Source: Candidatus Latescibacterota bacterium (GTDB lineage: Bacteria; Latescibacterota; UBA2968). From it: 64,000 nucleotides of DNA. Within the stretch, counting starts at the first letter, position 1. Each line of letters starts with the position of its first letter. Positions 1 through 64,000 of this stretch are shown here, piece after piece. Location: positions 372,001 through 436,000 of the forward strand of contig JAJEHL010000049.1 of the NCBI GenBank assembly GCA_022823725.1. Direction: 5' to 3'. The notes under the pieces are model-generated. The model had not been told where the DNA came from, made no database searches, and saw only the letters and a list, made by a program, of their open reading frames with translations. The translations under genes were made by a program, and so were the position numbers.

Positions 1-1114
1 GACTTTGGGCGGCGTAATCAGCCACGGCTGTAGGGATTAAAATAATGATGCCAAACAGTACGATGTTTTTGGACGGGCGATAAAGGTCAGGACGATAAAA
101 TTTTAGAAATGCAAAAAATATGATTAGCGTCAACGCGCAAAGTGATAGTCCAGCGCCTCGTTGAATGAGGTCAATGAATGGGTCTTGCTGGCGGCGTTGG
201 TTGATATGTTCTGCCAGCGACCTGAGTTTATCTACGGCCTCAGATGTTACGCGGTCGTGTTTGTCAATAATGCGCTCGCCTTTGAGGACTGTCCCGGGCT
301 TGGCGCGTTGGACATTGCTGGCTGCTTCATCTCTGCGCCTCTGCGTTTCGGTAGCGTCATAGGCAATGTTGGGGGATAGATAGGCCAGGACCAGTTCACT
401 ACCCGCTCTCATTTCCATAGCGCTCGCTTTTGGCACTTGTTGTTCTATGGTTTGTTGAAGTCCCGAAGTAAAATTTTCTATATCGACCAGTTCTTCAAGG
501 CTAATTTGGCGTTCTGAGCCATTGTTGAGTAGTATAACCTCTGCGTACCCTTCTTCGACGGTATTTATTTCCTGGTCGAGAATTCCGTTCTGATAAGTGC
601 TTTGAAGAATTTTCTCGACTGCGGTGGTCAATTTACTGTGGCTGGATGATCGTCTCCGGGATACGGGTATGAGATATCTCAGAGTGGATTCCGACAGAGG
701 GCTAATCTCTGGGTGTGAAAGCCGCAACTCGTGTGAGAGAGATTCGCTTAGCCGGGAGCCTGTGTGCTTTTTTGTGTCGTTGAGAAATGTTTTAAATGCA
801 TCCAGTTTACTTTTCTCCACTGTGCTGTCATAGCGCAAAACCGGCAAAATTTGGAGGCGAGCTTCTGCGACTTCATTCTGGTATTCTTCCTCACTTTTAT
901 ACACGGTGAAAGATTCGGATGCAATGACTTCATCTGGCGCAATCGCGCCTTCGCGGAAGGCACTGTACTCGTACTGCTGTTGCGTGGGAAATAAGACGGT
1001 TAGTACGCCTAAGAGGGCGAGCATCAATGCAATGCGAAAGGCTTGCTTTCCTCGCTGTTTCCACTGTTGTTTTGTCCGGCGCGTGCGTTCGCGCTGACGT
1101 TTTCTAAAGAACAT
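1..1114 (-). CDS. pgpH: 7TM-HD family c-di-AMP phosphodiesterase (PgpH/YqfF-like), N-terminal part only
   Basis: This gene runs off the left edge and is absent from the ORF track because it has no stop in the window. I translated the reverse strand from ATG at 1114-1112 and got about 371 open codons. The product starts with a basic N-terminus (MFFRKRQRER), then a membrane helix near residues 27-43. A long extracytoplasmic stretch follows (motifs REGAIAPDEV, GTVLKGERIIDKHDRV), which matches the 7TMR-HDED domain. The first helices of the 7TM bundle come next (LIIFFAFLKFYRPDLYRP, then IVLFGIIILIPTAVADYAA). The catalytic HD domain, which hydrolyses c-di-AMP in characterised relatives, would lie outside the window. 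The start codon overlaps the phoH stop as ATGA, and phoH-yqfF is a well-known gene pair. Family assignment is confident; activity cannot be checked without the C-terminus. Confidence 0.88.
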   Translation of the reverse strand, partial: MFFRKRQRERTRRTKQQWKQRGKQAFRIALMLALLGVLTVLFPTQQQYEYSAFREGAIAPDEVIASESFTVYKSEEEYQNEVAEARLQILPVLRYDSTVEKSKLDAFKTFLNDTKKHTGSRLSESLSHELRLSHPEISPLSESTLRYLIPVSRRRSSSHSKLTTAVEKILQSTYQNGILDQEINTVEEGYAEVILLNNGSERQISLEELVDIENFTSGLQQTIEQQVPKASAMEMRAGSELVLAYLSPNIAYDATETQRRRDEAASNVQRAKPGTVLKGERIIDKHDRVTSEAVDKLRSLAEHINQRRQQDPFIDLIQRGAGLSLCALTLIIFFAFLKFYRPDLYRPSKNIVLFGIIILIPTAVADYAAQS

Positions 1115-2097
1115 CATGGTTTTGGCAGGGCCTCTTCTACGTCTGGTTCACTGGAATGTTCGCTTTGTTCATAGGCTGTTATGATTTGTTGGACCAATGC
1201 GTGTCGTACGACATCTTTTTCTGAAAAACTGACAAATTTGATGGCTTCTATATGAGACAGGATGTGTTGGACGTGTATAAGTCCAGACTGAATACCCGGT
1301 GGCAGGTCTATTTGTGTTATATCACCCGTAATCACGGCCTTGGCATTGTTGCCCAGGCGGGTAAGAAACATCTTCATCTGGTTGACGGTGGTATTCTGAG
1401 CTTCGTCGAGAATGACAAAAGCGTTATTCAGGGTGCGTCCTCTCATAAATGCAAGCGGTGCAATTTCAAGTGTGCGCATTTCCATAAGGTGTTGCAATTG
1501 TGTATCGGGTAACATGTCGCGCAGTGCATCGTAGAGAGGGCGCAAATAGGGATCGACTTTATCCTGTATATCTCCCGGAAGAAATCCCAGAGTCTCACCA
1601 GCTTCCACGGCTGGCCGTGTCAGAATAATTCTGGAGATGTGTTTGTTTTTTAGTGCAGCAACAGCCGCTGCGACTGCCAGATAAGTTTTGCCCGTGCCCG
1701 CAGGCCCAATGCCAAAAACAATGTCGTGGTTTTCTATCGCTGCCGAGTAAGTGACCTGAGTCCGTGAGCGGGGGCGAATGAGAATTTTGGGTGTTGATAG
1801 AATGGGTTTTGCATATTCGCCAATTTCAGATTCACAATTTTCCGGCGGTGGCGCAAGCAGGTGCAGAGGGTCAAACTGATCGCCACGCCGAAGGCACGAA
1901 ATCATTTCTTCTAATAGACCAGAGACGTGTTGCACTTTGTGTGGTGGCCCCTGGACATTTAGCTGATCACCGCGGGCGGTTAAACGCACGCCATAGCGGT
2001 CTTCAAGGGCGAGCAAATTTGCATCGTTGTGACCATATAACGATAGGAGGTCAACACCGCGCAACGATAGTCTATGGGAGAGTTCTCTATTTTCCAC
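1114..2097 (-). CDS. phoH: PhoH-family ATPase (PhoH/YbeZ)
   Basis: 327-residue cytoplasmic P-loop ATPase of the PhoH/YbeZ family, linked in other bacteria to RNA metabolism next to YbeY and 7TM-HD proteins. An N-terminal KH-like region (about residues 12-75, RGDQLNVQG) precedes the ATPase core. Walker A is GPAGTGKT at 131-138 and Walker B is VILDEAQN near 228-235; TRPAVEAGE and TGDITQIDLP are typical family blocks. The start is GTG at 2097. It is the only possible start, since an in-frame stop lies nine codons upstream, and it has no clear Shine-Dalgarno site. The stop overlaps the start of pgpH by ATGA, so the two are probably translationally coupled. A terminator-like hairpin lies about 22 bases upstream of the start. 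Confidence 0.93.
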   Translation of the reverse strand: MENRELSHRLSLRGVDLLSLYGHNDANLLALEDRYGVRLTARGDQLNVQGPPHKVQHVSGLLEEMISCLRRGDQFDPLHLLAPPPENCESEIGEYAKPILSTPKILIRPRSRTQVTYSAAIENHDIVFGIGPAGTGKTYLAVAAAVAALKNKHISRIILTRPAVEAGETLGFLPGDIQDKVDPYLRPLYDALRDMLPDTQLQHLMEMRTLEIAPLAFMRGRTLNNAFVILDEAQNTTVNQMKMFLTRLGNNAKAVITGDITQIDLPPGIQSGLIHVQHILSHIEAIKFVSFSEKDVVRHALVQQIITAYEQSEHSSEPDVEEALPKP

Positions 2098-2110
2098 GAT
2101 TTGAATATTT

Positions 2111-2157
2111 AAAAAAGAAAACTCTCATTCCCAAACAGACTACGGGAATGAGAGTTC
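2111..2157 (-). terminator. Rho-independent terminator of the lipoprotein-LysM unit, just upstream of phoH
   Basis: Perfect inverted repeat AACTCTCATTCCC / GGGAATGAGAGTT with an 11-base loop. On the minus strand it is followed by a T-rich run (TTTCTTTTTT). It lies about 80 bases past the LysM gene stop. It also sits within 25 bases of the phoH start, so it could act as an attenuator for phoH-pgpH. Confidence 0.8.
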
Positions 2158-2238
2158 TATTTTAGAGTTAAAGGTTTATAGATGAACCTTCCATTGGATT
2201 TATGAAAGATCCAAATTCAGGGATCGAAAAGGTTGAGG

Positions 2239-3081
2239 TCAGTTTGCCGGAATATCGAATACTTGAGCAGGGAAAATCATGCTCGGGTCAAAGATCTGTG
2301 TTTTGTTGGCCTGGTAGATCCGATTCCATTTGGTGACATCATTGTACACCTTGCCAGCAATGGACGAGAGGTTTTCGCCGCTCATTACGAGATGTTGATT
2401 GATATCGACGCCAAAAGGAATATTGAGAACCCATTTGGGATAAATTATATCGGGATGTTTAATTTTATCCCGGTTTTCAACATAAATACGGGGCCAGAGA
2501 TAAGGATCGCCGTAAATATCGTCTTTTTTGGCGATTTTCCAGAGATTATCACCTCTGACAACCGAATATTGTCGAATGCGCTTGCGAGGCATCCGCGCTT
2601 TAACTTGTTCAAGTAATTGATCAATACTCGCCAGTTTTTCCTGTGCGGCTGGAAAACAGGCTCTTTTGTCTGCTTTAAGCTCTGATACGCGGGCTTCTAT
2701 TTGATCAATTTCATCTCGAACTTCAAAAAGAGCATCTTCTGCCAGGCTGCGCAAGCCCATGAGGCGGCCTTCAATGCGGCCGAGTTCTTGAATATACTCA
2801 TTGACCCCTGCTTCATCGGACTCAACAAGACTATAGACTTGTTGTTTGATTTCACTGATCTGGGTATCTATACTCGAAATCTGGTTCGAAAGGTCATTAG
2901 ATGCTGTTTGACATTCAAGCAAAGACTTTTTGAGTTCTGCAAGCCGTTGCTCCTGTTCTGTAAGTTTCATTCTGTATTCATCATAGGTTATTTCCATTTG
3001 GGCAATTCCCTTTTGAGGGAAAACCAAAAGGGTGACTGTGCAACAAACGAGAAAGAACCCGAAAAGCTTCAAACCTGTCAT
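2239..3081 (-). CDS. Secreted coiled-coil protein with two LysM domains
   Basis: 280 residues from the preferred start at 3081. This ATG has AAAGGAG eight bases upstream, unlike the track GTG at 3102. A signal peptide (LFGFFLVCCTVTLLVF, cleavage near GIAQ) is followed by a long coiled coil (about 30-150, rich in E/Q/L heptads). Two LysM modules then follow: one starts YSVVRGDNLWKIAKKD and includes YGDPYLWPRIY and IIYPKWVLNIP; the second starts HLVMSGENLSSIAGKVY and ends MIFPAQVFDIP. LysM binds peptidoglycan, so the protein is probably periplasmic and envelope-associated. It sits 40 bases downstream of a small coiled-coil lipoprotein, and the pair may work together. The specific role is unknown. 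Confidence 0.85.
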   Translation of the reverse strand: MTGLKLFGFFLVCCTVTLLVFPQKGIAQMEITYDEYRMKLTEQEQRLAELKKSLLECQTASNDLSNQISSIDTQISEIKQQVYSLVESDEAGVNEYIQELGRIEGRLMGLRSLAEDALFEVRDEIDQIEARVSELKADKRACFPAAQEKLASIDQLLEQVKARMPRKRIRQYSVVRGDNLWKIAKKDDIYGDPYLWPRIYVENRDKIKHPDIIYPKWVLNIPFGVDINQHLVMSGENLSSIAGKVYNDVTKWNRIYQANKTQIFDPSMIFPAQVFDIPAN

Positions 3082-3120
3082 CCGACCAACTCCTTTCCAC
3101 ACACCAAAAAAATTACTGGC

Positions 3121-3366
3121 TCAAGACCTGTTGCACTGACTTAAGATATTTTGCCACTCGGACAGAACCTGTTTTTTCTGTGCCAATTGGCGTTCTAACT
3201 CGGCTCGGTGTTGCTTACAAGCTGCGAGGTCGGCTTCAGCCGATTCTGCGGCTTTACGCGCTTCTTCAAGCATTTGGAGTTGCGATCTTGAGGCCATTGG
3301 CGTGCAACATCCAGATAACAGAACGAGTAATAGACCACAACCTGCCGCTTTTTTGAGTCTTTTCAT
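3121..3366 (-). CDS. Small coiled-coil lipoprotein
   Basis: 81-residue protein with a lipoprotein signal peptide ending in the lipobox LLSGC (Cys at about residue 20). The remainder is almost all helix-forming, heptad-like sequence (EEARKAAESAEADLAACKQH). The start at 3366 has a strong GAGGAGG Shine-Dalgarno site. It is first in a two-gene unit with the LysM protein, which also has a long coiled coil, so contact between the two in the envelope is plausible (inference). Size and design resemble Lpp-like or OmpA-adjacent small lipoproteins, but no specific family is recognised. Confidence 0.8.
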   Translation of the reverse strand: MKRLKKAAGCGLLLVLLSGCCTPMASRSQLQMLEEARKAAESAEADLAACKQHRAELERQLAQKKQVLSEWQNILSQCNRS

Positions 3367-3459
3367 AACCCAATTGCCTCCTCAGGGATATTGGCGTAAG
3401 TATTTAAATTATCAAGATGTAAAGTAAAAACAAAAAATCCAATAATAGAACTTTTAGAC

Positions 3460-3488
3460 AAAGTACTACATAAAATACAGAAAGTCAA
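3460..3488 (-). promoter_or_regulatory. Sigma-70-type promoter for the lipoprotein-LysM unit
   Basis: Minus strand TTGACT, 17-base spacer, TACTTT, about 95 bases upstream of the lipoprotein start in an AT-rich gap. The aspS stop is just upstream at 3523. Confidence 0.6.
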
Positions 3489-3522
3489 GAAAAAGTTTTG
3501 AATGTGTTATGACCCTCTGTGA

Positions 3523-5298
3523 TTACAATAATCGCAAACCGAGTTCGCGGAGTTGGGCGGAATCTACTAGAGATGGTGCACCATCCATGAGCGATGCCGC
3601 TGTATTGGTTTTTGGAAATGGAATGACATCGCGGATAAATGCTTTGCCAGCCATGAGGGCGACCAGGCGGTCGTATCCAAACGCGATACCGCCATGGGGA
3701 GGCGCACCGTATCGAAAGGCGTCGAGTAAGAAGCCAAATTTTTCTCGTGACTCACTTTCGGATATCCCCAACATGCGAAACACGCGCTCCTGGATTTCTC
3801 TGTGGTGGATACGGATACTTCCGCCAGCGATTTCGTTGCCATTGAGAACGAGATCATAAGCTCTGGCGCGAACATCACCCGGGGCTGTTTCAAGCTCATC
3901 GAGGTCTGCTTCCAGGGGGGACGTGAAGGGGTGGTGACAGGCAACGTAGCGTTTTTCAACGTCATCAAATTCGAGGAGAGGGAACTGAGTCACCCATAAA
4001 AAACTGAAGTCACCAGTCTCCATAAGGTCTTGTTTTCTCGCGAGTTCTAAGCGCAGATTGCCCAGGGCGTTTGCGACGACTGCGGGTTGGTCAGCGACAA
4101 ATAAAAGCAGGTCTCCGGTCTGGGCGTCGAGTGATTCCCTTAGCATTTGTTGGGCTTGATCGGGGAAGAACTTGACGATTGATGATTCGAGCCCCTGGTC
4201 GGTCACTTTGATCCAGGCGAGTCCCTTAGCACCGTGTTTTGCAACAAAAGCCGTGAGATCATCGATTTGTTTGCGCGAGTAGTTTGCACATCCTTTGGCA
4301 TTAATGGCGCGAACTTGCCCACCGGAATCAATTACAGATCTAAAGACCCGGAATTCCGAAGCGAGGGCAGCTTTTGCAATATCGACAATTTCGAGGCCAA
4401 AGCGCGTATCTGGACGATCGGTGCCAAAGCGATCAATCGCCTCTCGGTAGGTCATTTGTGGTATGGTAGAGGGGATATCAAAGCCTATGACATGCTCAAA
4501 CAAGTGCCGCGTAAGTCCTTCAGCGAGTTGCATGACATCAGCTTCTGTAACAAATGCCATTTCAATGTCAATTTGGGTAAACTCGGGCTGGCGGTCGCCC
4601 CGCAGGTCTTCATCGCGGAAGCAGCGCACGATTTGAAAGTAGCGATCATAACCGGCGATCATGAGCAACTGCTTGTAGGTTTGAGGCGACTGGGGCAAGG
4701 CATAGAAGCTGCCTCTTTGAACGCGAGAAGGAACGAGATAATCTCTTGCGCCTTCGGGCGTGCTTTTCATGAGAAAAGGGGTCTCAATTTCGAGAAAGCC
4801 CTGAGTGATTAAATATTTGCGCGTTTCCTGTGTGGCATTATGTCTGAGAAACAGGGCTTGTTGCATGTCGGGGCGGCGCAGGTCGAGGTAGCGATAGCGC
4901 AGGCGCAGTTCTTCGTTGACGTCAATGTCGGGTTCTATGGCAAATGGCGGGGTGTCCGCTTCGTTGAGAAGACGCAGATCTGAACATTCGATGTCGATGG
5001 CACCGGTGGGCAGTTTGGGATTTGTCATGCCTTCTGGGCGCGGTTCAACTCTGCCTTTTATAGCGAGGACAAATTCGTTGCGAATTTTTTCGGCAATGGC
5101 GTGTGTTTCTGCTTCGAGATCGGGACGAAAGACCACCTGGGTGATGCCGTAGCGGTCGCGCAAATCGACAAATATGACGCCTCCGTGGTCGCGTCTTTTG
5201 CCAACCCACCCCATCAGGCAGACTTCTTCGCCTACATTTTCGATGCGCAATTCGCCGCAGTTGTGCGTGCGTTTCCAGTCGCCGAGCGACTCTGACAT
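3523..5298 (-). CDS. aspS: Aspartate--tRNA ligase
   Basis: 591 residues, the usual length of bacterial AspRS, which charges tRNA-Asp (or tRNA-Asp/Asn in non-discriminating forms). It has an N-terminal OB-fold anticodon-binding domain (NVGEEVCLMGWVGKRRDHGG), class II motif 2 (FRDEDLRGDRQPEFTQID), a bacterial GAD insertion (about 285-420), and motif 3 near the C-terminus (GIAFGYDRLVALMAG). It starts at ATG 5298, nine bases after the hisS stop, so the two synthetase genes form an operon. The sequence alone does not say whether it is discriminating. Since no amidotransferase genes are in view, this is open. Confidence 0.97.
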   Translation of the reverse strand: MSESLGDWKRTHNCGELRIENVGEEVCLMGWVGKRRDHGGVIFVDLRDRYGITQVVFRPDLEAETHAIAEKIRNEFVLAIKGRVEPRPEGMTNPKLPTGAIDIECSDLRLLNEADTPPFAIEPDIDVNEELRLRYRYLDLRRPDMQQALFLRHNATQETRKYLITQGFLEIETPFLMKSTPEGARDYLVPSRVQRGSFYALPQSPQTYKQLLMIAGYDRYFQIVRCFRDEDLRGDRQPEFTQIDIEMAFVTEADVMQLAEGLTRHLFEHVIGFDIPSTIPQMTYREAIDRFGTDRPDTRFGLEIVDIAKAALASEFRVFRSVIDSGGQVRAINAKGCANYSRKQIDDLTAFVAKHGAKGLAWIKVTDQGLESSIVKFFPDQAQQMLRESLDAQTGDLLLFVADQPAVVANALGNLRLELARKQDLMETGDFSFLWVTQFPLLEFDDVEKRYVACHHPFTSPLEADLDELETAPGDVRARAYDLVLNGNEIAGGSIRIHHREIQERVFRMLGISESESREKFGFLLDAFRYGAPPHGGIAFGYDRLVALMAGKAFIRDVIPFPKTNTAASLMDGAPSLVDSAQLRELGLRLL

Positions 5299-5307
5299 GG
5301 TTGTCTC

Positions 5308-6600
5308 CTACGCTTGGATAATTCCGTTTTTAAGCGTTGTTTTTATCGCGCACAGGTCGCTTTGTGAAAAAATTTGTTGCGCGCGCGCTTTGAGGTCTTT
5401 GATTACGATGGTATTTGCAGATGCCTCGTCTGGTCCGATAACCGCTGCAAAGGGTATATTTTGGCGATCTGCATATTTGAATTGTCTGTCGAGACGCTGT
5501 CCCGGAATGAGATGCAGTTCTGTTGCGATACCCTCCTGGCGCAGTTTTTCGGCAAAAGAAGACGATTGGGCGAGAAGATCTTCGGAGAATACTGTAACGA
5601 ATACGCGGGCACCGGGCGTTTCGAGTTGGGGATAAGTGTCAATTTCTTTGAGTAATTCGGTGATGGCCATATCGCCAACTGCAAATCCCACGCCAGGTAC
5701 CTGGCGTTTCCCGCCTACTTGACGTGTGAGATTGTCGTAACGACCACCTCCAAAGAGGGCGCGGCGCAGCGAGGTTTTGGCCCAGGCTTCAAATACCGTG
5801 CGCGTATAATAGTCAAAACCTCGCACGATTTTGAGGTCGAGCTCTACGAGGTCTATAACACCATTTTGGTCGAGGTGCTCAAAAATGTGCTGAAGATAGG
5901 GAGAAAATGTCAGGTCTGTCGTGTAGAGGATTTCGTAGAGGGTGTCGATTTGACTTGCACTGAGATTCAGATCATTGGCCAGATAGGTGCGGAATTTTTC
6001 CTCGGGAATTTTGTCTATGCGGTCAATGGCTCCAAAAACGGGTTTGATATCCTCGGGCGATAAGGTCAGTTTTTTGGCAATTAAAATTTCAAGGGCCTGT
6101 CGGTCGTTGATTTTGATGGTGGCGTGTTCGTTACTGAGACCGAGGTGTTTGAATAGCGTGCAAGCTATGGTGATTATTTCGGCATCAGCCAGATAGCTAT
6201 CGCTGCCGAGGGCGTCGATATTCCATTGAAAAAAGGAACGCCCGCGCCCGCGTTGGGGACGCTCGTAGCGAAAGAACCGGCCGTATGATTGCCAGCGAAT
6301 GGGGAAGGTGAGTTCGCCTTCTTTTTGGGCGACCATGCGCGCGAGTGTGGGCGTGAGTTCTGGGCGCATGACGAGTTGTTTGTCGTCTCGATCAGATAGC
6401 GTGAATGTCTGCTGGGTGACGATTTCTTCGCTGCTTTTGCCCAGATAGAGGGCCATGTATTCGAGTATTGTGCTTTCGTATTCTCTATATCCAAAGAGGT
6501 TGCCAACGCCGATAAATTTCTCGCAGAGCCACTTCTGGTAGGCCCAATCTTCGGGATAAAAATCGCGGGTGCCTTTTACCCTGGGGATTAACTGAGGCAT
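5308..6600 (-). CDS. hisS: Histidine--tRNA ligase
   Basis: 430-residue class II synthetase that charges tRNA-His. The N-terminal block (PRVKGTRDFYPEDW) is typical of HisRS. Motif 2 appears as the YGRFFRYERPQRGRGRSFFQ region, the HisA signature as VRGFDYYTRTVFEAW, and motif 3 as PGVGFAVGDMAITELL. A C-terminal anticodon-binding domain starts near residue 335 (RVFVTVFSEDLL). The start is ATG 6600 with only a weak ribosome-binding site. It is first in the hisS-aspS unit, and a matching promoter lies 40-70 bases upstream. Confidence 0.97.
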   Translation of the reverse strand: MPQLIPRVKGTRDFYPEDWAYQKWLCEKFIGVGNLFGYREYESTILEYMALYLGKSSEEIVTQQTFTLSDRDDKQLVMRPELTPTLARMVAQKEGELTFPIRWQSYGRFFRYERPQRGRGRSFFQWNIDALGSDSYLADAEIITIACTLFKHLGLSNEHATIKINDRQALEILIAKKLTLSPEDIKPVFGAIDRIDKIPEEKFRTYLANDLNLSASQIDTLYEILYTTDLTFSPYLQHIFEHLDQNGVIDLVELDLKIVRGFDYYTRTVFEAWAKTSLRRALFGGGRYDNLTRQVGGKRQVPGVGFAVGDMAITELLKEIDTYPQLETPGARVFVTVFSEDLLAQSSSFAEKLRQEGIATELHLIPGQRLDRQFKYADRQNIPFAAVIGPDEASANTIVIKDLKARAQQIFSQSDLCAIKTTLKNGIIQA

Positions 6601-6642
6601 GGGTGTATATCCGTTGTAAATTATTTTTTATAACAGAAAACG

Positions 6643-6671
6643 AAGATAAAGGTAAGAGGTGGTATTGTCAA
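6643..6671 (-). promoter_or_regulatory. Sigma-70-type promoter for hisS-aspS
   Basis: Minus strand TTGACA, 17-base spacer, TATCTT, in the 93-base gap between the rnhB-yraN stop and hisS. The -10 lies about 43 bases from the hisS start. No T-box-like leader fits in the short 5' region. Confidence 0.65.
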
Positions 6672-6693
6672 GGTTTTAGAGGTAAAATTGGCT

Positions 6694-7977
6694 CTAAGCC
6701 GTAAAAGCGTTTTCGTAGTGGCGGATGGCAGGGCGCGATTGTGTCAGGTCAATGGCGATGACATCAAATCGCGGTGCCGCGTGGTCGGGGTGTTGTCGCA
6801 GGTAGGCTTTTGCGACTTTGATGATTTGCGCTTGTTTGGCAGGTGTTACTCTGGTTTCTGGTTGTCCAAAATGTGGGGTGGTCGCGGTTTTGACTTCGAC
6901 GAAGACCAGGGCGTCGTTTTTCACCGCAATGAGGTCGATTTCACCGCCCAGGGCGCGAAATCCGCGCGCGCGAATGCTATATCCTTTTTGTTCTATAAAT
7001 TTTTCTGCCAATTGTTCGCCTTTGGGACCGGATTGTTGCAGGCGAGTGCGTTGTTTGCGAAATAGCAGGCGCAGGGCCTGGACCTCATCCTGTGGGATAT
7101 GTTTGCTGGCACTGGCAATGGTATTTCCTATGGCTTGAAGTTGGTCGAGGTTCATCGCCGCGCGAATGCCTTCGGCAAATATTTTAAAGTCTTCAGAACT
7201 CCTGGCTTCAAAGACACCCCGGAAAGATTGGCGGTGGATGGGACAGGGGCCGTGTTTTTGCAAGGCGGCGAGGTGATCGGCGCTGCCGTATCCCTTGTGA
7301 CTGGCAAAGCCGTAAGCGGGGTATTGCGCGTGGTAATCGATCATCAGACGATCGCGCGTTACTTTGGCGATGACAGACGCGGCGGCTATAGAAAGCGACT
7401 TCCGGTCACCGCCTATAACCGATTGTTCGGGAAATGGACTGCCCGGGAGGGCATTGCCGTCGATGAGTACGCGGTTGGGCGAGATGTTGAGGGCGGCGAG
7501 TGCCTCGCACATGGCATGGTGGGTGGCGTTGCGGATGTTGTATTTGTCTATTTCCTGTGGAGATGCTTGGCCTACACCAATGGCGAGGGCTGTATTGTGG
7601 ATGATTTCAAAAAGTTCTGCTCTGCGTTTTTCGGATAGTGCTTTGGAGTCGTTCAAGCCGGGGATGAGTGTATCTGGCGGGAGGATAACCGCTGCGGCGA
7701 CAACGGGACCCGCGAGGGGACCTCGTCCGGCTTCATCTACGCCTGCGATGTGCTGGATGCCCCGTTCTCTGAGTTTTTTTTCTATGGTGAGCATTTGTTC
7801 GAGGCGCGCTTTTTCACGTGCCTGTGCTTTTTGTTTTTTTCTCACCTGTTCTGCGATTGCGCGAACACCGGTGCGGGTGTCCTGTTCGAGGGCGAGGAGG
7901 TATGCTTCGTCAGGGCGATTGACAGATTTGATGTGGGCGCGAATTTGTGCGATGGTCATTGTGGAGAGATTTTTCAT
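6694..7977 (-). CDS. rnhB: Ribonuclease HII fused to a UPF0102/YraN endonuclease-like domain
   Basis: 427 residues, about twice a normal RNase HII. Residues 1-70 form the helical N-terminal extension also seen in Firmicutes-type RNase HII. The RNase HII core (75-260) removes ribonucleotides and RNA from RNA-DNA hybrids. It keeps the DEDD acidic set: D81/E82 in GVDEAGRG, D173 in VLIDGNA, D209 in KVTRDR. From about residue 315 there is a complete YraN domain with its PD-(D/E)xK core (GGEIDLIA, D348; VFVEVKTA, E361/K363). The genes rnhB and yraN are often neighbours, so this looks like a fusion of adjacent genes; no stop or frameshift separates them. A later start at 7959 is possible. It is transcribed alone, 94 bases ahead of hisS. 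Confidence 0.93.
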   Translation of the reverse strand: MKNLSTMTIAQIRAHIKSVNRPDEAYLLALEQDTRTGVRAIAEQVRKKQKAQAREKARLEQMLTIEKKLRERGIQHIAGVDEAGRGPLAGPVVAAAVILPPDTLIPGLNDSKALSEKRRAELFEIIHNTALAIGVGQASPQEIDKYNIRNATHHAMCEALAALNISPNRVLIDGNALPGSPFPEQSVIGGDRKSLSIAAASVIAKVTRDRLMIDYHAQYPAYGFASHKGYGSADHLAALQKHGPCPIHRQSFRGVFEARSSEDFKIFAEGIRAAMNLDQLQAIGNTIASASKHIPQDEVQALRLLFRKQRTRLQQSGPKGEQLAEKFIEQKGYSIRARGFRALGGEIDLIAVKNDALVFVEVKTATTPHFGQPETRVTPAKQAQIIKVAKAYLRQHPDHAAPRFDVIAIDLTQSRPAIRHYENAFTA

Positions 7978-8144
7978 GGTTGAAGATGCACACCTATCGG
8001 ATGAGAGGGGCTTGATTTAATTAAAAGGTGTCTTTATATTTTTATATCTATTCTTCAAATGTTATTTATGTTTACCCAAAGCCATCTAAATAAAGAAGCG
8101 TCGAGATTCAAAAATCTGCAACTTGTTTTTGAGATGAGAGCAAT

Positions 8145-9920
8145 ATGGCAGAAGAGAGCAATACTGACAAGCTGCGCAAGCTCGCGCATTTTGTCACCCC
8201 TTACAAATCGCGCTTGATTTTGCTGTTTTGTCTGACAGCGACAATGACGACATTGGGCATGCTGCCCCCTCTGGTGATGAAGTTCATTATCGATGATGTC
8301 ATTACCCTGGGCAACTGGCAGTTGCTGGAAATGCTTCTGTTTATATCGATTTGTCTGCCTATCACGTCCGCTGCAATGCGCGTTTGGGTCTCATTCACCA
8401 ATGCCTATGTGGGATGGGGCGTGACGACGTTTATGCGGAAGCACACGTATGAATATATGTTGAAATTGCCCATGCGCTTTTACGATGAGATGGGTACGGG
8501 CAAGATTATGTCGCGCATTATGTCTGATATTGCGAGTGTGCGCAGTATGGTGACGTCGCGCATGCTGGGCATTCTCGTTGATTTTGTGTCGTTCTGGGTG
8601 GCACTTGTGCTGTGTATGAGCTTGAATTGGAAGATGGGGTGTTTGCTGCTTTTGCTGATGCCCCTGTATTTTTTTAATTATTACGGGTGGCGCACGCCAA
8701 TGCGGGAGTCGTTCAGTCTCTGGCGCAGGAAGATGGACCAGGTGTCGGTTGGGCTACAAGAGCGGTTGGCCGGGGTGCAACTGGTGAAATCTTATGGAAG
8801 AGAGCGCAGAGAACACCGCTCTTTTGCGGAAGATACGCACCAGAGTTTGGATGCTGCGATGCAGACTGCTGTACATCGCGCTGGCTATATGGCGGGGTCT
8901 TGGGGGGTGTCGGGATTGCGCAATACGGTGATTTTTTGTTTGGGTTGTTATTATGTGATTGAAGGTGAGATGACTTATGGGGCTGTGATGGCCTTTTTTT
9001 CTTATTCCAGCCGAATGTTTCAGCCGATTCTCAATCTCACGCAAATTGCCATGCGCCTTCAAGCCGTGATGGTGTCTGTGGATCGCGTTTTGGAAATTTT
9101 AGATTTTCCCATAGAGATTGAGGACAAGGAGGATGCCGTTGATTTGCCGCCGATAAAAGGGCATATCAAATTTGAAGATGTGCATTTTGAGTACAAAGAG
9201 GATGAGCCGGTTTTGAAGGGGATCAACCTGGAGGTGCAGCCGGGGCAGATGGTGGCGTTGGTGGGGCATACGGGATGCGGCAAGACGACGTTGACGAGTT
9301 TGTTGATGCGCTTTTACGATGTGAAGAAAGGGCGTATTATCATTGATGGCCACGATATGCGAGATGTGAAGTTGCGTACCTTGCGCACGCAGATCGGACA
9401 GGTGTTGCAGGATTCAGTGATGCTGGATGGGACGATTCGGGAGAATTTGCTGTATGGGCGGGCAGATGCCACAGATGCCGAGTTGATCGAAGCAGCGCGG
9501 ATTGCCGAGATTCACGAATTTATTATGCGTACGCCCGAGGGATATGATTCGATGTTGGGGAAAGATGGCATTAAGCTGTCTGTGGGAGAGAAACAGCGCC
9601 TCGCCATTGCGAGAGCCGTGTTGACCAATCCGTCAGTTTTAATTCTCGATGAGGCGACTTCGTCGCTCGATTCCCTGTCGGAAGCTCTGATACAAAAAGC
9701 GATGACCAGGGTGTTAGAGGGGCGCACATCTTTTGCGATCGCACACCGATTATCGACGATCGTCAATGCGGATATTATTGTTGTGATGGATCAAGGCGAG
9801 ATTGTGGAACAGGGAACGCACAGCGAATTGTTGCAAATACCCGATGGAAGGTATCGCCAGCTTTACGAACAGCAGGCTGCGGGTTCTATTGAAGAGGCTG
9901 TAGAGGCGATGGCGAACTGA
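8145..9920 (+). CDS. ABC exporter half-transporter, subunit A (catalytic Walker B, altered signature)
   Basis: 591-residue type IV (MsbA/LmrA-like) half-transporter with six membrane helices (about 20-310) followed by an ATPase domain. Walker A is GHTGCGKTT near 373. The signature is LSVGEKQR instead of LSGGQ near 477. Walker B with the catalytic glutamate is ILDEATSSLDS near 500, and the H-loop is IAHRLSTIV. It lies four bases upstream of a second half-transporter that has the opposite defects, so the pair should form an asymmetric heterodimer like TM287/288 or BmrC/D. The exported substrate is not predictable; drugs, lipids and peptides are all possible. A GAGATGAGAG-type ribosome site precedes ATG 8145. 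Confidence 0.9.
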   Translation: MAEESNTDKLRKLAHFVTPYKSRLILLFCLTATMTTLGMLPPLVMKFIIDDVITLGNWQLLEMLLFISICLPITSAAMRVWVSFTNAYVGWGVTTFMRKHTYEYMLKLPMRFYDEMGTGKIMSRIMSDIASVRSMVTSRMLGILVDFVSFWVALVLCMSLNWKMGCLLLLLMPLYFFNYYGWRTPMRESFSLWRRKMDQVSVGLQERLAGVQLVKSYGRERREHRSFAEDTHQSLDAAMQTAVHRAGYMAGSWGVSGLRNTVIFCLGCYYVIEGEMTYGAVMAFFSYSSRMFQPILNLTQIAMRLQAVMVSVDRVLEILDFPIEIEDKEDAVDLPPIKGHIKFEDVHFEYKEDEPVLKGINLEVQPGQMVALVGHTGCGKTTLTSLLMRFYDVKKGRIIIDGHDMRDVKLRTLRTQIGQVLQDSVMLDGTIRENLLYGRADATDAELIEAARIAEIHEFIMRTPEGYDSMLGKDGIKLSVGEKQRLAIARAVLTNPSVLILDEATSSLDSLSEALIQKAMTRVLEGRTSFAIAHRLSTIVNADIIVVMDQGEIVEQGTHSELLQIPDGRYRQLYEQQAAGSIEEAVEAMAN

Positions 9921-9924
9921 GGCT

Positions 9925-11883
9925 ATGGACAATTTTAAGCGATTTGTAATTTTGTATATCAAGCCGTATTGGGGGCGTTTGTTACTGGTCATGGTGATGG
10001 CCAGTATTACGTCGTCCTATTCGTTTTTGCTCGGGTTTATTTCAAAAATTACGGTTGATGACGTTTTGCAACTCAAGCCCGCTGGTGAGGTTGTTTCAGA
10101 TGCGCGCATGCAGTCTTTGATTCAGGAGGAGACACGCCCGAAGCGCGATCCTCAGGCGACGATTCCCGGACTGGGCAAAGAAGGCGGGATAACGCGGCCC
10201 AAGACGCGTACGGAAAAGTTGGAATGGCTGGGGTGGATTTTCATTCTCTATCTGGTCGTGAGATCGTTTTTTGCCACGCTCAACTGGTTCTATACCTATA
10301 GTATCTCTTATGTGGGACAACGGATTGTTTACCGCATTCGTCTGGCACTGCACGAGAAGGTGCAGCAGTTGCAGATGACGTTTTTTGATCGGCAGCAGAC
10401 CGGACGGATTATGTCGCGTATTTTGGATGATGTGGGGTTGTTGCAGAGCGAAATTACGACGACATTTGTAGAGACGCTACGGCATGTTGCGCGCATTTTG
10501 ATGGGTACGGCGATTTTGTTTACGATTGATGTCAAACTTGCGCTTTTGGCTTTTGTGGCTCTGCCCGCTTATGTCGTGACCTATAAGGTGTTTCAGCGTC
10601 CGATCGCAAATGTTTTTATGCGGTTTCGAGAGGATTATGCCGAAGTTTCTGCCTTGCTGGAAGAGCGCGTAAAGGGGATTCGCCTCATTCTGTCTTATGC
10701 GCGGGAAAGACGAGAGTTTCGGGATTTTTTCAGGCGTCTGATCGCGTTGTATCGGCTGGGTGTCAAGCAGTCTGTTTTGAGTTCTGCTCTGGGATCCGTT
10801 AGTTCGGTGGTGGGGGGGGTTGCAATGGGGTTGATTTTTTATTTTGGCGCATTGCAGGTTCGCGGCGGTGTGATGACGGTTGGGGAGTTGATTTATTTCA
10901 ATATGTCGATGGGAAACCTTTTTTCGCCACTGGTTGCACTTGCCAGTGTGAATGCGACCTTACAACAGATGCTGGTGGTGATCAGCCGCGTGTTTGAGGT
11001 GCTGGATGAAGAGGTGATTATTCGGGATAGGGAAGATGCAAAGACCCTCGATAAAGTGCGCGGGCGCGTGTCGTTTCGCAATGTGTCATTTCGCTATACA
11101 GAGGCGGGTGATTACGTTCTTCGAGATCTCAATTTTGTCGTGCGACCGGGCACGACGGTGGCTGTGGTTGGGCCTTCGGGGTCGGGTAAGAGTACGCTGG
11201 TTAGTTTGTTGATGCGTCTTTATGAACCCACAGAGGGGAAGATTATTCTGGACGATTACGATATACAAGATGTCAAAATTTCTTCACTGCGCCAGCACAT
11301 CAGCATGGTACCTCAGGAACCCGTTCTGTTTTCCGGGACGATTGCCGAGAATATTCGCTACGGTCAGCCCGATACCACGCCCGAGCAGATAATGGCTGCG
11401 GGTAAGGCGGCTGAGTTGCACGATTTTATTATGACGCTGCCAGAGAAATACGAAGCGCCGGTCGAGGAGCGCGGTACCAATTTATCGGGCGGTCAAAAGC
11501 AGCGTCTGGCTTTTGCGATGGCCGTTGTCACCGATCCCAGTATTCTGATTTTGGACGATACGACTTCGGCACTGGATGCAAAGACAGAGGCGAAGATTCA
11601 GGAGACGCTGGATCACTTGATGGAGGGGCGCACGACTTTTGTGATTACGCACCGGATTTCTACGGCGATGCGGGCAGATCGCATTCTGGTGCTGGACAAT
11701 GGTCGCATGACGGGCTGGGGTGTTCACGGCGATTTGTTGGAAGAGTGCGAGGTCTATCGCTTGCTCTACGAACAGCAGCAAAAGCAGAAAGACGATATTG
11801 CAGATGAATTTATTGAGGGGATTATGACGGCGGTGGAAGAGGTTGAAAAGGGGAAGAAGGAATTGCATTCAAAATTGAGGTGA
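9925..11883 (+). CDS. ABC exporter half-transporter, subunit B (degenerate Walker B)
   Basis: 652-residue partner of the preceding gene. After the first helix there is an extra, charged extracytoplasmic insertion of about 60 residues (roughly 55-115, containing EETRPKRDPQ), which explains the greater length. Walker A is GPSGSGKST near 415 and the signature is canonical, LSGGQKQR near 519. Walker B reads ILDDTTSALD: the catalytic glutamate is aspartate, as in the degenerate subunit of heterodimeric exporters. The H-loop is ITHRISTAM. The canonical ATP site would therefore combine subunit A Walker motifs with this subunit's signature. Genes are four bases apart and surely cotranscribed. A strong terminator follows. 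Confidence 0.9.
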   Translation: MDNFKRFVILYIKPYWGRLLLVMVMASITSSYSFLLGFISKITVDDVLQLKPAGEVVSDARMQSLIQEETRPKRDPQATIPGLGKEGGITRPKTRTEKLEWLGWIFILYLVVRSFFATLNWFYTYSISYVGQRIVYRIRLALHEKVQQLQMTFFDRQQTGRIMSRILDDVGLLQSEITTTFVETLRHVARILMGTAILFTIDVKLALLAFVALPAYVVTYKVFQRPIANVFMRFREDYAEVSALLEERVKGIRLILSYARERREFRDFFRRLIALYRLGVKQSVLSSALGSVSSVVGGVAMGLIFYFGALQVRGGVMTVGELIYFNMSMGNLFSPLVALASVNATLQQMLVVISRVFEVLDEEVIIRDREDAKTLDKVRGRVSFRNVSFRYTEAGDYVLRDLNFVVRPGTTVAVVGPSGSGKSTLVSLLMRLYEPTEGKIILDDYDIQDVKISSLRQHISMVPQEPVLFSGTIAENIRYGQPDTTPEQIMAAGKAAELHDFIMTLPEKYEAPVEERGTNLSGGQKQRLAFAMAVVTDPSILILDDTTSALDAKTEAKIQETLDHLMEGRTTFVITHRISTAMRADRILVLDNGRMTGWGVHGDLLEECEVYRLLYEQQQKQKDDIADEFIEGIMTAVEEVEKGKKELHSKLR

Positions 11884-11922
11884 GGTGCTCGCTCTGTATT
11901 TTTCCGAACTGTAAAATCGAGC

Positions 11923-11966
11923 TAAAAAATCCCCCATCGCGTATTTTTGCGATGGGGGATTGATTT
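11923..11966. terminator. Bidirectional rho-independent terminator
   Basis: Stem AATCCCCCATCGC / GCGATGGGGGATT with an 8-base loop, flanked by an A run on the left and a T run on the right. It serves the ABC exporter operon (plus) and the convergent zinc-ribbon gene (minus). Confidence 0.85.
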
Positions 11967-11991
11967 TTGGGGTTGATGACTGATCGCCTCC

Positions 11992-12771
11992 TCAAACTTT
12001 CCCTTGCTCGAGCAATTTGAGAAAGGTCTCATCTTCGCCCAGGTAGCGTTTGTTGCACAAATCGCAGTCGAGGCAGGAGCGTTCGTAGCAATTTTTGTGA
12101 ATGCGAATGGGGTATTGTTTTTGGAATGCTTCGTTGCATTTGCTGGAACAGAAGACATAGCGCATCTGGGTGGTGCCGAAGGCCGCATAGACAATGATAT
12201 TTTCATCACCATCATCTGCGAGCGATTTTTCGCACCAGCTGCATATCCCCGTTTCTTCTTTTGCGCGGGATTCGCGTTTGCGCTGGATTTCTTCGTCGGT
12301 CCAGGAAAATTCGATGTATTCGACATTTTCTTTTGGGACTTTGGCGCGAACAACACCGCTTGTGATGCCGAGTACAAAGTCGCCTTTGGTGTCAAATGTG
12401 GTGCCGCATTCGATGGTGCGCCCACTTTGCAGGTGGATGTGAGATTTGCCTTCTTCGGGTGAGATGAATGAAAACCAACCGCAACTGGAACACACAGTTG
12501 TAAAGAGAAATTGCCGCAGTGTTTTGTGGCCGCAGGATGGACAGTGGCCCTCTTGCATGAGTCTCAGGTCTCGGAGGGAGGCTCTGGCGGCTTCTCTTAC
12601 GGTTTCATTAACTTCATCAAGGGCTTCGTCGAGATCATCTTGATCCTCTTGTGCGAGGAGGTCCATGGCTTCCTGAACGTGCTCGTCTTGCCCTTCAATG
12701 TGGATTTGTCTTTCTTTTGTTGTACCATTGTCTGGTTCTTCGTCATTTTTACTAAAAAAGCGTTTCAGCAT
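11992..12771 (-). CDS. Zinc-ribbon / TRASH-like protein of unknown function
   Basis: 259 residues from ATG 12771, which has GAGGAC nine bases upstream. The longer ORF to 12972 runs through the promoter region and is rejected. An acidic, low-complexity N-terminal third (QEDQDDLDEALDEV) is followed by a CxxC zinc ribbon (CPSCG...CSSCGW). Next is a beta-rich middle (HIHLQSGRTIECGTTF, which recalls small domains that handle a ligand or peptide). A second metal-binding region near the C-terminus has CSWC, FCSSKCNEAF and CLDCDLCNKRY. FCSxxC is typical of TRASH/treble-clef folds that bind metals or nucleic acid. I do not recognise a named family. It is transcribed alone, with a good promoter carrying an inverted repeat. 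Confidence 0.75.
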   Translation of the reverse strand: MLKRFFSKNDEEPDNGTTKERQIHIEGQDEHVQEAMDLLAQEDQDDLDEALDEVNETVREAARASLRDLRLMQEGHCPSCGHKTLRQFLFTTVCSSCGWFSFISPEEGKSHIHLQSGRTIECGTTFDTKGDFVLGITSGVVRAKVPKENVEYIEFSWTDEEIQRKRESRAKEETGICSWCEKSLADDGDENIIVYAAFGTTQMRYVFCSSKCNEAFQKQYPIRIHKNCYERSCLDCDLCNKRYLGEDETFLKLLEQGKV

Positions 12772-12822
12772 TTGAGTCCTCACTTGAAAGCGTAGAATTG
12801 CTGATGTTTTATGATTGTTTAT

Positions 12823-12861
12823 AAGGTACGATATAAGAGAAAATATGTCAACCTCGTACCT
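12823..12861 (-). promoter_or_regulatory. Promoter with flanking inverted repeat (possible operator) for the zinc-ribbon gene
   Basis: Minus strand TTGACA (12846-12851), 17-base spacer, TACCTT (12823-12828). The 8-base arms AGGTACGA and TCGTACCT form a perfect inverted repeat that covers the -10 and lies just upstream of the -35. A dimeric repressor site is a reasonable inference. Confidence 0.6.
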
Positions 12862-12895
12862 CAAAAAATCAAAGGCCCAATTGGAGCGTGAACTA

Positions 12896-13663
12896 TCAAA
12901 GCCGGTGCATGTGAAATCCGCCGTCAACCGGGATTGCTGCGCCGGTTGTGAAGTCGAAATAGCCGAGTCCAATGGCGGCTACGGCTTTGCCGATGTCTTC
13001 GGGTTGTCCCCACCTGCGGATGGGTGTCAGGCCATCGGCTATGAGGTGGTCGTATTTTTCTTTTACGGGTCCTGTCATGTCGGTCTGGATGATGCCCGGC
13101 TGGATTTCATTGACGGGGATGCCGTGTTCTGCGAGCCGGTCGGCAAACAGGCGCGTCATCATGCTCAGGCCGGCTTTTGAGACGCAGTATTCGCCGCGCG
13201 CTGTTGAAGAGGTGTAGGCCGATATAGAAGTGATGACGACGATGCGTGGTGTTTGTATTTTTCCCTGTTTCTTGAGTGCGATCATGTGGTTTGCCGCGTA
13301 TTGGGTTAAAAAGTAGGGGCCTTTGAGGTTGGTGTTCATGACGTCTTCATAGCTTTCTGGCGTGGCTTCGAGTATGTCGGCGCGCACGCGGGGGGCAATG
13401 CCGGCGTTGTTGACGAGCATGTCGAGGCGGCCAAAGGCGTCGAGTGTGGTATCTACGAGGCGTTTGCCGTCTTCTATACGGGTTATGTCGCCCTGACATA
13501 TATGGACGTTTTGCCCGCGTGCTCGAATACCTGTTGCGGTTTCTTCTGCTGCTGCCTGGTTGCCCGCGTAGTTGACGAGGATGTCGTAGCCCGCGTCGGC
13601 AAGACAGAAAGCTATGCCTCTGCCTATGCCTCTGCTGGATCCGGTGACGAGTGCTGCTGGCAT
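12896..13663 (-). CDS. Short-chain dehydrogenase/reductase (FabG-like)
   Basis: 255-residue classical SDR. The cofactor motif is TGSSRGIG at 7-14, the structural motif is NNAG near 85-88, and the catalytic set is S146, Y159 and K163 (YCVSK). The end IPVDGGF is typical of 3-ketoacyl-ACP-reductase-like members. These enzymes use NAD(P)H to reduce carbonyls or oxidise alcohols in the cytoplasm. The genomic context (no fatty-acid genes; a divergent MBL hydrolase) argues for a catabolic sugar or small-alcohol dehydrogenase rather than FabG itself. ATG 13663 is preceded by TAGGAGG. The substrate cannot be named. Confidence 0.88.
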   Translation of the reverse strand: MPAALVTGSSRGIGRGIAFCLADAGYDILVNYAGNQAAAEETATGIRARGQNVHICQGDITRIEDGKRLVDTTLDAFGRLDMLVNNAGIAPRVRADILEATPESYEDVMNTNLKGPYFLTQYAANHMIALKKQGKIQTPRIVVITSISAYTSSTARGEYCVSKAGLSMMTRLFADRLAEHGIPVNEIQPGIIQTDMTGPVKEKYDHLIADGLTPIRRWGQPEDIGKAVAAIGLGYFDFTTGAAIPVDGGFHMHRL

Positions 13664-13749
13664 GGTTCCTCCTATTTTTTGTTGTTTTGTTTGGGGATAA
13701 GATACGATATATAGGGGTAAGTGCGAAGTGCAAAGTTGGAGGTGTGAGT

Positions 13750-14607
13750 ATGGCGATTGTAGATTATAAGCAAAGTGGTGGTTGCGATGTGTGGGTTTTA
13801 TCTGCCGGGGCTGTGAGGATGGATGGCGGCGCGATGTTTGGGGTTGTGCCCCGTCCGCTGTGGGAAAGGTGTTATGCGCCCGATGAGCGCAATCGCATTG
13901 GGTTGACGATGAATTGTTTGCTTGTGAGAGGGCAAGGGGAGGTCGTACTGATTGAGACGGGGTTTGGGGGTAAGGTGACAGAGAAGATGCGGGAGATTTA
14001 CGCGCTCGATGAGTCGGATGGGCTTTTGGCGTCTCTTGAGGCGTTGCATATTGCGCCCGAGGAGATTACGCGGGTTGTGTTGACACATTTGCATCAGGAT
14101 CATGCCGGGGGTTGTACGGTGCAAGAGGATAGTGAATATGTGCCCGCTTTTCCAAATGCGGCTTATTATGTGCAAAAGGGGGAATGGGAGGATGCGGAGA
14201 ATGCCGATGGGCAGACGGTGAATGGGTATCGATACGATGAGGTGATGAGGCCATTGTCACCTGTGCTTTCGCTGTTGGAAGGGGATGAGAATATCTGTTC
14301 TTTTGTTGAGGTGGTGGTTACGCCAGGGCATACACGCAGGCATCAATCTGTGCTGGTGCATACGGGTGAGGATACGTTCTGTTTTGTGGGGGATTTGATT
14401 CCTACGACGCATCACGTAAAGCCGATTTATGTGATGGCGTACGATCTGTATCCGCGGCAGACCTATCTGGTTAAACAAGAGATTATGGAGAGAGCGGTTT
14501 CCGAGAACTGGGTTATGGTGTGGCCGCACGATCCGGATATTGCATGGGGGCGATTGCGGCGAGATGATGCAGGGGCTTATGAGGCCCTGTCCCTTTTCGC
14601 CGATTGA
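13750..14607 (+). CDS. Metallo-beta-lactamase-fold hydrolase
   Basis: 285 residues from ATG 13750, which has GGAGG seven bases upstream; the track start at 13651 lies inside the divergent SDR leader. The zinc motif HxHxDH is present as THLHQDHAGG, with downstream VTPGHTRRH and FVGDLIPTTHH supplying the further metal ligands (His, Asp, His). The N-terminal NCLLVRGQGEVVLIETGFGG is typical of the lactonase/glyoxalase-II-like MBL group. A quorum-signal lactonase or generic esterase role is possible but unproven. It shares an 86-base divergent control region with the SDR gene, suggesting joint regulation. Confidence 0.88.
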   Translation: MAIVDYKQSGGCDVWVLSAGAVRMDGGAMFGVVPRPLWERCYAPDERNRIGLTMNCLLVRGQGEVVLIETGFGGKVTEKMREIYALDESDGLLASLEALHIAPEEITRVVLTHLHQDHAGGCTVQEDSEYVPAFPNAAYYVQKGEWEDAENADGQTVNGYRYDEVMRPLSPVLSLLEGDENICSFVEVVVTPGHTRRHQSVLVHTGEDTFCFVGDLIPTTHHVKPIYVMAYDLYPRQTYLVKQEIMERAVSENWVMVWPHDPDIAWGRLRRDDAGAYEALSLFAD

Positions 14608-14608
14608 G

Positions 14609-14637
14609 TTGACAAACGCAAGTTCTATGACTATACA
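14609..14637 (+). promoter_or_regulatory. Sigma-70-type promoter for the phospholipase-C-like gene
   Basis: TTGACA, 17-base spacer, TATACA, directly after the MBL gene stop and about 120 bases ahead of ATG 14758. The long leader between them holds no recognisable riboswitch. Confidence 0.6.
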
Positions 14638-14757
14638 TGTGCCCCGCAGGATATCAACTTAATTTTGCGCTGGTAGGGATAATTGTGTTTAAATAGTTTG
14701 GTTTCGTGTAAAACTGCTATTGCAAGTGATGGCAGGTTCTTCAAGGAAGGAAAACGA

Positions 14758-15495
14758 ATGCCTCGTGGGCGGTGTCATTTTGCGCTGGTGCTCGGGTTGC
14801 AGGAACTGCTCGAGCGCGATTTGCCAGAAGTAGGTGCGTTGAGCAGGCGGTATTTGCCGGAGCTTGTGGCGGGTTCTATGGCGCCGGATGCGATGCGTCT
14901 GATAGGGAAGATGGGCAAGTACAGATCGCATTTTTACACGGAGGAGCAGCGCGATACGTGGGGCAAGTCCGTTTCGGGTATGTTTGAGGCGCATCCCCAT
15001 CTGGCGGATTATCGGAATATGGATCCGCGAGATCGCGTTTTGTTGATGGGGTATATCGCGCATTTGACGACGGATGAAGCGTTTCGGGATGAGGTGACAA
15101 TTCACGTCCACGGTGTTGAAGACTGGCGGCCCATTATTTACGGGTTGTGGTCCTATGTCGATGAATTACCCATTGTGTATCCAGGCGTCGCGGAGGTGCT
15201 GGATCGGTTTGATGGGCGTGGAGAGGTGGGATTTATCGATCGCGAAACAGTATCTCGATTTGTGATGCGCGCGCGTGGTTGGGCCGAGAATGCAGACCCC
15301 GTTGTTCTCGAGCGTATATTTCTCAAGATGATTGGTCGTCCCCCGTCCGATGATTTGGAAAAGCGTCTTGCTGAAAACAGAGGGCGGGCAGATGCGTTTT
15401 TTGATGAGGATATAAAAGCGCGTTTTGTCGATGAAGCTATTGCGCGGGGGCGAGATGAGATTGGGAAATTTGTAACTGGGGCATATAGTAGGTGA
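14758..15495 (+). CDS. Zinc-dependent phospholipase-C-like protein
   Basis: 245 residues from ATG 14758 (AAGGAAGG upstream; preferred over the track start 14683). Several elements recall the zinc-dependent phospholipase C / S1-P1-nuclease-like fold (PF00882 type): an early CHFALVLG, then LVAGSMAPD, KYRSHFYTEE and GYIAHLTTDEAFRD. In that fold scattered His and Asp residues bind three zinc ions. There is no signal peptide, so the protein appears cytoplasmic, unlike secreted toxins of the family. Family assignment is from pattern memory and the true reaction is unknown. It stands alone between an MBL hydrolase and an ABC importer operon, with its own promoter. Confidence 0.6.
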   Translation: MPRGRCHFALVLGLQELLERDLPEVGALSRRYLPELVAGSMAPDAMRLIGKMGKYRSHFYTEEQRDTWGKSVSGMFEAHPHLADYRNMDPRDRVLLMGYIAHLTTDEAFRDEVTIHVHGVEDWRPIIYGLWSYVDELPIVYPGVAEVLDRFDGRGEVGFIDRETVSRFVMRARGWAENADPVVLERIFLKMIGRPPSDDLEKRLAENRGRADAFFDEDIKARFVDEAIARGRDEIGKFVTGAYSR

Positions 15496-15640
15496 GGGTA
15501 TCCGCAGATGGACGCAGGCATGTCCCTGTGGGTGTAAGCAGGGATGGACGCAGATAAATACAGATGAGAAGGAATAATTTGCATTTAATCTGTGAAATCC
15601 CTGAATCCGCGAAAATTCGCGATTCAGACAGTTAGAGACG
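15496..15640. repeat. Dispersed GCAGATG-type intergenic repeat, copy 1, with hairpin
   Basis: The gap contains TATCCGCAGATGGACGCAGG, then GGATGGACGCAGATAAATAC, then TCTGTGAAATCCCTGAATCC. It ends in a near-perfect hairpin at 15601-15627 (CTGAATCCGCGAA / TTCGCGATTCAG, one bulge). Related sequence occurs at 53957 and 56390. The hairpin has no T tract, so it is not a standard terminator. Confidence 0.6.
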
Positions 15641-15647
15641 GTTCGTT

Positions 15648-17744
15648 ATGGGAATTAAAGTGTGGATTGCACTTATCGGTGTTTTTGCCAGTTTTGTGCT
15701 TCTGGTACAGGGGATGGGGTATGTCGCGTTTTACCTTTCGCCGCGCGATCCGGATGCGATACAACGGGCATCGGAATTTGAGGCTGTGATGGGTAGTATT
15801 GTGCGTGCGCCCGAGGATGGGGTTGTGCCTGTGGTGCAGGCAGATGGGAAGCGCGATCTCGAAGCTGTGATGGCGGATGTTGAGATTCCCAATCGCCATC
15901 CCGAGGCAACAGGGGCGGTGCATCGGGTGATGGAATGGTCGGGTGGGCGATTTGGCGAAGCACCTTTGCTCGCCCAGCGGGTGCGAGAAGGGGATCTGCC
16001 GCCCGTGTCGGAACGCTTGCCGGAAGATCCTCTGGTTATTGTACCGCCGCAACAGCATGGGCCTTATGGGGGAACGTGGACGCGGTTTGCCACGGGTCCC
16101 CGCGATGTGGGGATTGTCGAAGCCCGGTTTGCGTATGAGGGGCTGGTGCGGTGGGATGCGATGGCGCAAGAGGTGATCCCCAATCTGGCCGTGCGGTGGG
16201 AGATTGCCGAGGGAGGACGCAGTTTTGTATTTTATCTACGCAAGGGGGTCAGGTGGTCAGATGGGCATCCGTTTACGGTTGATGATCTCATTTTCTGGTA
16301 CGAGGATGTGTTGCAAAATGAAGAGATAACGCCTGTTGTGCCGCGCGATTTTAAGCGGGGTGGACAGGTGATGGGGTTGGAGAAGGTCGATGATTATACG
16401 GTGCGGTTCACGTTTTTGGAACCCAATGGGTTGTTTATTTTGAAGTTGGCGTCGGGGCGCGGTTATGAGATGTTGCGCTATCCGGCGCATTATATGAAGC
16501 AATTTCATCCGAAGTACACGTCTTTGGAAAAGCTCAATGCGATGAGCGAGGCTGCGGGTTTTGATTTGTGGAAGCAGCTTTTTGAAGATATGCGCGATTG
16601 GCGCAATCCGGATATCCCGCGTTTGTGGCCGTGGATTGTGGTTGCGCCGCCACCTGCGCGCCCGGCAGTGCTGGAGCGCAATCCCTTTTATTGGAAGGTC
16701 GATCCCGATGGGAATCAATTGCCGTACATCGACCGCATGACGTTTGAGATTTTTGATCCTGAGACCATTAATCTCAAGGCGATCAACGGGGAAATAGGCA
16801 TGCAGGGGCGGCATCTCCAGTTCCAGAATTATCCGCTGTTTATGGAGGGGAGAAAGAAGGGCGATTATCGGGTTGTGCATTGGATTAATGGCTCGGCTGG
16901 GTCAAATATCCTGGCGTTGAATTTGAATCACCGCGATCCGGAAATGAAGCGGATTATCGGGGATCACCGCTTTCGCAAAGCCCTATCGCTCGCGCTGAAA
17001 CGCGATGAATTAAATGAGGCGGATTATTTTGGGATTGGGAAGCCGAGGCAGGTTTGTCCGCCGCCATCGTCGCCGTTTTACGATGCGGATTACGAGCGCG
17101 CTTATGTCGAATACGATCCTGACCGCGCAAACGCATTGCTCGACGAGATGGGCCTGAAGCGCGGAAGAGATGGCATGCGATTGCGGGCAGATGGCGCACC
17201 GATTAAGCTCTATATTGAGACGACATCTCTGAATAATCGCATTCTGGAACTGGTGGCGAGTTATTGGACTGCGGTGGGGGTGCATTCAGAAGTGAAGGAA
17301 GAAGCGCGGCAGTTGTTTTACGAGCGCAAAAAGGGGTTGTTGCACGATGTTGGTGTGTGGGGTGGGTCAGATGAGCAGATCGCTGTTCTGGATCCGCGCT
17401 GGCTCGTGCCATTTAGCGATGAGTCTGTACACGCGGTGGATTATGCGCGCTGGTATCGCACGGAGAAAAAGCGCGGCGAGGTACCTCCCAGAGATATTCA
17501 GCGGTGTATTGAACTGTTTTGGGAGATTGAGAAGACCATTGACGAAGATGAACAGATCCGGCTTATGAAAGAAATTATCGATTTGAATCGAAAAAATCTG
17601 TGGGTTATCGGCACGGTGGGGGCATTGCCCTCGTTTTATCTGGTTAAAAACTCATTTCGCAATGTACCCGAAGTCGCGATGTCCGGCTGGGCATTTCGCA
17701 CGCCCGGGAATACGGCGGTTGAGTGTTATGCGATAGAGGAATAG
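15648..17744 (+). CDS. ABC importer substrate-binding protein, family 5 (oligopeptide/dipeptide type)
   Basis: 698 residues, longer than ordinary DppA/OppA (about 530-550). An N-terminal hydrophobic helix (VWIALIGVFASFVLLVQGMG) with no lipobox cysteine suggests a membrane anchor or an uncleaved signal. The family 5 fold spans about 130-670, with GGTWTRF, the RWSDGHPFTVDDLIFWYEDV region and LNHRDPEMKRIIGDHRFRKA as typical blocks. It should capture its solute in the periplasm and pass it to the two permeases that follow. The ligand may be a peptide, an oligosaccharide or an opine-like compound; the adjacent aldolase argues for a carbohydrate-derived acid (inference). First gene of a seven-gene operon. 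Confidence 0.9.
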   Translation: MGIKVWIALIGVFASFVLLVQGMGYVAFYLSPRDPDAIQRASEFEAVMGSIVRAPEDGVVPVVQADGKRDLEAVMADVEIPNRHPEATGAVHRVMEWSGGRFGEAPLLAQRVREGDLPPVSERLPEDPLVIVPPQQHGPYGGTWTRFATGPRDVGIVEARFAYEGLVRWDAMAQEVIPNLAVRWEIAEGGRSFVFYLRKGVRWSDGHPFTVDDLIFWYEDVLQNEEITPVVPRDFKRGGQVMGLEKVDDYTVRFTFLEPNGLFILKLASGRGYEMLRYPAHYMKQFHPKYTSLEKLNAMSEAAGFDLWKQLFEDMRDWRNPDIPRLWPWIVVAPPPARPAVLERNPFYWKVDPDGNQLPYIDRMTFEIFDPETINLKAINGEIGMQGRHLQFQNYPLFMEGRKKGDYRVVHWINGSAGSNILALNLNHRDPEMKRIIGDHRFRKALSLALKRDELNEADYFGIGKPRQVCPPPSSPFYDADYERAYVEYDPDRANALLDEMGLKRGRDGMRLRADGAPIKLYIETTSLNNRILELVASYWTAVGVHSEVKEEARQLFYERKKGLLHDVGVWGGSDEQIAVLDPRWLVPFSDESVHAVDYARWYRTEKKRGEVPPRDIQRCIELFWEIEKTIDEDEQIRLMKEIIDLNRKNLWVIGTVGALPSFYLVKNSFRNVPEVAMSGWAFRTPGNTAVECYAIEE

Positions 17745-17753
17745 GAAAGATAG

Positions 17754-18749
17754 ATGCTCATTCTCATTATCAAACGCCTATTATGGATGATACCCACCAT
17801 GGTGATCATCTCATTCATTTCATTCTCGATTATCCAGCTTCCGCCGGGGGATTATCTCACGTCGTATATTGCTGCGCTGGGGGAAACGGGAGAGACGGTG
17901 GATGAGGCGCAGGCTGCGGCACTGCGGGCGCGTTACAATCTCGACCAGCCTTTTATGGTGCAATACTGGCGGTGGTTGAAAGGCATGGTGCGGGGCGATT
18001 TGGGGATGTCGTTTGAGTGGAATCGGCCCGTGACAGAGCTGATTGGCGAACGCATTTTGTTGACGTCTATTATTTCGATTGTGACGCTGCTGGTGACGTG
18101 GGCACTGGCGATTCCGGTTGGGATTTATTCGGCTGTGAAACAGTATTCACTGCCGGATTATTGTTTTACGTTTTTGGGCTTTATCGGGCTTGCGACCCCC
18201 AATTTTTTACTCGCGCTCGTTTTTATGTACATCGGGTATTCCGTGTTTGGGGTGAGCGCGGGAGGGCTGTTTTCTCCGGAATATCAGAATGCGGTGTGGT
18301 CTTTTGGCAAATTTCTCGATTTGCTCGGGCATTTGTGGATTCCGGTGATTGTGATTGGCACGTCGGGTACGGCGGGATTGATACGGGTGATGCGGGGCAA
18401 TTTGCTGGATGAATTGCGGAAGCAATACGTGATGACTGCCCGCGCCAAAGGCGTGCGCTACTGGGTGTTGCTGATGCGGTATCCGGTGCGCGTTGCGCTC
18501 AATCCGCTCGTCAGTACTGTGGGATGGGTTTTGCCGGGCATTGTGTCTGGGGCGACGATTACGTCGGTGGTGTTGGGATTGCCGACAACGGGACCGCTGT
18601 TGTTGCGCGCGCTTATGAATCAGGATATGTATTTGGCGGGCAGTATGGTGATGATGTTGAGTCTTTTGACGCTTGTCGGTACGCTCATTTCAGACATTTT
18701 GTTGTTGTGGCTCGATCCGCGCATTCGCTATGAAGAGGGGGAGCATTAG
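17754..18749 (+). CDS. ABC importer permease, DppB/OppB type
   Basis: 331 residues. The N-terminal helix (LLWMIPTMVIISFISF) is followed by the usual periplasmic loop (LRARYNLDQPFMVQYWRWLK) and the BPD_transp_1 core (about 95-325). The EAA-like cytoplasmic loop reads RAKGVRYWVLLMRYPVR. The product forms the translocation pore with the next gene product. It starts nine bases after the binding-protein stop and abuts the next permease gene (TAG directly followed by ATG). Confidence 0.93.
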   Translation: MLILIIKRLLWMIPTMVIISFISFSIIQLPPGDYLTSYIAALGETGETVDEAQAAALRARYNLDQPFMVQYWRWLKGMVRGDLGMSFEWNRPVTELIGERILLTSIISIVTLLVTWALAIPVGIYSAVKQYSLPDYCFTFLGFIGLATPNFLLALVFMYIGYSVFGVSAGGLFSPEYQNAVWSFGKFLDLLGHLWIPVIVIGTSGTAGLIRVMRGNLLDELRKQYVMTARAKGVRYWVLLMRYPVRVALNPLVSTVGWVLPGIVSGATITSVVLGLPTTGPLLLRALMNQDMYLAGSMVMMLSLLTLVGTLISDILLLWLDPRIRYEEGEH

Positions 18750-19886
18750 ATGGCTGTGCCTAGACGTGAAGAGGTGGTTGAGCAAGATGTGCAGACCGGG
18801 GAAACGGAGGCTTATGCCGCGTCTCAGTGGCAGTTGATGTGGTGGAAGTTTCGCAAGCACCACCTGGCAATGGCTGCGGGGATGGTTATTGTCGCGCTTT
18901 ATGTGGTGGCTGTATTTTGCGAGTTTTTGGCGCCTTATACGCTCAATCATCGGCAGGTTGCCTACGCGTTTGCTCCGCCTCAGCGTTTGCAATTTGTGTC
19001 GGATGAGGGGGTGCATTTCTGGCCGTTTGTGTATGGGATTAAGGGCGTGCGGCATCCGGAAACGCTTCGGAAATTCTACATAGAAGATCGCTCGCAACGA
19101 TATGCCGTGCGCTTGTTTGTGCGGGGCGCGCCCTATCGGTTCTGGGGCTTGTTTGAGACGGATGTCCATCTTTTTGGCGTTGATGAAGGGGGCACACTTT
19201 TTTTGTTGGGGACGGATCATCTCGGGCGGGATTTGCTTTCGCGGATTATTTACGGTTCGCGCATTTCGCTGACGATAGGGCTGGTGGGGGTGACACTGAG
19301 TTTTGTGTTTGGTCTGGTGATCGGCGTGGTGTCCGGGTACTACGGGGGTTGGATCGACAATCTCATTCAGCGCGGGATTGAGATTCTCAGGTCGTTTCCG
19401 TCTATTCCGCTGTGGATGGCTCTGGCTGCGGCACTGCCTTCGTCGTGGTCGCCTTTGCAGATCTATATGGGTATTACAGTTGTGTTGTCTTTTATTGGGT
19501 GGACGGGTTTGGCGCGGCAGGTGCGCGGGAAAATTTTGTCGTTGCGCGAAGAGGATTTTGCTACTGCTGCGCTGCTCGCTGGCGCGAGTCGCTGGCGGAT
19601 TATGACGCGGCATCTGTTGCCTTCGTTTATGAGCCATATTATCGTGAGTTTGACGCTCGCTGTGCCGGGCATGATATTGGGCGAGACATCGCTGAGTTTT
19701 CTCGGTCTTGGGTTGCGTCCTCCGGTGACGAGTTGGGGCGTGTTGCTCAAAGAGGCGCAAAATGTTCAGGCTGTGGCTTTTCAGCCGTGGCTTTTGACGC
19801 CTGTGATCTTTGTAATTATTACTGTACTCGCATTTAATTTTATCGGCGACGGTCTGCGCGACGCTGCCGATCCTTATTCACGTTAG
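18750..19886 (+). CDS. ABC importer permease, DppC/OppC type, with enlarged periplasmic loop
   Basis: 378 residues, about 80 more than a typical DppC. The extra length is a periplasmic insertion between helix 1 (about 45-65) and helix 2, roughly residues 75-150 (contains FAPPQRLQFV and GVHFWPFVYG). The LGTDHLGRDLLSRIIYGSR block and the EAA loop (AALLAGASRWRIMTRHLLP) are canonical. The loop probably contacts the unusually long binding protein (inference). The start codon follows the preceding stop without a gap. Confidence 0.93.
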   Translation: MAVPRREEVVEQDVQTGETEAYAASQWQLMWWKFRKHHLAMAAGMVIVALYVVAVFCEFLAPYTLNHRQVAYAFAPPQRLQFVSDEGVHFWPFVYGIKGVRHPETLRKFYIEDRSQRYAVRLFVRGAPYRFWGLFETDVHLFGVDEGGTLFLLGTDHLGRDLLSRIIYGSRISLTIGLVGVTLSFVFGLVIGVVSGYYGGWIDNLIQRGIEILRSFPSIPLWMALAAALPSSWSPLQIYMGITVVLSFIGWTGLARQVRGKILSLREEDFATAALLAGASRWRIMTRHLLPSFMSHIIVSLTLAVPGMILGETSLSFLGLGLRPPVTSWGVLLKEAQNVQAVAFQPWLLTPVIFVIITVLAFNFIGDGLRDAADPYSR

Positions 19887-19898
19887 GGGATTAGACTT

Positions 19899-20651
19899 AT
19901 GGAACTTCGACAGAATCGGGTGAAACACAAGTTGCGACGCGGCGAACAGGTGTATGTCGCCAGTGGATTTACGCACGCGGATGATATCGACGCATTTGGG
20001 CCTGCGGGTTTTGATGGGATATGGATTGAGGGTGAGCACGGTCCTATGGTTTTTGACGAGTTGGGCAATCTCACGCGCGCCTGTGATTTGTGGGGCATGA
20101 CGTCGATTGTGCGCGTGAATCGCAACGATCAGACGCTTATTTATCGCACGCTGGACAGGGGGGCGCAGGGTATTGTGGTGCCGCATGTGAATACGCGCGA
20201 AGAAGCGGAAAATGTCGTGGGGGGCGGGCGGTTTGCGCCTATTGGTCAGCGCGGTATGTTCACGAGCCGGCAGGGGTATGGGGTTGCGGATTATTTTGCG
20301 AAGGCGAATGACGAGGTGTTGCTCACCATTTTGATTGAAGATATCGTCGCGGTGGAGAATTTGGATGAAATTCTGACTGTGGATCAGATCGATGTATTTT
20401 TTGTCGCGCCTTCAGATCTGGGGGCGTCGATGGGATATATTGACGATTTGGAAAATAAAGTGGTGCAAAAGACGATTGATGACGCGCTTGCAAAGATTAC
20501 CGCATCGGGGCGCGTAGCGGGTACGATGACTTCTCCGGACAATGTTGGAAAATTTTCCGCTGCCGGGGTGCAGATGATGCTGGTGAATAGCACCGGGTGG
20601 CTACAAGAGGGTGCAAAGGCGTTTATGGCGCGTGCAAAAGAGGCCGTGTGA
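19899..20651 (+). CDS. HpcH/HpaI-family class II aldolase
   Basis: 250 residues of the HpcH/HpaI aldolase/citrate-lyase-like TIM barrel. These are metal-dependent enzymes that cleave 2-keto-3-deoxy or 4-hydroxy-2-keto acids to pyruvate plus an aldehyde. The conserved IEGEHGPMVFDEL block, GQRGMF (phosphate/pyruvate-binding GxRG) and VFFVAPSDLGASMGY are all present. The gene is inserted between the permease and ATPase genes of the importer, 12 bases after dppC, so it is cotranscribed. The imported solute is therefore probably degraded through a keto-acid (inference). The precise substrate cannot be assigned. Confidence 0.87.
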   Translation: MELRQNRVKHKLRRGEQVYVASGFTHADDIDAFGPAGFDGIWIEGEHGPMVFDELGNLTRACDLWGMTSIVRVNRNDQTLIYRTLDRGAQGIVVPHVNTREEAENVVGGGRFAPIGQRGMFTSRQGYGVADYFAKANDEVLLTILIEDIVAVENLDEILTVDQIDVFFVAPSDLGASMGYIDDLENKVVQKTIDDALAKITASGRVAGTMTSPDNVGKFSAAGVQMMLVNSTGWLQEGAKAFMARAKEAV

Positions 20652-20652
20652 T

Positions 20653-21660
20653 TTGGACAAGGTGTTGACCATAAATAATTTGAAGACGCACTTTTTTCTC
20701 GATGAGGGAACGGTGCGCGCTGTGGATGGCGTGACAATGGATATTCCCCGGGGAAAGACGGTGGGGATTGTGGGGGAGAGTGGGTGCGGGAAGAGTGTGA
20801 CGGCTTTTTCGGCATTGCGCCTGGTGTCATCGCCCGGGCGGATTGTGGCGGGGGAGATTGTTTTGCACCGTCCAGACCGCGAGATCTATTTGACGGACCT
20901 GGACGAGGAGGGCGAGGATATTCGCGCGATCCGCGGGCACGAAATTGCGATGATTTTTCAGGAGCCGATGACGTCGCTGAGTCCGGTGCATACGGTGGGT
21001 TTTCAAATTGTTGAGGCGATTCGGTTACACCTCAATTTGCGGGGCGAAGAAGCGCGGTCAATCGCTGTAAATATGCTGGATCGGGTTGGGATTCCAGATG
21101 CGGATCGGCGGTTTGCACAATATCCGCACGAGATGAGCGGCGGGATGCGACAGCGCGTGATGATTGCGATGGCGCTTTCGTGCCGTCCGGCACTGTTGAT
21201 TGCCGATGAACCCACGACGGCATTAGATGTCACTATTCAAGCGCAGATACTGGACTTGATGCGCGATTTGCAAGATGAATTTCAGATGTCGATTATGCTG
21301 ATTACACACGATTTGGGTGTGGTCGCAGAGATGTCAGATGAGGTTGCTGTGATGTATATGGGGCGCATTGTGGAGCACGCGGCGACAGAAGAGATTTTTG
21401 AAAATCCCAAACATCCCTATACGCAGGCGCTGATGGAATCTATCCCGGGAATGAGCAGGCAGAGAAAGACGCGGTTGCAGACGATCAGGGGGTCCGTGCC
21501 CGATCCCTATACGCAATTGCAGGGGTGTCCTTTTTATCCGCGATGTGAAGTGGCGCAGGACGGGGTGTGCAATACGGGCGATAGGCCGGAATTGCTCGCT
21601 GTTGGGGATGGACATGAGGCTGCGTGTGTGATGTATGGAGAGGATCTGCGCGATGCGTGA
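20653..21660 (+). CDS. ABC importer ATPase, DppD/OppD type
   Basis: 335 residues from TTG 20653, one base after the aldolase stop. GTG 20662 is an alternative; the track start at 20611 reads through the aldolase end. Walker A is GESGCGKS, the signature MSGGMRQR, Walker [13 protein letters not shown] and the H-loop ITHDLGVV. The C-terminal oligopeptide-transporter extension has the usual cysteine cluster ([16 protein letters not shown]), which in relatives binds an iron-sulfur cluster or metal. It powers import together with the next ATPase, whose start overlaps this stop by eight bases. Confidence 0.93.
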
Positions 21661-22666
21661 ACAGAACGCCCTGTTGCGGGTGCGCGATTTGAGAAAGCAC
21701 TTTCCCATTACGCGCGGTTTTTTTAATACGGTTGTCGGGCAGGTCAAAGCCGTAGATGGCGTAAGTTTTGATTTGTTTGAGGGCGAGTGTCTGGGGCTGG
21801 TTGGGGAAAGTGGATCGGGCAAAACAACGGTTGGACGCACGATTTTGCGGGCGATAGCGCCCACGGATGGCGAGGTGTGGTTTCGCAAGGATAGCGAGGA
21901 GGTCGATGTTGCACGGGCACCCCACGATGTGCTCAAGTCGCTGCGCCGGGATATGCAGATGATTTTTCAAGATCCCTACGCTTCTTTGAATCCGCGTATG
22001 ACAGTGCTCGATATTATTGGTGAACCGCTGCTGGTCAATGGGGTCGCAGAGCGCCGCGAACGGGAGACGCGGGTGCGGGAATTACTCGCTCAGGTGGGGT
22101 TGAATCCCCATTTTTTGCGGCGGTATCCACACGCTTTTAGTGGAGGGCAGCGGCAGCGTATTGGCATTGCGAGGGCACTGGCATTGCATCCCAGGTTGAT
22201 TGTGGCGGATGAACCCGTTTCCGCGCTGGATGTCTCTGTGCAGGCGCAGGTGCTGAATCTGCTTCAAGAATTGCAAGAAAAATTTGGGTTGACCTATTTG
22301 TTTGTCGCACACGATTTGAGTGTGGTGCGCCATATTTCCGATCGCGTGGCGGTGATGTATGTGGGTAAGATTGTGGAATTGGCATCGGTTGATCAGCTTT
22401 TTCACAGTCCGGCGCATCCCTATACCGAGGCACTTTTATCGGCGGTGCCCAATCCAAATCCCAAACGCAAGAAGAAGCGCGTTTTGTTGTCTGGCGAGGT
22501 GGCGGATCCCGGGAATACGCCTCCGGGATGCGCGTTTCATCCGCGCTGTCCTTATGCTGAGGATCAATGTAAGGAGGAAGTTCCCGAATTGCGCGAGATC
22601 GCGCCAGGGCATGCGGTGCGCTGTCATTTGAGCGATGTATTGCAGTTGGAAGGTATGACGGGTTAG
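21653..22666 (+). CDS. ABC importer ATPase, DppF/OppF type
   Basis: 337 residues from ATG 21653, preceded by GGAGAGGA. Walker A is GESGSGKTT, the signature [15 protein letters not shown], Walker [15 protein letters not shown] and the H-loop VAHDLSVV. The C-terminal cysteine motif ([15 protein letters not shown]) is typical of OppF-like ATPases. It pairs with the upstream ATPase to drive the two permeases. The eight-base overlap with the upstream gene implies coupled translation. Confidence 0.94.
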
Positions 22667-22711
22667 GGCAGACCCGTGAATCTGCTCATCATTAGTAATA
22701 AGGAGAAAGAG

Positions 22712-23098
22712 ATGAAGATTGAACACATTGCTTTTGTGGTTGATGATCCCGATGTGGTGGCAAAGTGGTATTGCGATAACCTGGGCATGCGCATTGTGCG
22801 CCAGGGACCACCGCCTATTAAGATGACGTTTGTGGCGGATTCGGAGGGTGAGACGATGTACGAGCTTTATCATCAGCCAGAAGTGGAGACGCCGGATTAT
22901 GCTTCAATGCACCATCTGGCACTGCATTTTGCTTATGCGACCGAGGATATCGAGGCCGATTTTGCGCGTTTGAAAGCCGCGGGTGCAACGGTTGTGCAGG
23001 AACCCACGCCTACGGATGCGGGTGATACGCTGGCGATGCTGCGCGATCCCTGGGGCGTTTGTGTACAACTGGTGCATCGCAAAGAGAAGATGCTCTAA
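22712..23098 (+). CDS. VOC-superfamily (glyoxalase/bleomycin-resistance fold) protein
   Basis: 128 residues from ATG 22712 (AAGGAG nine bases upstream). Two beta-alpha-beta-beta-beta units are visible: HIAFVVDDPD...ETMYELYHQP and HHLALHFAYATED...CVQLVHR. His and Glu positions on the expected strands could bind one metal ion. VOC proteins include lyases, isomerases, epimerases and dioxygenases; length and position suggest an epimerase- or lyase-like role on the imported compound (inference). It closes the ABC importer-aldolase operon, 45 bases after the last ATPase, and a terminator follows. Confidence 0.85.
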   Translation: MKIEHIAFVVDDPDVVAKWYCDNLGMRIVRQGPPPIKMTFVADSEGETMYELYHQPEVETPDYASMHHLALHFAYATEDIEADFARLKAAGATVVQEPTPTDAGDTLAMLRDPWGVCVQLVHRKEKML

Positions 23099-23133
23099 AG
23101 GTCGTGGATCGGAAGACAAGGAGAAGCTGGGGA

Positions 23134-23166
23134 CAAGCCTCCGTATTTTACGGAGGTTTTGTTTTA
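23134..23166. terminator. Rho-independent terminator of the importer operon
   Basis: Stem CCTCCGTA / TACGGAGG with a 3-base loop followed by TTTTGTTTT. It lies between the convergent VOC gene and the glycosidase gene and may also stop minus-strand transcripts less efficiently. Confidence 0.75.
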
Positions 23167-24501
23167 TCATTTATTTGCCCCGACTTTGACCACTGCGGCC
23201 CAGTAGCCTTTTTTTTGCGGGGTCATCAGTCGCAGGTCGTGGGTAGGTGTGACGATTTCTTCGTCCAGCCACACGCTCTGGCGAATGTCCAGCCAGTGTA
23301 TGTGGAGTTTTTTTCTTTTTGCCGCTTCCACATTCAGCAGGACATTGCCGCCATTGGGAAAAAAGAGGGCGTACTCGACGCCGGGGTTGGCCGTGCAGTA
23401 GGCTTCGTTGGGGTCGCATTCGCCGAGTAGATCATTATGGGGCGTGCAGGTGAAAATATCTATCTCGGCGGCGAGGCTGCGCAGGGAACGGATATGGGCC
23501 TGGGCGATTGCTCCCAGCCCCAGCCCGGAAGGTGGGCGGTGGAAGCGCGCGGAGGCCAGGCCACCAAAGATGTTGCGCCAGAAGCGTTCTTGACCATCGC
23601 GATCGCTGCCGTAGGGACCGCTACTGGCGCCGTAAACCTTGACGCTGTTCATCGGGCGGGGCTGACCAGAGGCGATGATCTGCTGGCGGATGTATTGCGC
23701 GTTTTCCCAGTGCTCGCTGCCGGCGCGATGGTTGTTTTGCGAGAGGTCGCAAAAGCTGTACAGTTCCGGGTGATCAAGGGTGTGGCGGTGCTGCTCGGAT
23801 TGCAGGTCCCAGGCGTCCCACATCTCGGTGGTCTGGACGCTGAGGTCACCGGCTTGATCCTTTATATAGAGTGCCCAGTACCGACCCCATTCAGGCGACT
23901 CATTGGTCTCGTTGTCCATGCAGTAGATTACGTTGGGATAGGGGAGGGTGCGGGCGAGCAATTCACGGACTTGGGCGTGCTGGTATTTGAGTAATAGTGC
24001 GTTGTTTTTTAGGGCGGGGACGGTGCGGAAGAAGGCGCTTTCCCGACGTCCGGGATGGGAATCAATCTTTTCCTTCAAGTCAGACTCTTCGGCGGTGTAA
24101 TTGCGGTTGTTTTTGGGGTTGTAGGGATTGTCCTGCCAGGGGTCACGGGCGTAGTCGAAGCGGTCCCACAGTTCGATCTGGAGGATGATATCGCGCTCGG
24201 CGCACAGCGCGAGGAAGTGTTCGAAGCGGTTCCAGTAAATCTGACCGGGTTGCGCCAGGTCGTAGAGACCCGTCCCGGCGTCGCGCTCGAAGGGCCAGAC
24301 ATCGCCTTCGTCGCGGCTGGACATGGTGCAGCGGACATAATTTCCCCCAACTGTGTGCAGGAGGTCGAGATGAGCTTCTATTTCGGCAATCTGAAAGAGA
24401 TTGTCTTCGACGCTGCCGCCTAAAAGCAGGATGGGCCTGCCCTTATATTGCCAGTAGAAGGGGTTGCTCTGATAGGGTTGGATGCGGTCGGAAGTGGTCA
24501 T
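23167..24501 (-). CDS. Putative glycosidase, apiosidase-like/DUF4038-type barrel
   Basis: 444-residue cytoplasmic protein (no signal peptide). The start (NPFYWQYKGRPILLLGGS) and the following HLDLLHTVGGNYVRC are typical of the DUF4038/apiosidase-like (beta/alpha)8 barrel family. ALCAERDIILQIELWDRFDY and a likely acid/base NE pair in YCMDNETNESPEWG also fit a retaining glycosidase. The C-terminal part (FFPNGGNVLLNVEA) resembles the small beta domain often attached to such barrels. The gene seems GC-richer by eye than its neighbours and is transcribed alone from its own promoter. The substrate is unknown; plant or algal polysaccharide side chains are typical for the family. Confidence 0.65.
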   Translation of the reverse strand: MTTSDRIQPYQSNPFYWQYKGRPILLLGGSVEDNLFQIAEIEAHLDLLHTVGGNYVRCTMSSRDEGDVWPFERDAGTGLYDLAQPGQIYWNRFEHFLALCAERDIILQIELWDRFDYARDPWQDNPYNPKNNRNYTAEESDLKEKIDSHPGRRESAFFRTVPALKNNALLLKYQHAQVRELLARTLPYPNVIYCMDNETNESPEWGRYWALYIKDQAGDLSVQTTEMWDAWDLQSEQHRHTLDHPELYSFCDLSQNNHRAGSEHWENAQYIRQQIIASGQPRPMNSVKVYGASSGPYGSDRDGQERFWRNIFGGLASARFHRPPSGLGLGAIAQAHIRSLRSLAAEIDIFTCTPHNDLLGECDPNEAYCTANPGVEYALFFPNGGNVLLNVEAAKRKKLHIHWLDIRQSVWLDEEIVTPTHDLRLMTPQKKGYWAAVVKVGANK

Positions 24502-24549
24502 GGTCGTTGATCTGGTATTGGGGATTGGTTGAACGGTGAATGAGAACTA

Positions 24550-24578
24550 TTTAAAACGATTTTCCAGAGTTCTGTCAA
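24550..24578 (-). promoter_or_regulatory. Sigma-70-type promoter for the glycosidase gene
   Basis: Minus strand TTGACA, 17-base spacer, TTTAAA, about 50 bases upstream of the start at 24501. Confidence 0.5.
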
Positions 24579-24633
24579 GTTGTAATATTTTTCCCTCTGT
24601 GCTCCTATCTCTGCTTGTTTTGCCGATTTTACA

Positions 24634-24662
24634 TTGACCATCATGCCAGTTGCGTGTAGATT
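24634..24662 (+). promoter_or_regulatory. Sigma-70-type promoter for the Ldh2 operon
   Basis: TTGACC, 17-base spacer, TAGATT, 35 bases ahead of ATG 24698. It diverges from the glycosidase promoter, with the two -35 boxes about 55 bases apart. Confidence 0.55.
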
Positions 24663-24697
24663 ATGGCCCGTTCACAATTTGGTGAGGAGGGTGTAGT

Positions 24698-25768
24698 ATG
24701 CCTGTTTTGGATGTTGAAAGGCTCGAAGGGGCCTGTACACAGGTGTTTGAAGGCGCGGGACTGGGCGCGGAAGAAGCGCGCCAGATCGCGCATTCGCTGG
24801 TGTTGTCCAATTTGATGGGGCACGATTCTCACGGCGTGATTCGCGTTGTGCAATACGTTCAGGCTCTCAGAGAAGGGCGGGTGAGTGCCGGGCAAGAGAT
24901 CGCGGTTGTGCGCGAGGCCGATGCTTCGGCGGTTGTCGATGGTGGTTGGGGGTTTGGACAAACTGTTTGCCATCAGGCTATGGTGCTGGCAATGGAGAAG
25001 GCAAAACAGCGGTCGGTTGCCGTGGTCGAGCTTTTCAATAGCGGGCATATTGGGCGTTTGGGTGAATATGTGGAGGTCGCTGCTGAGGCCGAGATGATCG
25101 GTATTGTGATGTGCAATAATCACGGCGGGGGATTGCTTCAGCATCCGTTTGGGGGCATTGACGCGCGCATGTCGCCCAATCCCATTGCCGTGGGTATTCC
25201 CACGGGGGGCGATTTTCCGATTGTCGTGGATTTGACCACGAGTGTTGTCGCGGAGGGGAAGATTCGGGTGAAGCGCAATTTGGGTGAATCGCTACCCGAA
25301 GGCTGGGTTATCGATGCAGAGGGCGATTCGACGACGGATCCGGCAAAGTTTTACGGTCCGCCCAGAGGGGCTATTTTGCCTTTTGGCGGGATTTCAGCGC
25401 ATAAGGGCTACGCGCTTTCTGTGGTGGTCGATGTTTTGTCTGGCGCACTCGGTGGCGGTGGTTGTAGTCGCGAGGGCGGGTTTTCTGGTGGCAATGGGGT
25501 GTTTATCATGGCGCTGGATATTGGGGCTTTTGTCGGACGCGATCAATTTAGCGATGAGATGCAATCCTTTGTACAATTTTTGAAGAGTGCCCGGCTCGCG
25601 CCCGGGTTTGATGAAATTTTGATGCCGGGTGAGATGGAAACGCGCATGCGGCGTGAGAAAGAAGCCCATGGTGTGGATATAGATGATGAGACCTGGCGAC
25701 AGATTTGCGAAACAGGACAGGCAGTTGGTATAACTTTAGCACAAGGAGGGTGGTTTGCCGAAGGATGA
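24698..25768 (+). CDS. Ldh2/MDH2-family malate/L-lactate-type dehydrogenase
   Basis: 356 residues of the Ldh2 family, NAD(P)-dependent enzymes that interconvert 2-hydroxyacids and 2-ketoacids (malate, L-lactate, ureidoglycolate, sulfolactate and others). Family blocks include LMGHDSHGVIR near 30-40 (with the catalytic-site His), NSGHIGRLGEYVE, a glycine-rich NNHGGG, and the late FGGISAHKGYALSVVVDVLSG. ATG 24698 has GGAGG nine bases upstream. Its 3' end overlaps the next gene by 14 bases. Substrate specificity cannot be read from the sequence. Confidence 0.9.
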   Translation: MPVLDVERLEGACTQVFEGAGLGAEEARQIAHSLVLSNLMGHDSHGVIRVVQYVQALREGRVSAGQEIAVVREADASAVVDGGWGFGQTVCHQAMVLAMEKAKQRSVAVVELFNSGHIGRLGEYVEVAAEAEMIGIVMCNNHGGGLLQHPFGGIDARMSPNPIAVGIPTGGDFPIVVDLTTSVVAEGKIRVKRNLGESLPEGWVIDAEGDSTTDPAKFYGPPRGAILPFGGISAHKGYALSVVVDVLSGALGGGGCSREGGFSGGNGVFIMALDIGAFVGRDQFSDEMQSFVQFLKSARLAPGFDEILMPGEMETRMRREKEAHGVDIDDETWRQICETGQAVGITLAQGGWFAEG

Positions 25769-26573
25769 ACTCAATGCCGTTGTGACACAGCGCCTCGAAG
25801 TGACCCCAGATTTGATTATTCTTCGCGTTGTGCCCGACGGCTGGGAATTGCCAGCTTTTGAGGCTGGGCAATTTGGCGTGATCGGATTGCCTCCCGAAGC
25901 ACCCCGCACAGAGTATTCAGATCCTACCGAAGATTACGAGAAGCCGCAGAGAGGCTTGATCCGACGGGCGTATTCGATTGCATCTTCTTCGGTGGCAACA
26001 GAGTACCTCGAGTTTTATATTACTCTGGTGAGATCGGGGGCGTTGACGCCCAGGTTATTCGCGCTGGAAATCGGTGACCGTCTCTGGTTGGGCCCCAAAA
26101 TTACGGGCATGTTTACGCTGCAAGATGTTCCGCCGAATAAAAATGTCGTGATGGTGGCGACGGGCACGGGATTGGCGCCTTATATGAGTATGCTTCGGAC
26201 TTATTTGAAAGAAAACACTGAGCGGCGCTTTGTGGTGCTGCACGGGGCGCGACATTCATGGGATTTGGGATATCGATCTGAATTGGAAGTGATGCAAGAT
26301 TTATGCGATAATTTTATTTATATCCCCCAGATTAGCCGTCCGGCAAATGAGCATGTGGAATGGAGCGGATATACGGGCTATGTGCAAAATTTGTGGACAG
26401 ATGGCCCGCTCGATGAGGTCTGGGGGGGACATCCAACGCCGGAAGACACGCATGTGTTTGTATGTGGTAATCCCTATATGTGCGATGATGTGACAGAAAT
26501 TTTGATTTCAGAGGGTTTTAAGGAGCACAAGCGGAGAGATCCCGGGCAGATACATATAGAACGCTACTGGTGA
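25755..26573 (+). CDS. Ferredoxin/flavodoxin--NADP reductase-like flavoprotein
   Basis: 272 residues starting at TTG 25755, supported by AAGGAGGG six bases upstream inside the end of the Ldh2 gene. The FAD-binding barrel has the RAYSIASS motif (RxYS). The NADP-binding domain has GTGLAPYMSML and CGNPYMCDDVTEIL, and the terminal aromatic (ERYW) matches bacterial Fpr enzymes. Such proteins pass electrons between NADPH and ferredoxin or flavodoxin. An extra segment in the FAD domain (PPEAPRTEYSDPTEDYEKPQ) is longer than in E. coli Fpr. It is cotranscribed with Ldh2 and a CrtI-like flavoprotein. Confidence 0.88.
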   Translation: MPKDELNAVVTQRLEVTPDLIILRVVPDGWELPAFEAGQFGVIGLPPEAPRTEYSDPTEDYEKPQRGLIRRAYSIASSSVATEYLEFYITLVRSGALTPRLFALEIGDRLWLGPKITGMFTLQDVPPNKNVVMVATGTGLAPYMSMLRTYLKENTERRFVVLHGARHSWDLGYRSELEVMQDLCDNFIYIPQISRPANEHVEWSGYTGYVQNLWTDGPLDEVWGGHPTPEDTHVFVCGNPYMCDDVTEILISEGFKEHKRRDPGQIHIERYW

Positions 26574-26576
26574 GAT

Positions 26577-28184
26577 ATGGGAGAGGATAAAAGCTTTGAT
26601 GCGATTGTGCTGGGTGCCGGGCACAATGGCCTCATTTTGCAGGCGTATTTGTGTCGCGCAGGACTCAGTGTGGTTTGCCTGGAGCGATCGGATAAACCCG
26701 GAGGCGGGCTGGCGACTGTTGAAGACCCCCGTTATCCGGGTTTTTTGCACAATACGCATTCTTTTTTTCATCGTGCTATCACGCAAATGCCGTGGTTTGG
26801 CGATTTGCACCTGGAAAGGTATGGCGCGCGCTATATTGAACCCGAACTGAATGTGGCTCTTGTGCTGAGAAATGGCGATGTGCTGAAATGGTACACGGAT
26901 TTTGAACGCACGGAAGATAGTTTTGCGCGGTTTAGCAAGAGGGATGCACAGACACTTCGGCGATGGCGCGATGCATTTGATCCCGTTGTACGAAATATTC
27001 TGTCTGTAGAGGCGCAGGCGCCGCCTTTGCCGCAGGATTTGAGGCAAGAGATTTTGTCGCAGACCCAAGAGGGAAAGATGCTGCTCGAAGTCAGCGCGCT
27101 TTCTCCGCTCGAGTTTGTGAATCGGGAATTTGAACACCCGGTCATCCGAGCCGGGTTGTTGTTTTTTAATGGGCTGCGCGAAGTGGATTTGCGCGCCAGA
27201 GGGTTTGGGCATCATATACCGGCGTTGCTGGCGAGCAAGGGGAAAGCGCAGATGTGTGTGGGCGGGGCAGCGGGGTTGGCGCGCGCGCTGGTTGCTGCGA
27301 TTTCTGATATGGGCGGCGAGATCTGGTTGCAAACCGAGCCTGGGCGCATTGTTGTGGAGGATAATCGCGTTAGAGGTGTTGAGACGGCGGATGGGAAGTA
27401 CATCAAAGCGCCTGTGGTGGTGTCCAGTTTGAATCCCCATCAGACGTTTTTCGATTTAATTGACCGCGAGGTGTTGCCCGGGACGTGGCAAAACCGGGTC
27501 GAACAATTTCAGTACAATGTGCTGGCTCCGCTGTTCGCGCTCCATTTGAATTTGAGTGAAGCACCGCGTTATCGCGCTGTGGAAAAACATCCGGAAGTGG
27601 CGGACGCGCTGATGGTTATTCTGGGCCTAGAACACGCGGATCAATATGGGGATATTGTTGCTCATCACGAAAAGGGAACGATTCCGCCGCCTGTGATGTG
27701 GGGCGCGTGTCCGACGCATTTTGATTCTACACAGGCTCCTTTGGAAAAACACACGGCGTTTATGTGGCAGAAGTTGCCGTTTCACCTGTATGGGGATTCT
27801 GTAAATTGGGATCGCCAGCGGGATGCGGTTGGCCGCGATATGCTGGATATGTGGTCTGAATATGCGCCCAATTTGAGGGATTGCGTGATCGATTCTTTTG
27901 TTCGCAGTCCGCTGGATGTCGAGCGCGCATTGCCCAATATGCGGGATGGTGATTTGCTCGTTGGTGCGTTTACAAATGGGCAGACGGGTTATAATCGGCC
28001 TTTTCCCGGTGCGGGGCATTATCGGGGGTGTTTTGAAGGGTTATATCTTTGCGGGTCGTGCTGTCATCCCGGTGGCAATGTGACGGGTTTGCCAGGGTAT
28101 AATGCTGCACAGGTTATTCACAGCGATCTGGGCATTACTGGTTCATGGATACCTGATCCTGTGGATGTACGATTGGGGGGATAG
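26577..28184 (+). CDS. CrtI/phytoene-desaturase-like FAD oxidoreductase
   Basis: 535 residues. The N-terminal dinucleotide-binding motif DAIVLGAGHNGLILQAYL and the following ERSDKPGGGLAT are typical of the CrtI/carotene-isomerase-like amine-oxidase superfamily. FAD-contact blocks recur in the middle (GGAAGLARALVAAI) and at the end (YLCGSCCHPGGNVTGLPGYN). No other carotenoid genes (crtB, crtE) are in the window, so a carotenoid role is unproven; related NAD(P)/FAD proteins act on other lipids or metabolites. It starts three bases after the reductase gene and ends seven bases from the convergent rhomboid gene, with no terminator between. Confidence 0.85.
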   Translation: MGEDKSFDAIVLGAGHNGLILQAYLCRAGLSVVCLERSDKPGGGLATVEDPRYPGFLHNTHSFFHRAITQMPWFGDLHLERYGARYIEPELNVALVLRNGDVLKWYTDFERTEDSFARFSKRDAQTLRRWRDAFDPVVRNILSVEAQAPPLPQDLRQEILSQTQEGKMLLEVSALSPLEFVNREFEHPVIRAGLLFFNGLREVDLRARGFGHHIPALLASKGKAQMCVGGAAGLARALVAAISDMGGEIWLQTEPGRIVVEDNRVRGVETADGKYIKAPVVVSSLNPHQTFFDLIDREVLPGTWQNRVEQFQYNVLAPLFALHLNLSEAPRYRAVEKHPEVADALMVILGLEHADQYGDIVAHHEKGTIPPPVMWGACPTHFDSTQAPLEKHTAFMWQKLPFHLYGDSVNWDRQRDAVGRDMLDMWSEYAPNLRDCVIDSFVRSPLDVERALPNMRDGDLLVGAFTNGQTGYNRPFPGAGHYRGCFEGLYLCGSCCHPGGNVTGLPGYNAAQVIHSDLGITGSWIPDPVDVRLGG

Positions 28185-28191
28185 GCTCGCG

Positions 28192-29016
28192 TCAGGACAG
28201 GAGGAGTGGGAAGTATTCTAAAATTGAGAGGATAAAACCGAGGACGGTGAGCAAAAGACAGAGCAGGGCTATGAGAATGGTGATGCGTCCTTCGCGGTAT
28301 TCTGCACTTGAAACGAGGATTTGCGCTGCGATCCAGCCGCCGATAAAACCGCCCAGATGCGCCCAGTTGTTGACGCCGCTCATGAGAAAGCCCATGACAA
28401 ATAACAGGATGGCCCATTGCCACATCTGCCGCGTCATGAGTGACATCATCTGCGTTTTGTGGTTGCGGCCGTACACGATGATGGCGGCAAAAAGTCCAAA
28501 AATAGCCCCTGAAGCACCTACGGTGGGGTAGCCTGAGATCAGATTGGAGAGGATAAAGCCGATAGCCCCTGCGACGGTGTAGATGATAAAATAGCGCGCG
28601 GGTCCAAAGAACTGGCCGACCTCGGGACCGAGTTGCCGGATCCACAGGACGTTGAACAGGATGTGGAGGAGGCTGCCGTGGAGATATGTCGCGGTGAGTA
28701 CTGTCCACCAGGGGGCTTCGCCGTGGGTCATACCGAGAACGATCAGCGGGATATTACCGGGGCTTAGCATGCCAAAAAGCCCACCGCCCATCGACAGTGC
28801 GGCGCGGAGGTCGAGCAAGAGACTGACTGCGTAGAGGGCAATACACGCGGTGGGTATCAGGGTGAGGACATCAATGCGACCGCCAAAAAGTCGGTTCAGC
28901 GCGGGACCGATACCCCAGAGGTTGGGATTATAAGCACCGCAATGGGGACATCGTTTCTCGTCGGTATTTATGAGGGTGCCACAGCCTGGGCAGATCATTG
29001 AGGTGGGGTTTGGCAT
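28192..29016 (-). CDS. Rhomboid-family intramembrane serine protease with N-terminal zinc ribbon
   Basis: 274 residues from ATG 29016, four bases after the aminotransferase stop (the track start at 29229 lies inside that gene). An N-terminal CPGCG...CPHCG zinc ribbon (about 8-27) precedes six or more membrane helices. Catalytic serine is in GASGAIFG and the histidine in NWAHLGGFIGGW; LHGSLLHILFNVLWIRQLG is the usual H-N-containing helix 2. Rhomboids cleave membrane proteins within the bilayer. The cytoplasmic zinc ribbon is common in bacterial homologues but its role is unclear. Translation is probably coupled to the upstream gene. Confidence 0.9.
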   Translation of the reverse strand: MPNPTSMICPGCGTLINTDEKRCPHCGAYNPNLWGIGPALNRLFGGRIDVLTLIPTACIALYAVSLLLDLRAALSMGGGLFGMLSPGNIPLIVLGMTHGEAPWWTVLTATYLHGSLLHILFNVLWIRQLGPEVGQFFGPARYFIIYTVAGAIGFILSNLISGYPTVGASGAIFGLFAAIIVYGRNHKTQMMSLMTRQMWQWAILLFVMGFLMSGVNNWAHLGGFIGGWIAAQILVSSAEYREGRITILIALLCLLLTVLGFILSILEYFPLLLS

Positions 29017-29020
29017 GGGA

Positions 29021-30160
29021 TTACTCGAATTTTGACCAGTTGTTGAGGATGAGCGAGAGGCCCTTGAGTACGCGCCGCATATCGCATTCTGATGTGTGGC
29101 CCATAGCCGCAATACGAAAAGCTTTGTCTCTGGTATCGCCATAGCCCGGGGCGAGTTGAACATTGAGCAATTTTTTTGCGCGATTGACGAAATCGGAACC
29201 CGAGATGTGGTCTGGCAAGAGGATGGCATTTACGGTCAGGCTCTCGTATCCCGGTTTGGCGATGAGGCTCAGACTGTGTTTTTTTGCCCATTCGCGTTGC
29301 ATGTGGGCGAGGCTCTGGTGGCGTTTGAAGCGCTGGTCGCCTTCTCGTTTCATTTCTTCGAGGCGAGCACTCAGGCATTGTAAGGTCAGGTCGGCTACAG
29401 TCATCGGGGTTTGGGCTGTTTCTGCGCGCGTTCGCCATTCGATTAAGTCGAGGACATAACCGCGGTTTGGCGTATTGGCTGCGATGTCAAACGCGCGGTC
29501 TGATACGATCATGACAGAGCCGATGGTGGGGCACGCAAAATCTTTTTGCAGGCTCCAGAGGTAGTAGTCGGGGCGCAGGGTTTTTATTGGTGTGTCCGAT
29601 GCGCCCGCAATGCTTACTGCGTCGATGGCAATCAGGGTTTTGGGAGATGTGTTGCAGACGGTGTCACACATTTCCTGTACGGGCAGCATAACACCGGTAG
29701 ATGTTTCGTTGTGGGTCAAAAGGGCAAGGTCGTAGTTTTTGGCAATGGCGTTAGACCAGGTCCGAGCGCATAAGCCGTCGCCCCAGTCGGCTTTTAAGAT
29801 GTTGATGCTGCGCCCGTGACTTGTGAAGACCTGTGCCCATTTTTTGGAAAAAGCACCGATGTCCATGCCCAGTGTCGCACTATTACAGGGCGTATTGGTG
29901 ACGACCATTTCCCAGTTGTAGCTGCCGGTGTGGCCGAAGATGAGTGGCGTAAATCCGCGCGGAATCTGAAAGACCTCGCGCAGCAAATCCACAGTTTTTT
30001 GGTAGCAGGCTTGAAATTCAGTGGATCGGTGAGAATAGGTCGCCTGATATGTTTGCAAAACCCTGCGGACCGCTGGGGTGAGCATGTGCGGCCCGGGTGC
30101 CCAAAGGGCAAGCGCAGGCAGACGCAGGTTGGCTATTTCTCGGGCAAAGGCTGACAACAA
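29021..30160 (-). CDS. Class V aminotransferase (alanine--glyoxylate / serine--pyruvate type)
   Basis: 379 residues from TTG 30160, which has GGAG eight bases upstream. The track start at 30253 runs backward into tRNA-Gly and its terminator, and the next ATG would drop the essential LWAPGPHM block. PLP-dependent fold type I: substrate-loop HRSTEF, phosphate-binding FGHTGSYNWE region, IDAVSIAGA with the PLP-ring Asp, and Schiff-base lysine in WSLQKDFACP. The family moves amino groups from alanine or serine to glyoxylate or hydroxypyruvate. The gene starts 12 bases after the tRNA terminator and has no visible promoter of its own, so it may rely on read-through. Confidence 0.88.
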   Translation of the reverse strand: MLSAFAREIANLRLPALALWAPGPHMLTPAVRRVLQTYQATYSHRSTEFQACYQKTVDLLREVFQIPRGFTPLIFGHTGSYNWEMVVTNTPCNSATLGMDIGAFSKKWAQVFTSHGRSINILKADWGDGLCARTWSNAIAKNYDLALLTHNETSTGVMLPVQEMCDTVCNTSPKTLIAIDAVSIAGASDTPIKTLRPDYYLWSLQKDFACPTIGSVMIVSDRAFDIAANTPNRGYVLDLIEWRTRAETAQTPMTVADLTLQCLSARLEEMKREGDQRFKRHQSLAHMQREWAKKHSLSLIAKPGYESLTVNAILLPDHISGSDFVNRAKKLLNVQLAPGYGDTRDKAFRIAAMGHTSECDMRRVLKGLSLILNNWSKFE

Positions 30161-30172
30161 GCGGTTTGCTCC

Positions 30173-30202
30173 ACAAAAAAAACCCGTTAAATTAACGGGT
30201 TG
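30173..30202 (-). terminator. Terminator of tRNA-Gly
   Basis: Minus strand stem AACCCGTTA / TAACGGGTT with a 3-base loop, directly followed by eight T residues. It starts a few bases after the tRNA CCA end and ends just ahead of the aminotransferase ribosome-binding site. Confidence 0.85.
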
Positions 30203-30208
30203 AGTTAA

Positions 30209-30285
30209 TGGAGCGGGAAACGGGATTCGAACCCGCGACCTTCTGCATGGCAAGCAGATGCTCTAGCCAGCTGAGCTATTCCCGC
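30209..30285 (-). tRNA. tRNA-Gly (anticodon GCC)
   Basis: 77 bases on the minus strand. The acceptor stem GCGGGAA pairs with TTCCCGC; D arm with AGCTCAGCTGGCTAGAGC; anticodon stem CTGC/GCAG enclosing loop TTGCCAT, giving anticodon GCC. The T arm carries GGTTCGAAT and the 3' end TCCA is encoded. Confidence 0.95.
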
Positions 30286-30302
30286 TCATTATGAGGAATC
30301 AA

Positions 30303-30331
30303 AAATTACAAAAAGGATCATGGCTTGTCAA
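30303..30331 (-). promoter_or_regulatory. tRNA-Gly promoter
   Basis: Minus strand TTGACA, 17-base spacer, TAATTT. The -10 ends 17 bases before the mature tRNA 5' end, so the leader would be about ten bases. Confidence 0.7.
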
Positions 30332-30370
30332 GGTCAATTTTAGAAATTAAAAATTAACAAGGAGATTAGG

Positions 30371-32446
30371 GTGAGTGAGGAGGCATACACGCTTGCAATA
30401 GATATCGGCGGTACGTTTACAGATGTTGTGTTGAGAGATCACGCTTCGGGTATTTTGTCTGTAGCGAAGGTGTTGACGCAGTCTCCAGATCCTTCGGTCA
30501 GTGTGCTGAAAGGCGTGAAAGAGGTGCTCAATGGGGTATCGCCCGGTGCGATTGTCCGAGCGGTTCACGGCACGACGCTGGTGACGAATGCCCTGATTGA
30601 GCGCAGGGGGGCTAAGACCGGGCTGATTGCGACAGCGGGTTTTCGAGACGCGCTGGAAATAGGGCGGGAGGGGCGTTACGATATCTATGATTTGTTTTTG
30701 AAATTGCCCGAACCACTCGTTGAAAGGCGGTTGCGCGTTGAAGTGCGGGAGCGGCTGTACGCGCGTGGCGAGGTGATGACGCCATTAAATGAAGATGATG
30801 TGGTCAAAGCCTGCGAGGTGTTGCGCGAAGGCGGGGTGGATGCGGTCGCTATTGCATTTTTGCACGCTTATGTCAATCCCGATCACGAGCGTCGAGCAGA
30901 GGAAATTGTGCGTTCTCTTATGCCCGATGTAGGTATTTCGGTTTCGCACAGGGTTGCCGCCGAACTTCGAGAATTTGAGCGCACTTCCACGACTGTGGCA
31001 AATGCTTATGTGCAGCCTATGGTGGAAAAATATCTCGCGCGTTTGGAGGATGGATTGAAGGTGCTGGGGATTTTGGCACCGCTGCATATTATGCTTTCAA
31101 ACGGCGGGTCTTGTTCTGTGCAGACCGCGGTGCGTTTTCCCGTACGCCTCGTGGAATCCGGTCCATGCGGCGGCGCGCTTGCCGCGGCGCATTATGGCAA
31201 TCGGTCGGGGTATCGACAAATTCTCGCATTTGATATGGGGGGCACGACGGCAAAGGCCATTTTGAGCGAAAATGGATCGTTTCCAATTACGACTGAATCA
31301 GAGGTCGCACGGGTTTATCGCTTCAAGCGCGGTAGTGGGTTGCCCTTGCTCGTGCCCGTGCTCGATATGATCGAGATTGGAGCAGGTGGGGGCAGTATCG
31401 CGCATGCGAGTGAATTGGGTTTGCCCACGGTGGGACCGCAAAGTGCGGGGGCAGATCCCGGTCCTGCCTGTTATGCGCGTGGGGGGCAGTTGCCTACGGT
31501 GACGGATGCCGATCTCTTATTGGGCTATTTGAATGCCGGGTATTTTTTGGGCGGACAAATGGAGCTAAGTGTAGATTGCGCTGCGGATGCAGTTGATGAA
31601 TTTGCGCGATTTACCGGGCTGGACCGCGTGCGTGCCGCACAGGGGATTCACGATTTGGTGAATGAAAATATGGCCAATGCCGCGCGGGTTCACGCTGCAG
31701 AGCGCGGGATCGATTTGAATGGGTACGCGCTTGTTGCAACGGGGGGAGCTGGGCCTGTACACGCATGCGGCGTTGCGATGCGTTTGGGGATTGATCGGGT
31801 GATTGTGCCGCCAGCTGCGGGTGTTGGGTCGGCTTTTGGTTTGATGCTCGCGCCTATTGCTTTCGATTATGTGCGGAGTCTTGTGTCGCGGATTGCCGCG
31901 CTGGATCGCGAGGTTGTCAATAAGCTTTATGGAGAGATGGAAGACGAGGGACGCGCGCTCGTGCGAGAGGCTGGGATTGATGATTCTGAGATTCGCGTGG
32001 TACGCACGGCTGATATGCGATATGTGGGGCAGGGGCACGAGATAAGCGTTCCCGTGCCTTTGGGAAAACTCACTGAAAGTTCCGATGGCACGCTTCAAGC
32101 AGCTTTTGATGCGTCTTATAAAAAATTATACGGACGTCTGTGTGAGGGGGTTCCCGTTGAGGCCATTCACTGGCGGGTGACAGTTTCGGGTCCAGAGCCG
32201 GAAATTTGCGATGTTGCATCTGTTGGAGACGCAGGCGGTCAGGGGGTTGAGGGACAACGCGAAGTTCTTTTTTCGGAAGGGAAATACGGGACTGCGGTTT
32301 ACAGGCGAGACAAGCTCGGAAAGGGGGCTGTTTTGCAAGGTCCCGCTATTGTCGAGGAAGTTGAATCTACCACGGTATTGCCACCCGGATGGGTGTTGCA
32401 TGTCGATGATACGGGTAATCTGATTCTCATCAGGGAGGATGCATGA
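30371..32446 (+). CDS. Hydantoinase/oxoprolinase-family subunit A
   Basis: 691 residues, an ASKHA-fold ATP-dependent subunit. The N-terminal phosphate-binding block AIDIGGTFTDVVLRDH, VHGTTLVTNALIERRG, and the second ATPase block FDMGGTTAKA are standard HyuA features. Family members use ATP to open 5-oxoproline, N-methylhydantoin or acetone-type substrates with subunit B. GTG 30371 has AAGGAGATTAGG upstream. It overlaps hyuB by the four-base ATGA. Members differ widely in substrate, so only the family is named. Confidence 0.92.
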   Translation: MSEEAYTLAIDIGGTFTDVVLRDHASGILSVAKVLTQSPDPSVSVLKGVKEVLNGVSPGAIVRAVHGTTLVTNALIERRGAKTGLIATAGFRDALEIGREGRYDIYDLFLKLPEPLVERRLRVEVRERLYARGEVMTPLNEDDVVKACEVLREGGVDAVAIAFLHAYVNPDHERRAEEIVRSLMPDVGISVSHRVAAELREFERTSTTVANAYVQPMVEKYLARLEDGLKVLGILAPLHIMLSNGGSCSVQTAVRFPVRLVESGPCGGALAAAHYGNRSGYRQILAFDMGGTTAKAILSENGSFPITTESEVARVYRFKRGSGLPLLVPVLDMIEIGAGGGSIAHASELGLPTVGPQSAGADPGPACYARGGQLPTVTDADLLLGYLNAGYFLGGQMELSVDCAADAVDEFARFTGLDRVRAAQGIHDLVNENMANAARVHAAERGIDLNGYALVATGGAGPVHACGVAMRLGIDRVIVPPAAGVGSAFGLMLAPIAFDYVRSLVSRIAALDREVVNKLYGEMEDEGRALVREAGIDDSEIRVVRTADMRYVGQGHEISVPVPLGKLTESSDGTLQAAFDASYKKLYGRLCEGVPVEAIHWRVTVSGPEPEICDVASVGDAGGQGVEGQREVLFSEGKYGTAVYRRDKLGKGAVLQGPAIVEEVESTTVLPPGWVLHVDDTGNLILIREDA

Positions 32447-34146
32447 CGGGGCGCGAGATTGATGCTGTCGAATTAGAAGTTCTGTGGAATCGCCTCATTT
32501 CTATTGTGAATGAGCAGGCAGCAGCACTGATGCACGCTTCTTTTACAACGGTGGTGCGCGAGGCTGGCGATTTGTCTGCGGGGGTGTTTGACCGCGCGGG
32601 CAATATGCTGGCGCAAGCAGTGACGGGAACGCCGGGACATATCAATACAATGGCGAATTGCGTGCGGCATTTTGTGAAGGCGTATCCGATTGATACGCTG
32701 AAATCCGGCGATAGTTTGCTCACCAATGATCCGTGGCTGGGGTCGGGGCATTTGCACGATATTACAGTTGTTACGCCGGTTTTTTTTCGGGGCAGGGGTG
32801 TGGGGTGGTTTGCCAATACCTGCCATGCAATGGATATTGGTGGTCGCACGCTGGGAGCCGGTGCGCGTCAGGTGTATGAAGAGGGCCTGAATATCCCGAT
32901 TATGAAATTGTTTAGCGAAGGGGAGATCAATCGCGATTTGATCGCCATTGTGCGGGCAAATGTGCGCGAGCCTGATCAGGTCGTCGGCGATTTGTACGCG
33001 CAGCAGGCGGGGAATGATGTGGGAGCTGTCAAGTTGCTTCAGGCGCTGGAACATTACGATCTTGTGGATATCGAAGGGTTATCGACGCTGATTTTGGACC
33101 GGTCAGAAGCGGCGACCCGAGAGGCGATTTCGGAGATTGCAAATGGCGTTTATGAGGATGAGGTAAAACTCGATGGATACGACAAGCCGCTGGTTATTCG
33201 CGCAAAAGTTATTGTCGAAGATCGCAGTTTAATTGTCGATTATACGGGCACGTCGCCACAGGTGGATCGCGGGATCAATGTGGTGTACAATTATACGCAT
33301 GCCTATACGACTTATCCCTTGAAATGCGCCATTAGTCCGCATATTCCAAATAATGAGGGTAGTTTTCGGCCCATAACAGTTACGGCACCCGAGGGATGTA
33401 TCTTAAATGCGCAATTTCCGTGTGCTGTGGGCGCGCGGCATCTGGTTGGGCATTTTCTTTCGCAACCGCTGTTCGGTGCGCTTTCTCAGGCGATTCCCGA
33501 TCGCGTGATTGCCGATGGATCGGCTGGGCTTTGGAATACGCAGTTGGAGGGGATAGGTCGCACGGGTGAACGCTTTGCGTATATCTTCTTTTCCGCAGGG
33601 GGTATGGGCGCGCGTCCCGGCGATGATGGGATTTCGGCGACGGCTTTTCCCAGTGGGATTAAGGGCGTGCCCGCCGAAGCGATTGAGTCCGTATCGCCAG
33701 TGATTATGCATAGGCGCGCGTTGATTCCCGATTCTGGCGGTGCGGGTACTTTTCGAGGTGGCCTGGGGCAGGAGATGGTGTTGTCTGTTGACTCTGATTA
33801 TCCCGCGCTGCATTCGTGTATGTACGATCGCACGCGCTATGCGCCGCGCGGTTTTTTGGGGGGGCGCGATGGCAGGTGTGGCGAACTTTTTTTGTCGGAT
33901 GGTACTGTTCTGCCGCCAAAGGGGCGCTATGATCTCCAACCCGGGCAGTCGGTGACGTTGCGTATTCCGGGTGGTGGGGGCTATGGGTCGCCTTTTGAAC
34001 GCGATCCCAAAAGGGTGCTGGAGGATGTCGTACAGGAGCGGCTATCGATTGAAGCTGCGCGAGACGCTTATGGCGTGGCAATTACGGTTGATTTCGAGGT
34101 GGATGTTGAGGAGACCGCTGTTTTGAGGCAAAAAATAAATGAATAA
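32443..34146 (+). CDS. Hydantoinase/oxoprolinase-family subunit B
   Basis: 567 residues of the HyuB family, partner of subunit A. Typical blocks are DLSAGVFDRAGNMLAQA, TPGHINTMANCV, LTNDPWLGSGHLHDITV, the NTCHAMDIGG motif and the C-terminal RIPGGGGYGSPFERDP. Full length, with no frameshift. The stop codon lies inside the first codons of the ABC exporter gene (eight-base overlap), so all three genes are likely cotranscribed. Confidence 0.92.
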   Translation: MTGREIDAVELEVLWNRLISIVNEQAAALMHASFTTVVREAGDLSAGVFDRAGNMLAQAVTGTPGHINTMANCVRHFVKAYPIDTLKSGDSLLTNDPWLGSGHLHDITVVTPVFFRGRGVGWFANTCHAMDIGGRTLGAGARQVYEEGLNIPIMKLFSEGEINRDLIAIVRANVREPDQVVGDLYAQQAGNDVGAVKLLQALEHYDLVDIEGLSTLILDRSEAATREAISEIANGVYEDEVKLDGYDKPLVIRAKVIVEDRSLIVDYTGTSPQVDRGINVVYNYTHAYTTYPLKCAISPHIPNNEGSFRPITVTAPEGCILNAQFPCAVGARHLVGHFLSQPLFGALSQAIPDRVIADGSAGLWNTQLEGIGRTGERFAYIFFSAGGMGARPGDDGISATAFPSGIKGVPAEAIESVSPVIMHRRALIPDSGGAGTFRGGLGQEMVLSVDSDYPALHSCMYDRTRYAPRGFLGGRDGRCGELFLSDGTVLPPKGRYDLQPGQSVTLRIPGGGGYGSPFERDPKRVLEDVVQERLSIEAARDAYGVAITVDFEVDVEETAVLRQKINE

Positions 34147-35923
34147 AGAAAAGAACCAAACATATTCTCCCGTGGCATTGTGGCTGGCGTGGAAGCGCAT
34201 TTTTGTTTTTGCCCGGCCATACTTGTTGCGGCTCGTTCTGGGGCTGGTGTTTACCGCGTTTTCCACAGGTGTTTGGCTGCTGATTCCACTGGGCTTGCGG
34301 TCACTTTTGGACTCTGTGTTTGAGCAGGGCGACCGACACCAGTTGGATTTGCTGGCGCTTGGCATGCTGGTGCTGTTTGTGCTACAGTCGCTTTTGCATG
34401 TGGGCAGTCATTACTGGATTTCCTGGGTGGGTGAGCGCGTGGTGACGGATCTGAGGAAGAAGGTTTACGCGCATTTGCACCTTTTGGGACTTCGCTTTTA
34501 TGCCGATCACAGGTTGGGCGAACTCATGTCGCGGTTGACCAATGATGTGGGGGCTATCAGAAATGCCGCGACGGGTGCTGTTTCGCAGGTTTTGATGACG
34601 GGGATTATGACGGTTGGTTCTGTGGGGGCTATGGTTGTTCTCAATTGGCGATTGAGTCTGGTGGTGTTTGCCGCTGTGCCAGTTGCCGCTGTGGGCGCGC
34701 GCTATTTTGGACAGCGCATCCGCGAGTTGTCTCGTAAGGTGCAGGATCGGTTGGGCGATACGACTGCGATTGCCGAAGAAGCCCTATCGGCTGTGCGGGT
34801 TGTCAAGGCGTTTGCACGCGAAGTTTTTGAGGTGAATCGGTTTGGCGAGGCGAACGAAGATTTGTTTCGTACGTCGCGCTATCGCGTGATTATGGAAGCG
34901 GTTTTTTCGGCTTGTATCGCATTTCTTTTTATGCTGGCGCTGGTGGTGATTTTCTGGTATGGGGGCACAGAGGTGCTGGCCGGGCGCTTGTCGGCGGGCG
35001 ATCTGGTGGCGTTTATTTTTTACGCGATGAATATTGCCCGGTCTGTTATGGGGATTACGCGCCTTTATGCGTCCCTAAATTCTGCTGTGGGGGCGTCAGA
35101 ACACATTTTTGAGTTGCTGGAGACGCGACCGGAGATTGCCGATAGCGAGGGTGTATTTCCGATTGCGGATGTTCGCGGCGCCGTGGCGTTTGATGATGTG
35201 TGGTTTGGATACCAGTCCGACCGACCGGTGCTCAAAGGGATTTCGTTTGAGACCTTGCCCGGGCAGACGATAGCACTTGTGGGGGCGAGTGGCGCGGGCA
35301 AGACGACGCTGATGAATCTGATTCCGAGATTTTACGATGCGACCTCTGGGGTTGTGCGCGTGGATGGCGTGGATGTGCGCGATGTGCAGATTGTATCGCT
35401 ACGCGAACAGATCGCGCTGGTATCACAGGACGTGGATTTGTTCGGTACTTCCATTGGTGAAAATATCCGATACGGGCGATTGGATGCGACGGATGATGAG
35501 GTCGAACAGGCAGCCCGAGATGCGAATGCCCATGATTTTATTGTGGAATTGCCCGATGGATACGGCGCGCTGGTTGGGGAAAAGGGCGTGAAATTGAGCG
35601 GGGGACAGCGGCAGAGGGTTGCGATTGCGCGTGCTCTGTTGAGAGACGCACGCATTTTGTTGCTGGATGAGGCCACTTCATCGCTGGATTCGGCTTCTGA
35701 GGTACAGGTGCAACAGGCATTGGAACGATTGATGGCGGGGCGCACGACGTTTATTATTGCGCATCGGTTGTCAACAGTGCAACATGCGGATTGCATTCTG
35801 GTGCTGGACCAGGGTGAGATCGCTCAGCGCGGAACGCATGAGGCGTTGTTTGATAGGGGTGGACTTTATCGCGAGTTGTGCGATTTGCAATTTCGGAATA
35901 TGGAAAAAAACAAGGTTATCTGA
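34139..35923 (+). CDS. ABC exporter half-transporter (MsbA/lipid-flippase-like), homodimeric type
   Basis: 594 residues with six helices (about 30-320) and a C-terminal ATPase. Walker A is GASGAGKTT, signature LSGGQRQRVAIARALL, Walker B LLLDEATSSLDS and H-loop IAHRLSTVQ. All catalytic residues are canonical, unlike the pair at 8.1-11.9 kb, so a homodimer is expected. Substrates of such proteins include lipid A, other lipids and drugs. It overlaps hyuB at its start and the convergent FGGY kinase gene by eight bases at its end, so no terminator fits between them. Confidence 0.9.
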   Translation: MNKEKNQTYSPVALWLAWKRIFVFARPYLLRLVLGLVFTAFSTGVWLLIPLGLRSLLDSVFEQGDRHQLDLLALGMLVLFVLQSLLHVGSHYWISWVGERVVTDLRKKVYAHLHLLGLRFYADHRLGELMSRLTNDVGAIRNAATGAVSQVLMTGIMTVGSVGAMVVLNWRLSLVVFAAVPVAAVGARYFGQRIRELSRKVQDRLGDTTAIAEEALSAVRVVKAFAREVFEVNRFGEANEDLFRTSRYRVIMEAVFSACIAFLFMLALVVIFWYGGTEVLAGRLSAGDLVAFIFYAMNIARSVMGITRLYASLNSAVGASEHIFELLETRPEIADSEGVFPIADVRGAVAFDDVWFGYQSDRPVLKGISFETLPGQTIALVGASGAGKTTLMNLIPRFYDATSGVVRVDGVDVRDVQIVSLREQIALVSQDVDLFGTSIGENIRYGRLDATDDEVEQAARDANAHDFIVELPDGYGALVGEKGVKLSGGQRQRVAIARALLRDARILLLDEATSSLDSASEVQVQQALERLMAGRTTFIIAHRLSTVQHADCILVLDQGEIAQRGTHEALFDRGGLYRELCDLQFRNMEKNKVI

Positions 35924-37463
35924 TCGTTGTTATCTGGATCTGGTCAATCTGCTGGTGCAGGTCTTGCACTGTCGGATAAATTTGCTTGTGTACGCGGTTG
36001 TAAATTGTGTTGTAGAGCGCGACCTGATCGGGGATGGGGTGAACGGTCTGCATAGGGATGTCAAGCGTGTGCAGGGCATCGGCGACGTTCGCGTAAACAC
36101 CTGTGCCCAATCCCGCGAGCACTGCCGCTCCCAGAGCCGTTGCTTCATCCATTTCGGCCAGAGCGATGGGTCGGTTCAGAACGGTGGCTTTGATTTGCAT
36201 GAGGAGTCGATTGCGGATGCCGCCGCCGATTGCGACAACATTTTTTGTTTCGGGCACGCCGGGATGAGATTTGGACGCGTCGATGATGTGGCGCATTTCC
36301 ATAGATAGACCTTCGAGGATTGCGCGAAAGAGCGTGCCGCGATTGACATCGGGGGTCAGGCCAATAAATGTCCCGCGCGCTATGGCTTCTGCATGGGGTG
36401 GGTTGGTAAAGCGCAGTTGTGGGAGAAAGCCGACACCCAGACTGCCGGGGGGCGATTCGCTGGCTTCGGAAATTAAGGTTTTATAGTCTGCGCCTTCGCC
36501 AAATAAACTGCGGAACCACTCAATGCTCGCACCACTTGTGAATAATCCGCCGAGGAAATAATATTGGTCGGGTGCGACATGTGCGCCTATGGTGAAGTTC
36601 TGGCGGCCTATTTGCGGGTCTGTAAGCGGTTGGGAAATGGGCAGGCAAATGGCTTCTGCAGTGCCCAAAGAATTGAGCATTGTTCCCGGCTCGGTAACGC
36701 CAACGCCAAGTGCGCCGCAAATGTGGTCGTGTCCTCCAGCGCATATTCGCGTGTGCAAGGGCAGGCCGATTTCGCGTGCGATATCGGGAAGGATGGGACC
36801 CAGGTCTGTTCCAGCAGTGCAAAGTGGCGCGAAGATATTTGGAGAAAGATGGAGTTCGTTGAGGATATCGTCTGCCCATTGCCATCTGTGTAGGTCAAAG
36901 GCAAGGGTGCGAGAGGCGAGGGAATAGTCGGTGGCGGGTGTGCCCGATAGTCGGAAGGCAATATAATCGGCGGTGTTGAGCCAGGTCTCGGTTCGCGCAA
37001 AGGCTTCGGGCTGATGTTCGCGTATCCAGAGGATTTTGCACAGGCCAGAAATAGGTTGTAGTGGAAGCCCTGTAAGCGAGAAGAGTTTGTCTCGATCAAA
37101 GGTTTTTTGTAATTGTTCGCATTGCGGGCGGGTACGCTGGTCAAACCACGCAATTGCATGGCCAGTTGGATTTCCGCGTTTGTCGATTGGGACGCCTGTT
37201 TCTCCAATGCTCGCGGCGGCTATGCCGGTGATGTTGGTGGGGTTGTCGATTTGTGCAACAGTATCTTTCAGGACGCCGCACACGGTTTCCCAGAGTTCAT
37301 CGGGTTTGTAATACGCCCATTCTGGCTGTGGATGGTGCGTGGGCGTTTTGGCCTGTGCGCGGGCGATTTCGCGACCTCGAGGGTCGAAGATCAAGGCTTT
37401 GATGTTGGTGGTTCCAACATCGATGCCGATGAGTAAAGGGTCGGAGGATGATTTTGTGTTCAT
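35916..37463 (-). CDS. FGGY-family carbohydrate kinase (xylulokinase/gluconokinase-like)
   Basis: 515 residues of the FGGY sugar kinase family, which phosphorylate sugars or polyols with ATP. The first ATPase block is LIGIDVGTTNIKALIFD, AWFDQRT is the usual catalytic-domain block, GGHDHICGALGVG is the central signature, and VVAIGGGIRNRLLMQIKA matches xylulokinase-like members. The substrate cannot be fixed from sequence. The divergent neighbour is a beta-hydroxyacid dehydrogenase, compatible with sugar-acid catabolism. The 3' end overlaps the convergent ABC gene. A promoter with a palindrome lies upstream. Confidence 0.9.
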   Translation of the reverse strand: MNTKSSSDPLLIGIDVGTTNIKALIFDPRGREIARAQAKTPTHHPQPEWAYYKPDELWETVCGVLKDTVAQIDNPTNITGIAAASIGETGVPIDKRGNPTGHAIAWFDQRTRPQCEQLQKTFDRDKLFSLTGLPLQPISGLCKILWIREHQPEAFARTETWLNTADYIAFRLSGTPATDYSLASRTLAFDLHRWQWADDILNELHLSPNIFAPLCTAGTDLGPILPDIAREIGLPLHTRICAGGHDHICGALGVGVTEPGTMLNSLGTAEAICLPISQPLTDPQIGRQNFTIGAHVAPDQYYFLGGLFTSGASIEWFRSLFGEGADYKTLISEASESPPGSLGVGFLPQLRFTNPPHAEAIARGTFIGLTPDVNRGTLFRAILEGLSMEMRHIIDASKSHPGVPETKNVVAIGGGIRNRLLMQIKATVLNRPIALAEMDEATALGAAVLAGLGTGVYANVADALHTLDIPMQTVHPIPDQVALYNTIYNRVHKQIYPTVQDLHQQIDQIQITTIR

Positions 37464-37502
37464 GGCTGGCTCTTTTTTCTGATGGTAGGGTGAGTTGACG
37501 TT

Positions 37503-37531
37503 ATATTATACTGAAGCATTTCAGTTGTCAA
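37503..37531 (-). promoter_or_regulatory. Promoter of the FGGY kinase gene with palindrome in the spacer
   Basis: Minus strand TTGACA (37526-37531) and TAATAT with a 17-base spacer (or TATAAT at 15 bases). The spacer holds the perfect inverted repeat CTGAAATGCTTCAG, a possible operator. The site also lies ahead of the divergent dehydrogenase gene. Confidence 0.55.
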
Positions 37532-37568
37532 AGACAAATAGATGGTTTACCAGAGGAGGAGTGGTGAG

Positions 37569-38468
37569 ATGGATAAAATTGGATTTGTCGGTTTGGGGAT
37601 TATGGGCAAGCCTATGTGCCACAATCTATTGAAGGCTGGTTTTGATGTGACGTTTTATGCGCGGCGGGACGAGATTGTGGCCGAGATGGAGGGTGCGGGG
37701 GCGACTTTTGTGCCTTCGTCACAGGCGGTGGGCGAGGCAGCGGATATTATTGTTACGATTGTGACGGCTGATCCCGAGGTGCGCGAGGTCATTTTGGGCG
37801 ATGAGGGCGTTTTGGCCGGGGCGTCTGATGGCGATCTCATTGTGGATATGAGCACGATTTCGCCGTTGACGATTCAAGATGTGGCAGAACAGGCATCGCA
37901 AAAAGGGGTTCGCGTGATGGATGCGCCGGTAAGCGGTGGCGATATTGGGGCGATTAACGGTACGCTGACTATTATTGCGGGCGGGGCAAAGGCCGATTTT
38001 GATCGTTGTGAGGGGATTTTTGATGCGATGGGTAATAGTGAGAATATTTTTCATGTGGGGGATGTTGGCGTGGGGCAAACGGTTAAAATTGTCAATCAGT
38101 TGCTCGGCGGTATTACGATGGCGGCGATTGCAGAGGGGCTTACATTGGGTGTTAAAGCGGGTGCTGATCCCGAGGTGATGCGGCAGGTGATTAGCGTGAG
38201 TTCGGGCAATTCGTCGGCTTTTCAGGCGCGCGTCGCGGATTTTGTGTTTAAGGATGAGTACGCACCGGGGTTTATGCTCGATTTGATGAAGAAGGATATC
38301 GGTATCGGCGTGGAGATGGGGCGCGCGATGAATGTGCCCGTGCCCCTGGGAGCCGTGGCTTATCAAATGTATGCGGCCGCCAGTAGCCTGGGTGCTGGCG
38401 CACTCGATTTTTCAGCCGTGACAAAGACTATTGAGACGCTGTCTGGTATCAAGATCAGCGATGCATGA
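37569..38468 (+). CDS. Beta-hydroxyacid dehydrogenase (tartronate-semialdehyde-reductase-like)
   Basis: 299 residues from ATG 37569 with a GAGGAGGAG ribosome site (the track start at 37542 is upstream of it). The Rossmann motif is GFVGLGIMGKPMCHNLL; substrate-binding motif DAPVSGGDIGAINGTL; catalytic lysine in TVKIVNQLLGG. The family oxidises or reduces 3-hydroxy acids with NAD(P), for example GarR (2-hydroxy-3-oxopropionate reductase) and 3-hydroxyisobutyrate dehydrogenase. GarR-like is the best guess. A weak hairpin plus T tract at 38521-38551 may end the transcript. Confidence 0.9.
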   Translation: MDKIGFVGLGIMGKPMCHNLLKAGFDVTFYARRDEIVAEMEGAGATFVPSSQAVGEAADIIVTIVTADPEVREVILGDEGVLAGASDGDLIVDMSTISPLTIQDVAEQASQKGVRVMDAPVSGGDIGAINGTLTIIAGGAKADFDRCEGIFDAMGNSENIFHVGDVGVGQTVKIVNQLLGGITMAAIAEGLTLGVKAGADPEVMRQVISVSSGNSSAFQARVADFVFKDEYAPGFMLDLMKKDIGIGVEMGRAMNVPVPLGAVAYQMYAAASSLGAGALDFSAVTKTIETLSGIKISDA

Positions 38469-38520
38469 GTGATTACTCCCAACGATAGAGCATTTGGGAC
38501 TTACGGGCTATTTAAAGACT

Positions 38521-38551
38521 GGACAGGAGGCACTGTCTTAATTATTTTTTT
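38521..38551 (+). terminator. Weak terminator-like hairpin after the dehydrogenase gene
   Basis: GACAG / CTGTC arms with a 6-base loop, then TTAATTATTTTTTT. The stem is short and the T tract starts several bases after it. Confidence 0.3.
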
Positions 38552-38577
38552 CAAATAAGAGAGAAGAGCTTTGGTAA

Positions 38578-38865
38578 ATGAAACGATATGAAATCCCTTA
38601 TCCGGTTTCTGCTTATACCTTTCCTCACGAAGCCCTTATTCATCAGGTGCGTTTTGATGATGTGTATATTCATATCGAATTAACGGATGGGCGTATTCTT
38701 TCGGTGCCTCTGAAATGGATTCCGACGCTTTATCACGCATCGTCCGATGAACGCGAAAAGTATGAGATCTCTCCAGGCCGCACAGAACTCTTATGGGATC
38801 CAGATAAGTGTGCTATTAACGATGAACTCCGTATTGTGGACTATCTCGGTTCTGGTAGAGAATGA
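38578..38865 (+). CDS. DUF2442-like protein
   Basis: 95 residues. The pattern VRFDDVYIHIELTDGRILSVPLKWIPTLYHAS resembles DUF2442, a small fold often encoded with DUF4160 in toxin-antitoxin-like pairs and found scattered in mobile regions. No DUF4160 partner is here. A purine-rich GAGAGAAGAG lies upstream of ATG 38578. It is the first gene of the accessory island and lies 18 bases upstream of the potassium-channel gene, so the two are probably cotranscribed. Function unknown. Confidence 0.7.
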   Translation: MKRYEIPYPVSAYTFPHEALIHQVRFDDVYIHIELTDGRILSVPLKWIPTLYHASSDEREKYEISPGRTELLWDPDKCAINDELRIVDYLGSGRE

Positions 38866-38883
38866 AAGTGAAGAGAGGGTGTT

Positions 38884-39834
38884 TTGCGTAGATTCATACA
38901 GGCTGTTTCAGAACGCAGCCAAAGGGCATTTGTCTTTCTTGTAGAAGAAGTTGGCATGTCCCGGTATATTGCGTTCTTCGCTGGTGTGGTCATCGTCTTT
39001 GGACTTTTGTACAGGTACCTTACTCCTCAAGGTAACGGTATCGGACAAAATTCCACACCGCTTTCCGATGTTACATTTCTTGAAAGCATATATTTCAGTA
39101 TCATCACTATCTCCTCTTTGGGATACGGCGACATGCATCCGATGGGATACTCAAAAGCATTCGCCTGTATAGAAGTCCTTATGGGACTTGCGATGATAGG
39201 CATCATGATCGCTAAAGTGACTTCGCGCCGCCTGTCATATTATGTTTCGCGTCTTTTCAGTTTCGATGCCCAAAAACGTCTTGACGATATCGCCGCAAAA
39301 TTCGATGTTTCTTATGGCGATTTTGAAGAAATAATGGCCTATCAGACGCCTGCAGAAGATAAGAGCACATCTATCCCCCGCTTTCGGGAAATTATCAATG
39401 CATTCCAATTAAGATGTGCCGCATTGTGTGATTACTTTTCAGACGAAATGGCGCAAAGCAACTACTTCCATATTGCGCCAGTCGGCGCAGTCCTGGGAGT
39501 TGGTAATGCCGTTGACCGCGCATTTTTTCGACTTGCCCAACTCATCACGGGATTGTCTGGACAAGCGAGAGATGAAATACTTGATGGACGTACCAGACAA
39601 AGAATTTCTGATGCAATTGACTCACAAAAAAAGGTTTGCGACCTGGTTCGGAAAAATGCGAATGATCAGGGCACGTTAGCTATATTCGAGCGCATTAAGG
39701 AGATCTGTGAAAATCTACCAGAAAGTTATTACGAGATTCCCGAAGAAGAAGAACAGCCCAACCAAGTCCTACAAGGCTCTGACGAACCACAAGAATTTTC
39801 GGAGGTAGAAAATGAGCATACCGATTCCCCCTAA
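38884..39834 (+). CDS. Two-helix potassium channel with large cytoplasmic domain
   Basis: 316 residues from TTG 38884 (GAGAGGG upstream). TM1 at about 27-45, pore helix near 64-76, selectivity filter SSLGYGD at 77-83 (the TVGYGD-type K+ filter with Leu for Val), and TM2 at about 92-113. This is the KcsA/MthK-like core without a voltage sensor. The 200-residue cytoplasmic region is not an obvious RCK domain: there is no GxGxxG nucleotide motif. It is helical, with an acidic tail (EIPEEEEQPNQ). It may be the sensor that gates the pore (inference). The 3' end overlaps the GIY-YIG gene by 23 bases. Confidence 0.85.
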   Translation: MRRFIQAVSERSQRAFVFLVEEVGMSRYIAFFAGVVIVFGLLYRYLTPQGNGIGQNSTPLSDVTFLESIYFSIITISSLGYGDMHPMGYSKAFACIEVLMGLAMIGIMIAKVTSRRLSYYVSRLFSFDAQKRLDDIAAKFDVSYGDFEEIMAYQTPAEDKSTSIPRFREIINAFQLRCAALCDYFSDEMAQSNYFHIAPVGAVLGVGNAVDRAFFRLAQLITGLSGQARDEILDGRTRQRISDAIDSQKKVCDLVRKNANDQGTLAIFERIKEICENLPESYYEIPEEEEQPNQVLQGSDEPQEFSEVENEHTDSP

Positions 39835-40195
39835 GGAGGCACTATCATTGCACCTGAACTGGACAAGGTGTGAAGGCAATGTCTGGTGCACGCTGAATTC
39901 TGTAAACTTGGAACACAAGCATTTCAATAATATGCAGGGCGTTTATATAATTTGGCATGGAGGTACTAAACCTTGGGCGGTGTACATTGGTCAAGGAGAT
40001 ATTAAAGAACGCATAGCCGCACATCGAAAAGATCTAGGTATTCAGAAATATGAACATATGGGACTTTATGTAACTTGGGCAACAGTACAGGAGGATTTCC
40101 GCGATGGTGTGGAGGCATATTTGGCGGATATATGGACTCCGAAAGTCGGCAACCATCCTCAAGTTCCTCGTATAGAAGTGAACTCGCCATGGTAG
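39812..40195 (+). CDS. GIY-YIG nuclease-like domain protein
   Basis: 127 residues, essentially one GIY-YIG domain. Present are GVYIIW (43-48), AVYIGQGDIKERIAAHRKD with YIG at 58-60, Arg67 in the expected catalytic place, and Glu101 in EAYLADIW as the probable metal ligand. All residues needed for a single-strand nick by this fold therefore seem intact. The N-terminal 35 residues (LNWTRCEGNVWCTLN) are not recognised. The start lies inside the channel gene, so expression should be coupled. Stand-alone GIY-YIG proteins occur in restriction, repair and phage-defence settings. Confidence 0.78.
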   Translation: MSIPIPPKEALSLHLNWTRCEGNVWCTLNSVNLEHKHFNNMQGVYIIWHGGTKPWAVYIGQGDIKERIAAHRKDLGIQKYEHMGLYVTWATVQEDFRDGVEAYLADIWTPKVGNHPQVPRIEVNSPW

Positions 40196-40326
40196 TTATT
40201 GCAAACGAGTGCTTGAGTAGATTTGGGCAGGAGTAATGTGATCTGACCGTATGCCCGTTCACTAAATACAGGCAGTAGAAAGTAAGTATTTGACCAAAGT
40301 TGATTTTAATGCGTTAGAGGAGTAGT

Positions 40327-40440
40327 ATGAGATCATTTTTTATTATGACCGGCATAGCTTTGATCGTGGTTTTGGCTGGCTTTCTTTATAGTGCCATTGC
40401 ATCTCGTCGTCTTAAGCGAAAATATAAAGATAGCGAATAG
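40327..40440 (+). CDS. 37-residue single-helix membrane peptide
   Basis: Too short for the ORF track. ATG 40327 has AGAGGAG four bases upstream, and 38 codons end in TAG at 40440. The product begins MRSFFIMTGIALIVVLAG: a hydrophobic helix (about 4-25) is followed by a strongly basic tail (SRRLKRKYKDSE), giving N-out, C-in topology by the positive-inside rule. It lies between the GIY-YIG and GTPase genes on the same strand. It could be a small toxin-like effector, a channel regulator or a membrane anchor; nothing in the sequence decides. The good ribosome site and proper topology argue that it is real. Confidence 0.6.
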   Translation: MRSFFIMTGIALIVVLAGFLYSAIASRRLKRKYKDSE

Positions 40441-40541
40441 GCAGGAGGTTAATCTGCATAATCTCGCTCGTCTATAATCGTTTTGTCATTTTTTGTTAAT
40501 GTGGTAAGTCTGTATTCACCCGTTTATTCAGGAGAAATAGT

Positions 40542-41717
40542 ATGTCTGAGAATAAGTCTTCGGATGATTCCCAATTTGAACCCGATTTTGAAGCTTACGA
40601 AAAAGCGTATGATGAAGCTTTTACGAACGAAAGCAAAAAGTTCGAGGAAATCAAGAAGCAAAAATTAATTATGGCAATGTATGGTAGCGTGAATAGCGGC
40701 AAGTCTACCACTATCAATGCACTGACTGGTCGCAAACTGGCCGATGTAAAGGCTGTAGCAGGTTACACAAAAGAAATCCAGCTATATTCATTTAGCAAAG
40801 ATGTCTATATCACCGACACGCCAGGATTGGAGGACATTAACGAAGAGAACAGTGCCCGAGCAAAAGAATTTGTTGAAAAAGATACCGACATAATCCTTTT
40901 CTTTTTAAATGCAGGTGTCGGTGCGTCAAAGCCTACGGTTGATGCATATAATGAATTACAAGACTTAGGTAAACCAATCATTGCTGTGCTCAATAAGATC
41001 GACATTCTCACCCTTGATGAACAAGAAGAAATGGAACAGGATATAAAAGACAAGATGGGAGTTAAGGTTGTGCCTATCTCCGCTCGTAACAATACCGGCA
41101 TTGATGTTTTGCAACGAAATATAGTGGAGATTTTAGAGTCTGTGGGAAAGGAATTGCTATATTTAAAAGTTTCAAAATATAAAGACGAACAAGTAGATAA
41201 ATGGATAACAGGCGCAGCAATTAGCGCTGCGGGGCTTGGTGCAATTCCCATACCCGGTGCGGATATGATCCCATTAACTGCACTGCAAGTTGGTCTTGCA
41301 ATGAAAATAGCGTTTATCTATGAATGCGAAGTGACCAAAAAGGATGTGATGCAATTGGTTGCCGCTACAGTAACGGGAACGATTGGACGACAAATCTATC
41401 GTTGGGGCATTCAAGGCTTGAAGGCGGCGGGATTGCTTGGCGGGCCTATCAGTGAAGTTCCTGTTATGGCCGTAGCCGCCGCCGTTGCGGCATCGGTTAC
41501 CTATGGATTTGGTCATGCGTGCAAAGAATATTACAAAAGTGGAATGACGCTTGATCTGGATGGAGTAGGTGAGATATTCCGCAATATGGCAAAGCAGTAT
41601 CACAGCCAAACATCATCAGAAGATTCGCCACAGGACTCGCCACTAAAGCGGCTTGGGAACTGGTGGCAGAGGAAGGATCATGGAGCGACAACCAAAGAAC
41701 CCATTTCATCCGGGTGA
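40542..41717 (+). CDS. Era/TrmE-type GTPase with C-terminal DUF697-like membrane domain
   Basis: 391 residues. An acidic, charged N-terminus (1-40) precedes a complete G domain: G1 GSVNSGKST (48-56), G3 DTPG (92-95), G4 NKID (151-154), G5 SAR (180-182). From about 220 there is a hydrophobic, glycine-rich domain with the signature IPIPGADMIPLTALQVGLAMKI, as in DUF697 GTPases. This is thought to insert into or sense membranes. The C-terminal 50 residues are polar. CAGGAG precedes ATG 40542. Such GTPases are often found in variable loci, but their roles are largely unknown. Its 3' end overlaps the HigA-type gene by 38 bases. Confidence 0.85.
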   Translation: MSENKSSDDSQFEPDFEAYEKAYDEAFTNESKKFEEIKKQKLIMAMYGSVNSGKSTTINALTGRKLADVKAVAGYTKEIQLYSFSKDVYITDTPGLEDINEENSARAKEFVEKDTDIILFFLNAGVGASKPTVDAYNELQDLGKPIIAVLNKIDILTLDEQEEMEQDIKDKMGVKVVPISARNNTGIDVLQRNIVEILESVGKELLYLKVSKYKDEQVDKWITGAAISAAGLGAIPIPGADMIPLTALQVGLAMKIAFIYECEVTKKDVMQLVAATVTGTIGRQIYRWGIQGLKAAGLLGGPISEVPVMAVAAAVAASVTYGFGHACKEYYKSGMTLDLDGVGEIFRNMAKQYHSQTSSEDSPQDSPLKRLGNWWQRKDHGATTKEPISSG

Positions 41718-41949
41718 AATGCTTCTCGAAGAATTTCTCGAACCTATGGGTATGAGCCAGACGGCGTTTGCAGAGAAAATCGGTTGGACCCGAGCGCGAC
41801 TCAGCGCGCTTATTCGAGGCGAGCGAGGCGTAACTGCTGATGTAGCACTCGATCTTGCCGAGACTTTGGGAACTTCGGCCAGGCTTTGGATGAATATGCA
41901 AGCGACTTATGATCTGGACAAAGCCGCGAAGGCAAGACATGTCGCTTAG
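41680..41949 (+). CDS. HigA-type antitoxin / XRE regulator without its toxin
   Basis: 89 residues from ATG 41680 (GAGGAAGG upstream). The pattern NPFHPGEMLLEEFLEPMGMSQ, RARLSALIRGERGVTADVAL and SARLWMNMQATYDL matches the HigA/VapI family closely. HigA is normally encoded right after the mRNA-cleaving HigB toxin. Here the upstream partner is the GTPase gene and no HigB-like ORF exists nearby. It may regulate the island, having lost or swapped its toxin (inference). An autoregulatory site upstream is not recognisable because the start lies inside the GTPase gene. Confidence 0.88.
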   Translation: MERQPKNPFHPGEMLLEEFLEPMGMSQTAFAEKIGWTRARLSALIRGERGVTADVALDLAETLGTSARLWMNMQATYDLDKAAKARHVA

Positions 41950-42014
41950 TTGTTTTGATGACAAATTTTGAAAAATGTATTTCTGATAAAAACAAACCAT
42001 TACAGGAGGAATAA

Positions 42015-44315
42015 ATGGCGATTTCACAGGAAGATTATCTGGGTATTACGGATTACAAGGTCGTGGGGACGCGGCCCGTGCGGCACGATGGTGCAGATAA
42101 GGTGACGGGCAGGGCGATTTATGGTACGGATCTCAATTTGCCCGATATGTTGCATGCCAGAGTTTTGCGAAGCCCGCATGCACACGCCCGGGTTAAGTCG
42201 ATTGATACGGGCAAGGCCGAAGCGCTTGAAGGTGTGCGCGCAGTGGTTACGGGGCAGGATTTGGCACTCAATGCCGAGGAGCAGTTGGCCGATTTGGGCG
42301 AAGAGGTGGTGCGGGTTAAGGATATGTGTGCTGCAGTGCTGGCACGCGAAAAGGTGCTCTATCAGGGGTATCCCGTGGCGGCGGTGGCGGCGACCAATAT
42401 CCATATTGCCGAAGAAGCCTTGGATCTGATTGAGGTGGAATACGAGGTGTTGCCCCATGTGCTGGATGTGCGGGAGGCGATGAAGGATGGTGCGCCTCTG
42501 GTGCATGAAGATCAGAGAACCAATTCGATGGGTGAGAGGAGCGAAAATTTCAGCAATATAGCGTCGCATTTTCGCACGGAATTGGGCGATATTGAGCAGG
42601 GATTTTCCGAGTCGGATGTGGTTGTCGAGCGCGAGTTTCTCACGGATATGGTGCATCAGGGCTATATCGAACCGCAAAATGCCACGGTGTTGTGGAATGC
42701 CGATGACGTGGTGACGATCTGGTGTAGCAATCAGGGCGCGTTTGGCGTGCGGGATCAGACCGCGAGGATTTTGGGTATTCCCGTGTCGCAAATTAAGGTT
42801 GTACCCCTGGAGATCGGCGGGGGATTTGGCGGGAAGATCAAAGCGTATTTGGAACCGATTGCCGCGCTGTTGTCGAGGAAGACCGGGCATCCGGTGAAAA
42901 TGATTATGACCCGCACCGAGGTCTTGCAGGCGACCGGCCCGACGTCGGGATCGTGGATTCGAGTGAAGATGGGCGCGACCAATGACGGCAAGCTCGTCGC
43001 TGCAGAGAGCGAATTGGTTTATGAAGCCGGGGCTTTTTCCGGCAGTCCCGTGGGCGCAGGGGCGCGCAATATGCTGGCGCCTTATGTTATTCCGCATGTT
43101 CTGGTCGATGGTTATGATGTGGTGAACAACAAGCCTTCCTCTTCGGCCTATCGCGCGCCGGGCACGACGAATGCGGCTTTTGCCGTTGAAACCGTGGTGG
43201 ATGAACTCGCCGAAAAATTGGGGGTTGATCCGCTGGAGTTTCGGTTGAACAATTCTGCAAAAGAAGGCACGCGCCGCGCAGATGGTCCCGTGAATAAGCG
43301 CATTGGACACGAGGAATGCGTTCGCGCTGCGGTCTCTTCTGACCACTATCAGGCGGCACTTGATGGGAAATATCGCGGTCGCGGTGTGGCGTCTGGTTTC
43401 TGGGGCAATGGTGGCGGTGTTTCGAGTGCTGCTGCGAGTGTGAATGACGATGGGACGATCAATCTGGTGGAAGGTTCGACAGATATTGGCGGCACGCGCA
43501 CATCGGTTGCGATGCAGATGGCCGAGGTGCTGGGTATTTCAGAACAGGAGATCCGCCCGCAGGTGGGCGATACGGATTCGATTGGCTATACGGGCGTGAC
43601 GGGTGGTTCTCGCACGACATTTGCGACGGGTTGGGCGGCTTATAAGTGCGCGCAGGATATCAAAGAGCAGATGATGGCGCGTGCGGCGATCCTGTGGGAG
43701 ATTTCTGAGGATGATGTCGAGTTCGATCAGGGGGTTTTCCAATCGAAGTCCGATCCATCGAAGTCGATTACGTTTAAGGATTTGGCTGCCAAGCTCGATT
43801 CAACGGGCGGACCGGTGATGGGACGCGCCACGGCAAAACCCACAGGTGTTGGCGGTGCTTATGCGGTGGCGATTGTGGATGTGGAGGTCGATCCCGATAC
43901 GGGCAAGGTCGATATTTTGCGCGCATCTATTTTCCAGGATGCGGGGAAAGCGATTTATCCGCCTTATGTGGAGGGGCAGATGCAAGGTGGCGTGGCGCAG
44001 GCGATTGGTTGGGCGCTCAACGAAGAGTATGTGTACGATGAAGATGGCATTTTGCGGAATAGCAGTTTGTTGGATTATCGGATGCCGACGTGTTTGGATT
44101 TGCCGATGATTGATGCGCATATTGTCGAGGTTCCCAATCCGGGGCATCCCTATGGTGTACGCGGGGTGGGTGAGGTGCCGATTGTACCGCCCACGGCAGC
44201 GGTTGCCAATGCGATTTACGATGCGATTGGTCTGCGTCTGACCGAGTTGCCCATGTCGCCTCCGCGGGTATTGGAAGCATGGTGGGATAAAAATGGTGGG
44301 AACGGCTCGGCCTGA
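42015..44315 (+). CDS. Xanthine-dehydrogenase-family molybdenum hydroxylase, large (Mo-binding) subunit
   Basis: 766 residues. The N-terminal aldehyde-oxidase a/b hammerhead (DKVTGRAIYGTDLNLPDMLHA, about 20-130) is followed by two molybdopterin-binding domains: GGGFGGKIKAYLEPIAALL, SAYRAPGTTNAAFAVE, and the terminal GVRGVGEVP with the base-catalyst Glu typical of this family. The CO-dehydrogenase AYxCSFR loop is absent, so a purine, aldehyde or other heterocycle hydroxylase is more likely. The FAD and 2Fe-2S subunits that normally lie next to it are not in the window. ACAGGAGGAAT precedes ATG 42015. A MoaD-like gene follows by 26 bases. Confidence 0.92.
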   Translation: MAISQEDYLGITDYKVVGTRPVRHDGADKVTGRAIYGTDLNLPDMLHARVLRSPHAHARVKSIDTGKAEALEGVRAVVTGQDLALNAEEQLADLGEEVVRVKDMCAAVLAREKVLYQGYPVAAVAATNIHIAEEALDLIEVEYEVLPHVLDVREAMKDGAPLVHEDQRTNSMGERSENFSNIASHFRTELGDIEQGFSESDVVVEREFLTDMVHQGYIEPQNATVLWNADDVVTIWCSNQGAFGVRDQTARILGIPVSQIKVVPLEIGGGFGGKIKAYLEPIAALLSRKTGHPVKMIMTRTEVLQATGPTSGSWIRVKMGATNDGKLVAAESELVYEAGAFSGSPVGAGARNMLAPYVIPHVLVDGYDVVNNKPSSSAYRAPGTTNAAFAVETVVDELAEKLGVDPLEFRLNNSAKEGTRRADGPVNKRIGHEECVRAAVSSDHYQAALDGKYRGRGVASGFWGNGGGVSSAAASVNDDGTINLVEGSTDIGGTRTSVAMQMAEVLGISEQEIRPQVGDTDSIGYTGVTGGSRTTFATGWAAYKCAQDIKEQMMARAAILWEISEDDVEFDQGVFQSKSDPSKSITFKDLAAKLDSTGGPVMGRATAKPTGVGGAYAVAIVDVEVDPDTGKVDILRASIFQDAGKAIYPPYVEGQMQGGVAQAIGWALNEEYVYDEDGILRNSSLLDYRMPTCLDLPMIDAHIVEVPNPGHPYGVRGVGEVPIVPPTAAVANAIYDAIGLRLTELPMSPPRVLEAWWDKNGGNGSA

Positions 44316-44341
44316 GATGACCAGAGAAATAGGAGTATGAA

Positions 44342-44608
44342 ATGCCTGAAGTGTGGATTCCTTCGCTGATGCGCAAATTGACTGATGGCCAGGAGAAGGT
44401 GGTCGTTGGTGGCAATACCCTCCGCGAGGTGATCGAAAATCTGGATGCACAATTTCCCGGTATTAAAGATCGGGTGGTGTACGAGGATTATCGGATTGCA
44501 CCGGGACTGGCTGTTGCGATTGATGGCGTTGTCACCGAAGAAGGGTTGCGGACACAGATACCCCCCGATAGCGAGGTTCATTTTGTGACTTCAATTGCGG
44601 GTGGGTAG
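44342..44608 (+). CDS. MoaD/ThiS-family ubiquitin-like sulfur carrier
   Basis: 88 residues with the beta-grasp pattern (VWIPSLMRKLT...LREVIENLDAQFPGI...LAVAIDGVV...SEVHFVTSIAGG) and the C-terminal Gly-Gly that is thiocarboxylated in MoaD. MoaD delivers sulfur for the molybdopterin dithiolene, so its place right behind a molybdenum enzyme gene fits. It could also serve another sulfur-carrier pathway. No MoaE or MoeB is adjacent. The bidirectional terminator that follows closes this two-gene unit. Confidence 0.88.
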   Translation: MPEVWIPSLMRKLTDGQEKVVVGGNTLREVIENLDAQFPGIKDRVVYEDYRIAPGLAVAIDGVVTEEGLRTQIPPDSEVHFVTSIAGG

Positions 44609-44634
44609 GGATTTGCGACAGTCCGATTACACAT

Positions 44635-44671
44635 GAAAAAGCCCCATGGTCGAGAGATCATGGGGCTTTTT
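44635..44671. terminator. Bidirectional rho-independent terminator
   Basis: AAAAAGCCCCATG / CATGGGGCTTTTT stem with an 11-base loop, between the convergent MoaD-like and M20 peptidase genes. Confidence 0.9.
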
Positions 44672-44688
44672 TTATGGAAGGAAGATCA

Positions 44689-45801
44689 CTAACTACAAAA
44701 CCGCCGCACCATTTCTGAGAAGGTATCTACAGCTTGATGGAGTTGTTCGATTTCGATCCATTCGTCAATGGTGTGTGCCTGCTGGATATTGCCGGGACCG
44801 AGTACGACGAGTTCCATGGTTTTGCCGAAGATCATGCCGTCGGTGCCGTAGGCTACGGTTTTGGGTTCGCTCTTATTTGTGACAGAGAGGGCTTCTTGCA
44901 CGATGCGGGATTCCACTGGTGTGTGGAGTGGGGCGAGGCCGTCGTATATGTCAACGTGTACTCCACGTTCTTCGGCGAGTGTTCTGATTTTATCGAGCAG
45001 AGGCGCGAAGTCTTGTCCTGGCATGGGGCGCATGTTGAGGGTTGCGCCGCTTTCTGGTGTGGTGATGTTCGATGCTTGTTCGCCCCCGTGTATGACGGTG
45101 TTGAGGGTGGCGTGTGGGGGTGTGAAGGCATGGTTGAGGTATTTTTCGTCGGTTTGGAGTTCGCGGTCTATGGCGAGCATGTCGTTGAGGAAGGGGATGA
45201 GTTTGTGATTGGCGTTGATGCCTGTCCCCGTGCTGCTGTGCGTGGCTTTGCCTGTGGCTGTGACGCTGATTTTGACCGAGCCTTTGTGGGCGTGTACCAC
45301 GTCGAGCAGGGTCGGTTCGCCAATAATGCCATAGCGCACGTTGGATTCTTTTAATACTTTGGATTTTTTGGCGACGACATCGGCACCTCCGCAGTTGATT
45401 TCTTCATCTCCGGTGACGACCACGTAGATGGGGTGCTTGAGTTCGTCGGTGGAGAAACGGCTTGCTGTGGCAATCATGCAGGCGACCGAACCTTTCATGT
45501 CGGCTACGCCACGTCCGTAGATGCGAGATCCCTTTTCGACGACTTCATAGGGGTCCCACGCCCACCCTTCGGCGGGCACGACGTCGTTGTGTCCCATCAG
45601 GGCGAGTCCCCCGGTGCCATTTCCTTTTTTGCCGACGAGGTTCAGTTTGGGAACGCCGTTGGGATCTGTGTAGGGGATGCGTTCAACCGCGAGGCCGGCT
45701 TCGCTCATTCTTTCTGCCATGGCATTTGAGCAATCGACGTTGGGCAAGTAGCTGGTTGAGTTGAAGGATACAAATTCGCGTGTGAGTTGTACGGGGTCCA
45801 T
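44689..45801 (-). CDS. M20-family metallopeptidase (ArgE/DapE-like deacylase)
   Basis: 370 residues. Zinc-ligand motifs are LMGHNDVVPAEG (GHxDVV; Asn replaces the middle residue), GRGVADMKGSVACM, VTGDEEINCGGAD (the catalytic GDEE) and GIIGEPTLLD; a dimerisation domain (about 170-280) starts with KGSVKISVTATG. The family removes acyl groups or cleaves short peptides: ArgE, DapE, carboxypeptidase G2 and others. ArgE-like is the best fit by length, but no arginine genes are near. Cytoplasmic; ATG 45801 has a weak GAGAAAG ribosome site. Confidence 0.88.
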   Translation of the reverse strand: MDPVQLTREFVSFNSTSYLPNVDCSNAMAERMSEAGLAVERIPYTDPNGVPKLNLVGKKGNGTGGLALMGHNDVVPAEGWAWDPYEVVEKGSRIYGRGVADMKGSVACMIATASRFSTDELKHPIYVVVTGDEEINCGGADVVAKKSKVLKESNVRYGIIGEPTLLDVVHAHKGSVKISVTATGKATHSSTGTGINANHKLIPFLNDMLAIDRELQTDEKYLNHAFTPPHATLNTVIHGGEQASNITTPESGATLNMRPMPGQDFAPLLDKIRTLAEERGVHVDIYDGLAPLHTPVESRIVQEALSVTNKSEPKTVAYGTDGMIFGKTMELVVLGPGNIQQAHTIDEWIEIEQLHQAVDTFSEMVRRFCS

Positions 45802-45916
45802 AGGGTTTCTTTCTCAAATTTGATTCATACTGTGGATGTATGTGATAGCGGATGGGGCAATATACGTTGGTGAAGGGAATGGAGCAATAGATTCTCCATT
45901 AGCTGTGACTCTACGG

Positions 45917-45945
45917 TTGCCATTTTTTTTTTCCGGACGTAGATT
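45917..45945 (+). promoter_or_regulatory. Possible promoter of the gamma-glutamyltransferase operon
   Basis: TTGCCA, 17-base spacer with a long T run, TAGATT; 60 bases ahead of ATG 46005. The -10 equals that of the Ldh2 operon. Otherwise the 203-base gap holds only a short hairpin (AATGGAG/CTCCATT near 45889-45911). Confidence 0.4.
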
Positions 45946-46004
45946 ATACCGATTTTAATTCGGCATATTTTAGTGTAAAAATCAAAATTCTCAGGAGCAG
46001 TTCT

Positions 46005-47630
46005 ATGGCTTTTCCAGCACATGGTGTGACACATAGACCAACGGTTACGGGTACGCGCGGTATGGTTGCGTGTGCACATCCGCAGGCTGCGCTATCTGGC
46101 GCGCGGATGTTGCTTGAAGGAGGCAATGCGTTTGATGCTGCGGTGGCGGTTGCTGCCGCGCTCAATGTTGTGGAACCCTATATGTCTGGTATTGCGGGGG
46201 TGGGGTATGCGATTGTATATGATGCAAAAAACGACCACAGGCGCGTCCTGGATTATTGTGGGCGAACACCGCATCAGGCGCGTGCCGAGTTGTTTGATGG
46301 ACTGGCGGATAAAGATGCTGGGCCGCGTTCGTGTTTGACGCCGGGAGCTTGTGGCGGCTGGTTGGAATTGTTGGAACGCTATGGCACGATGACGCCAGCA
46401 GATGTATTTGCGCCTGCGATTGATCTGGCGGAGAACGGGTATGCTGTGACGGTGAGAAATAGCCAATCGATGAATAGTGGTGGGAAGATGAACGACAGGG
46501 CTGTAAGCGTTATTCTGTCGCGTGGGCGTGGGCCTTTGCCGGGTGAAATTCTGATTCAAAAGGATTTGGCGCGAACATTTCGGCGGGTTGTTGAAGGGGG
46601 TACAGAGGTTTTTTATCGCGGCGATCTCGCGCGCGAAATGGCGGGATATATTCAGGCGGAAGGCGGCTGGTTATCCGAGCGCGATCTGGCGGATTTTGAA
46701 CCCGAATGGGTTGATCCAATAGCGACGACCTATCGCGGTTATGAGGTGTTTTGCCCACCGCCGCCGAGTGCGGGATTTCAGATTTTGGAAACGCTCAATA
46801 TGCTGGAAGGGTATGATCTGGAGGAGATGGAACACCACTCGGAGCAGGCGGTACACCTGTTCATCGAAGCTGTGAAGTTGGGCAATGCGGATCGGATAGA
46901 ATACGCGGCTGCTCCGCAGGCACCGATTGAAGGATTGCTGGCGAAGGGCTATGCGGCAGAACGCCGAAAGCTGATTGGAAATCGCGCGGGGGTGCATCGG
47001 GGCGAGTGGTATCCGGCGACGAAGTTGCCGGGCGAGATTGAACCGGGCGATCCAGCGGCATGGCGCAATGAATGCACGACGCATTTCGATGTGGTCGATG
47101 GCGATGGCAATGCCGTGGCTATAACTCAGAGTTTGGGATCGGGTTTTGGGTCGGGGGTGATGATGGGCGATACGGGTATGTTTTTGAACAATTTTATTCG
47201 GTGGGGCGATCTGGTGCCCGATAGCCCAAATTGTATTGCGCCCCACAAAAAGGTGGATATGTGCCTGTCGCCTATGCTGGTATTTCGAGATGGCGCACTT
47301 TTTTCTGCGCTGGGTACGCCGGGAAGCTGGGGGATTCAACAAACGTCGGTGCAATTTTTGACCAATGTGCTGGATTACGGCATGAATATACAGGCGGCGA
47401 TTGAAGCGCCTCGGTTCCGCATTGAGACTGCGGGTACACAGGTGTCTATTGAAAGGCGGATGTCGAAGTCTGTTCGGCGCGCACTGAAAGCACGTGGGCA
47501 CGATGTGAAGGTGTTGCCCGATTATTCCCCTGTTTGCGGGGGCGCGCAGGGTATTGTGGTGGATGCAGAATCCGGCGCGCTGATGGGTGGCGCAGATCCG
47601 AGGCGCGATGGATATGCGATAGGAGTTTAG
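46005..47630 (+). CDS. Gamma-glutamyltransferase-family protein
   Basis: 541 residues of the Ntn-hydrolase GGT family. The N-terminal GMVACAHPQAALSGARMLLEGG and GNAFDAAVAVAAAL are standard. The autocleavage site and nucleophile threonine are in ECTTHFDVVDGDGNAVAIT (near residue 358), giving a large and a small subunit. Unlike classical GGT there is no signal peptide, so the enzyme is predicted to be cytoplasmic. Relatives include cephalosporin acylases and capsule depolymerases, so glutathione is not certain as substrate. ATG 46005 has CAGGAG upstream. It heads a unit with a propeller protein and a ROK kinase. Confidence 0.92.
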   Translation: MAFPAHGVTHRPTVTGTRGMVACAHPQAALSGARMLLEGGNAFDAAVAVAAALNVVEPYMSGIAGVGYAIVYDAKNDHRRVLDYCGRTPHQARAELFDGLADKDAGPRSCLTPGACGGWLELLERYGTMTPADVFAPAIDLAENGYAVTVRNSQSMNSGGKMNDRAVSVILSRGRGPLPGEILIQKDLARTFRRVVEGGTEVFYRGDLAREMAGYIQAEGGWLSERDLADFEPEWVDPIATTYRGYEVFCPPPPSAGFQILETLNMLEGYDLEEMEHHSEQAVHLFIEAVKLGNADRIEYAAAPQAPIEGLLAKGYAAERRKLIGNRAGVHRGEWYPATKLPGEIEPGDPAAWRNECTTHFDVVDGDGNAVAITQSLGSGFGSGVMMGDTGMFLNNFIRWGDLVPDSPNCIAPHKKVDMCLSPMLVFRDGALFSALGTPGSWGIQQTSVQFLTNVLDYGMNIQAAIEAPRFRIETAGTQVSIERRMSKSVRRALKARGHDVKVLPDYSPVCGGAQGIVVDAESGALMGGADPRRDGYAIGV

Positions 47631-47656
47631 GCCGTAACATACACAAGGAGAATAAA

Positions 47657-48835
47657 TTGTCGGATTCATTTGAGCTTGAGGTAGAGCAGATCACGTATGG
47701 TCCCAAACATCACTTTTTTGGGTATATCGGTCAATCGCAGACCATTCCCTGGAACCAGAGTGGTCGTTATATCGTCGCGTTGCGGAATGATTTTCAGGAT
47801 CACATGCCCGGACCTGGCGAGGCAGCGGATGTGATTTTGATCGATACTGAGAATGAGCAGGCGATCCAGGTGGTTGACCAGTCGCAGGGGTGGAATCCGC
47901 AGCAGGGTACGATGTTTTATTGGAATCCCGAATCGCCGGAGACGCAGTTTTTCTTTAATGATCGCGATCCGGAGACGCAGAAGGTTTTCACGGTTTTGTT
48001 CGATATTTCCAAAGGGAAAAGGATCCGCGAATATCGCTATGAAGATACGCCGTTTGGCAATAGCGGCGTGGCGCAAAATGGCGGCTATTTTTTGGGATTA
48101 AATTACGCGCGTATGGCGCGTCTGCGGTTGGTGACGGGGTATCTCGGCGCTGCGGACTGGACTGAAGGGGTTGTACATCCCGAGGACGATGGGATTTTTA
48201 AGGTTGATGTGAATACGGGAGAGAAAGATCTGATTGTATCTTTTGCCCAGTTGGGAGATGCGTTGCGGGATTACCATCCGGGAGTTGAGAGCAAGGAGAT
48301 GTTTATCAATCATACGCTGTGGAACAGAGATGATGATCGGATTTATTTTTATGCGCGGGGCAAGTTCAATAAGCGCGACGCACGGCTCAATGTGCCTTTT
48401 ACCGTGAATCCCGATGGGAGTGGTTTGACCATCCAGAAGGTTTTTATTGGCGGCCATCCCGAATGGTTGGAAGGGCATGAGATTCTCGGTCACAGTGCAG
48501 ATGATCTGGTGGTGTACGATACCGATGAGCAAAAAATTGTACGGACTCTGGGAGATCAGTCCGTTTTTCCAGAACCTGGTGGGGACAATGCATTTTCCCC
48601 AGATGGGAAGTGGATCATCAATGGTTCGGGGCCAAAGCGCGGTACGGTGTATGTGATGTATCGCATGGCTGACGGGGCATGGGCGCGAACTGAACGATAC
48701 GATCAAGGGGAGTGGATATCAGGCGATTTGAGGAGCGATCCCGCGCCCTGCTGGAATCGCACGAGTGATCAGGTGCTTTTCCCATCGATTTCGAGAGATG
48801 GGACGCGCCAGTTGTTTGTGATTACCCGAAGATAG
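47657..48835 (+). CDS. Beta-propeller protein (TolB/oligogalacturonide-lyase-like), unknown function
   Basis: 392 residues from TTG 47657, which has AAGGAG seven bases upstream; the longer track ORF overlaps the GGT gene. Several blade-like motifs are visible (GRYIVALRNDF, GTMFYWNPESPETQFFFND, NAFSPDGKWIINGSG, DQVLFPSISRDGTRQLFV), as in WD40/TolB-like and oligogalacturonide-lyase propellers. No signal peptide, so probably cytoplasmic. Cotranscribed with GGT (26 bases away) and the ROK kinase (10 bases away), suggesting sugar or sugar-acid handling, but the reaction is unknown. Confidence 0.72.
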   Translation: MSDSFELEVEQITYGPKHHFFGYIGQSQTIPWNQSGRYIVALRNDFQDHMPGPGEAADVILIDTENEQAIQVVDQSQGWNPQQGTMFYWNPESPETQFFFNDRDPETQKVFTVLFDISKGKRIREYRYEDTPFGNSGVAQNGGYFLGLNYARMARLRLVTGYLGAADWTEGVVHPEDDGIFKVDVNTGEKDLIVSFAQLGDALRDYHPGVESKEMFINHTLWNRDDDRIYFYARGKFNKRDARLNVPFTVNPDGSGLTIQKVFIGGHPEWLEGHEILGHSADDLVVYDTDEQKIVRTLGDQSVFPEPGGDNAFSPDGKWIINGSGPKRGTVYVMYRMADGAWARTERYDQGEWISGDLRSDPAPCWNRTSDQVLFPSISRDGTRQLFVITRR

Positions 48836-48845
48836 GAATGGGGTT

Positions 48846-49868
48846 ATGAGAGAGAGCGATACGCGCTGTTTTGCGGGGTTGGACATCGGTGGGACGAGTG
48901 TAAAATCCATTCTCGTCGATGCTTCTGGCAATTTATTGGGCGATATGGTGGAGGTGCCCAGTCGCGTCAAAGAAGGGTATGAGGCTACGTTTGTACAGCT
49001 TGAGGAAGCACTTAAGTTATTGACGGATCGCGTGGGGAGGCGTCAATCGGATATCGCGGGTATTGGGCTGGATGTGCCTGCGCCGAGTAGCAGTGGGGTG
49101 ATTCGGGTGCAGGCCAATCTGGGTGCGGATTGGGTGGGGACGAATATTCGCGGCGAGTTTTCCGCGCGTGCGGGTGTGCCCGTGTATATGACGAATGATG
49201 GCAATGCAGCGGCGGCTGGTGAATACGCGGCGCGTCCGGATTCCGATGCGGGCCTTCTGCTTATCGCACCGGGAACGGGTTTGGGGGGTGGGTTGGTTTT
49301 GTCAGGCGGGCAGATTTACGAGGGAGCAAATGGTCTCGCGCTGGAAGTGGGGCATGCTTCGGTTCCGTTTCGGGAGGTGGATGGGGAGTTGCCAGATTGT
49401 TCGTGTGGGCTGACGGGGTGTGCGGAGGCCTGGGTGTCGCTTATGGCATTGAGACGCAGGCTTGGGATTGAATTGGCGGGGGAGAAATGGAAGGATCACG
49501 CGCTGAATGCGTCTGATGCGTCGATTGAGGAAAAGGCGTATCAACTTCGCGATTACGCGGAAAAAGACGATCCGCTCGCGGTGGCGCTTTTTAAGGAGCA
49601 GGCATTTATTCTGGGTTATGCAATAGCGAATTGGGTGCGGTTATTCGATCCGGGGCTTGTGGTGATCGGTGGAGGGCTTTCAGAAGCGTCTTTTCGCGAT
49701 CAGTATATGGCATGGGTGATTGAAGGATTTGAGGATGGGTCGTGGCCGATCTATCTCGAAAATCCCTTTGATGCTCAGGCTGTGTCAACGCAATTTGAAT
49801 GGGCGCGCGGTGGCGATTCTGCCGCTGCACTGGGTATGGCTTTTGTCGCGAGTGATGTGTTTGGGTAG
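48846..49868 (+). CDS. ROK-family sugar kinase (glucokinase/N-acetylmannosamine kinase-like)
   Basis: 340 residues. The ATP-binding block is AGLDIGGTSVKSILVD, the sugar-contact block is MTNDGNAAAAGE, and the second phosphate block is LLIAPGTGLGGGLV. The ROK zinc-binding cluster CSCGLTGCAE is intact, with EVGHASVP in the place of the usual E(I/L)GH. There is no DNA-binding N-terminus, so this is an enzyme, not a NagC-type repressor. It phosphorylates a hexose such as glucose or ManNAc (family knowledge). It follows the propeller gene by ten bases. Confidence 0.92.
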   Translation: MRESDTRCFAGLDIGGTSVKSILVDASGNLLGDMVEVPSRVKEGYEATFVQLEEALKLLTDRVGRRQSDIAGIGLDVPAPSSSGVIRVQANLGADWVGTNIRGEFSARAGVPVYMTNDGNAAAAGEYAARPDSDAGLLLIAPGTGLGGGLVLSGGQIYEGANGLALEVGHASVPFREVDGELPDCSCGLTGCAEAWVSLMALRRRLGIELAGEKWKDHALNASDASIEEKAYQLRDYAEKDDPLAVALFKEQAFILGYAIANWVRLFDPGLVVIGGGLSEASFRDQYMAWVIEGFEDGSWPIYLENPFDAQAVSTQFEWARGGDSAAALGMAFVASDVFG

Positions 49869-49911
49869 GTATAAAGAAGACGGTTGTACACCACATCAGA
49901 AAGGGTATTAT

Positions 49912-52578
49912 ATGTTTTTCAGGCGTTTTGGAAAAACTAAATATATGTTGATTTGCCACTTGCTGGCTATCGCTGTCGGCATGGCAATGGGGAAAGGTGA
50001 CGCGCAAGCCGCTAAAAATGCTGAGCAAGAGTTGGGAAGCGATGAACAAACGCTCTATGAACAACTCCACAACAGGCAGTTCCACCCTATGGTCAACAGT
50101 CTTCAGAACGACGTTTTAGATTCCTACAACTTGACCGCCCGCTTTCGCTCAAAAGGCGTTCACCTTTCTGCCACTGATGGCTCTATTGATCCGTTTGTGC
50201 AACAAGCCAAACTGACGGATTTGGACGGCGTAGTGACCCGATTGTCCGATACTCTGGGGTATTCAGTATCCGTAGATGGAAATATTGCTGTCGTGGGTGC
50301 TGATGGAGATGAGAACAACAGAGGCTCGGTGTATGTGTTCACGCATGATGGGGATGTGTGGACAGAAACGGCCAAGTTGGTCCCCACTGATGGCAAAGCC
50401 AATAACTTTTTCGGGCATACTGTGGATGTAGATGGAAACACCATCGTTGTGGGTAGCATCTACCAGGCGTATGTGTTCACGCATGATGGAGAGACCTGGA
50501 CAGAAACAGCCAGACTGTCCCTTGATATCAAACCAGATACCAATATTTGGACTGGTTTGGCATCTGTGTCTGTTTCAGATAGCACTATTGTTGTGAGTAC
50601 TTTTGGGGAGGACGATGATAGAGGCTCGGTGTATGTGTTTACGTATGATGGCGAGAAGTGGGCAGAAACGGTCGAGTTGGTCGCTTTCGATGGCGAAGCT
50701 CATGACCTCTTTGGTTATTCTGTCTCTGTGGATGGTCGCACCATTGTCGTGGGTGCTCAAGGGGATGATAGGCGCAGAGGCTCGGTGTATGTGTTTACGT
50801 ATGATGGTGAGAGGTGGGCAGAAACGGTCAAACTGGTCGCTTCCGATGGCGAAGCCTATGATCTCTTCGGGCAGTCTGTGTCCATTTCAGATGGCACCGT
50901 TGTCGTGGGTGCTCCAAGAGATGGCGACAAAGGCAGGGCCTCTGGTTCGGTATATGTGTTCACGTATGATGGCGGGATGTGGACAGAAACGGCCAAATTG
51001 ACTCCTAATGATGGTGAAGCCTATGATTATTTTGGGCATTCTATATCTGTGGATGGTCGCACCATTGCCGTGGGTACTGATAGGGATGGCGACAGCGGCA
51101 GGCTTTCTGGCTCTGCGTATGTGTTTACGTATGATGGTGGGGTGTGGGCAGAAACGATTAAGCTGACCGCTTCCGATGGCGAGGCCTATGACTTTTTGGG
51201 GCATTCTATATCTGTTTCAGAGGGTACCATTATTGTAGGTGCTTTTGGGGATGAGAATTATAGAGGGGCGGCGTATGTGTTTACGCAGGATGGTCAGATG
51301 TGGGGAGAAACGGCCAAGCTGATTGCCGCTGATAGTAATGGTTATTTTAGTAATGACTTCGGACATTCTTTGTTTGTGGATGGTCGCACCATTGTCGTGG
51401 GTGCTGATAGAGATAACGAAGGAAGAGGCTCTGCGTATGTGTTCACGTATGATGGCGAGACGTGGGTAGAAACGGCCACGCTGACGGCTTCCGATGGCGA
51501 GGCTCGTGACAATTTCGGGCATTCTATATCTGTGGATGATCGCACTATGGTAGTGAGTGCTCCAAGGGATGACGATGATAGAGGCTCTGCGTATGTGTTT
51601 ACGTATGATGGCGAGATGTGGACAGAAACGGCCAAGCTGACGGCTTCCGATGGCGAAGCCGATGACCATTTCGGGATTTCTGTATCTGTTTCAGGTAACA
51701 CCATTGTCGCAGGTGCTCAAGGGGATGATAGGCGGAGAGGTGCGGTGTATGTGTTTACGTATGATGGTGGGGTGTGGGCAGAAACGATCAAGTTGACGGC
51801 TTCCGATGGCGAGGCTCGTGACAGCTTTGGGAGGGCTGTTTCTATTTCAGGTAACACCATTGTCGCGGGTGCTCAAGGGGATGATAGGCGTAGAGGTGCG
51901 GTGTATGTATTCACGTATGATGGAGGGATGTGGACAGAAACGGCCAAGCTGACTGCCGCTGATGGTGAAGCCTATGACTTTTTTGGGCATTCTGTATCTG
52001 TGGATGGACGCACTGTTGTCGTGGGTACTGATAGGGACGCCGGCGTTGTCAGATTCTCTGGCTCTGCGTATGTGTTCACGTATGATGGTGAGATGTGGAC
52101 AGAAACGGCCAAGCTGATCGCAGCCGATGGCGAAGACCATGACCTTTTCGGGCATTCTGTGGATGTGTCTGGCCGCACCATTGTCATAGGTGCTTTTGGG
52201 GACTCCGACAATGGCGGGTTTTCTGGCTCTGCGTATGTGTTCACGTATGATGGTGAGATGTGGACAGAAACGGCCAAGCTAACCGCTGCCGATGGGATTG
52301 CCAATGACTTCTTCGGAGAGGCTGTGTCTGTGGATAGAGGCGTCGTAGTGGTTGGAGCACCCGGGGGCGACAATCGCATAGGCTCCGCGTATGTGTATCG
52401 CGTGCCACTGGTCGAGCGTGCGGATGTCGATGGCGATGGGGTTATTGGTATGTCAGATTTTCGTACATTTGCCGAGGCTTATGGAACGACTGATCTTCGG
52501 TTTGATTTTGATGAAGACGGAACAGTTGGTTTCTCTGATTTTCTGGTCTTTGTCAGCCTCTACAGTGAGTCTGCCTGA
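49912..52578 (+). CDS. Secreted FG-GAP repeat protein with C-terminal dockerin-like EF-hands
   Basis: 888 residues from ATG 49912 (AAAGGG seven bases upstream; the track start at 49720 lies in the ROK gene). A signal peptide (LICHLLAIAVGMAMG, cleavage near AQA) leads to a spacer (35-105). About 14 FG-GAP-like repeats of roughly 50-60 residues follow, each with a GSAYVFTYDGEMWTETAKL-type strand, a DGEAYDxFGHS turn and a VDGRTIVVGA strand. Fourteen repeats fit two seven-bladed propellers (inference). The C-terminus has two calcium loops (DVDGDGVIGMSDF, DFDEDGTVGFSDF), as in type I dockerin domains. It is probably surface-bound or secreted and involved in adhesion or assembly. Confidence 0.88.
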   Translation: MFFRRFGKTKYMLICHLLAIAVGMAMGKGDAQAAKNAEQELGSDEQTLYEQLHNRQFHPMVNSLQNDVLDSYNLTARFRSKGVHLSATDGSIDPFVQQAKLTDLDGVVTRLSDTLGYSVSVDGNIAVVGADGDENNRGSVYVFTHDGDVWTETAKLVPTDGKANNFFGHTVDVDGNTIVVGSIYQAYVFTHDGETWTETARLSLDIKPDTNIWTGLASVSVSDSTIVVSTFGEDDDRGSVYVFTYDGEKWAETVELVAFDGEAHDLFGYSVSVDGRTIVVGAQGDDRRRGSVYVFTYDGERWAETVKLVASDGEAYDLFGQSVSISDGTVVVGAPRDGDKGRASGSVYVFTYDGGMWTETAKLTPNDGEAYDYFGHSISVDGRTIAVGTDRDGDSGRLSGSAYVFTYDGGVWAETIKLTASDGEAYDFLGHSISVSEGTIIVGAFGDENYRGAAYVFTQDGQMWGETAKLIAADSNGYFSNDFGHSLFVDGRTIVVGADRDNEGRGSAYVFTYDGETWVETATLTASDGEARDNFGHSISVDDRTMVVSAPRDDDDRGSAYVFTYDGEMWTETAKLTASDGEADDHFGISVSVSGNTIVAGAQGDDRRRGAVYVFTYDGGVWAETIKLTASDGEARDSFGRAVSISGNTIVAGAQGDDRRRGAVYVFTYDGGMWTETAKLTAADGEAYDFFGHSVSVDGRTVVVGTDRDAGVVRFSGSAYVFTYDGEMWTETAKLIAADGEDHDLFGHSVDVSGRTIVIGAFGDSDNGGFSGSAYVFTYDGEMWTETAKLTAADGIANDFFGEAVSVDRGVVVVGAPGGDNRIGSAYVYRVPLVERADVDGDGVIGMSDFRTFAEAYGTTDLRFDFDEDGTVGFSDFLVFVSLYSESA
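50230..52400 (+). repeat. Coding tandem repeats (FG-GAP repeat units)
   Basis: About a dozen units of roughly 150-190 bases with near-identical DNA stretches such as GTGTTTACGTATGATGG and GGCTCTGCGTATGTGTT. The last units are closest to each other, which suggests recent duplication by unequal recombination. Units vary in the GDxxxR loop. Confidence 0.85.
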
Positions 52579-52592
52579 TGCAGGTAGTTCTT

Positions 52593-52627
52593 AAAAAGCC
52601 TCGTTGGCAGAACCAACGAGGCTTTTC
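52593..52627. terminator. Bidirectional rho-independent terminator
   Basis: AAAAAGCCTCGTTGG / CCAACGAGGCTTTT stem with a 5-base loop, between the convergent FG-GAP and beta-barrel genes. Confidence 0.9.
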
Positions 52628-52659
52628 CCATGCATGCTTCAATACTAAAAGCTGATCGC

Positions 52660-53205
52660 TCAAAAGAAGAATTTGAGGCCCGCATAGATCCGGTCCATGT
52701 CGGTGATGCTGTTGTCAGTAAAGATGAAGTCGTGTTTGTAGTCGAGTCCGATACGCACCCTTTTGTGGAGGACGATGTCTATGCCAGCGCCGGGTGCCAG
52801 ACCAAAGTTGCGACTGCCTTCATTGGGCGCATATAGACCGGCGTTGAGTGAGACGTGGTACACAAAGGGGTCAAAGGCGTAGGCGAAACGCGAGCCGAGG
52901 CTGAAGATGGACATGTCGCGGTCGGAAAGATAATTATAGCCCGCCTGAATGCCGATCCACTGGTCCATTTCAACGCCGAGTTCAAGTCCGTAGAGAAAAC
53001 CCGTACGCGTTTTACTGGCGTCCGTCAGGTCAAAAAATCCAGAGCCAAAGGCTGTGTTGAGATAGACGCGATGGCTCGGGCCACCAAAAGGGTATCCCCC
53101 TTTGCCAAATTCGCTTTCTTCTGCCCCATCAGTTCGCCCCGTTTGCGCGCTGGCACTGCTCCCCAAAAGTAAGGCGATTGCGAGTGTGAATAACAGGTGT
53201 TTCAT
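52660..53205 (-). CDS. Small outer-membrane beta-barrel protein
   Basis: 181 residues from ATG 53205 (AAAGGAG upstream; the track start at 53262 is too early). A signal peptide (LLFTLAIALLLGSSASAQ) is followed by alternating amphipathic strands (HRVYLNTAFGSGFFDL, GLELGVEMDQWIGIQAGYNYL, VRIGLDYKHDFIF). The C-terminal strand is RIYAGLKFFF, ending in phenylalanine as BAM-inserted barrels do. An eight-stranded OmpA/OmpW-like barrel is likely. Monocistronic. The 134-base gap upstream (53206-53339) holds T-rich and CCTTCCATCCTTTAATCC-like sequence that may belong to the dispersed repeat family. Confidence 0.8.
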   Translation of the reverse strand: MKHLLFTLAIALLLGSSASAQTGRTDGAEESEFGKGGYPFGGPSHRVYLNTAFGSGFFDLTDASKTRTGFLYGLELGVEMDQWIGIQAGYNYLSDRDMSIFSLGSRFAYAFDPFVYHVSLNAGLYAPNEGSRNFGLAPGAGIDIVLHKRVRIGLDYKHDFIFTDNSITDMDRIYAGLKFFF

Positions 53206-53339
53206 GGTTTTGCTCCTTTCTCGATCAGGATTAAAGGATGGAAGGATGTGCAGGATACCCAACCGCCCAACCCTTAATTTTTACTGCTCAATTCCCAATC
53301 CGTAATCCCCAACCTAATAATCTCAGGTCTCCAGCGCAA

Positions 53340-53927
53340 TTACAATCCTATGCTGCGCTTTTTGTAGGCTTTGCGGATTTCTTTTTCGTCTGTCCATATA
53401 ATTTCTGATGAGACCAGGTCCGTCAGTTGGAAGGTGGCTTTGTAGTAGATGAGTTTGTCTTTGCCAACTTCCTGTACATTCGCGCTGAGTGTGCCCGTGA
53501 GGATCAGGTCTGATCCGGTCTGTTTGCCCGGTGCTTTGGCCTGTGTGGGATCGACGTAGCCCGATTGTTGATATTCGTATTCTGTGGCGATGTCTTTGCG
53601 GTTGGTGACATCGACAAAGCGCACTTTGCCGCTCTGGATCAATGCGGTTTTGATTTTATCAGAGAGAGCTACCATGTCGATGTGTTCGGTGGTGCGATTG
53701 CGCATTTTGCCGAGCATGATGGCGGGTTCGGGCCTGTTCAATGGTGCTTTGAGGATTGAATCGACGACTTTTTTAGCGATGAGTTGCATGTCGTTTTCGT
53801 TAAAGCGGTCGTCGAGCAAGGCGATGGTTTTGGGGTCTTCATACGTCCCTTTTGTAAAGGCTCTGGGACCAGCGCATCCGGTCGTGAGACCGATCAGGGC
53901 GATTGCTGCATAGGTGATGAGTTTCAT
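53340..53927 (-). CDS. LpoB-like penicillin-binding-protein activator lipoprotein
   Basis: 195 residues. A lipoprotein signal ends in LTTGC (Cys about 18). The rest matches the LpoB fold: LMDDRF-like LLDDRFNENDMQLIAKK, PAIMLGKMRNRTTEHIDM, GSDLILTGTLSANVQEV and IYYKATFQLTDLVSSEIIW. In E. coli, LpoB is an outer-membrane lipoprotein that activates PBP1b during peptidoglycan synthesis. It is the last gene of the operon with the secreted and TPR lipoproteins at 54.0-56.2 kb. AAGGAG precedes ATG 53927. No PBP gene is in the window. Confidence 0.88.
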   Translation of the reverse strand: MKLITYAAIALIGLTTGCAGPRAFTKGTYEDPKTIALLDDRFNENDMQLIAKKVVDSILKAPLNRPEPAIMLGKMRNRTTEHIDMVALSDKIKTALIQSGKVRFVDVTNRKDIATEYEYQQSGYVDPTQAKAPGKQTGSDLILTGTLSANVQEVGKDKLIYYKATFQLTDLVSSEIIWTDEKEIRKAYKKRSIGL

Positions 53928-53956
53928 GGCTTAGCTCCTTAGTTGAGAGGTGAAAG

Positions 53957-54025
53957 TATCCGCAGATGAACGCAGATGAACGCAGAAAAAACGCGAGTAA
54001 TTTGAGCGTTTTACACAGATGAAAG
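53957..54025. repeat. Dispersed GCAGATG-type intergenic repeat, copy 2
   Basis: Contains TATCCGCAGATGAACGCAGA followed by another GATGAACGCAG unit and ACACAGATGAAAGG. It matches the copies at 15.5 and 56.4 kb and sits between the second and third gene of the LpoB operon. Confidence 0.6.
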
Positions 54026-54032
54026 GTGTGTC

Positions 54033-54845
54033 TTATCGCCATTCGCATTCCATGCGCGTGTCAATCATGTGCCATTTATCTGGCAAAACTACATCCTGTT
54101 TGTAGCGAATGTAGGCGCGGCAGTCTTGAATGGGTGAACTGACCGGGTAGTCCATTTGATATGTTTGAACCCGCGAGAGGTCTATCGTCGGTATCTCGTC
54201 GATTTGATGGATGCCCGGGCGCGAGGATGTAAATATCCGAACGGTTTTGCTGCCGTGTGTTTTGAGTGGGATTGTTCCCGAGAAGGTGACGCGCCGAATT
54301 TTTCGCGGGAGCAACGGGTCTGTGGCGTCGATCAGGGTGTCTCTTTTCCACTGTCCGGCGAGCACGGTGTTTAAGTCCGCAGTGAAGACGCGCTGGATCT
54401 CTCCATCGGGAATGATGACGTAGAGAAAGCGATGGCGCGCTGTTTTGGAAACGCCGTCAAAGGTCAGGTAAATGGTGAGGTTGAGCGATTGGTTGGGCGC
54501 GAGCGCGTGTTTGGAGATGGCCTGTATCACGACGGACTCGATACCGTCTTTTTTGAGTGCGATCAGTCCTTCGGCAGATGCATCGCCCGCATATCGCCGC
54601 TCGGAAATCATCTGTGCGATTTGGTCGGGTTTAAAGTCACTTTGTACCAATTGCAACAGGTCCTCACGGGTGAAGGGGAGTTGATCTGTGCGTTCATAAA
54701 CCGCGGGTAGTTCTCCGCCGTCCCATTCGACGAGGTTGACGACGATGCCCCGCGTGGGCGGCAGGTCTGATTTTGTCGCGTTTGCCGTTGAAACCAGCAG
54801 GCTGAGAACGATGAACAACAGAAGGCTTCGGTTTGAAATTTTCAT
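54033..54845 (-). CDS. Secreted protein of unknown function in the LpoB operon
   Basis: 270 residues. A signal peptide (LLLFIVLSLLVSTANA) precedes a region that reads like a helical sensor or binding segment (FTREDLLQLVQSDFKPDQIAQMISERRYAG). A beta-rich second half follows (LNLTIYLTFDGVSKTARHRFLYVIIPDGEIQ, KTVRIFTSSRPG). Two Cys residues lie near the end (DCRAYIRY, MECEWR). No known family is recognised. It lies between the TPR lipoprotein and LpoB genes, so a periplasmic role with them is likely. ATG 54845 has AAGGAGG ten bases upstream. Confidence 0.72.
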   Translation of the reverse strand: MKISNRSLLLFIVLSLLVSTANATKSDLPPTRGIVVNLVEWDGGELPAVYERTDQLPFTREDLLQLVQSDFKPDQIAQMISERRYAGDASAEGLIALKKDGIESVVIQAISKHALAPNQSLNLTIYLTFDGVSKTARHRFLYVIIPDGEIQRVFTADLNTVLAGQWKRDTLIDATDPLLPRKIRRVTFSGTIPLKTHGSKTVRIFTSSRPGIHQIDEIPTIDLSRVQTYQMDYPVSSPIQDCRAYIRYKQDVVLPDKWHMIDTRMECEWR

Positions 54846-54864
54846 TGTGTTCCTCCTTGTGGAA

Positions 54865-56223
54865 TTATTGATAAACTCTGTGATTCAAGAACGTGCGTTG
54901 ACCGGGTTTGATTTCGATATTGGTAAATGTTTCGGTTTCGATAATGCGGCCGTTGGCGTCGAGTGCTTCGAGTGTGATGGTGTGGGTGCCTGGTGGCAGT
55001 TCGAGGCGGCCGATTTGAATATTGTGGGGCAAGGAGACCCAACTGCGCGTATCGGCGATTTCGGTTGAGATGTTGAACAGGTTGACGAAGAAACCGAGGA
55101 TTTCATTTTCATCTTTGGCCTCTCGGTGGGCTATGTATTTCACAAGCCCGCGTGCAATTGTTCTGATCATAATCCTCGGGTAGTGATCCTGGAGCGATGT
55201 TTTTGCTATCGCGGCGTAATTTTGGGCGATCTGTGTCTGAATGGTGCGGTTTCCTGCGCGTATGAGAATGCGCTTTGTGCGGGGGGCGATGGCTTCGTAC
55301 TTGGGGAGGACGACGCGCAACCAGTATTCGACGTCGCGAATGGGATATACGCGGTGGCGGCGGTATGAGATTTCGGTGGCGATAGAAGATACTTTGTCGC
55401 CTTTGCTGTGTTTGATGTCTTCTTCGTAAATGGGGAGATCAATTTCCTCTTGCACTTTGCGGGGGATAAAACCGATTTCAGTAAAGATCACGAGTTCGCC
55501 ATTGCCCACAGGCGGTACAAAGGGCAGGATGTTGAGCGAGGCAAAGCGCATGTCGGTGCCCTCACCGTTGAGAATGTCATCTACCTGTTTGAGGTCTTTG
55601 GCGATGGTTTGAGGTGGGGCAGTGTGGAACTTTTTTTCGTAGTATGAATAGGCGTCTTGGGCGTGTCGATAGGAGACGCGGGCGTCGTTGAATTCGCCGG
55701 TGGCTTCGTAGAACAGGCCGGTGATGTAGTGAATGAAGGCGTCGTTTTTGTAACTCGTCTGTCCATTGTGAATGGCGTATTGGTCGAGTTTCAAATTGGC
55801 TTTTCGACATTCGACAAGGGCGTCTTCAGGGAGGCCCAGATACCAGTAGTTCAACGCGCGATAGTAGTGGACGGCAACCATTTCAAAGCTATCGCCGCGG
55901 TAGTTGCGTATGGCGTCGTTGGTCAAAAATGCGGCGGTTTCTCGGGAAACCGAGCGGGTATAGAGTCGATCTGATAGCCGCTCGGCTTCTGCAAAATAGC
56001 GGTTAGATGTTTCGTAGTGGCCCTGGTAGTGGGTGAGGAGACCATTTTCAAGGAGATAGAGCAATTGGTTGCCTCTTTTTCTCGACTTTTTGATTTTTGC
56101 ACGGGCATCTTCGTAATTGCGCGCGCGCAAGCTCGTGCGAAAGTCACCCGAAAAGTGCGAATAGGTGGCACAGCCGTGTAACGAGATCGCTATCAGAAGC
56201 ACTATGTAGTAAATTGATTTCAC
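54865..56223 (-). CDS. TPR-containing lipoprotein (COG3014-like)
   Basis: 452 residues from GTG 56223 (GGAG nine bases upstream). The lipobox is ISLHGC (Cys about 18). TPR-like helical pairs fill residues 30-230 (ARNYEDARAKIKKSRKRG, RALNYWYLGLPEDALVECRKA, GLFYEATGEFNDARVSYRHA). A beta-rich C-terminal half follows (LVIFTEIGFIPRKV, ITLEALDANGRIIETETF). Such proteins occur next to lpoB in several Gram-negative genomes. It is the first gene of the three-gene unit, directly downstream of a sigma-54 promoter. The 307-base gap to the next gene also holds repeat copy 3. Confidence 0.82.
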   Translation of the reverse strand: MKSIYYIVLLIAISLHGCATYSHFSGDFRTSLRARNYEDARAKIKKSRKRGNQLLYLLENGLLTHYQGHYETSNRYFAEAERLSDRLYTRSVSRETAAFLTNDAIRNYRGDSFEMVAVHYYRALNYWYLGLPEDALVECRKANLKLDQYAIHNGQTSYKNDAFIHYITGLFYEATGEFNDARVSYRHAQDAYSYYEKKFHTAPPQTIAKDLKQVDDILNGEGTDMRFASLNILPFVPPVGNGELVIFTEIGFIPRKVQEEIDLPIYEEDIKHSKGDKVSSIATEISYRRHRVYPIRDVEYWLRVVLPKYEAIAPRTKRILIRAGNRTIQTQIAQNYAAIAKTSLQDHYPRIMIRTIARGLVKYIAHREAKDENEILGFFVNLFNISTEIADTRSWVSLPHNIQIGRLELPPGTHTITLEALDANGRIIETETFTNIEIKPGQRTFLNHRVYQ

Positions 56224-56267
56224 CGCACTTTTCTCCGTTGAGGTTTTTGCGTGCGGTAAAAGTGTTC

Positions 56268-56284
56268 TGCAAATAGCGTGCCAA
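56268..56284 (-). promoter_or_regulatory. Sigma-54 (-24/-12) promoter of the TPR lipoprotein-LpoB operon
   Basis: Minus strand TTGGCACGCTATTTGCA matches the sigma-54 consensus TGGCACG-N4-TTGC without mismatch. The -12 GC is 45 bases from the GTG start, so transcription would begin about 33 bases upstream of it. Use of this promoter needs an enhancer-binding activator, none of which is encoded in the window. Confidence 0.75.
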
Positions 56285-56389
56285 TCGGGGTGAATTATTT
56301 TAAGTTATTTAATTACAATAAGATATGGAAATGGGGAAAAGGAGAGATATGTAGCGCAATGGCACAGGTGTGAATTTTTGCAACAGTTT

Positions 56390-56530
56390 GGAAGGCAATC
56401 CGCAGATGACGCAGATGAAAGGCGAGCGTGGATTAAACGGATTTAAGGGGCGTGCGAATGAGATAGAACATAGGGGCGACCCGTTGTAAACCGCTCTTGG
56501 TCACCCAACCAGTCCCTTGTATTCTATCCA
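56390..56530. repeat. Dispersed GCAGATG-type intergenic repeat, copy 3
   Basis: Contains CAATCCGCAGATGACGCAGA, then GGATTAAACGGATTTAAGGG, then a GGGGCGACCCGTT segment. Sequence of the same style (CCATCGGTGG, minus strand CCACCGATGG) runs into the last codons of the PMT-like gene, so the repeat may have changed its C-terminus. Confidence 0.55.
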
Positions 56531-58672
56531 TCAGTGTCCATCGGTGGTTACAATTTTCAGTTGCTTAATCGTTGTTTCTACAGGTACAAGAGAGGCGGAT
56601 ATATCAGGGAGATTCTCTATTTGGACTGAAACGCGCTGGTCTTTTAGGAGGAAAAAAAAGGCGTCCATTTGAGCGAAGTGCTCTGTTGGGATGAATATTT
56701 GTTGTGTTAAGAGTGCCTGGTCCGCAAAGATTGAAACCCTGATACTCGCATGTTCGCGGAATGCGCTCAGGCGTTTTACTGTGATTCTCGTTTCGTATTC
56801 TCCAAAGGCAAAGCTTTGTGATCGCTCTGGTGTCGCAGGTTTTTTTGCTTGAAATGTGAACAGGTATTTTCCGGGTTTCAGGTCATAAGTCGGGGTTGTT
56901 ATGACGCCTTCGCGAAGTGTTGCGGTATTGCGGATGTTGATTTGTACGCCTGTGGGAGATAGCTTGCAGGTGTCAAATGCAATAGTGCCGGGGTGCAACG
57001 GTTCGTGCGGTATCTGATTTGCGATGATCAGCGAGGGACTTGTGGAAAATACATCGAGCATGGTTGCGGCATTTTGTTTGATGTAACCTTTTCCAATATT
57101 TTGTTCGATATAATTGTTCTCGATGTATTGCAGAATATGCTCGTCGGAGATTTTGTCGATGATTGCCTGTTTTGTCTGTATTTCCTCATTGTGATAAGTG
57201 TAAATTTGAGATACTTCGGCTGGCAAGACATAGTGTGTGCGGTCTCGATTTTGTTCCGCGCTCATTATTTCAATGGGTTGTATCGCATAGTCGTATTTTA
57301 ATCTGTCGAGGTCTTGTTCGTGAATACGCAGTTCTCTGGCAAAGACGATTTTTTGCACATCTTCCATCGCGTTGAGCGTATCTATGACTGCGCTTCTGGT
57401 ATCTCTGGTGTTGTGCAATACCCAGCCCGTTTGATAGGCGTCATAGGCGTGCGGTAGTAAAATGAGCGAGGCTGCGAGACATATAATCGGAATTGATTTT
57501 TTGAGCTTTGGATAAAAGTGTACCAATGCCACATGCAGATTGTGAAAAGCAACACCTGCAAAAACGGCGATAAATGGGTACACCTGTATAAAATTGCGGT
57601 GGAAATTGACGGTCATGTCGCTCATAAATAAAAGATAGATCACGGGAAATAATATGATCAGGAGCAATATCGGTCGGGAAATTGTCCCCGCCAGACCGAT
57701 TGCAAACAGGATGGTGCCGGTTAGTCCGATGTTCTGGTAAAATTCTCGTATTTGAAACGCAAAATAATCCCATCCAGGGCTGATTGTGGCGCCTGGGTGT
57801 CCCGTAGTTTTGTAGTATGTAATTTGATGTAAAATGTCTTTGATAAAAGTTGGGAAGTCGAGAATTGCATAGGGCATGATGAGGAAGAAAGTCACCGTGG
57901 GTAGGCAGGGGATCGCGAGCCAGTAAAATTTTTGGCGTGGAATTTTATCCCGATAGGACATCCAGGTCAGCGATGCAATGGGGAGCAAAATTGCGAGGCC
58001 CGAATTGTATTTTGTCGCTGTGGCAAATCCTACGCATATTAAGCTAAAGATGAAATAGATGATTTTTTTTTGGTCGATGAACAAAATGGAGAATAGGGCG
58101 GCAAGCGAGACAAATAGGGCGACTGGTGCGTCCATTGTTACAAAACCCGAATGAACTATGTGGATCGATAGAACAGATAAAAAAAGGGCCGATATGATGC
58201 CCGTCCATCTGTTGCATATCGTCTTGCTGATTAAATAGGTGATAAATACTGTTGCGGTACCCATTGTGGCAGTCAAAAGACGATTCCAAAAATAAAAGTT
58301 CGGATGAGATATCGTCCAGTGCCAGCCAGTATCGGCTGCAATGCGTATGTTTGCTAAGCTTGACAAATTGCCTGTGAATGAGAGATAAATACGGTATAAC
58401 TGATCAACTAACAGATTTAAATAAATCATCAGAGAACCGTACTTAAAAAAATGGGGGTTGTAATCCCCCGTTTTCATTATCTGAAGCGCGTTGCTGGCCG
58501 TAAGTGGTTCATCCCAAAAATACAAATAGGGCAAACCGATGTTTAATTGGAAATATCGAAAGATAAATGCAAAGAAGATGACGAGGAGGATGATAGATGT
58601 GAAATAGTGCTTCACTATCGCAGGGAGGATAACGGGAAAATTGGCTTTAACGGACGCGAGAAAATCACCCAT
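56531..58672 (-). CDS. PMT/GT39-like membrane glycosyltransferase
   Basis: 713 residues with about 11-12 membrane helices in the first 420 residues and a soluble C-terminal domain. YFWDEPLTA near residue 53 carries the catalytic Asp-Glu of GT-C transferases (PMT, ArnT type). NFYFWNRLLTATMGTATVF and SGFVTMDAPVALF are typical of dolichyl-P-mannose-type transferases. It transfers a sugar from a polyprenyl-phosphate donor on the periplasmic side. The C-terminal half (from about 480) has a beta-rich region like a carbohydrate-binding module. Its first bases overlap the preceding gene by eight bases. Confidence 0.82.
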   Translation of the reverse strand: MGDFLASVKANFPVILPAIVKHYFTSIILLVIFFAFIFRYFQLNIGLPYLYFWDEPLTASNALQIMKTGDYNPHFFKYGSLMIYLNLLVDQLYRIYLSFTGNLSSLANIRIAADTGWHWTISHPNFYFWNRLLTATMGTATVFITYLISKTICNRWTGIISALFLSVLSIHIVHSGFVTMDAPVALFVSLAALFSILFIDQKKIIYFIFSLICVGFATATKYNSGLAILLPIASLTWMSYRDKIPRQKFYWLAIPCLPTVTFFLIMPYAILDFPTFIKDILHQITYYKTTGHPGATISPGWDYFAFQIREFYQNIGLTGTILFAIGLAGTISRPILLLIILFPVIYLLFMSDMTVNFHRNFIQVYPFIAVFAGVAFHNLHVALVHFYPKLKKSIPIICLAASLILLPHAYDAYQTGWVLHNTRDTRSAVIDTLNAMEDVQKIVFARELRIHEQDLDRLKYDYAIQPIEIMSAEQNRDRTHYVLPAEVSQIYTYHNEEIQTKQAIIDKISDEHILQYIENNYIEQNIGKGYIKQNAATMLDVFSTSPSLIIANQIPHEPLHPGTIAFDTCKLSPTGVQINIRNTATLREGVITTPTYDLKPGKYLFTFQAKKPATPERSQSFAFGEYETRITVKRLSAFREHASIRVSIFADQALLTQQIFIPTEHFAQMDAFFFLLKDQRVSVQIENLPDISASLVPVETTIKQLKIVTTDGH

Positions 58673-60269
58673 TAGATAAATCCTCTGCGCGCTTTTGTGC
58701 GATGAGTAGAAAATTCCACGCCTCGCTCTCCACGCGGTGCAAGCGATCTAAAAATAGAGCACCGAGTTGGACGACAAAAAATCCAACGCGCACAAAGGGG
58801 ATTAGAGGACCGCGCTCAAAACGCGCCAGATAATAACAGAATCGCGTCCCGGCTGTGACCCAAAATCCCGCAAGTGCTCGCGTTGCATGGACGGTCAGGC
58901 CCGATTGCTCAGCGAGATAGCGCAATCCATAAGGCGTAAATCGAAAATAATCGTGGGGGACTTCGTGCAAACCCCAAATATGGGGTGCGGTGAGAATCAA
59001 GTAGCCATTCGGTCGCAATACGCGTGCCATTTCGTCAATCGCCAATTGGGGATGCGGCACATGTTCCAGAACCTGATTGCACAACACGGTATCGCAGGTC
59101 CCATCTCGAAAGGGGAGGGCCAATACATCGCCCCACACGTCGGCGTGCTCATATCGCGTGCGTCCTTTTTCCAGGCCGATGTATTGTTGTACGCGCGACC
59201 CAAAAATGCCGACATAAGGCTTATTGCCACACCCTGCATCCAGCAATTTTCCACTTACAAATCCTTTTACTTCGTCCATTGTCTGACGCATTGTGCGGTG
59301 GATCAACCAGTTTTTGCCAAATAGGCCAACCGGGCGTCCATCGCATCCATCGCGTTCCATATCCACGCGCGACAATCCCTTCCACGCACCAATGGCGAGA
59401 CACGCAACACCAACCAGACTGATCCAGTTTCCCAGGGCGAACACGAGGGCCAGACCACCCAAAACAATGCCTGTCAGCCACATCAGAGCGACTGCTGCAC
59501 GCACTGGTAGTCCCCATTGTATCAATCGCTGTGCGACGTGGTCTCGGCTGGGTCGGACAATGGATCGACCTTTGGCAAATCGGATCGCACTGATAAATAC
59601 TGCTTCAAATATGGGTAGGCCCAGGGCGACCAAAGGTCCGATGACGCCCATAAGGCCGCCAATATGATTTGCGACAGAAACAGCCATACTACTCAGCAAA
59701 AAGCCAATTAACAGGCTTCCGGTGTCGCCCATCAGGATGCGGGCGGGGTGAAAATTGTGTACTAAATATCCCGTGAGTGCGCCCGCTGTTACGAGTGCCC
59801 AATCACCAGCACTTATCAACCACAAACTCAGCGAAGCAATGGTTCCACTGCCCGCCGAAAGGCCGTCTTCCATGTCCAGAACATTGAACGCATGGCACAT
59901 CCAGACCATCCACAACGCGGTCAGTGTGGCGTCTATCCAGATAATATTTGTGAGATGGATACGCGGGCCAAGCCAGGCGGCAATGCCCGCAACTGCAAGG
60001 GTCAATGCAAATTTGTGTAGCGGCGCAAAAGGCTTCCGGTCGTCTAATATGCCGATAAATGCCATTCCTACAGCACCGATAACGAGGCCTAATGGAAGGG
60101 ATTGAGGCAAGAACCAGAAGCCACAAAAAAGAGCGGCCAGCAAAGCTGTACCGCCCAGAGTTGAAACAGGCGCGTCGGGCGCATCAAAACGGCGTGCTAT
60201 CAGGCGCGCAACCGCCGTGAATAAAGCCGATAGAATTGCGGTAATACCAAATAAGATAACGGGCGTCAA
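58665..60269 (-). CDS. Fusion: undecaprenyl-phosphate sugar-1-phosphate transferase (WecA/MraY-like) with SAM methyltransferase
   Basis: 534 residues from TTG 60269, with AAGG six bases upstream and eight bases after the DegT stop; the track start at 60371 lies inside DegT. Residues 1 to about 300 form a multi-helix GlcNAc/MurNAc-1-P transferase domain, with FNVLDMEDGLSAGSG and ARILMGDTGSLLIGF holding the catalytic Asp residues. From about 345 a class I methyltransferase follows: motif I LLDAGCGNKPYVG, the PFRDGTCDTVLCNQVLEHV block and MARVLRPNGYLI. The first half starts lipid-linked glycan synthesis at the inner membrane; the second would methylate a product or sugar. Confidence 0.88.
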   Translation of the reverse strand: MTPVILFGITAILSALFTAVARLIARRFDAPDAPVSTLGGTALLAALFCGFWFLPQSLPLGLVIGAVGMAFIGILDDRKPFAPLHKFALTLAVAGIAAWLGPRIHLTNIIWIDATLTALWMVWMCHAFNVLDMEDGLSAGSGTIASLSLWLISAGDWALVTAGALTGYLVHNFHPARILMGDTGSLLIGFLLSSMAVSVANHIGGLMGVIGPLVALGLPIFEAVFISAIRFAKGRSIVRPSRDHVAQRLIQWGLPVRAAVALMWLTGIVLGGLALVFALGNWISLVGVACLAIGAWKGLSRVDMERDGCDGRPVGLFGKNWLIHRTMRQTMDEVKGFVSGKLLDAGCGNKPYVGIFGSRVQQYIGLEKGRTRYEHADVWGDVLALPFRDGTCDTVLCNQVLEHVPHPQLAIDEMARVLRPNGYLILTAPHIWGLHEVPHDYFRFTPYGLRYLAEQSGLTVHATRALAGFWVTAGTRFCYYLARFERGPLIPFVRVGFFVVQLGALFLDRLHRVESEAWNFLLIAQKRAEDLSNG

Positions 60270-60277
60270 AACATACC

Positions 60278-61384
60278 TTAGGGTTGAAAGTCGCGCACGG
60301 CTGCGATGACTTGTCCAATTTCGTTTTCGGTCATGCTTGGGAACAAGGGCAGCGTGACCAGATCGCGCCACACAGCATCGGTGACAGGCAAGTCTGTGCG
60401 ATAGGGTTTGTACACTTCAAATAAATGGCAGGGTTTGTAGTGTACGCCCGCGTCGATATTGTGCTGCACCAGATGATCTATCAATTCATCGCGTTGGGAC
60501 ACGCGTGCCACATAAGCGTGCATTGCACTGCGAACATGGGGTTTTTCTACGGGTGTTTGTATCCAGTCGAAGGCGGCAAAAGCACGTCCATATTCCAAAA
60601 AAATCTCTCGGCGTTGTGCATTGGCTGACTCCAATTTACCCAATTGCACCAGCCCAATTGCCGCATTGAGATCGTTCATATAGCATTTATAGCCGAGTTC
60701 GCCTACTTCGTATTCCCATCGGCGCTCTGCGCCATTTTTTCGAAAACGATCATAAGTGCCGCGCGAAATGCCCATCCAGCGCAATTTTCGCGCGCGTTCG
60801 GCGAGGTCTGAATTATTGGTGGTCAACATTCCACCGTCACAGGTTGACAAATTTTTGCGCGCATCAAAACTAAAACACGTCACTGTGCCCACACCGCCGA
60901 TCATCCGATCTTTGTAACGCGCGCCACTGGCGTGTGCGGCGTCTTCCACAACTGGAATCCCATTTGCAATGGATAGAATCTCATCCATGTCGCAGGGGTG
61001 CCCGGCAAAATGCACGACCATTATCGCCCGGGTGCGCGGCGTGATCTTAGCGGCAATTGCTTTTGGATCGATATTGAGTGTTTCGGGATCTATGTCGCAA
61101 AAAACCGGTGTGGCTCCATTTTGCAAAATTGCGTGATTGGTTGAGACAAAGGTCAGCGGTGTGGTAATGACCTCGCCTCCTTCGATATCCAGTATTTTTA
61201 GAGCCAACAGAAGTGCTGCAGAGCACGAGTTGACAGATACGGCGTGTTGTGCCCCCACATAATGGGCAAATCGCGCTTCGAGTTCTTCGACTTTTTCCCC
61301 GGGCCCAACCCAACCGGACATCAATACCTCGCGGACAGCTTCGACTTCTGCGTCGTCAAACCAGGGACGAAAAATGGGAATCAT
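60278..61384 (-). CDS. DegT/DnrJ/EryC1/StrS-family PLP sugar aminotransferase
   Basis: 368 residues from ATG 61384 (overlaps the glycosyltransferase stop as ATGA; the track start is inside that gene). Family blocks: N-terminal PIFRPWFDDAEVEAV, SGWVGPGEKVEELEARFA, VEDAAHASGARYK (PLP-ring Asp148) and FSFDARKNLSTCDGGM with the Schiff-base Lys177. The usual GEGG reads CDGG here. Such enzymes aminate 3- or 4-keto-nucleotide sugars for surface glycans. Tight packing in the cluster supports that role. The exact sugar is unknown. Confidence 0.9.
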   Translation of the reverse strand: MIPIFRPWFDDAEVEAVREVLMSGWVGPGEKVEELEARFAHYVGAQHAVSVNSCSAALLLALKILDIEGGEVITTPLTFVSTNHAILQNGATPVFCDIDPETLNIDPKAIAAKITPRTRAIMVVHFAGHPCDMDEILSIANGIPVVEDAAHASGARYKDRMIGGVGTVTCFSFDARKNLSTCDGGMLTTNNSDLAERARKLRWMGISRGTYDRFRKNGAERRWEYEVGELGYKCYMNDLNAAIGLVQLGKLESANAQRREIFLEYGRAFAAFDWIQTPVEKPHVRSAMHAYVARVSQRDELIDHLVQHNIDAGVHYKPCHLFEVYKPYRTDLPVTDAVWRDLVTLPLFPSMTENEIGQVIAAVRDFQP

Positions 61385-62304
61385 GGACCTTCCTCCACAG
61401 CACCGTGAGTTAGTATAAACCAGTAAGCCCGCAAACGCGCTTGTGCTTCTGTGCGATGCCTGCGTGCAAATAAAAACACACTTCCCCAGAGTAATGTGCG
61501 CAATGTCATTTCTATAGGACGCAGGAGCCTGAGTAAGCGTGTGGCCCATTGTCCCAGGTGTTTGGAAATAAAATAGGTATAAGATGCTTCGCTGACCACG
61601 AGCATCCGCGTCAATGCCTGTTTGGAACTTTCGCCCCCAATGTGTATGCCTTCAGCGTCGGGCAAATATATAACCTGCCAACCCGCTCGGTTGATGCACA
61701 GGCCGAGATCTACATCTTCGTAGTACATAAAAATGGCCTCGTCCAACCCGTTGACAGCATCCAGCACGCGGCGACGAACCGCGAAACACGCCCCGGTCAC
61801 CCAGGCTACAGCTTCGGGTTTGGAGGGCTTTCGCCGCCGAAATTTAAGCAATGGAAATATTAGATGCAATAAGAATTTACGACAGATTTCGTCTCTGAGT
61901 CTGGGTGCTTCACCGCACGAGGCGAGCACCTGCCCATCCGCGTCTTTTAGTTTCGGACCCACCATGCCCACATTGGGGTGTGTGTTCAAAAATTCGACCA
62001 TTGTATTCACTGCATCTGGTCGCAACACGACATCGGGATTCATGGCTACGACAATCGCGCTTTGTGAAACAGCAACACCGCGGTTCACTGCGCTCCCGAA
62101 GCCCAGATTTTCTCCGGTTTGAACCACGCGCACGCGATCGCCATAAGTTTCCAATGCCTCCAGGCTGTTGTCAGACGATGCGTTATCCACTACGATCACA
62201 TCGAGATCTATTCCACGCTGATTGAGTAATGCGACAATGCACTGCGCCAGATTTTCTCCGGCATTCCAATTGACCACTATTGCTGTGACGCGCTCAGACA
62301 TCAT
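61381..62304 (-). CDS. Family 2 glycosyltransferase (rhamnosyltransferase-like)
   Basis: 307-residue GT-A enzyme. VVNWNAGENLAQCI, VVDNASSDNSLEALE, GFGSAVNRGV, the DxD-like NPDV and the EDVDL block (YYEDVDLGLCINRAGW) are typical of WbbL-type rhamnosyl- or other nucleotide-sugar transferases. It adds a sugar to the growing lipid-linked chain on the cytoplasmic face. The C-terminal 60 residues contain a membrane-proximal hydrophobic stretch. The start overlaps the O-antigen-ligase-like stop by 11 bases and the stop overlaps DegT by ATGA. Confidence 0.9.
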   Translation of the reverse strand: MMSERVTAIVVNWNAGENLAQCIVALLNQRGIDLDVIVVDNASSDNSLEALETYGDRVRVVQTGENLGFGSAVNRGVAVSQSAIVVAMNPDVVLRPDAVNTMVEFLNTHPNVGMVGPKLKDADGQVLASCGEAPRLRDEICRKFLLHLIFPLLKFRRRKPSKPEAVAWVTGACFAVRRRVLDAVNGLDEAIFMYYEDVDLGLCINRAGWQVIYLPDAEGIHIGGESSKQALTRMLVVSEASYTYFISKHLGQWATRLLRLLRPIEMTLRTLLWGSVFLFARRHRTEAQARLRAYWFILTHGAVEEGP

Positions 62305-63688
62305 TTTTTTCCTTTGCTACCAGCCGCGCAATAAGTCCCAAAAATGTCGCATGAATAAAGATCAACCGATTGGCAAAGAGGGTTGCATCTGCCATGCCAT
62401 AGACGAGGAGTGCAGCGTAGATGGCGATAAATGCCGCACAAAACAGACGTACGCGCGCATCGGAACTTCGTTGGAATAATAGATACGCACGCCAGAGAGC
62501 AAAACCAAAGACCCATAAAAACGCCGCGACGCCGACCAGCCCCATTCGCATCCCAATTGTCAAATAAACATTGTCAACTGCACCTACTGTCAATATCTGT
62601 GGCGGTGGCGGAAATGTCACCAAAGACGTCACGGTTTCACCGTGTCCGCCGCCGAGCAGAGGCCGTTGACGAATTTTTTCCAGTGCATTGCCATAAGATA
62701 TCAATCGTCCACTTACGGCTTCGACGCTACGCGTCACGCGGTCCAATGCTATGTCGCTCACGGCAGCGCGGGTTTGTTGCTGAAAAATATAACCCATCGC
62801 CAGCAGCAGCAGGGGGACCAGCGCTACGACAAAAAGACGCGACAGGCGTTGAGGTGCAGCCTGCTTATCCAAGAAGGTCAACGCGGCCAGGCTGCCCAGC
62901 CCGACGAATAGGGAAATCCACATGCCCCGCCCCATTGTCAAAACCAGGGCCAGCCCGATAGGCAATATCGCGCCCCACGCCCATGCTCGTCTATATGCCC
63001 GTGCTTCAAATAACAAAATGGCGGCGATGATGAGCATGCCCATTGGCAACACAATGCCTTCGAGCCGTGCGACTCGAACGAAACCACCCGCAATGTCCGT
63101 ATCCACTTGTAAAAGGAATTCAAACAAATACTCGATGCCGACAATTGCGGCGATGAGCAAAAATAAATGCAGGAATGTGGAGAATCGCCGCACATCCAAA
63201 AACCATGTTACCACAAAGAACAACGTGTAGTACAATGGATAGCGCACGTCGCGTAACATTTGCGAGATCGATTGTCCGTAGATCAATCCCAATAAGCAGG
63301 AAAATACGACCAGCCCCAGGAATACGCACATCGGCCGATCCAAAAACGTATGCCGTCGCCAATTCCATCGGCCTTCCAACAAGTAGTTGAGATAGGCAAT
63401 ACCCATTACCACGACGAGAAGACCTTCATAGAATTTGAAGTCCAGAGGCAAGAGCAGATAGTCTTCATAGAACCAGGAAGGCACAACCGCGGCGGTGAAA
63501 CACAAATAGAGCACTGACAGCGTGAGAGAGCCAAAAAGTGCGATTGCCGACAACAAGCTCAAGACGAGAATCGCCGCAAGCGCGTCATTTACTAAAAACG
63601 GCAGTGCAATTAACAGGACCTGCCCTAAACACACCAGAACCAGCAGGTGAGGTTTTGCAGGGTCAAAAAAATCTGTTCGGAGTATCAC
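62294..63688 (-). CDS. O-antigen ligase/polymerase-like membrane protein (Wzy_C)
   Basis: 464 residues with about 11-12 helices, including the periplasmic loop near residues 330-370 with ISYGNALEKIRQRPLLGGGH, the sequence typical of Wzy_C ligases and polymerases. It would join or polymerise lipid-linked glycan on the periplasmic side. GTG 63688 overlaps the preceding gene's stop as GTGA. Whether it is WaaL-like ligase or Wzy polymerase cannot be told from sequence. Confidence 0.85.
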   Translation of the reverse strand: MILRTDFFDPAKPHLLVLVCLGQVLLIALPFLVNDALAAILVLSLLSAIALFGSLTLSVLYLCFTAAVVPSWFYEDYLLLPLDFKFYEGLLVVVMGIAYLNYLLEGRWNWRRHTFLDRPMCVFLGLVVFSCLLGLIYGQSISQMLRDVRYPLYYTLFFVVTWFLDVRRFSTFLHLFLLIAAIVGIEYLFEFLLQVDTDIAGGFVRVARLEGIVLPMGMLIIAAILLFEARAYRRAWAWGAILPIGLALVLTMGRGMWISLFVGLGSLAALTFLDKQAAPQRLSRLFVVALVPLLLLAMGYIFQQQTRAAVSDIALDRVTRSVEAVSGRLISYGNALEKIRQRPLLGGGHGETVTSLVTFPPPPQILTVGAVDNVYLTIGMRMGLVGVAAFLWVFGFALWRAYLLFQRSSDARVRLFCAAFIAIYAALLVYGMADATLFANRLIFIHATFLGLIARLVAKEKNDV

Positions 63689-64000
63689 GGCCTCCGTCCT
63701 ATTCGGTTAATCCACTGTACGCATATCCACGCAGCAGGCGCACACAAAACCGCATCAATAGGTAGCCGAAAGCGTGTGTGAGCAAAGAATACCATGTGCA
63801 ATAGTGACATGCAAATTATCAGTAGAATAAGCGCCAGGCCTTCGGGCCTGTGGCGTTGGAGAAATGTGCCGGCAAGTCCCAGGGTTAGCAATGGGGTACA
63901 GGAAAGCGCGGCAAGGGCGTTGTACAATGGCGGTTCTCCCGGAATCCAGGAGCACCAAAAATAGAACAGTTTGTCAATGCTCAAACTCAGATAGTGCAGT
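63685..64000 (-). CDS. Membrane glycosyltransferase-like protein, C-terminal part (runs off the right edge)
   Basis: The frame stays open to base 64000 (LHYLSLSIDKLFYFW before the track start at 63984), so the gene is 5'-truncated by the window. About 105 residues are visible, with two to three helices (CTPLLTLGLAGTFL, LALILLIICMSLLHMVF) and a terminal HTRFRLPIDAVLCAPAAW. This C-terminal block is common in GT-C/GT83-like sugar transferases of polysaccharide clusters. The stop overlaps the O-antigen-ligase-like gene. Confidence 0.6.
   Translation of the reverse strand, partial: LHYLSLSIDKLFYFWCSWIPGEPPLYNALAALSCTPLLTLGLAGTFLQRHRPEGLALILLIICMSLLHMVFFAHTRFRLPIDAVLCAPAAWICVQWINRIGRRP

Follow-up and report, generated by a model that had tools for sequence, protein, structure and literature searches.

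The closest described counterparts of the promoter analysed here are the canonical sigma-54 promoters dependent on NtrC or NifA, in which a core promoter is combined with an upstream activating sequence (UAS) and an IHF bend. The locus in Candidatus Latescibacterota resembles them in its core, in an enhancer about 110 bp upstream of the start, in an AT-rich, IHF-like spacer and in its phased spacing, but differs in the sequence of the UAS and in having a lipoprotein/LpoB operon as the target. To our knowledge, this UAS, TTCACANNTGTGC with CTGTTG upstream, matches no known site of an enhancer-binding protein (EBP). The type of site is ordinary, and the target and a probable dedicated activator are the unusual parts.

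LpoB of E. coli is an activator of PBP1B, and it docks on the part of PBP1B known as UB2H. In P. aeruginosa, the TPR lipoprotein LpoP activates PBP1B (PMC7267771). The operon studied here is similar in that it encodes a member of the LpoB family, above the curated cut-off, together with a TPR lipoprotein; however, no UB2H was found in this genome, and no solved structure was matched by the sequence of the TPR protein.

With regard to regulation, NtrYX of Rhodobacter sphaeroides acts on envelope genes, including peptidoglycan genes and one for a putative lipoprotein (PMC7240162). The candidate system described below likewise has an NtrC-family regulator with an adjacent kinase, and its presumed target would also be an envelope operon. 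More broadly, sigma-54 has been argued to be a general controller of the bacterial exterior, including peptidoglycan precursors (Francke et al., 2011; PMC3162934). The present operon fits this general pattern, in which sigma-54 governs genes for the envelope, for lipoproteins and for peptidoglycan precursors, although the text of Francke et al. (2011) names neither LpoB nor Latescibacterota. An earlier report of LpoB under sigma-54 was not found in our literature search, which included a 2025 survey of sigma-54 (PMC12316311).

The window, i.e., the whole 64,000-nt stretch of DNA that was analysed, carries the promoter in a 307-bp gap between a PMT_2-type glycosyltransferase ORF (56531-58672, minus strand, the same strand as the operon) and the TPR-lipoprotein ORF, which starts with GTG at 56223 on the minus strand. 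The features are as follows.

52660..53262, minus strand: probable operon gene 4, beta-barrel outer-membrane protein (PF13505, E 4.6e-7; gene order kept in Latescibacterota relatives)
53340..53927, minus strand: operon gene 3, LpoB lipoprotein, 195 aa (PF13036, E 2.6e-36; TIGR02722)
54033..54845, minus strand: operon gene 2, secreted protein, 270 aa (ORF; syntenic in Latescibacterota loci)
54865..56223, minus strand: operon gene 1, 452-aa TPR lipoprotein with a GTG start and the lipobox LHGC (ORF; weak TPR_2 match)
about 56257, minus strand: predicted site of transcription initiation (+1), 12 nt beyond the -12 C (from sigma-54 promoter geometry)
56269..56283, minus strand: sigma-54 core promoter TGGCACGCTATTTGC, -24/-12 (exact match; conserved in relatives)
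56292..56325, minus strand: AT-rich block TATCTTATTGTAATTAAATAACTTAAAATAATTC in the spacer from promoter to enhancer, where IHF/HU probably bends the DNA (conserved in genus)
56347..56387, minus strand: putative UAS ACTGTTGCAAAAATTCACACCTGTGCCATTGCGCTACATAT, dyad CACA-CC-TGTG, centre 84-85 bp from TGG (conserved across families)
59015-59029, minus strand: second perfect sigma-54 match, judged to be due to chance (inside coding frame 58665-60371)

The perfect match to TGGCACG-N4-TTGC that a sequence-only reading had placed ahead of the lipoprotein operon was borne out, with the GG and GC dinucleotides of the -24/-12 elements correctly spaced. Transcription from the predicted start would give a 34-nt leader with a GGAG ribosome-binding site before the GTG.

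That reading had also proposed a search of the genome for rpoN, EBPs and further copies of the motif. The search located rpoN (C40:20806, E 1.8e-59), and thus its absence, which would speak against the promoter, is excluded; it also returned 20 full EBPs and 29 exact matches to TGGCACG-N4-TTGC, compared with 2 for the reversed control. A looser form, TGGCAY-N5-TTGC, gave 86 matches vs. 15 for its reversed control. Most of the 29 exact matches sit 10-60 bp ahead of an ORF start, and 11 of them fall in open frames of at least 150 codons, vs. 83% of random positions from the same loci. The other sigma-54 sites adjoin genes whose products, read from the sequence by eye, include PspA (beside an EBP), an MscS-type channel, Hsp20, FtsX/MacB-type permeases and PTS IIA, and these neighbours indicate that the motif marks a genuine sigma-54 regulon with an envelope and stress flavour. 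The earlier remark that cell-wall synthesis factors are not usual sigma-54 targets was therefore overstated, given both these sites, which lead into envelope and stress genes, and the published argument (PMC3162934).

Several of these other promoters have upstream regions in common. Two paralogous AAA-ATPase genes with sigma-54 promoters (L030 and L048; G000:C2:602221 and C40:138011) are preceded by arrays of TGTTTCATTTGAAACA palindromes, which appear to be a second clear enhancer family. Repeats resembling TGTCCGAAAACGGACA recur at the sigma-54 promoters L029, L032, and L039, which precede genes for FtsX/MacB-type permeases and ABC ATPases, and FtsX-like permeases under sigma-54 have been reported (PMC12316311). 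Three further sigma-54 promoters (L041, L043, and L051) have near-identical upstream regions; at L043 the gene for a 65-aa peptide lies ahead of one for a radical-SAM/SPASM-like protein (read by eye), an arrangement like that of RiPP clusters, and genes for large EBPs whose N-terminal part is TPR-like are located near L041 and L043.

The locus was compared among relatives in Candidatus Latescibacterota, where f1 denotes the family of the window and f2 to f4 denote other families. The operon order TPR - secreted - LpoB - OMP is syntenic throughout Latescibacterota. Orthologues of the TPR lipoprotein occur in 38 of 41 relatives. LpoB adjoining a TPR gene recurs in Poribacteria and Eisenbacteria with the order swapped, and TPR/LpoB neighbours were seen also in a gammaproteobacterium. 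The core promoter precedes the orthologous operon in every readable genome of f1 and f2, which belong to the same order, and in f3 it is present with one mismatch (TGGCACGGGGCTTGA), while it is absent before the operon in the f4, Poribacteria and Eisenbacteria loci read. By comparison, rpoN is present in all 26 Latescibacterota genomes tested. The core does not vary among 10 genomes of the genus, where changes are confined to the N4 spacer (G008 carries TGGCACGCCTTTTGC at about -60), and it is kept across at least seven genera though the flanks no longer align between genera. The pair of UAS and promoter was found in 15/16 clade loci, in 0/33 loci outside the clade, and in 2 of 48,000 Markov shuffles. 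Promoter and enhancer appear to have been inherited as one unit, which either originated in a single Latescibacterota order or was retained there, with a degraded form in the third family, whereas the operon is older. Together with rpoN and the EBPs, this order-wide conservation supports the earlier suggestion that a sigma-54 promoter drives the TPR-lipoprotein/LpoB operon.

In the genus alignment, the UAS block (window 56347-56387) reads ACTGTTGyAAAAATTCACACCTGTGCC..., and in other genera and f2 it is recognisable as CTGTTG...TTCACANNTGTGC despite unalignable flanks. It is an irregular dyad. The distance from its centre to TGG is 81-86 bp in families and genera f1 and g7, respectively, but about one helical turn less (74 bp) in g6, so that this conserved block stands at a distance and phase suitable for an enhancer of a sigma-54 promoter. 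The sequence TTCACACCNGTGCC occurs once in the genome, and none of the 8 genome sites of TTCACANNTGTG, taken as possible further copies of the UAS, lies beside another sigma-54 site, i.e., no regulon-mate was found. Together, UAS and promoter have the anatomy of an EBP-activated promoter, with the UAS as the putative binding site of the EBP. As for the spacer, two other genera (L104 and L106) have a strict IHF consensus (WATCARN4TTR) at about -30 relative to TGG, whereas the AT-rich block of the window itself has only a two-mismatch match to this consensus; four HU/IHF-family genes are present in the genome.

The DNA on the far side of the UAS is variable. In the window, the stretch 56390-56530 contains a repeat-like CATCTGCGTCATCTGCGGATTG segment, present in some members of the genus and absent from others; this variable insertion does not reach into the UAS. 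In g2-g5, four other genera of the family (L073, L074, L103, and L104), a gene for a stand-alone receiver protein is oriented divergently to the operon and starts beside the UAS, where the window's own genus (g1) has the glycosyltransferase. This receiver protein was considered as an activator and rejected, since it has no sigma-54 domain and is absent at that place in g1.

Based on the conserved core and its phased enhancer, it is highly probable that the site is a working, enhancer-dependent sigma-54 promoter, a judgement that does not extend to the identity of the EBP. Two other readings of the same DNA deserve consideration. The 15-mer might be a chance match, with the operon driven from elsewhere, and the second perfect match in the window illustrates that chance matches do happen; because that copy lies inside a gene (59015), a sequence match by itself proves little. 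However, preservation of the core in at least seven genera with diverged flanks, the 29 vs. 2 enrichment and the shared enhancer make coincidence exceedingly improbable, and conservation appears to refute it to a high degree. Alternatively, the upstream block might be a second promoter of sigma-70 type (TTCACA-N17-CATAT), or some unrelated repressor or activator might bind there, since in the genus CATATC or CATATT follows TTCACA after 17 bp. We regard this as quite improbable: the -10-like hexamer is not retained in g2 or f2 while the TCACA-dyad stays, a site scan returned no sigma-70-like match on the minus strand within the gap (56224-56530), and the distance from the block to the sigma-54 core is constant except for a shift of one helical turn.

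Taking the site as an enhancer-dependent sigma-54 promoter, we hypothesize that sigma-54 RNA polymerase would bind TGGCACG-N4-TTGC and stay closed, while an EBP would bind the conserved UAS, which lies about 110 bp ahead of the start. IHF/HU would bend the AT-rich spacer that separates UAS and promoter, allowing the ATPase of the EBP to open the polymerase, and transcription of the genes for the TPR lipoprotein, the secreted protein, LpoB and the beta-barrel OMP might follow. In this scheme, we infer EBP-UAS binding, the bending of the DNA, the identity of the EBP, the inducing signal, and the function of the products.

No EBP adjoins the operon in any locus read. EBPs were compared across nine genomes, and in the five sampled genomes that carry the full UAS and promoter pair only 3 of the 20 EBPs, namely L002, L006, and L016, have reciprocal best hits in all five. 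L002 (C48:91754-93112) is a regulator of the receiver-AAA-Fis type, and its gene follows those for a HAMP histidine kinase, a DUF4390 protein and an Omp85/POTRA protein. Of 20 f1-f3 genomes, 19 carry an orthologue that is 65-100% identical and has the invariant recognition helix RTNLHKKI, whereas in the f4 genomes, which are without the UAS, the best L002-like proteins reach at most 47% and have other recognition helices; of the three universal EBPs, L002 is the only one without an orthologue in the enhancer-less f4. This profile amounts to a single phylogenetic split between f1-f3 and f4, in effect one event. Because the match of L002 to it rests on that one split, the chance that L002 activates the operon promoter seems a little short of even. 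In the 930-contig assembly G014, the UAS is present and the L002 orthologue was not found, and none of four loci read has a copy of the UAS near the operon of L002 itself.

L002 has the NtrX-type architecture (receiver, AAA and Fis-type HTH, with the kinase gene adjacent), but compared with the R. sphaeroides system it scores below the cut-off of the NtrX equivalog NF051870 (476.2 vs. 600 bits), and GCA-N9-TGC, the site proposed for R. sphaeroides NtrX, is not in the UAS as checked by eye. L002 resembles NtrX, NtrC and AtoC and falls under the cut-offs of all three; therefore, we call it NtrC/NtrX-like rather than NtrX.

The promoter could also be genuine and be activated by L006, an EBP with a pseudo-receiver, or L016, a receiver EBP encoded beside a histidine-kinase-like protein. 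Like L002, each of them has a reciprocal best hit in every one of the five sampled genomes that bear the UAS, and L006 adjoins a DegP/HtrA-type protease gene, which also suggests envelope stress. However, each also has such a hit in at least one f4 genome without the UAS (L016 at 56% in G037; L006 at 45-49%), and L016 was not found in f3, which retains a degraded UAS. Activation by either of the two is therefore possible but rather unlikely, and L002 is the most likely activator. Since L002 is co-encoded with the HAMP histidine kinase, DUF4390 and Omp85/POTRA proteins, a circuit run by it would make these lipoproteins respond to the state of the outer membrane. The most extended version of this proposal is that in Latescibacterota an Omp85/DUF4390-linked two-component system with an NtrC-family EBP acts through sigma-54 and an enhancer private to the target, switches on an operon of outer-membrane lipoproteins with an LpoB-type activator, and so links the assembly of the outer membrane to cell-wall synthesis; we offer it tentatively and consider it unlikely in this complete form.

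Family membership of the LpoB protein is supported by profile (TIGR02722, 135.2 bits vs. a cut-off of 110.55) and by its N-terminus (MKLITYAAIALIGLTTGCAG), which has a lipoprotein signal with the lipobox read by eye. Operon gene 2 matches no Pfam or NCBIfam family above cut-off, and the start of gene 4 is more likely near 53205. A profile search of the genome for the UB2H domain (PF14814), with a model that may miss distant UB2H, gave no match, and sequence searches of the PDB with LpoB and the TPR profile gave none either. The sequence-only reading had suggested that peptidoglycan regulation may be tied to a specific activator here. The private upstream element does point to one activator; the link to peptidoglycan is less secure, as no UB2H was found and the other operon members have no assigned role, and a role of the operon in peptidoglycan synthesis may be considered as a possible reading only.

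For a near-uncultured phylum, these analyses outline a concrete regulatory circuit consisting of a promoter, a phased enhancer, an operon and a short list of activators. An LpoB-family operon that is Latescibacterota-wide would have been put under stimulus-gated sigma-54 control in one order only, and such an operon under sigma-54 would support the view of sigma-54 as an envelope regulator. The approach also illustrates the reach of comparative genomics in assigning an enhancer to an EBP without culture.

Two minor observations concern the surroundings of the operon. A 952-aa protein encoded convergently with it (window 49720-52578, plus strand) has 14 FG-GAP_2 repeat stretches and an EF-hand-like C-terminal part. 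In the complete genome G007 of the genus (L101 7200-8102), about 900 bp separate gene 2 from LpoB, vs. about 100 bp in relatives.
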